Positions 1 through 22,784 of a DNA stretch of 22,784 nucleotides are shown one piece after another (positions within the stretch are counted from its first letter, which is position 1; the number at the start of each line of letters is the position of its first letter). This DNA is from Priapulus caudatus. Taxonomy: Eukaryota > Priapulida > Priapulimorpha > Priapulimorphida > Priapulidae. Location of the stretch: NCBI RefSeq assembly GCF_000485595.1, contig NW_014577069.1:315670-338453 (forward strand), written 5' to 3'. The notes under the pieces are model-generated. The model saw only the letters and a program-made list of their open reading frames with translations, did not search any database and was not told the DNA's origin. Position numbers and translations under genes: made by a program.

Positions 1-39
<39 letters not shown>

Positions 40-60
40 TGTGTGTGTGTGTGCATGTGT
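1..60. repeat. GCGT/GT microsatellite at left edge
   Basis: About ten GCGT units run from the first base, followed by a GT run and a short AGAGAGAG tail after position 60. The array is cut by the window edge, so its true length is unknown. Alternating purine-pyrimidine DNA of this kind can adopt Z-DNA (established property). The same motif family recurs at 859-1045, 5560-5814 and 11798-12126. Confidence 0.97.
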
Positions 61-327
61 AGAGAGAGACAGATCTGAATCGTCCTATTGGCGTACAATT
101 ACCGCTAATTCCGACTAGCCAGTCAAGTTCTGCAAACACAGTGATGACTTGGTACGGATTGTTCGGATGTTCGTTGTGACATTGTCGGTGCATGTGCGTG
201 CTCGTACACAGGCTCGTCCGAAGAGAGGAGGAGATTCAAGGCCCGAGAGTCAACCCTGCCTGTAATAGGCAGCCACTTACCTGCGCTCGCATTGTCCCGG
301 TGTTATACTCCACTTCCCGGAGAATTT

Positions 328-367
<40 letters not shown>

Positions 368-858
368 CGCGTATAATTCTCGTTGAGAAGAGGTGTTCCT
401 CGTGACTCTCTAGCGTGTTGTGTTTTCAGCCTATAAACTTGTTGTCTGAGAAGAGTACAGCGCTGAAGGAAGAAGTGTGTGTCTGTGAATTATATAGTTG
501 TTGATGTGATAGCATCGTTTATTGGCAGCAGATGGTATGTGTTGCAAAATAATGATATTAATTAACATCGTTTACAAGCAGGTGTTCAGTTGCAATCAGG
601 ATGCACACCTATACCGTATACACCTTATAACAGGTAGAGAGTTCTTGTAGATTGAGATATCAGATTTCTGCTGCTAATGAAAATTGTGCGTGACCGTCAA
701 TCAGCAAGGCAGTTTGGCGTCAGTCACGTTGTTATACATTTCATAGAATAGAGTGATTAGATCAAAATGAAAATAGGTGATTGTGGAAGTTTTAATTATG
801 CGCGTCGATTAAATCTTTGCAGTTGGTCTTTGTCTGCGATACACAACGCGTGCGTATG
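61..858. other. Non-coding stretch with a TC tract
   Basis: No exon, RNA gene or element could be supported here. The only clear structure is the TC microsatellite at 332-363. Short open frames in this stretch have no recognisable protein features. Confidence 0.6.
332..363. repeat. (TC)n microsatellite
   Basis: A pure TC dinucleotide run of about 16 units follows a T-rich stretch (AATTTTTTTT). On the plus strand it is polypyrimidine, but no AG-bounded open exon follows it, so it is annotated as a simple repeat and not as an acceptor tract. Confidence 0.97.
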
Positions 859-1003
859 TACACACACGCACGCACACACACGCACACACGCACACGTGAG
901 CATGCACACACACGCACGTACGCGCACGTACACACACGCGAACATGTACACACACGTACACCCAAACACACGCACGTACGCACGCGCGCGCACGTACACA
1001 CAC

Positions 1004-1045
<42 letters not shown>
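859..1045. repeat. CA / CGCA / CGTA compound microsatellite
   Basis: The tract mixes CA, CGCA and CGTA units and ends in an uninterrupted CA run of about 18 units (roughly 1010-1044). Several open frames cross it on both strands (His-Thr, Val-Cys or Ala-Arg repeats), but these only reflect the absence of stop codons in the repeat and are not genes. The alternating purine-pyrimidine pattern gives high Z-DNA potential. Confidence 0.97.
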
Positions 1046-1046
<1 letters not shown>

Positions 1047-1331
1047 CTCAACGACTGCTCTCAATATCGCTCAGCTATGCACGCGCGGCCGTGCAACAAT
1101 GCTCGACTTCGCTCACAAAGGCGTTACAGATGCAAAGTAGTGCGGAATGAGATCCAGCCGCAGGGTTTCGCAGACGCGCCTATGTGGACAGCGCGGGGCA
1201 CGCCTGTCACCCTGCCGCGGGCATCGCACGAGAGCCGAACAAGTTCTCCTGGTCTCCAACATAATAGCCGTCACGTCGCCGACGTCCGTCCGGGCATTTC
1301 CGGTTCCTTCATCGTCGCGCCGCGCGCGCGA
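1046..1331. other. CpG-rich unique stretch, no gene recognised
   Basis: This stretch is visibly richer in CG dinucleotides than its surroundings, for example CGTCGCGCCGCGCGCGCG near 1311-1329. Open frames on both strands show no recognisable domain. It could be a promoter-like or unmethylated segment of a gene whose exons lie elsewhere, but no TATA box, initiator or donor site supports a transcript start. Confidence 0.35.
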
Positions 1332-1377
1332 GTGCAAAATACAAATTCTAAATTGTGCAAAATAAAAATTCTAAATT
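1332..1377. repeat. 23-bp tandem duplication (2 copies)
   Basis: Two adjacent 23-bp units, 1332-1354 and 1355-1377, both read GTGCAAAATA[C/A]AAATTCTAAATT and differ at one base. This is a simple AT-rich duplication directly after the CpG-rich stretch. Confidence 0.9.
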
Positions 1378-1544
1378 AAATTCAATCCGAATCACGCGCG
1401 TCGGCGACAATGGTTCGATCGTTTGGACCGGTACGCGACCGGGTCGCAAGGAGATCTCGTAACGAGATTGGACGTGAATGGTCTGCATTCAGTCTGCGTA
1501 GTATAGTTCGCCGCTTCACCTCGAAACGCGATTATACATTTTAT

Positions 1545-1603
1545 CAGGACTGAATAATAATAGATTATTATTATTATAGACTATTATTATGAATTCACTC
1601 CTG
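1545..1603. mobile_element. 59-bp foldback MITE, 7-bp TSD (family copy A)
   Basis: The left arm CAGGACTGAATAATAATAG (1545-1563) is the imperfect reverse complement of the right arm at 1581-1603, which ends in CACTCCTG and carries a 4-bp insertion (TCAT in reverse complement). About 17 bp of ATT-rich sequence lies between them. The element is flanked by a perfect 7-bp direct repeat, ATTTTAT at 1538-1544 and again at 1604-1610, which marks it as a transposed insertion. The ends match the elements at 9216, 11429 and 16075. It is far too short to encode a transposase and would depend on one made elsewhere. It lies 200 bp upstream of the candidate exon at 1804. Confidence 0.85.
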
Positions 1604-1803
1604 ATTTTATGATTCGGCAGTGCTCGGCCGAACTGACGCATGAACTGATACGATGTATTATATCGATGTGATGAGAAGGGAAACATTTTTTCTTTTCTGT
1701 CATATATAATATAACCTAATCGACTTTTTTTGCAAGTTAGATGTAATCCGAATCACTTTTTTCATTATCATATTTATTCATTCAAACATATTTTCTTTTG
1801 TAG
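1604..1803 (+). other. Putative intron upstream of the 1804 exon, with acceptor site
   Basis: The last part of this stretch has the features of a 3' intron end: a T-rich tract (ACATATTTTCTTTTGTAG) ending in AG at 1802-1803. The in-frame triplet just before the exon is TAG, so the reading frame at 1804 cannot extend upstream without splicing. Confidence 0.5.
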
Positions 1804-1863
1804 TTTTTCAACTACGCCAAGTTGGATGAAGAACAGGAGATAGACACGGGCTATGAGTTAGAG
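1804..1863 (+). CDS. Candidate 60-bp internal coding exon, gene unidentified
   Basis: The segment is bounded by a pyrimidine-rich acceptor ending in TTTTGTAG and a near-consensus donor GAG|GTAAGTG. Only the frame starting at 1804 is open. It encodes 20 residues, FFNYAKLDEEQEIDTGYELE, and is exactly divisible by three (phase 0 in, phase 0 out), so it could be skipped or included without a frameshift. The other two frames hit TAG and TGA. The peptide is acidic and hydrophilic with no membrane segment. The gene is not recognised. The spacing D-E-E-x-x-x-D-x-G followed by E-L-E at the exon end faintly recalls the N-terminal cytoplasmic region of vertebrate Na+-driven bicarbonate transporters (SLC4A7/8/10), but there the two elements are farther apart, so this is only a weak inference. 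No start or stop codon is present. If real, it is an internal exon between introns longer than 1.8 kb and several kb. Confidence 0.55.
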
Positions 1864-4822
1864 GTAAGTGTTAGGGGAGGTAGCGGTAGGAGGGAAAGTC
1901 GATAGTGTAATCCCAGCCTAACACTTAGCACAAAAATAGCAGCCCTTGACTTAATATTACGCCCTATTGCACATGCACGTTAAAAATTGCAGAACGTAAC
2001 TATATTACCCACAGCACATTTCATTTAATGAACAAACCAAACAATAGCACCAAATCGTATATCATGGAATCATCTTCATGGCACATGGAAGTGCATGCAT
2101 GGCAGCCCACGTAAATGACACACAAGCAGGTCCTATATGTGGTGCGAGCTCGTGAGGATACCTTTATCGTGCGAGGGCAAGTGTTGTCTGTAGTTACAAC
2201 AGATTAAAGAGTTACTAACGCTATCGTCTCCGCGGGCCGCCGCCATGCAGTACTAGCGAGAACGTTACCGAGTGTTCATCGTGAGCATTAGTGCTGGGAT
2301 GAGTGTGATTAGTACACCGCATGTACAGGTATGGAGTCTGTGCGTGCGTCAGCCGAGCAACTGTGCAGACAGCTGTTCGCGTGCTCGGCTGGCTGTGACG
2401 ATTACCTGCTGCAGGCGACAATAGTGGGATTTCACCCCCTCCCCCTCCAGGTACACACAGCTTTGATGCTACCGACCGTCACTTGTCTTCCTTAAAATGA
2501 GCGCTATGTGCGTGCGTGTAGTGTCCGGTAGCTCAGTGCAGAAAAGCCGCACTAATGACAAAATTTGCTCGTGCTATTGGCTGCACAGCGGAAGAAGGGA
2601 TGAGAGACACGCAGCTCTGATCAGGTGAAGGTACGAGTCATCGGAAAGCAACAAAGACGAAATGAATATGCAAACTGGTTTACTGTTTAAATTCGTATAA
2701 ACTCGTGGTAATCTGATGCATTAAGTTTGACAGTTAGCCCTAGATAGTACAGAGATAATCCCGAGTGATTTTATTAGGAATAAAGGCAAAGGAATTAACA
2801 TATAATTTTAGAATATTTATGCTGGTTGGGATGATATGTTATTACCCTCTGCTATCTACGCACGTGTGCTACATTGTGGACAAAAAAAGACTTATTTCTA
2901 CATAAACATGGCATCAGAAGAAATCATATTTTTCCAGTTCTGCTGAATGTTTCCCGCTAGCGCATTCTAGTCTCACTATGGGAGACCGTGTCCAGTCCTC
3001 CAGTCCCTGAGTAGATCATTTTCAAGTATTCACCGCGCACACTCGTGGATGGCATACGTGCATCTCTGCATGCAAGACAGCCTGTACACGCGTACAGTTT
3101 TATGTGCAGTAAGCCTGGAGCGATCACGGGTTCAGGCGAGGGACGATGAATGAACGACCACCTGCCAGTCCAGCCCGACACGTTCCCCTCTACCATTGTC
3201 CCAACCCATAGTGCTGTTTAATTAAGCAGAAGCCTCATTATCTCCCGCCAGACACACGGCTGAAGGATTATACTGAGAACAATTATGACAATCGCAGTGT
3301 TTTCACCCCTACGATGAAATGTTCCCGCGTATTACCCCGCTCGCGCCCACAGTTGTATGCGTCGGGGAGAATATGACATTTGCGTGTATAGTTGCTGGAC
3401 ATACTGAAAGTCGTGGACGGTCAGTGTGCATGTTGGATTAGACACCTGTTACTGGATTACTTTCCAAGCACATGTTACTGGATTAGTTTGAAGACCATTT
3501 CCTTTTAACCGCTATAGTACTATGGTAATCCTAGAAAGTGCTTCGAACGTACGGGGATAGGTGTTAGGGTACCTCTGACCGCTGCCAGTTGGGGTGACTG
3601 CGCTGGGGTTAGCTCTTTCGGGGCAGCAGGGGATGCTTGCATACGGTTTTTGCAAACCAAGTAACCAGTATTTAGAGTCGATGGATTTTTTTACTTCTTA
3701 TTCCTGTGAGAGCACGATTTTTTCTGCTAAGTTCACAATGATCTGCAAACGAAATTGTCTGATATAGAAAGTATGACGTATATGAAAGTATATCTCGCTC
3801 GAGGCGTACATATGAGCACAGAGTCTTCGAGTACGTAATTCATAACAACCCCAATTCTCGGAGTGTTAATATATAGAGCGTGCCTATTCTAGTAGACCTG
3901 TCCATGTCAGTGATGTCAGTGAATGCCTCGCAGGGTAGAGGCTGAACGTCAATGCATGTCTGCATGTATTATTAGCTCTCGATGTCTGTTATAACGCCTG
4001 CCAAATGTGCATGCGCCGTAAAATGCACCCATGAATATACTGTTACAGGTTAAGTCAATATTTTGGTTGTTGGTTTCCATAGAAGTTTCAAGTGAAAATA
4101 TAGACCAGTTGTCTCGTATGTCTTGAGCAAACGAGTTATTGTTGTTGCAGCATAATCTAGTCTCAAATCTAACTAGACCCTACTGTTACATGGGCTTAAA
4201 TCATGCGACCCAGCAGGTGTATTGCCGTGAGCAGTTTGATAATAACTTGGAAAGGCATGGCGTAACATATAACGTAAAAAAGGGTGCCACTTGCTCTGAG
4301 CTATGGTTTTGATTATTATTCATCTATCATCACTATATCATTTGATATTGGATAACAATTGACTATAAATGTTAACACTGCTCAGTGGACTTTTGTTAAG
4401 ACAGAGGAGAGGTTAAAAGTTGGACAGGGGTGGGGGTGTACGTGGTCAGAGAGGATAGTAACCGGTGAGGGGCTAAGCTGTTGTTGCGGCTACTACTGCA
4501 TGCAGTCGGTACTAACGCTTGCGCGACAGTTGGTCCTGGCGCCGCCATTTCTCCCCTGGCTCCCAGAAGCCGCATTAACTTTAAGCTCAGCTCCCTGTTT
4601 TCAGTGATTAATCCATCGTCGCGTCAGATGTTAGTGTAGAGACATGTCTGCATGATGGCGTCTTCTCTCTGAAGCACGCGGTTCGTGTTCCTGCGACCTT
4701 CGTGACTACTAACGACTTCATATTAGTCGCAGTCTACGGGGAATCACCCCATAATAGCTCACTCTCTGTGTGCCATATATCCATATCTATCTCTATATGT
4801 GATATATATATACATATATTTA
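1864..4822. other. Long stretch without recognisable gene (probable intron)
   Basis: No exon with both splice signals and an open frame was found. Visible items are a GCCGCCGCCATG start context at 2236-2247 followed after three codons by TAG, a C-rich tract at about 2434-2449, and an imperfect duplication around TGTTACTGGATTA at 3443-3493. An open stretch after TTGTTGTTGCAG near 4150 runs about 54 codons to a stop but has no donor and no recognisable features. Confidence 0.5.
3443..3493. repeat. Imperfect ~26-bp tandem duplication
   Basis: Two adjacent segments, 3443-3468 and 3469-3493, share CAC[C/A]TGTTACTGGATTA[C/G]TTT and then diverge. They look like an old local duplication and have no coding or structural meaning that can be seen. 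Confidence 0.6.
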
Positions 4823-4954
4823 AATTGATTAGCCTTCATCCTTCCAATATCTTCTTTGTGTAACATGACTTACATATACACACACATTTATGTTATACAG
4901 TTACAAGTCATGTTACACAGAGGAGATATGGTGGGAAGATGAAAGCTTATATAA

Positions 4955-4991
<37 letters not shown>

Positions 4992-5028
4992 CACAAAAAA
5001 GATAAGGGAAGATGAAAGCTAATGAATT
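4823..5028. mobile_element. Compound inverted-repeat element with three related arms
   Basis: The left arm (about 4823-4870, beginning AATTGATTAGCCTTCATC) is matched in reverse complement by two separate right arms. One lies at about 4906-4949 (TCATGTTACACAG to GATGAAAGCTTA) and the other at about 4996-5028 (ending GATGAAAGCTAATGAATT). The inner pair could fold into a stem of about 40 bp with mismatches. The outer pair extends to the element ends. An AT microsatellite (about 4959-4994) separates the two right arms. This suggests a MITE whose right arm has been duplicated or nested. No clear target-site duplication was found, so the exact ends and superfamily are uncertain. A transcript crossing it could form a pre-miRNA-sized hairpin. 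Confidence 0.7.
4959..4994. repeat. (AT)n microsatellite inside the compound element
   Basis: A run of about 17 AT units, interrupted once by ATACAT near its end, separates the two right-hand arms of the inverted-repeat element. Confidence 0.9.
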
Positions 5029-5559
5029 CTATTCACTTGAGACATTATGCCGGCGTAATACTAGAGAGATGTAGGCCACTAGCAGGAAAGCATAGTATGT
5101 TATGTGCTAAGTACCACAGTGCGCGCGCGCCTGTTTTCTACCTCTGTAACATTCAGTTGTATCATAAATGTGCTTGATGCAAGCGAGTAAAAAGAGAAGC
5201 AAGAGTGATAAAATAATGTATTGCATGTATTATGAAGCGCAACCCTCAAACATGGCTCGAGTAAAATTGGTAAATTTGTTAGCTTTCGTCGTATTACGCA
5301 GGTGACGCTGATGCGGTTGTAGAAGACAGCGCTATGGCACATCGCAGCACATTACGGCCACGCATCGTGTTTGGCGCACACCTGCTAATTAGGATGTGAT
5401 AACTGTTAGAGCAATCAGTGTGCAGCCAGGTGTGTCAACCCCACCGAAATTAACGAAGAGTGCCCATCGAACTATAATCTCAATGGGCATCTTCCTCTGC
5501 AGCTATTGAGTCTTTTGAATTGAACCATGTCTACGTAACCGAGTACATACTCGCACATA
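5029..5559. other. Unassigned non-coding stretch
   Basis: No exon, RNA gene or mobile element is evident. A short GCGCGCGCGC run occurs at 5121-5130. The longest open frames are about 80 codons with no recognisable domains. Confidence 0.55.
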
Positions 5560-5814
5560 GACGCGTGACGCACGCACATACACGAACGCACGCACGTACA
5601 CACGGCACAGTCAGACGTGCACATAAATATGCGTGCACACGCACGCGCGCAGGCACGTACATACGCAGGCATGCATGCAGACACTTACATAAATATGCTT
5701 GCACACGCACGCACGCGCGCACGCAGGCAGACACACACATATATATGCGTGCACACGCACGCACGCGCGCACGCGTGCGTACGCCCGCGCACACTCGCCG
5801 ACGCATGACGCAAG
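5560..5814. repeat. ACGC/CACG array with higher-order units
   Basis: The tract is built of CACG, CGCG and CA units, with three copies of a larger motif of about 50-65 bp beginning CATAAATATGC, CATAAATATGC and CATATATATGC (near 5621, 5688 and 5738), each followed by [G/T]TGCACACGCACG. Both ends carry the related words GACGCGTGACGCACG (5560-5574) and GACGCATGACGCAAG (5800-5814). Frames through the repeat are free of stops on both strands, which explains the Cys/Val/Arg- and His/Thr-rich open frames. These are not genes. Confidence 0.93.
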
Positions 5815-6523
5815 TGGACATTTACGACTTCCTCCCTCGCGCGGCGACAATAAGAACTGACTGAAAGAAACGCGCACCTGAATGGTTGCTCTGTGTAAGT
5901 GCGCGTGCATTCACGCGCGTGATGTAACAGTTGGCGCTGGTGCCAGCACGACACCCAGCCTTCCCTAAGGACGTCATCAGCCACGCATAAATATGTCGTC
6001 CGCCGCGTCTGTTCCACTATAATCCACATAAATATGTTGTCCCACTCCCCCCGGAAGTCGCCGCCCGCAATTGATTTATGTACACGCATTTTTTCCCGTA
6101 TACTCCGCCCGTGTTCTTGTTCGCGTCTTTGTTGGACGTCGTTTTTCCCATGATGATGTCGCGGCACCACCGTGTAATGCCGGTGTCTGGCTAGACGGTC
6201 GCGTCTGTGTCATCGTAATACTGCTGCTGAATTTCCCACAGTGCAGAAGAGCGCATGTTAGATGGTATGTTATATCATTTGAAGCTTTGTAGCATTAGAC
6301 ATTATGTACGCTGGTTATGTATGCTATATGTGCTACCCTGAACTACGTCGTTCTGTGAAAGATGGTGCGACCTATCGTAATTTCTAGGCTGCGTGGTTTA
6401 GTCTTAAACATGCACGAGAAATAGCGGTGCTGAATCCTTGAGGTTTTGTCAATATTTGGTACTCGGGAAGAACATTCGGGTTCAGTCTTGAGCTATGGTA
6501 GCTTCCGGTGCACATCTGCTCAG
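5815..6523. other. Unassigned stretch with a CCGGAAGT site
   Basis: No exon is supported. CCGGAAGT at 6051-6058 matches the ETS-family binding consensus and is followed by CGCCGCCCGC, so a weak promoter-like character is possible. No transcript start, donor or conserved reading frame backs this up. The word CATAAATATG from the preceding array recurs at about 5985 and 6027. Confidence 0.35.
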
Positions 6524-6547
6524 TATATATATATATATATATGTATA

Positions 6548-6605
<58 letters not shown>
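6524..6605. repeat. (AT)n microsatellite with ATGTAT interruptions
   Basis: About 40 AT units with GTATAT interruptions at about 6543 and 6553. Being self-complementary, the tract is likely to extrude as a cruciform and to be length-polymorphic. Tyr-Ile repeats in the open frames across it are artefacts. Confidence 0.97.
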
Positions 6606-6608
<3 letters not shown>

Positions 6609-8149
6609 TTGTGTTGTCATTCCGCGCCTGTCTTACTCGATAGGATCTTTCACTCAACGCCCTGCATGCAAGCATACAGCGTTTATACACACACTTCAAT
6701 CGTAATTCTGCCAGCAACTGGAGAGCATTTTAACCTGGGCCCCAGTTATCCCAGTTTACCATGACATTTGTGCGCTTAGATCTATGGTGCTTTTGGAGTT
6801 ACGCGAGATGTGTTATATCTGACCACAGCAGCCGCGGCAATATAGTATTAAGCGCCATTGTGGTAACATCCGAGGCGTTTATGACAGACAGGTTCCGTAG
6901 ACGTCGGTGCAGACTTTGTTACTTCGTGATGTAATTGATGAGTGATTTCGAGACGTCATTTACACGTGGACTGTATATTTACGACCGTTGGTGTTTCGCG
7001 CGTGTTCGCGGACCAGGTGTGGTTGCCAGGCGTGTCTGAATGCATCGGAGCCGTGGGGATGCTACAAACCGCTAACGACTGCTGGCGGGCTAGCGGGGTT
7101 GGATGTGTCTTTTCTGCCTCGTGCACACCTGCGGGTAGTGTGACCGTGTCCAAAACCACACGCAATCAGGTGTAATTAACCTGTTGATCCGTTAAGATAG
7201 CGCTAGGAGTTTAACAGGGGGTACGACTGCACGATAAAGTGACCGTTTCATAGCACAACATTCGCTTCATCGAATTTATCTGTGTCTATTCGATATAATA
7301 ACAAATGTTTCCTTACAGCGGCAGTTTTTTCATTTAAAATTCGCGGCACAAAAGGAGGAATAGCGAGGCTTTTATTAATGCAAGCACCCGACTCGTGGCT
7401 GGTTGAGTGTCTAAACGGACATGGAACGTAGTTTCGTTGATTCTAATTTATGAAATAAGCTGACTTAGCAATTGAAATCATGCTTTTTGTGGGCTTTGGG
7501 TACACGGCATGTGTTTGTAGTAGATAGATACATCTCACCTCGATGCTTACTCGATCAGAAAATCCACCCACTTCCTGTAGCTGTTTGCCGGCAAATCGCT
7601 AGCCAACAACCATCCAGCATCATCGCAGGGGTAATTCCTGGCGAGAGTCTTTACACAGGTCGAACGCTCTGTTCTCTCCTATATGTACTGTGTGAGGGTG
7701 TACATGCACCGGGTGAGTCATGCCTTGTTGTGTGGTGTTAGAATGAATGCTGACCTCGTCACATTTTCTTCAAACACCCGAATACATTTTACACTCATTT
7801 CACACGTGTTTTCATTTTATTTTTCTCAGACTATCCCGATTCAAGAGAATAATTCATTCACGATAATTGAGTCTTAGAGCAGTCCAACAACCAAAATTCA
7901 ATAAAATTAGTTGTTCAATTTATAATAGACATTCACTTTGCTATTATTAGTTTTAAATGTATATACAATTTCCACAAGGTACTTCTAGTTTCAACTAGAA
8001 CTGATAGGCGAAAGTTACTATCCAATCGATGACGTTGTATTTTATTAAATAGATTTAGGTAAGGTTAGATATAGCTGTCTGTCGTTTTCCAATAAATTTA
8101 TATTTCGAATGGTTTACCAGGCTTATGATATTGGTCAGGCCTAAGACTT
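6606..8149. other. Unassigned non-coding stretch
   Basis: No supported exon or element was found. Open frames reach 89 codons, with no recognisable domains and no paired splice signals. A short perfect stem, TTCTAGTT/AACTAGAA, lies at about 7983-8000. Confidence 0.55.
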
Positions 8150-8260
8150 CCCGGCTCACTGGGTGAATAAATCGTACGAGGAGCAACATCAGTGAGTCAT
8201 CCAGAATAACCTAGCTGAGCTACCAGTACCAGGATCAAACCAGGTGGTCTTCCATTGAAA
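8150..8260 (-). repeat. Possible tRNA-derived SINE fragment
   Basis: On the minus strand the words GGTTTGATCC (like a pol III B box) and CTGGTAGCTCAGCTAGGT (like an A box) occur within about 45 bp. They are in the order B then A, the reverse of a functional tRNA promoter. This could be the joint of a dimeric or rearranged tRNA-derived SINE, or chance. No cloverleaf can be folded, so no tRNA gene is called. Confidence 0.2.
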
Positions 8261-9215
8261 GTAAAAGTTTAGGCGCGCTGTGAAAATAAGCGTTTGGCAC
8301 TGCTTGAAAGATTCATAGAGCAGCACAAAGCTGGCTCTTTTTCCTCCCATAAAATGTGCGAAAGTAGGTCACTCTCCCTTTCGTGTTTAGTCTACCTGTG
8401 CTCTTGCCTGCATACACCAACCTGGATACCCTATAGGCAGGTGCTGGGAATCATAGCAACTGGTATTAAGCGTTGGATTTTGCAGCCAAATTTCTAACCA
8501 ACGCATTGTAGCGTTATCGATTTCTAGCGGTCCAGTTTTCCTAAAGGCAATAATTGTGCGTAAAATCGTGTAACTATTTGGGCATGTTCCGGATTATAAT
8601 AAAGTTCGCAATAAAAATGTGCGAATGCAATAATTTGACATCAGTTGGTATATTCGGTCGAGAATTTTTCATTCGCAACTTCAGTTCGAAAAATTTACAC
8701 GTGCCTGGAGAAACACCATAACACTGACGCATAATATCGCCTCGTGTTATTGCCTTGTCGAGACACCCAACTTAACGCTAAGTCGCAATAGGTTATAGGG
8801 ATCATGCAAGTAAATGGCATGAAGAACGCATTTGCGTGACTTGCACGTGTGCCTAGTTCACTCTAAAGCAACCCGAATTTTCTATTACCTCAAATATTAG
8901 TAGTTAATGTATAGATAATATATATTTATAGATATTTTATAGCAGTTAATTTATAGATTTAATGCTCGCACATTAATGAAAAGTATACATGAATTTTGTG
9001 TCATACGTTTGATTATGAAGTTCGTCCCTAGATCAATTTCATTGTTGAACGTTCAAATAGACGTGTGCGAACTGATTGCTAACATTACCGGACAGTAGAT
9101 GGCGCTACTTACCATGAATGATTTTGGAACTTGAACCTGGGCGCTAACTGGTGGCAGCACTGCATCATTCTGCTACCAGTAAAGTTGTATGTGTTCCATT
9201 ACTATCTAGTATAAC
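8261..9215. other. Unassigned AT-rich non-coding stretch
   Basis: No exon or element is evident. AGATGGCGC, identical to the core of the Drosophila CTCF motif, occurs at 9097-9105. AT-rich sequence around 8890-8960 contains degenerate TTTATAGAT repeats. Confidence 0.5.
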
Positions 9216-9278
9216 CAAGAGTAGATAATAACACACTCTATTATTATCTCTAATCTCTAGTGTTATTATCTACTCGTG
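9216..9278. mobile_element. 63-bp foldback MITE, perfect 7-bp TSD (family copy D)
   Basis: The left arm CAAGAGTAGATAATAACAC (9216-9234) pairs with the right arm GTGTTATTATCTACTCGTG (9260-9278) with one mismatch at the third position. About 25 bp lies between them. A perfect 7-bp direct repeat GTATAAC flanks the element at 9209-9215 and 9279-9285. The arm matches the CAGGAGTGAATAATAA ends of the other copies at 13 of the first 16 positions without gaps. It is a diverged member of the same family and cannot encode a transposase. Confidence 0.82.
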
Positions 9279-9361
9279 GTATAACTCATACAGACAATAA
9301 ATGTGGGAACCCTGTATATAAATTGTATCGTGACTATTGCACAAAACTGTCTCAACAAAAC

Positions 9362-9397
9362 TAGAGTCCCTATATACAGACATATATAGGGACTCTA
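9362..9397. mobile_element. 36-bp hairpin insertion with perfect 8-bp TSD
   Basis: A perfect 15-bp inverted repeat, TAGAGTCCCTATATA (9362-9376) and its complement (9383-9397), surrounds a 6-nt loop CAGACA. AACAAAAC occurs at 9354-9361 and again at 9398-9405 as an exact 8-bp duplication. Removing the hairpin and one copy leaves two ACAAAACTRTCTCA units in tandem, a plausible empty site. The terminus TAGAG and the 8-bp duplication fit the hAT superfamily (end consensus YARNG; established), but the element is too small to be classified firmly. Confidence 0.75.
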
Positions 9398-9405
9398 AAC
9401 AAAAC

Positions 9406-10269
9406 TATCTCAAACATGTAGTCTCCACATATTCTAGCTACAGTGGTGGATATAGGCAACGTCAACGCTCAACATAACGAATAAAAATGTTGAAACGATC
9501 CATTGTTAAATTTCTTGTTATGTATAATTAATTATATATAATAATTGTTTATATTGTCTGTATTAGTATTATTTCTTACGATATGACACATAAGGCAACA
9601 TAACTTGCAAGTTACAAGATTATGTTTGCGTTTTATAGCATTCTAGTGATGTGAACAAAGGGTAGGGTGATACTCCATTAGGAACCATCACCATTTAGGG
9701 CCTACCATGCACTTTATGAACGCTTGCGGGGCTCGAAAATCACGCTCATAGAGCTAGGTAGCGCGTTTCGCTGACCTTGCTTTGCTTTACGACTGTATGA
9801 CTGCATGTGTAGTGTGTACACTACAACCTGTACTATATATGTGAGAAAGAAACATAATTATACGAAAGTTCTCAATAACTAGTTGGGGATAGATGTAGCA
9901 ATAAGCACGCGTCCTGAATAAAGTGTTTGACTGCATCATGCTGTTTAACTGCGACACAGACTATAATTATAAGCTGTTCATTCAGCCAATTCTTACTGCC
10001 CACTGATAGCTGCAAAGCAATAGCTTGCTTCGAAAAAAATAACGCAGCGAAAACGCAGGTAGCATGCGTAAACGCACGCTATATAAAACTAAAATAAATG
10101 TAGAACCATGTAAACATACGCGCGCGTTTTATTTATATAGTGGCAGGTTCCACATGTGTCAGTACATGGTACTGCATCTGTTGGCCACTAATCAACATCC
10201 TGCTGCATGGCCTACACGCCCATGTTTGGATGAGGGCATGTGTCAGGGTCGGCGCTGTAGCATTGCACG
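9406..10269. other. Unassigned non-coding stretch
   Basis: No exon, RNA gene or repeat is evident apart from AT-rich sequence near 9520-9560. Scattered short open frames show no recognisable features. Confidence 0.55.
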
Positions 10270-10555
10270 GTAGCACCCCCTAAGAGAGATCTCACCAGAA
10301 CCAAATGCTATTGCTGCTGGGGGGCCAGAGGGTCAGTGTAAAACAGGCCAGCACACGAGGCGCACGCGTTTTCCGGACACGGTTCAGTTCTCTGGACGCA
10401 GTCGTGGTGATAGTCTTTGCAGACGAGCTCTCTTCACACGGCAGGCAGCTCTGTCTGAACCCTTAACGCAGCCAGCACGAATCGCTGCTGGCAATTTACC
10501 AGTTGATGTGTGTTTGCTGAATTGACCTCGTCGTAGGCTAATGGTTTTCCTGCAG
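10270..10555 (+). promoter_or_regulatory. Possible 5' region upstream of the 10556 exon
   Basis: This stretch has more G+C and CpG than its neighbours (for example GAGGCGCACGCG near 10355) and ends in the acceptor-like TTTTCCTGCAG. It could hold a promoter and a non-coding first exon, or simply be intron. No TATA box or clear initiator is seen. Confidence 0.25.
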
Positions 10556-10614
10556 CGAAAATGAGTGCTTCTGCCAGGCAGAGATTTTTTGCGACGATGG
10601 ATGCAGAAGACGAG
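10556..10614 (+). CDS. Candidate exon, possibly alternative first coding exon
   Basis: The segment starts after TTTTCCTGCAG and ends at a strong donor GAG|GTAAGC. An ATG at 10561 with A at -3 opens a frame of 18 codons to the splice site, MSASARQRFFATMDAEDE, ending in phase 0. A second frame (from 10557) is also open and would read ENECFCQAEIFCDDGCRRR as an internal exon, so the coding frame is not certain. The third frame, which would continue from the exon at 1804 in phase 0, stops at the third codon. The two candidates therefore cannot be neighbours in one mRNA unless the ATG here is used as a start. The protein is not recognised. A promoter for an alternative N terminus is one reading, chance splice-like signals another. 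Confidence 0.35.
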
Positions 10615-10981
10615 GTAAGCCAGGCGAGGGGCGAGCGAGCCGACGTCGGTGTCCGACTCACACTGCTGACACATATAGTATTGCCTAGTTCCTTCCTGCC
10701 ACACGACTACATGCTCAGGGGGAAAGATGGGCACGCCTAGCTCGTGTTAATTCGATTTGGCCATTTCACCAGGTTTCAAACGTTTTTATATTAATTATTT
10801 TAAATTAATAGTTTTGGGGAGTGGTTTCGAGCCAGCTACCGTTCTGCATGACGAATTGCATGACGAAAAGGTATTTTTTAGTCGTTTCTCTAACAGCTAT
10901 GGTATAATTTCCTTTCATTAAAACTTGTAACTATAATAAATGTCCTATCGTGACAACTAGGCAAGCTAAATGAGTGCAACG
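10615..10981. other. Unassigned stretch downstream of candidate donor
   Basis: If the exon before it is real, this is the 5' part of its intron. No further exon is supported. A 116-codon minus-strand frame spanning 10384-10734 overlaps the exon but has no recognisable domain and is about as long as chance frames get here. Confidence 0.45.
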
Positions 10982-11063
10982 TTCGTTGATCTGTCGTCAT
11001 GACTTGAACCAGCAGTTCGTTGTTCTGTCGTCATGAATTGAACCAGCAGTTCGTTGTTCTGTC
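10982..11063. repeat. 34-bp tandem repeat, 2.4 copies
   Basis: Units at 10982-11015 and 11016-11049, plus a partial unit at 11050-11063, share TTCGTTG[A/T]TCTGTCGTCATG and then A[C/A]TTGAACCAGCAG. The two full copies differ at only two bases, so the duplication is recent. Confidence 0.92.
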
Positions 11064-11428
11064 TATAAGCATAATAATTGTGACTGAAAATTAAATGCGG
11101 TTCATTGGTGATATATACGTACAGGATGCCATTGCTGATCTGCTAATCCGAAAACGCACGCACACAAGTCGCATAATATATTATATGATTTTTTTGTGAA
11201 GAATCATGAAGAAATGTCCCTACCCTCGTGTTGTAACACAAAATAAATGTTAAAAGTTTAAGGTTATAATGTTAGTGTAATATGTATCATTGAAAAATTC
11301 GATAGAAAAATTAATTTTTACGTATGAGCCACAGTCAATTGATCGTACAAAAAATAACGACGCTTTTATGCCAGAAAGTGGGCACGTAAAATTATACGTT
11401 GGTTCATAGCACGTAATGGTTTTATTGG
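11064..11428. other. Unassigned AT-rich stretch
   Basis: Nothing gene-like was seen. It contains a small palindromic ATAATATATTAT and several A/T runs, and leads into the foldback element at 11429. Confidence 0.55.
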
Positions 11429-11505
11429 CAGGGGTGAATAATGACAAATGTCATTATTGTCATATTCATATTCATTTCATGTTCATTTGTCATTATTCAC
11501 TCCTG
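11429..11505. mobile_element. 77-bp foldback MITE, perfect 7-bp TSD (family copy B)
   Basis: The left arm begins CAGGGGTGAATAATGACA (22 bp, 11429-11450). The right arm ends TGTCATTATTCACTCCTG (11484-11505). The two pair over 22 bp with one mismatch. TTATTGG flanks the element at 11422-11428 and 11506-11512 as an exact 7-bp duplication. The left part is also palindromic in itself (AATAATGACA/TGTCATTATT), so two mutually exclusive hairpins can form. It is the largest copy of the CAGGAGTGAATAAT family in the window and has no coding capacity. Confidence 0.87.
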
Positions 11506-11797
11506 TTATTGGTCCTGTACAATAAGTAAGGAAAGGGGTAAAGTAATGTAGGAAATTTTTTGCTCATTGCCCGTAATGATTACACGAAATTAGAATTAGG
11601 ATAGCGTAATACAGCATAGCAGAGCATGAAAAGGCCCTAACCATAAAACAGCGCGTTATACGTAAAAGGTTATAGTGCCTGCAGGGAAACATTGCTAGGG
11701 AAAGGTGTGGTATGATGGATTGCGTAGGAATAAATCTTTATACACCTGCATTTTATCATTTCAAATTGACATAATAGCACACACTCTCCTTGCTGCT
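11506..11797. other. Unassigned non-coding stretch
   Basis: No exon or element is supported between the foldback element and the GTGC array. Confidence 0.55.
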
Positions 11798-12009
11798 TGT
11801 GTGTGTGTGTGTGCGTGCGTGCCGTGCGTGCGTGCGTGCGTTGCGTGCGTGCGTGCGTACGTGGCGTTCGTGCGGGTGCGTGTGTGTATGTTGGCGTGTG
11901 CATCTTTGTGTGCATTTATCCTGTGGTCTGCATGTGTGTGCGTGCGTGCTGTTTGTGGTGTGTGGTGTGTATGTGTGTGTGTGTGTGTGTGTGAACGTGG
12001 CGTAGCGTG

Positions 12010-12040
<31 letters not shown>

Positions 12041-12126
12041 TGTGCGTGTGCGTGTGTGCGTGCGTGCGTGCGTGCGTTCGTGCGGGCGTGTGTGTATGTG
12101 GGCGTGGGTGCGCGTGCGCGAGCGTG
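11798..12126. repeat. GT / GTGC compound array
   Basis: Blocks of GTGC units alternate with GT runs. Two larger segments are related: GCGTTCGTGCGGGTGCGTGT (near 11864) and GCGTTCGTGCGGGCGTGTGT (near 12073), each followed by GTATGT[T/G]GGCGTG. This indicates segmental duplication inside the array. Open frames up to 150 codons (Cys/Val/Arg or His/Thr/Arg repeats) arise because the repeat lacks stop codons and are not genes. Z-DNA potential is high. Confidence 0.95.
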
Positions 12127-13404
12127 GCAAACACAGACGGAGCCAATGCATGGATGAGTTTATTAATTAGCGTCTTGCAACCTTCTGTTTAAATTTTGCA
12201 TAATGCGTCTTCCAATAAGTTTCTATTCACCAAGAAAATGCATTTTCCGATAAATCCCCTGGCTAGATTTTCGAACATTGCCACACAGATCGCCAGTAGA
12301 AGTATATATTGTTTATCTTATCTTATATCAGTCATTGAGCAATTCTTAGCTCTTCTCTAAATTTCTGACAGTTGTAAACAATTTGCAGTAAAATTTTGAG
12401 TGAAAGTGATCATATTCTTGATTCTATCGTCTGGCCGAAATGATAATTTTTTAAATATTTACTATTATATTATATTGCTTATTACTTATTGCTTACTTAT
12501 TTCTTATTACTTATTACGCTGCGGGTGATTATCTAGTCAAAACAGTGGGCATTGCAGACAAGTACGCGCCACCCCCGCGCCGTTGAACAATGGTATCTGC
12601 CAGTAGTTTCGGCCATTCACGAGCAAGCATTTCCGCAGCGGATCGGACGTGAGTCGGCGGTGTTCGCATGTGTTCAACACTCGCGTGTGTTTGCCAGCGT
12701 GCTTGTTTGTGATCGTTATTCCCAACTCCGTGGTAGGCATTTAGGAAATACACCCAGGATTTGTGACCGTCTAGGAATGCTGTGAAGAAATACAGGAATG
12801 CCGTAAGAGAGAAAATGGTATGTGAAGTTGTCGACTGTACGTCAACCGTTCGTTCGTAAGCGGCGATGTACATATTACTACGTCTGTGTTGACATCGCAA
12901 TGGCAACGCATCGGCGAGTTTGAATTACTAGTACTAGTACTAGTAGTAGTACTACTCTTCTTTTAGTACTTTATTTTTAATCGATCCTGAGTTGCATTGA
13001 GTTTGTTATAAATTTGTAATAACGATAATTGTAATATGTAACAGTATGCGGTATTGCATGAGTGATTTCAGGTCGGTGTAGATATACGGTGTAATACAGC
13101 ATTACGTTGATTTGTAAACTTTTGTGTCATGTACTAACTCCGTCACTAACTGTCTCATGGCAGAAATGTCTGCGAGTCATCTAGCTACGTGTTCTTGCGA
13201 TCTGATATTTGGAGATAAAATGTCGCCAGCGACAAGATATCCACATACTACCGAGCTAGATCATACATATGATGGTTAGGTGCGCGGTCATCAACGGTGA
13301 AAACAAAATATCGCATTCATTTAATCGCCCACGCTAGCTAGCGACAAAAGTCGCAGTGCGACGACCTTTTTTGTGGAGCGTGGACTCACGGTGCAAGCGG
13401 ACAC
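12127..13404. other. Unassigned non-coding stretch
   Basis: No exon was found. A 125-codon minus-strand frame (12529-12906) is the longest non-repetitive frame in the window, but shows no domain and no splice context. A short palindromic ACTAGTACTAGTACTAGT lies near 12928, and a small stem TGTCGC/GCGACA near 13219. Confidence 0.5.
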
Positions 13405-13460
13405 GTGGTGGCAGTCACACACACGCGACCGCGCACGCACACCCACCCACGCACGCATGT
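13405..13460. repeat. Short CA/CACG-rich tract
   Basis: CACACACACGCGACCGCGCACGCACACCCACCCACGCACGC is a degenerate version of the array motif seen elsewhere in the window and ends before 13460. Confidence 0.6.
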
Positions 13461-13717
13461 ATATCGTTGGGATAGGCGTTCGTGGTACAGGGCTTGGTGG
13501 TGTTGTGTTGCCCACAGTGTGCCGGTGGCTGGAGCTCTTAAGTGGTCATGACAGGTGTTCACGTACAGCCAGCTGAACACTGTGTACTCCTGCACCAGTG
13601 GCCTGAACCAGTGGCCTTTTCGAACACTGCCCAATTTGTGTTGTAACCGGAGAAATAGCAAGAAAACTCACTGAGCGTAATTCATGAATAACGAAAGTAA
13701 CGAGGGCTCAATATACC

Positions 13718-14232
13718 CAGGGGCGGATTCAGACCGTATTTGCCGTATTGGGAAATACGGTCTAGATTTCAAAGTGCCCTTCGAAATTTTGCGCTAAAAA
13801 ATACAGAAAACAATTTGATGGAATTTGGCTATATTCTTTATTTCTCTTCTTCTGGTTCATTGACAGGACTTGAAAGAAATCAAAATTTTAAATGGTAACA
13901 GAACTAACTTTGATATCTGAAAAAGAAGAGAAGTGCTTGAATCATTCTGCATTAATTGCTGTTATGCAAAGCGCAAGCAAAATGAAGCAGAAATAAAATT
14001 CCATATGGTTTTTAGCTATTGATGCTTGACTAAATGTGTGCTCAAATGGTGCTCATTTTTGCGCCCAGGTACCCTTGAAATTTCGAAATTTCCTGGGGGA
14101 GGCCCCCCAGACCCCCCGCCATGTGCTTCTGCGCCTAACGGCGCCCACTGTGGTGTGGTGTGCCCTTTTTGGGGGATGTGCCCTTAAAATCTGGAAAAAT
14201 ACTGTCTAGCTTCAGCCCTGGATCCGCCCCTG
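13718..14232. mobile_element. 515-bp hAT-like non-autonomous DNA transposon
   Basis: The ends CAGGGGCGGATTCAG (13718-13732) and CTGGATCCGCCCCTG (14218-14232) form terminal inverted repeats with one mismatch over 15 bp. The start CAGGG fits the hAT end consensus, and ends of the form CAGGGGCGGATCCAG are well known in animal hAT elements. Inside are a perfect 11-bp stem AGACCGTATTT/AAATACGGTCT (13731-13741 and 13753-13763), a GAAATTTCGAAATTTC word, and a G/C stem CTGGGGG/CCCCCAG near 14093-14110. No transposase frame is present. Flanks ATATACC and ATAGCCC match at 5 of 7 positions, so the target duplication is decayed or uncertain. Confidence 0.75.
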
Positions 14233-16074
14233 ATAGCCCCCGATATTACTCCCTCCCAAGCTATTATAATAGTTCACATCGCTAAAGTTCAAAGTAATCT
14301 TAACTTTGGCATGGTAGTAAAGTATAGTAGCGTCACACACTGGCATATAAATGATAAGGATTTGTTCTTAACTTACCCCATAACCGTTTTATGAGAACTA
14401 ACATTATGTATTATCATATGTAAAAGCAAAGACTGGCGCATGTAATCGTAGGCGTATATGTAACATGTAATTTTTTGTTATGTTTTTACGTTACATACGT
14501 AAGAATGAGTGTGAACGTGTTACATAGAACATTACGTTCTAGCCGTGTGAAACTTAACGCTAACAGGGACACATGTATATATATAGCGTATATGTGCTGT
14601 GAGTCATAGATCACGTACTGTGTGTGAGGTCCACTCACGTTGACACTTGAGATGTTCAAACACTGGACAGAAGGTTGTGCGGATGAACTATATAGTGCGG
14701 CTCTATTCATCCCGAGTTGCTGGCGCCATGCTTATTCACTCTTCTGCGAACAAGAAAACAAGAATAGGCGTGTGAAAGAGCCATGTACCTGCCACGTATC
14801 AGACAAGGGTGGGAGGGATTTCCTGTGCTGTTGGTACGTGAGGATGAGCCTTCGAATACAATATATATATATGCCATTTTAACTGTTTGTTATACGCAAG
14901 TTGTGATTACACTACCGTTTATGATGACACTTTGTCGGTAACCCCGGCCGAAACTACATGTGTTTCAACAAAAGGAAAAAAGTTTTACATGTTTAGCTGT
15001 AAACTAGCGTACTTTTAGTAAACTAGTCACATCCTTGCTCCCATGTGCATGGTTCCAGGTACGACACGTATGGTTCCAGTCCGTTTGTAATGTAGCGCGT
15101 CTGGGAAGAGGCACGAAGTATTGGGTCGTTGTAAAAATGGCCAACAATCTACTAACAATGGGCGCTGGTAGACGCCATAAATGTTTAGTTTACAACGAGC
15201 CAGTGTCTGAACGTTACTGCGCTGCCATTAAACCGGAAAGAGCAACACGCAGATGAGAGGCGAAGGATGTGCAATGCAAGGAGGGTTCTTTAGCGCTATA
15301 TGACGCGTTGTTCCAATTTTACATATTGATCCTAGAAAGGTACGTGGACTTCAAAAGCAAGAAACATGTTGGATCTTAGCTTCAAATAATGTGAAAAATT
15401 GTTAGTAGATAGGTTATTACAACCCATCTTATTTGGCTAGGGAAGAAAACCAGTGTTGCCATTGGCAGGTTCCTTTGAGTTTGAGTTACAAATTGGAGAG
15501 AACTGATGCATAAAAATTCAAGTGTGCGTCTGCTGCATGCACATGCTGTCTATAGAATACGGACACAAGTTGTCTGATCATAGATCTGTGGCACACAGTG
15601 AAGGGATTAGGAAATTCTGTTTCAGTTTCAGTACGTGCACCTCTTGTTGAAACCTGTTTGCTATTCTTGGCACCTGCCACCATCTCATCTCTGCTACACC
15701 CCGTCAGCGGAACAGACGAATAAACGTTTCGTTTCGGCAAGAATGACACATCTTACCAGTCTGAAATTATAGGGTTTTATCCAGAGCCGTAATTAATTCT
15801 AAGAGCAGAAGATCAGGTTTTTACGAGAGGTAATCCCTCCAATGATCCACATGAGAGAGGCAAGCTCAGCTCAGCTTATATTGGAGATGTTTTCTATGAG
15901 TCACTGTAAGATTAATCGGTCTATCTGGTGCCAAGAGTGGGCAGTTGAGCTTTGGCACTTCATAAACCTGCTATCAATGTTTTAAAAAGAATTTTTCGAC
16001 GAGCTTAACGTTTTATGTCTTATAAATGTCTTTATCAGTAGTCTCTAAATATCTCGCTTGGGATAAGATAGTAA
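14233..16074. other. Unassigned non-coding stretch
   Basis: No supported exon or element. Open frames of 73-87 codons have no recognisable features. Weak AT-rich palindromes occur around 14445-14510 and 14570-14600. Confidence 0.55.
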
Positions 16075-16114
16075 CAGGAGTGAATAATAATAGATCTATT
16101 ATTATTCACTCCTG
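16075..16114. mobile_element. 40-bp perfect palindrome, minimal MITE (family copy C)
   Basis: The half-site CAGGAGTGAATAATAATAGA (16075-16094) is followed immediately by its exact reverse complement (16095-16114), giving a 40-bp perfect palindrome with AGATCT at its centre and no internal sequence. Its ends match the elements at 1545, 9216 and 11429. The flanks ATAGTAA (16068-16074) and ATAGCAG (16115-16121) agree at 5 of 7 positions, consistent with a decayed 7-bp duplication. It could be an end product of internal deletion. It could extrude as a cruciform. Confidence 0.82.
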
Positions 16115-16258
16115 ATAGCAGTCGGTTTGCGATTCTTTGACATGTAGTGCAACAATGGTGTTGGAACTCGCGCAACACAGGTCCCTGTTTTTCCGCCTTT
16201 AAGAGTGGCGCAAGTACCAATCATGTATCACGGACATTGTGGGTTTATATGGTAATTT
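16115..16258. other. Short unassigned spacer
   Basis: Nothing gene-like is seen between the two small inverted-repeat elements. Confidence 0.55.
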
Positions 16259-16334
16259 CAGGGGCCCGTTATCAAAAACAAAATTAGTCTTAACGTTAGT
16301 CTAACTTTACGATGTTTCTGACAACGGACCCCAG
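16259..16334. mobile_element. 76-bp terminal-inverted-repeat MITE
   Basis: The left arm begins CAGGGGCCCGTTATCAAAAA (22 bp, 16259-16280) and pairs with the right arm ending ACAACGGACCCCAG (16313-16334) at 18 of 22 positions. The interior holds TTAGTCTTAACGTTAGTCTAAC, split by a small internal dyad. CAGGGG ends resemble hAT-type MITEs found in many marine invertebrates (recalled, not checked). Flanking 8-mers do not match, so the duplication has decayed or the ends are misplaced. Confidence 0.6.
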
Positions 16335-17039
16335 GATGCAAGTTAAGAAAAATCTTCGGGATTTGAACTTGTAAGCATAAGTGAACAGCGTTGCTACATC
16401 CTCTTGCGTAATAAACTAATAATTGCATGCTTTCTAGTAAAATGTTCGTTTCCAGTTACCGGTCCTTCACCCATGTTTTGTGCTGTTTATGTTATTACAA
16501 GCCTTTCTTGGTCAGTGACTGATGTATAGATTTATATTCCCAGATTCTATCTTCACTGAAACGCATTTCCCGTGAGACATTCCTATTGAATGTGGAATTG
16601 TGTTGAGATCGAAAGTTTCAATAGCGGTGATGTTTTCCGTTGTTGTGTGCATAATGGTAAATCCATTGATTTCAAATTGCTCCGATTTTTGTGTGTGGGA
16701 ATTGGTCATTTGCAAAGCGCTTGAATTCCAAGGTTGGCCAGTTGATCAAAAATCAAAAATCATTTACTTTCTAACAGAGAAATCTGCTTGGATTTACCTC
16801 ATCGTGCATGTTGGAGTGTTAATGACAGAAAGTAAAACCTCGTTTTTAAATTCTGAAATTTTCCCAGTTTTGTTAGTGAAAATACAGGCGAGCTGAATAT
16901 TCGTGTATGTTTCAGTCGCTATATATGGTTACTACAAAGGCAACGCAGCTGTGCTAGTGGATATTGCCACTAGGTGTCCGGTTTGGATCAGTCACTTGCC
17001 CTTTTCTCATTTTCGAAGCATTTGTAATTAAAGCAGTGT
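16335..17039. other. Unassigned non-coding stretch
   Basis: A 98-codon plus-strand frame (16600-16896) has a hydrophobic start, but no splice context and no recognisable family. It is treated as chance. No RNA gene or element is evident. Confidence 0.5.
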
Positions 17040-17720
17040 CTGTCGAGTACCAGCTACGACGAGAGCTGATGCTCCGGCGACCGTTGATAGAAAAGTGCCG
17101 GTTTCCTGTGCTTTGATCGGTCGTCCATCACGCTTCGTCGAACTTTTTTAGCAGGAAAATTGCGCCGGATTGAAAGTTTTCGATGCATGTGAGTCATTAC
17201 TGTGGGTGAAGGCAGCTGCGAGGCACCGTGCCGTATTGGCTGACACGTAAACCACTGATGCGGGCAACTACAGATAAACGCGATAGTTGTAGGTGGGAAG
17301 GCAACCAATTTTCAACCCCCACCTCACTCCATGCGTGTTTGATTTTTTTATAAGAAATTGTAGACTTTCTGCAGTAGCTGTCGTTCCTGTGTACGTGGAA
17401 GATATTACGAGAAAACCGTCGCGTGGAATTTAATTCTACAGTAAACCGTGAGCGGGAGTCAGATTCGAGCTGCCACTCATTTGTGACACACGCGGCGTGC
17501 TCCTCCGTTCACGGGGACGAGAGCCTTTCATCACCGAGCAACTACAGTTGCAGAGTTTTCGCAGCAACAGTTTCTCTTTGTGTAAGTCGGCGTTGAATAC
17601 TTCTCGAGTGTCTTTGTTAGCTGGTGGGTGGGTGCTTGTTCTGCCACAATCCTCGTACACGTACCGTCGTAACGGCGATTTTTTCACGCGCAATGTGAGC
17701 AAGGAAATAAAACTACGCGT
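17040..17720. other. CpG-richer stretch, function unknown
   Basis: CG dinucleotides are more frequent here than in the flanks. A donor-like TTTGTGTAAGTCG occurs near 17578-17590 without an identifiable open exon in front of it. A non-coding first exon cannot be excluded, but nothing in the sequence confirms one. Confidence 0.3.
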
Positions 17721-18212
17721 TACACTCTTATTTAGTCATGTTTGAAGATATACAGTTGTGCGTTATTGTTTATAGAACTGGATATCATGGATATATTACC
17801 CCTAGGATATTTTCTTAATGTGATATACGCACACAGTTGCTTTGTTTTAAAATCTAAAATTGCTTCAGCGAGCATTGCTGTGAAGTTCAGTCGCATCATA
17901 TCGTGCTATTCCATGCTACTCCAGGTTGAATAATTATTCTAAGCATCTCCTCGCATGTTTCATTGCAGCGAGTGCTTGCGTATTATATCCATTTCTAGGC
18001 ACTTCCAAAGCTTCCTACCACGAATACGGGCGTGTACATTGATTGCGAAGGTTGTACGAAGGCTGCGGACTTCTTATAGGGGCATGTCCCAGCCCAACAA
18101 ATCCCAATCCCCACAGGGCGTTGTATGACATTGCAGCATACAGGTCTCATAAATGGGCTGTGTAGAGCTGGCGGGATCATCATCATCATCATCTATAGGG
18201 GCCGGGCAGCAC
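17721..18212. other. Unassigned stretch with an (ATC)n run
   Basis: No exon is seen. A short ATC trinucleotide run of about six units lies at 18176-18193, just before the element at 18213. Confidence 0.5.
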
Positions 18213-18309
18213 CACTGAACTATAACAATAGTATTACAATATACACATTGCACAACAGTACAATAACAGTATACTATTATATAATATATACAATTGTTAT
18301 AGTTCAGTG
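18213..18309. mobile_element. 97-bp TIR element with perfect 8-bp TSD
   Basis: A perfect 17-bp terminal inverted repeat CACTGAACTATAACAAT (18213-18229) is mirrored at 18293-18309. The 8-bp word GGCAGCAC is present at 18205-18212 and exactly repeated at 18310-18317, which is strong evidence of transposition. The AT-rich interior of about 63 bp encodes nothing. An 8-bp duplication fits hAT, P or related superfamilies, but the CACTG end does not settle which. It differs in sequence from the CAGGAGT family. Confidence 0.85.
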
Positions 18310-18317
18310 GGCAGCAC

Positions 18318-20714
18318 ATCAACCTGTAGAGTTACAGGTCTAATGACACTGGTTAGGTGATGGAAGGCAGGAGAGAGGGTTGGGCTGTTTTAAGGTGTTG
18401 AAGGCAGACGTGCAAGTTTTGATAAACGATTATTGTGAATACACTTGATTAGTAATAGGGCAATGTGAGGGCGGGTCTGTTCGTAGGTTGCGTGAGCGTG
18501 GTACACATGCAGTAGCCGCGTGGTCGTTAGCATTTAAACGCTTAATTTCAAGATCGCGAAACATTTATTTATTTATTCATATCTTCACCGCACTTTCTGC
18601 GCATGAGTTATTAATTGGAAGTGGCTCATCAGTACCACAAGAGTTGATGAAGTATTCAGCGTGACTCATCGAATAAACAGTGTCTCCAGATTTGTTTGTA
18701 AGAGATTATTATATATGCCGATATGTTGGCATAGGTACGCGATTTTCTAATATATACGTACACAGTACATACATTACACACGCACCCTCCCTCCCCACGC
18801 ACACACACGAAACGCAAATTGACATAAACGGGTATTCATTAACATTGCTAAAATGTAAACAGAATTTTAACTCTGTAAACAGGAACGTTCGTCCAACAGG
18901 CACCGCAATATCCGTGTCATTTGCAGGTATGACGGCTTGTGTGTACATTCATCAAGCTGCTAATAAACAACCCATAAGTTTATAGCCACAAATATTTTAC
19001 AAAAATGCCATTTTCTAAACATGCGATGTGGCCAGGTAAAATGCTAAACCTGTGTGAGCAGCCGTGGGCGTGCGTTGAACACAAAAGGTCACCACTAGAC
19101 TACAATTCTTGTTTACCAACCATGATTGCAGCCTATGCTAGTAATTAGTGAGAGAATAGTACATTTTCTGGTCGGTAGATCAAAGAGATTTAGCGGCGTC
19201 TGTTATGTACACTGCGGCGAAATGTAAACAATCAAATTTATCACGGACAGTGGTTATAGAACGCTCTGCCACTTTCTGCAGCCTTGGACCAGTGGTCACC
19301 GAAACAGCGAAAATGTTGAAAACCGTAAAAATTCAGTATTAGTGATATAGTCACAATTTCATGATATGTATCACACTCTGTCCGATTATTTACCTCTGCA
19401 TCGTTAATGATGTCCCTGGAATCAGTTCCCGGTAATATTCGCAATCAACTTGCCTTCCAACGTTGGATGTTGGCTGTGTATAACGAACGTATTTGTTGAG
19501 TAAAACGTGTTTGTAATCGTGTTCATATGGACATGCATGACGGGTTTGAGGAAGATTAAACTGCAAATCATTAACTCCGAATCTTTGGAGAAGGACCGAG
19601 GACCAAGAAACTGAGGATAGACGGACGAGGGAAGTAGAGTGCTGTAAGACGGCACCTCGTCGCATCCTAACCAAGGTCAACTGCTGGGGAAAAGCCTACA
19701 CGTGTGATCAGATGGCGCGTACAGTATACTTGCGAGAGACGGTAATTGAGACCAGTCGTTGGCACGAGGGTTATGTTGTGGGAGTGTTAAGTCTGTACCC
19801 GTTGGCGTGAGAGGAAATCGCTGTCAGTTTCTTACAGTCTAAGAAAAAATAGTTACGGAGAAGACAAGTTCTACAGTGGTTGGTTGGCTCCAGCGAAATG
19901 GTGATGTAACAGCGAAGGTAAAATAATATAGACATACGCGTTTATACAGATTAAAAATATACAAAAAACAATATACACAAATTGAAAAATGATATAACAT
20001 AACTGTATAACCATATAAAAATAAATAATATACGTTTGTTAGCTTCGAATGCCAATAGCTGACTCGGTCAATATATAACCTTAGGGAGGCAGTGACGAGC
20101 ACGCACGCTCGAGTAAATGACCACCGGCTAGGGGCCATAGTGAGCCCAGCCATTGGTGATTTTAAAAATTCATCGGGCGATTGGCGGCTCGTTAGTAATT
20201 CTGATTGCGGTAATAGGGCAGTGATAGATAATTGATGTCGCTATTCTCTGCGTCCAGTACTAATGTAGGTAACAATGATCGAATATAGGCAATACAATGA
20301 CACACACACGCGGACGGGGTCGCAAAATATCCGGCCTGCTACGTATGACCAATGAAGCAAGAACACGCGGCGGGTGGGATCAGTAGCGGGATGCCGAAAT
20401 TAGCATGCATGCGTGAATTGTAAAAGAAGGCCTGCGCGTCTAATTGCAAGTAGCAAAGTAATGCGCCATGTCAAGTGCTGGCGTCGTGCGTGAGTGACGT
20501 CATGGAACCTATAGTATAGATAGATGCTGTAGATGCATCGTTCCAAAGCTTCGTCAGGTTTGGACTTTGTCGTTGTATTCTTTTCGACCGTGGCAAAAAC
20601 GTTTTCTCAATTTTGAAACTTGCTGGTAGGTCGAGTGCAAACAAAAACTCCAAATATTCACGCGAAACAAAAATAGGGGGATTCCTTGTTAAATATAATT
20701 AATTTATTAATTAT
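18318..20714. other. Unassigned non-coding stretch
   Basis: No exon or element could be supported. AGATGGCGC, the Drosophila CTCF core word, occurs at 19710-19718. A short CA/CG-rich tract is at about 18778-18808. Open frames up to 104 codons lack recognisable features. Confidence 0.5.
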
Positions 20715-21372
20715 ACGGGCTTCCTTGGTAGATATATACGGGCTTCCTTTGTAAATATATACGGGCTTCTTTGGTAAATATATATGGGCTTTCTAATTGG
20801 TAAATATATACGGGCTTCATTAGTAAATATATATACGGGCTTCCTTGGTAAATATATATACGAGCTTCCTAGGTAAATGTATACGGATTTCCTTGGTAAA
20901 TATATACGGGCTTCCTTGGTAAATATATACGGACTTCCTTGGTAAATATATACGGCCTTTCTTGGTAAATATATATACGGGCTTCCTTGGTAAATATATA
21001 CGGGCTTCCTTGGTAAGTATATACGGGCTTCCTTGGTAAATATATATGGGCTTCCTTGGTAAGTATATACGGGCTTCCTTGGTAAATATATATGGGCTTC
21101 TTTGGTAAATATATACGGGCTTTCTTGGTAAATATATATACGGGCTTCCTTGGTAAATATATATGGGCTTCCTTGGTAAATATATACGGGCTTTCTTGGT
21201 AAATATATATACGGGCTTCCTTGGTAAATATATACGGGCTTCCTTGGTAAATATATATACAGGCTTCCTTGGTAAATATATACGGGCTTCCTTGGTAAAT
21301 ATATACGGGCTTCATTGTTAAATATATACGGGCTTCCTTGGTAAATATATACAGGTTTCCTATTTTTTCGTG
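20715..21372. repeat. 23-bp minisatellite, about 27 copies
   Basis: The unit ACGGGCTTCCTTGGTAAATATAT (23 bp) is repeated about 27 times from 20715 to 21350, with some units lengthened by an extra AT to 25 bp, followed by a decayed last unit. First and middle units vary most (for example GGGCTTTCTAATTGG in unit 4). Because 23 is not a multiple of three, three units read as 23 codons. The minus strand of the repeat lacks stops in any frame, which yields a 169-codon frame with Tyr-Ile-Phe-Thr-Lys-Glu and Lys-Pro-Val-Tyr motifs. It is not a gene by any independent sign. Confidence 0.96.
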
Positions 21373-22758
21373 CAACACAATTCGCTTATAATTTTTTAGT
21401 TATGGATTCTTACATCAGAGGTTCATCATAGGGGGTTCATCAGGTAAATTTCCACAAGCCGCTACTTCATAATTCTCGAATGTAAGAATTTCTGCAAGAA
21501 AGAGGCTTAATTATGCACATATTTTCTTTCATATTTATGCTGCCACCCTAGTGCAAATTCAGAATCAGTTCGATTTGCAGTGTAATACGCAGATGCCCAC
21601 ACAGACATCAAATTGCAAATTGCACAGCGTGTTTGACGATGAGAATGGATTTAAAGGCATTGTGATAGGTTACAAAAGCATCGAAATTCTGCATACAATG
21701 GCGGGCGACGCTATACAGATGTTCCCTGTTCAATGGGACTGTTACGTATTACCCTCGTAGTTAACATTTGAAAGCCGAGCTTTTGAGATTATCCTAAACC
21801 TGACACAGAGCTTATAGCCCTATAGCTTATAGCCTGGCAGTGTAGCCGAGTGTAGAATTAATTTTCATTAATGATATGTCAGCATATATGCGCACACATT
21901 GAAGCTGGATCGGATGGACTTACATACAGAATATACATTACATATAAATCACGGGTTCAGTGCCTCTTCCATAATCTGGACAGTATGTGTCAGCCAGTGG
22001 GTTTAGTTTCACTCAAAGCATTTTAGCACAATATTTGAAGAAAAACGATACAAGATAGTAAAGCTTGTTGGGTTAACTTTGCTCCTTCTCCGCATGGTGT
22101 ATAAAAAATTTCGTAAGCTAGTGTTTTATAACAACTGCTCAAAGTTAACTATCTTTTGACACGGGACGAGACAACCAGCTGCAGTAGTTACTGTTTTTTA
22201 GCGTACAGCCCGTAAGCGACGGCAACTCTATATGTATAGTGAACTCTGATTGATCACAAGATGCTTAAGAGGGGCAATAGCCATTCCATTCCAAAGTTGC
22301 CACTCCTGGCCGCATTTCAGATACGGGAAAGCAATGCCTGCGGGATGTGATTTTTTTCCCTCTTGCTGTGCTGTTCATTTTTGACCTTGCACTCCCATCA
22401 TCCTACCGATTAACACCCTACCTCTTACAATCTCTTGACACCTAGGAATTTGTATGTGACTGACTATAGGCCTATTTCATTGGCAACTTCTTGCAAGTTC
22501 CTCCCGAAGCAATCATTTTGCTTTTACGGCAGTGCAATTATGGTTATTGTAGAGGCCTTTAAAGAGTGGGCTGTAACCGTGTTGCATGCCCGGGGGCAGG
22601 GAATCTCACGGGAATTCGAGTTTGGCTGATAAGGACTGCTCAGCATTCAACAAAGCCTGGCTTTCTTACTCGTTCGCACTAATGTCTAAGAATTGGTTTT
22701 GGAACCAACTATGATATAAGTAAGAGATGATAATGCTGTGTAGAAATGGCGAGAAATC
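21373..22758. other. Unassigned non-coding stretch
   Basis: No exon or element is supported. A small duplication GCTTATAGCC occurs twice at about 21810-21834. A 64-codon frame at 22435-22629 contains DYRPISL, a word also found in LINE reverse transcriptases, but nothing around it continues such a domain. Confidence 0.5.
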
Positions 22759-22783
22759 GGGTGGCGGTGGGTGGTGGGTGGGG
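22759..22783 (+). other. G-quadruplex motif at right edge
   Basis: Four G runs of at least three (22759-22761, 22769-22771, 22776-22778, 22780-22783) are separated by 7, 4 and 1 bases, satisfying the usual G3+N1-7 pattern. The tract is cut off by the window end and may be part of a longer GGGT repeat. Confidence 0.7.
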
Positions 22784-22784
22784 T

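Follow-up and report, generated by a model that had tools for sequence, protein, structure and literature searches.

The short palindromic insertions in this window (the whole 22,784-nucleotide stretch of Priapulus caudatus DNA analysed here) are very probably excision scars of a foldback-type, P-superfamily-like transposon, and not a family of MITEs. The copies keep target duplications, their conserved tails end at a 19–20-nt limit, large elements elsewhere in the genome have the same ends, and the filler between the tails is rich in words taken from the tails. We read the palindromes as end-joined excision scars because this layout equals that of Drosophila P excision junctions.

Four copies lie in the window, and they and their flanks are listed with no strand assigned. 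Copy A (1545..1603, 59 bp, end family F1) sits between two ATTTTAT duplications (1538..1544 and 1604..1610). It consists of the left tail CAGGACTGAATAATAATAGA with one change, AT-rich filler and a right tail that is broken near its terminus, CAGGAGTGAATTCA. Copy B (9216..9278, 63 bp, end family F4, CAAGAGTAGATAATAACAC) is flanked by GTATAAC at 9209..9215 and 9279..9285 and is built from two 19-nt tails with unlike sequence separating them. The left end of copy C (11429..11505, 77 bp, end family F3, CAGGRGTGAATAATGACAAA) reads CAGGGGT; TTATTGG flanks the copy at 11422..11428 and 11506..11512, and the filler between its two tails repeats, by eye, the tail words TTCAT and GTCAT. Copy D (16075..16114, end family F1) is a 40-bp perfect palindrome in which two 20-nt F1 tails are joined directly, with zero bases gained or lost, between the flanks ATAGTAA (16068..16074) and ATAGCAG (16115..16121). 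Re-reading the sequence bore out the positions and lengths (59, 63, 77 and 40 bp) given in the sequence-only reading, as well as its flanking 7-bp repeats, which are exact in A, B and C and match at 5 of 7 positions in D. Its claim that seven is the true repeat length also held for A, B and C, since the neighbouring bases on each side of the repeats mismatch. The 14-mer CAGGAGTGAATAAT, allowed up to three mismatches, finds 11 matches in the window against a shuffle mean of 2.26, and none of 100 shuffles reached 11.

The window's ends belong to a dispersed repeat class. Across 385,217,808 bases in 2,952 contigs, the exact 14-mer CAGGAGTGAATAAT matches 1,476 times (708 + 768), compared with three (1 + 2) for the reversed control. 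Both the high copy number suggested from the window and the conservation of the ends are thereby supported, the genome holding well over a thousand such ends; the same comparison served as a check on low-complexity ATAATA sequence as an explanation. Copies were sampled in 20 regions of 10 kb and 54 small regions around CAGGAGTGAATAAT places, drawn from the first 100 among the matches listed, on contigs 1–18, a choice that favours copies with perfect ends. The exact 14-mer is missing from 16 of the 29 copies recorded in the 10-kb loci. Unmasked sequence contains about 0.08 of these 14-mer-less copies per kb, which scales up to ∼3 × 10^4 copies in the genome, a rough figure because the loci were chosen for a perfect end and one of them (L014) has a duplicated stretch. 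The paired-end pattern had no matches in viral contigs.

Seven-base duplications recur across the sampled copies. For the duplication-length test, each copy had at least one exact 14-mer end and its partner was picked by end similarity only; 22 of 101 ends examined lacked a partner within 300 bp and were excluded. An exact 7-bp duplication flanks 28 of the 55 non-redundant copies that were retained, and 45 of 55 match over 7 bp with at most one mismatch. Exact duplications of 6, 8, 9 or 10 bp were absent from these 55 copies, and one copy had an exact duplication of 4 bp. When right flanks were swapped among the same copies, the mean number of exact 7-bp matches was 1.86 and the largest was 7 in 2,000 trials. 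The duplicated 7-mers converge on RTANTAY, a palindromic, AT-rich target. When 222 kb was scanned, blind to family, for inverted repeats directly bordered by direct repeats of 6–10 bp, 38 matches emerged, some of them registers of one element, versus 0, 0 and 0 in three shuffles. CARGAG begins 19 of the 38. Copies A–D are absent from these matches: A, B and C because they differ inside the 6-bp exact seed, and D because it has no exact flanking repeat. Chance AT-rich palindromes, which the ATAATA-rich arms might bring to mind, were rejected on the reversed-pattern, swapped-flank and shuffle controls together with the window shuffles, and we give them a negligible probability.

Several families of ends are found in the sample: F1 (CAGGAGTGAATAATAATAGA), F2 (CAGGAGTGAATAATAGAGA), F3 with GACAAA, F4 (CAAGAGTAGATAATAACAC), F5 (CAGGAGTAGATAATAGGGA), F6 (CAAGAGCTAATAAT) and a few more. 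F5 copies at L013:3236-3275 and L014:6094-6130 have 8-bp duplications, and an F5 copy at L021:3042-3102 has an exact 10-bp repeat sited in a TA run. The 8-bp duplication is the rule for hAT elements. A hAT origin was rejected for the 7-bp families, as no exact 8-bp duplication occurs among the 55 copies, which have F1–F3 type ends; F5 does have 8 bp.

Large elements carry the same ends as the small copies. Five foldbacks of 0.8–2.1 kb were read: a 978-bp element with long inverted repeats (L028:4473-5450; exact duplication ATAACAT), and elements of 2,055 bp (L088; duplication matching at 5 of 7 positions), 1,645 bp (L089; exact TTATTAT), 1,066 bp (L090; exact ATGTTAT) and 787 bp (L091; exact ATTATAT), the last with the second base of its left end changed. 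Exact 7-bp duplications thus flank four of the five. Their terminal inverted repeats are 213–318 bp long (about 215–320) at 87–94% identity. As a query, the 978-bp element found at least 162 matches, scoring having covered 40 of 508 candidates. F5 has a large element too, about 809 bp long (L021:2217-3025) and flanked by an 8-bp duplication, ATACGTAT. A transposase frame was not seen in the five foldbacks, the open frames inspected including no long one. In the sample no large parent was found for F3 and F4, the families of copies C and B, or for F6–F8. Because the F3 and F4 parents did not turn up, copies B and C would count as scars by analogy with the families that have one.

The scars may far outnumber the surviving large elements. 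At 28 places in the genome there is an exact match to a 20-mer from inside the large-element ends, against 1,476 exact 14-mer ends, a ratio that is no more than suggestive, since word lengths and divergence differ between the two counts. Among those 28 places there were no inverted pairs 3–6 kb apart. On one contig (C76), two neighbouring 1-kb elements together span just under 3 kb.

The conserved part of the small copies stops where the large elements continue. We set small-copy ends, all with the exact 14-mer, against the ends of the F1 and F2 large elements; the 978-bp element's own two ends were excluded. Over 105 ends, the longest match was 14 nt in 10, 15 nt in 4, 16 nt in 4, 17 nt in 10, 18 nt in 15, 19 nt in 19 and 20 nt in 43, with none longer. 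Positions 1–14 match by selection in these counts, and many copies give both ends, so the ends are not independent. Without eight ends fetched by a 40-mer search, the range stays at 14–20 nt, with 35 of 97 ends reaching 20 nt and none going beyond. The large-element consensus comes from inspection of five elements by eye and varies at position 21 among the F1 elements; the absence of matches over 20 nt therefore leans partly on one base, and position 22 is the better test. There, all six F1 large-element ends have G, compared with 1 of 38 F1-type small ends. Among 25 F2 small ends, each of the first two positions beyond the tail matches in 2. By family, the tails stop at 20 nt in F1, 19 nt in F2 and 19 nt in F5 (from three copies), and beyond this point the F1, F2 and F5 large elements run on with GGAGTRTGAC or a close variant. 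This subterminal motif would be a candidate site for THAP-domain binding. A terminal-repeat remnant of set length is what the comparison shows, with a maximum of 20 nt where the published P length is 17, and matches short of 19–20 nt look like trimming.

This limit bears on a second route from large element to palindrome, in which long-repeat elements would have inserted whole and later lost their centres by hairpin-driven deletion during replication. Palindromes are prone to deletion, and the large elements are strong foldbacks. Deletion of this kind would nonetheless stop at many places, whereas the limit here lies at 19–20 nt in F1, F2 and three F5 copies, and the small copies have gained sequence beyond mere loss. 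We consider this route very unlikely.

In the sample, the interiors vary from copy to copy. Complete non-duplicate copies comprise 23 distinct sequences among 25, or 22 among 22 once three copies fetched for carrying one 40-mer are set aside, and the small near-palindromes sampled measure 28–236 bp. In filler of at least 12 nt, 145 of 742 7-mers (19.5%) also occur in the tails, versus 1.6% after base shuffling; filler drawn from the tails and differing from site to site is thus what is found. A 132-bp copy in L042 matched itself and one 57-nt partial elsewhere, with no second full copy, a weak single result because the search skips very common words. The window copies had been taken for ultra-short transposons as such. 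That claim is not supported, both because the conserved part ends 19–20 nt in, where large elements continue, and because the complete copies compared share no interior.

The alternative with which these interiors have to be squared is that the copies are true MITEs, 30–100-bp non-autonomous units moved by a transposase supplied elsewhere. Conserved inverted ends and target duplications are expected of such units. A mobile 40-bp unit would also fit the exact 40-mer that makes up copy D, two 20-nt tails put directly end to end, which occurs at seven genome places; the five sites read have different flanks, with duplications that are exact in two, have one mismatch in one and have two mismatches in two. 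Because this is the simplest 20 + 20 join, the 40-mer may instead recur independently. Against MITEs, conservation halts at the tail limit, the filler is rich in tail words and, on the sample, interiors are unshared. A MITE with a shared interior was rejected on the same sample, including the unmatched full length of the L042 copy. MITEs and the copies described here are alike in being short and numerous, with inverted ends and target duplications; the latter differ in showing no common interiors in the sample and in having a length that is the sum of two tails and filler. We regard true MITEs as quite improbable.

Presence and absence at one locus can be read in either direction. At L014 one region occurs in two diverged versions, one of them noisy. 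Two small copies, one of 45 bp (F4, duplication ATAGTAT) and one of 37 bp (F5, duplication ATGTCCAT), are each present in one region copy and absent in the other, and the sites that lack them carry the target once. Such a pattern could be produced by movement of MITEs. It also fits a never-inserted allele, insertion and excision on one allele, or loss by slippage between direct repeats, and the region copy without the insertion is noisy. Within the sample, BLAST with joined flanks found no empty sites except inside L014, and no site was seen where one allele has a full element and another allele a scar. In L019, one copy (2550-2587) is nested in another (2517-2603); joined-flank matches at the nested copy are a reflection of the outer scar itself.

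Excision followed by end joining would account for the arrangement of the scars. A foldback-type transposon would insert at RTANTAY and make a duplication of 7 bp, or of 8 bp in one sister family. On leaving, its transposase would cut one strand at the element end and the other 19–20 nt inside, so that 19–20 nt of the terminal repeat stay on each flank as a single-stranded tail. The gap could then be sealed by polymerase-theta-type end joining, with the tails joined directly or supplemented with filler copied from the tails. The product would be a near-palindrome in which the filler lies between two tails and the tails between two duplications. We infer the transposase, the strand cuts and the repair polymerase and do not read them from the sequence. 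Laboratory P footprints were reportedly described earlier by Takasu-Ishikawa, O'Brochta and Staveley, and Beall and Rio are said to have mapped the P cuts.

The closest known counterparts are the Drosophila P excision joins described in PMC2895639. There, P transposase makes 17-nt tails, and the joins combine an 8-bp target with up to 17 nt of terminal repeat, joined at microhomology or through an insert, some inserts being templated, in mirror image. Drosophila P scars resemble those described here in the target duplication kept by tail-bearing joins, in the tails on both sides and in the partly templated inserts; they also include trimmed tails and a blunt join (PMC2895639). They differ in their 17-nt tails and 8-bp duplication, compared with 19–20 nt and 7 bp (8 bp in one family) here, and in coming from laboratory crosses with many tail-deleting joins, where the present set is large and natural. 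Table 1 of PMC2895639, for example, lists 20 isolates from flies lacking Rad51 that were joined at long microhomologies with their tails removed. Because our search needs the 14-mer, joins of this kind would escape it, and tail-less joins in general are invisible here.

P-type is the best reading of how the system works, and we infer that the elements belong to the P superfamily. Galileo, a member of that superfamily, has a 7-bp duplication (8 bp in some), a palindromic GTANTAC target and long foldback terminal inverted repeats, and consists mostly of copies without a transposase (PMC4168063 and PMC3573991). The present elements differ in that no transposase was seen inside the large ones, and small scars go unmentioned in the parts of the Galileo literature compared. 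The sequence-only reading had named P-like and Dada-like elements as leads, and the former is the best lead. Dada shares 6–7-bp duplications but is without terminal inverted repeats and inserts in small-RNA genes (PMC3706591); it was rejected here, given strong terminal inverted repeats and RTANTAY targets.

P-transposase domains do occur in this genome, with 14 matches to PF12017 and 64 to PF21787, compared with none in 14 control genomes of unspecified kind. None of these domains was tied to the ends in the stretches around four P-domain places. A frame on C1414 carries the full set of P domains, and no scar-type ends were found around it in 5.8 kb; none appeared near the P-domain places on C408 and C1591 in the stretches read. 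C286 has a weak P match with a large-type end 4.6 kb downstream of it; the 2.8 kb read, which does not include the intervening 4.5 kb, contains no matching left end. Scars of a non-P superfamily whose cuts likewise lie about 20 nt in from the ends would be compatible with the missing link between a transposase and these ends, and with the weak likeness of the F1 tail to the P tail (shuffle fraction 0.007 free and 0.058 with CA fixed). The duplication length, the RTANTAY target, the long terminal inverted repeats and the deep stagger nonetheless point to P and Galileo, and we judge a non-P source unlikely.

Among the open-licence papers listed by our searches, none describes a natural genome-wide set of such scars by title or abstract opening, which speaks weakly for novelty. 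In laboratory flies, excision scars of the P type are known; in the present genome they appear to make up a common natural class of repeats, one that repeat-finding software would probably label as MITEs. Since both the break ends and the outcome of repair are preserved in each scar, a single assembly could record very many independent break-repair events of the germline, with the position of the cut, any trimming, microhomology and templated insertions. It is conceivable, if doubtful, that a transposase from outside every known superfamily, or from a deeply split branch of P, cutting 19–20 nt in, left tens of thousands of scars and made this genome a natural break-repair archive of a transposon now nearly gone. 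Scars of this kind offer a means of recognising past transposon activity once the elements themselves have disappeared.

An open frame of 827 residues with P-transposase domains, the THAP9 C-terminal domain among them, lies outside the window in the genome region L092 (contig C1414:67600-73379). No inverted repeats of the end family shared by the probable excision scars and the foldback element were found around this frame within that interval, and it is perhaps a host THAP9-like gene. In another fetched region, an additional scar-like copy (L097, 2101-2142) adjoins a decayed P-like transposase fragment; its flanks, ATAGGAT and ATGGGAT, match at 6/7 positions. The 978-bp foldback relative of the scars carries a telomere-like run of TTAGGG-like repeats (L028, ~4980-5040).

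Two stretches of the fetched region L014 (700-3350 and 4100-6900) are diverged copies of one region, with numerous small indels in one of them. They probably represent uncollapsed haplotypes in a noisy assembly.

Within the window, by-eye reading of ~13718-14232 gave the ends CAGGGGCGGATTCAG...CTGGATCCGCCCCTG, which suggest one more inverted-repeat element of ~515 bp, and that of ~20690-21360 a minisatellite-like run with a unit similar to TACGGGCTTCCTTGGTAAATATA. A family-blind scan for inverted repeats with abutting direct repeats returned a 36-bp palindrome, TAGAGTCCC...GGGACTCTA (9362-9397), with exact 8-bp repeats AACAAAAC on either side. This is an additional tiny insertion or scar, with ends unlike those of copies A-D, the window's four short palindromic elements. 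The same scan returned a 97-bp element (18213-18309) with ends CACTGAACTATAACAA and 8-bp repeats GGCAGCAC, which constitutes a DNA-transposon family of its own.
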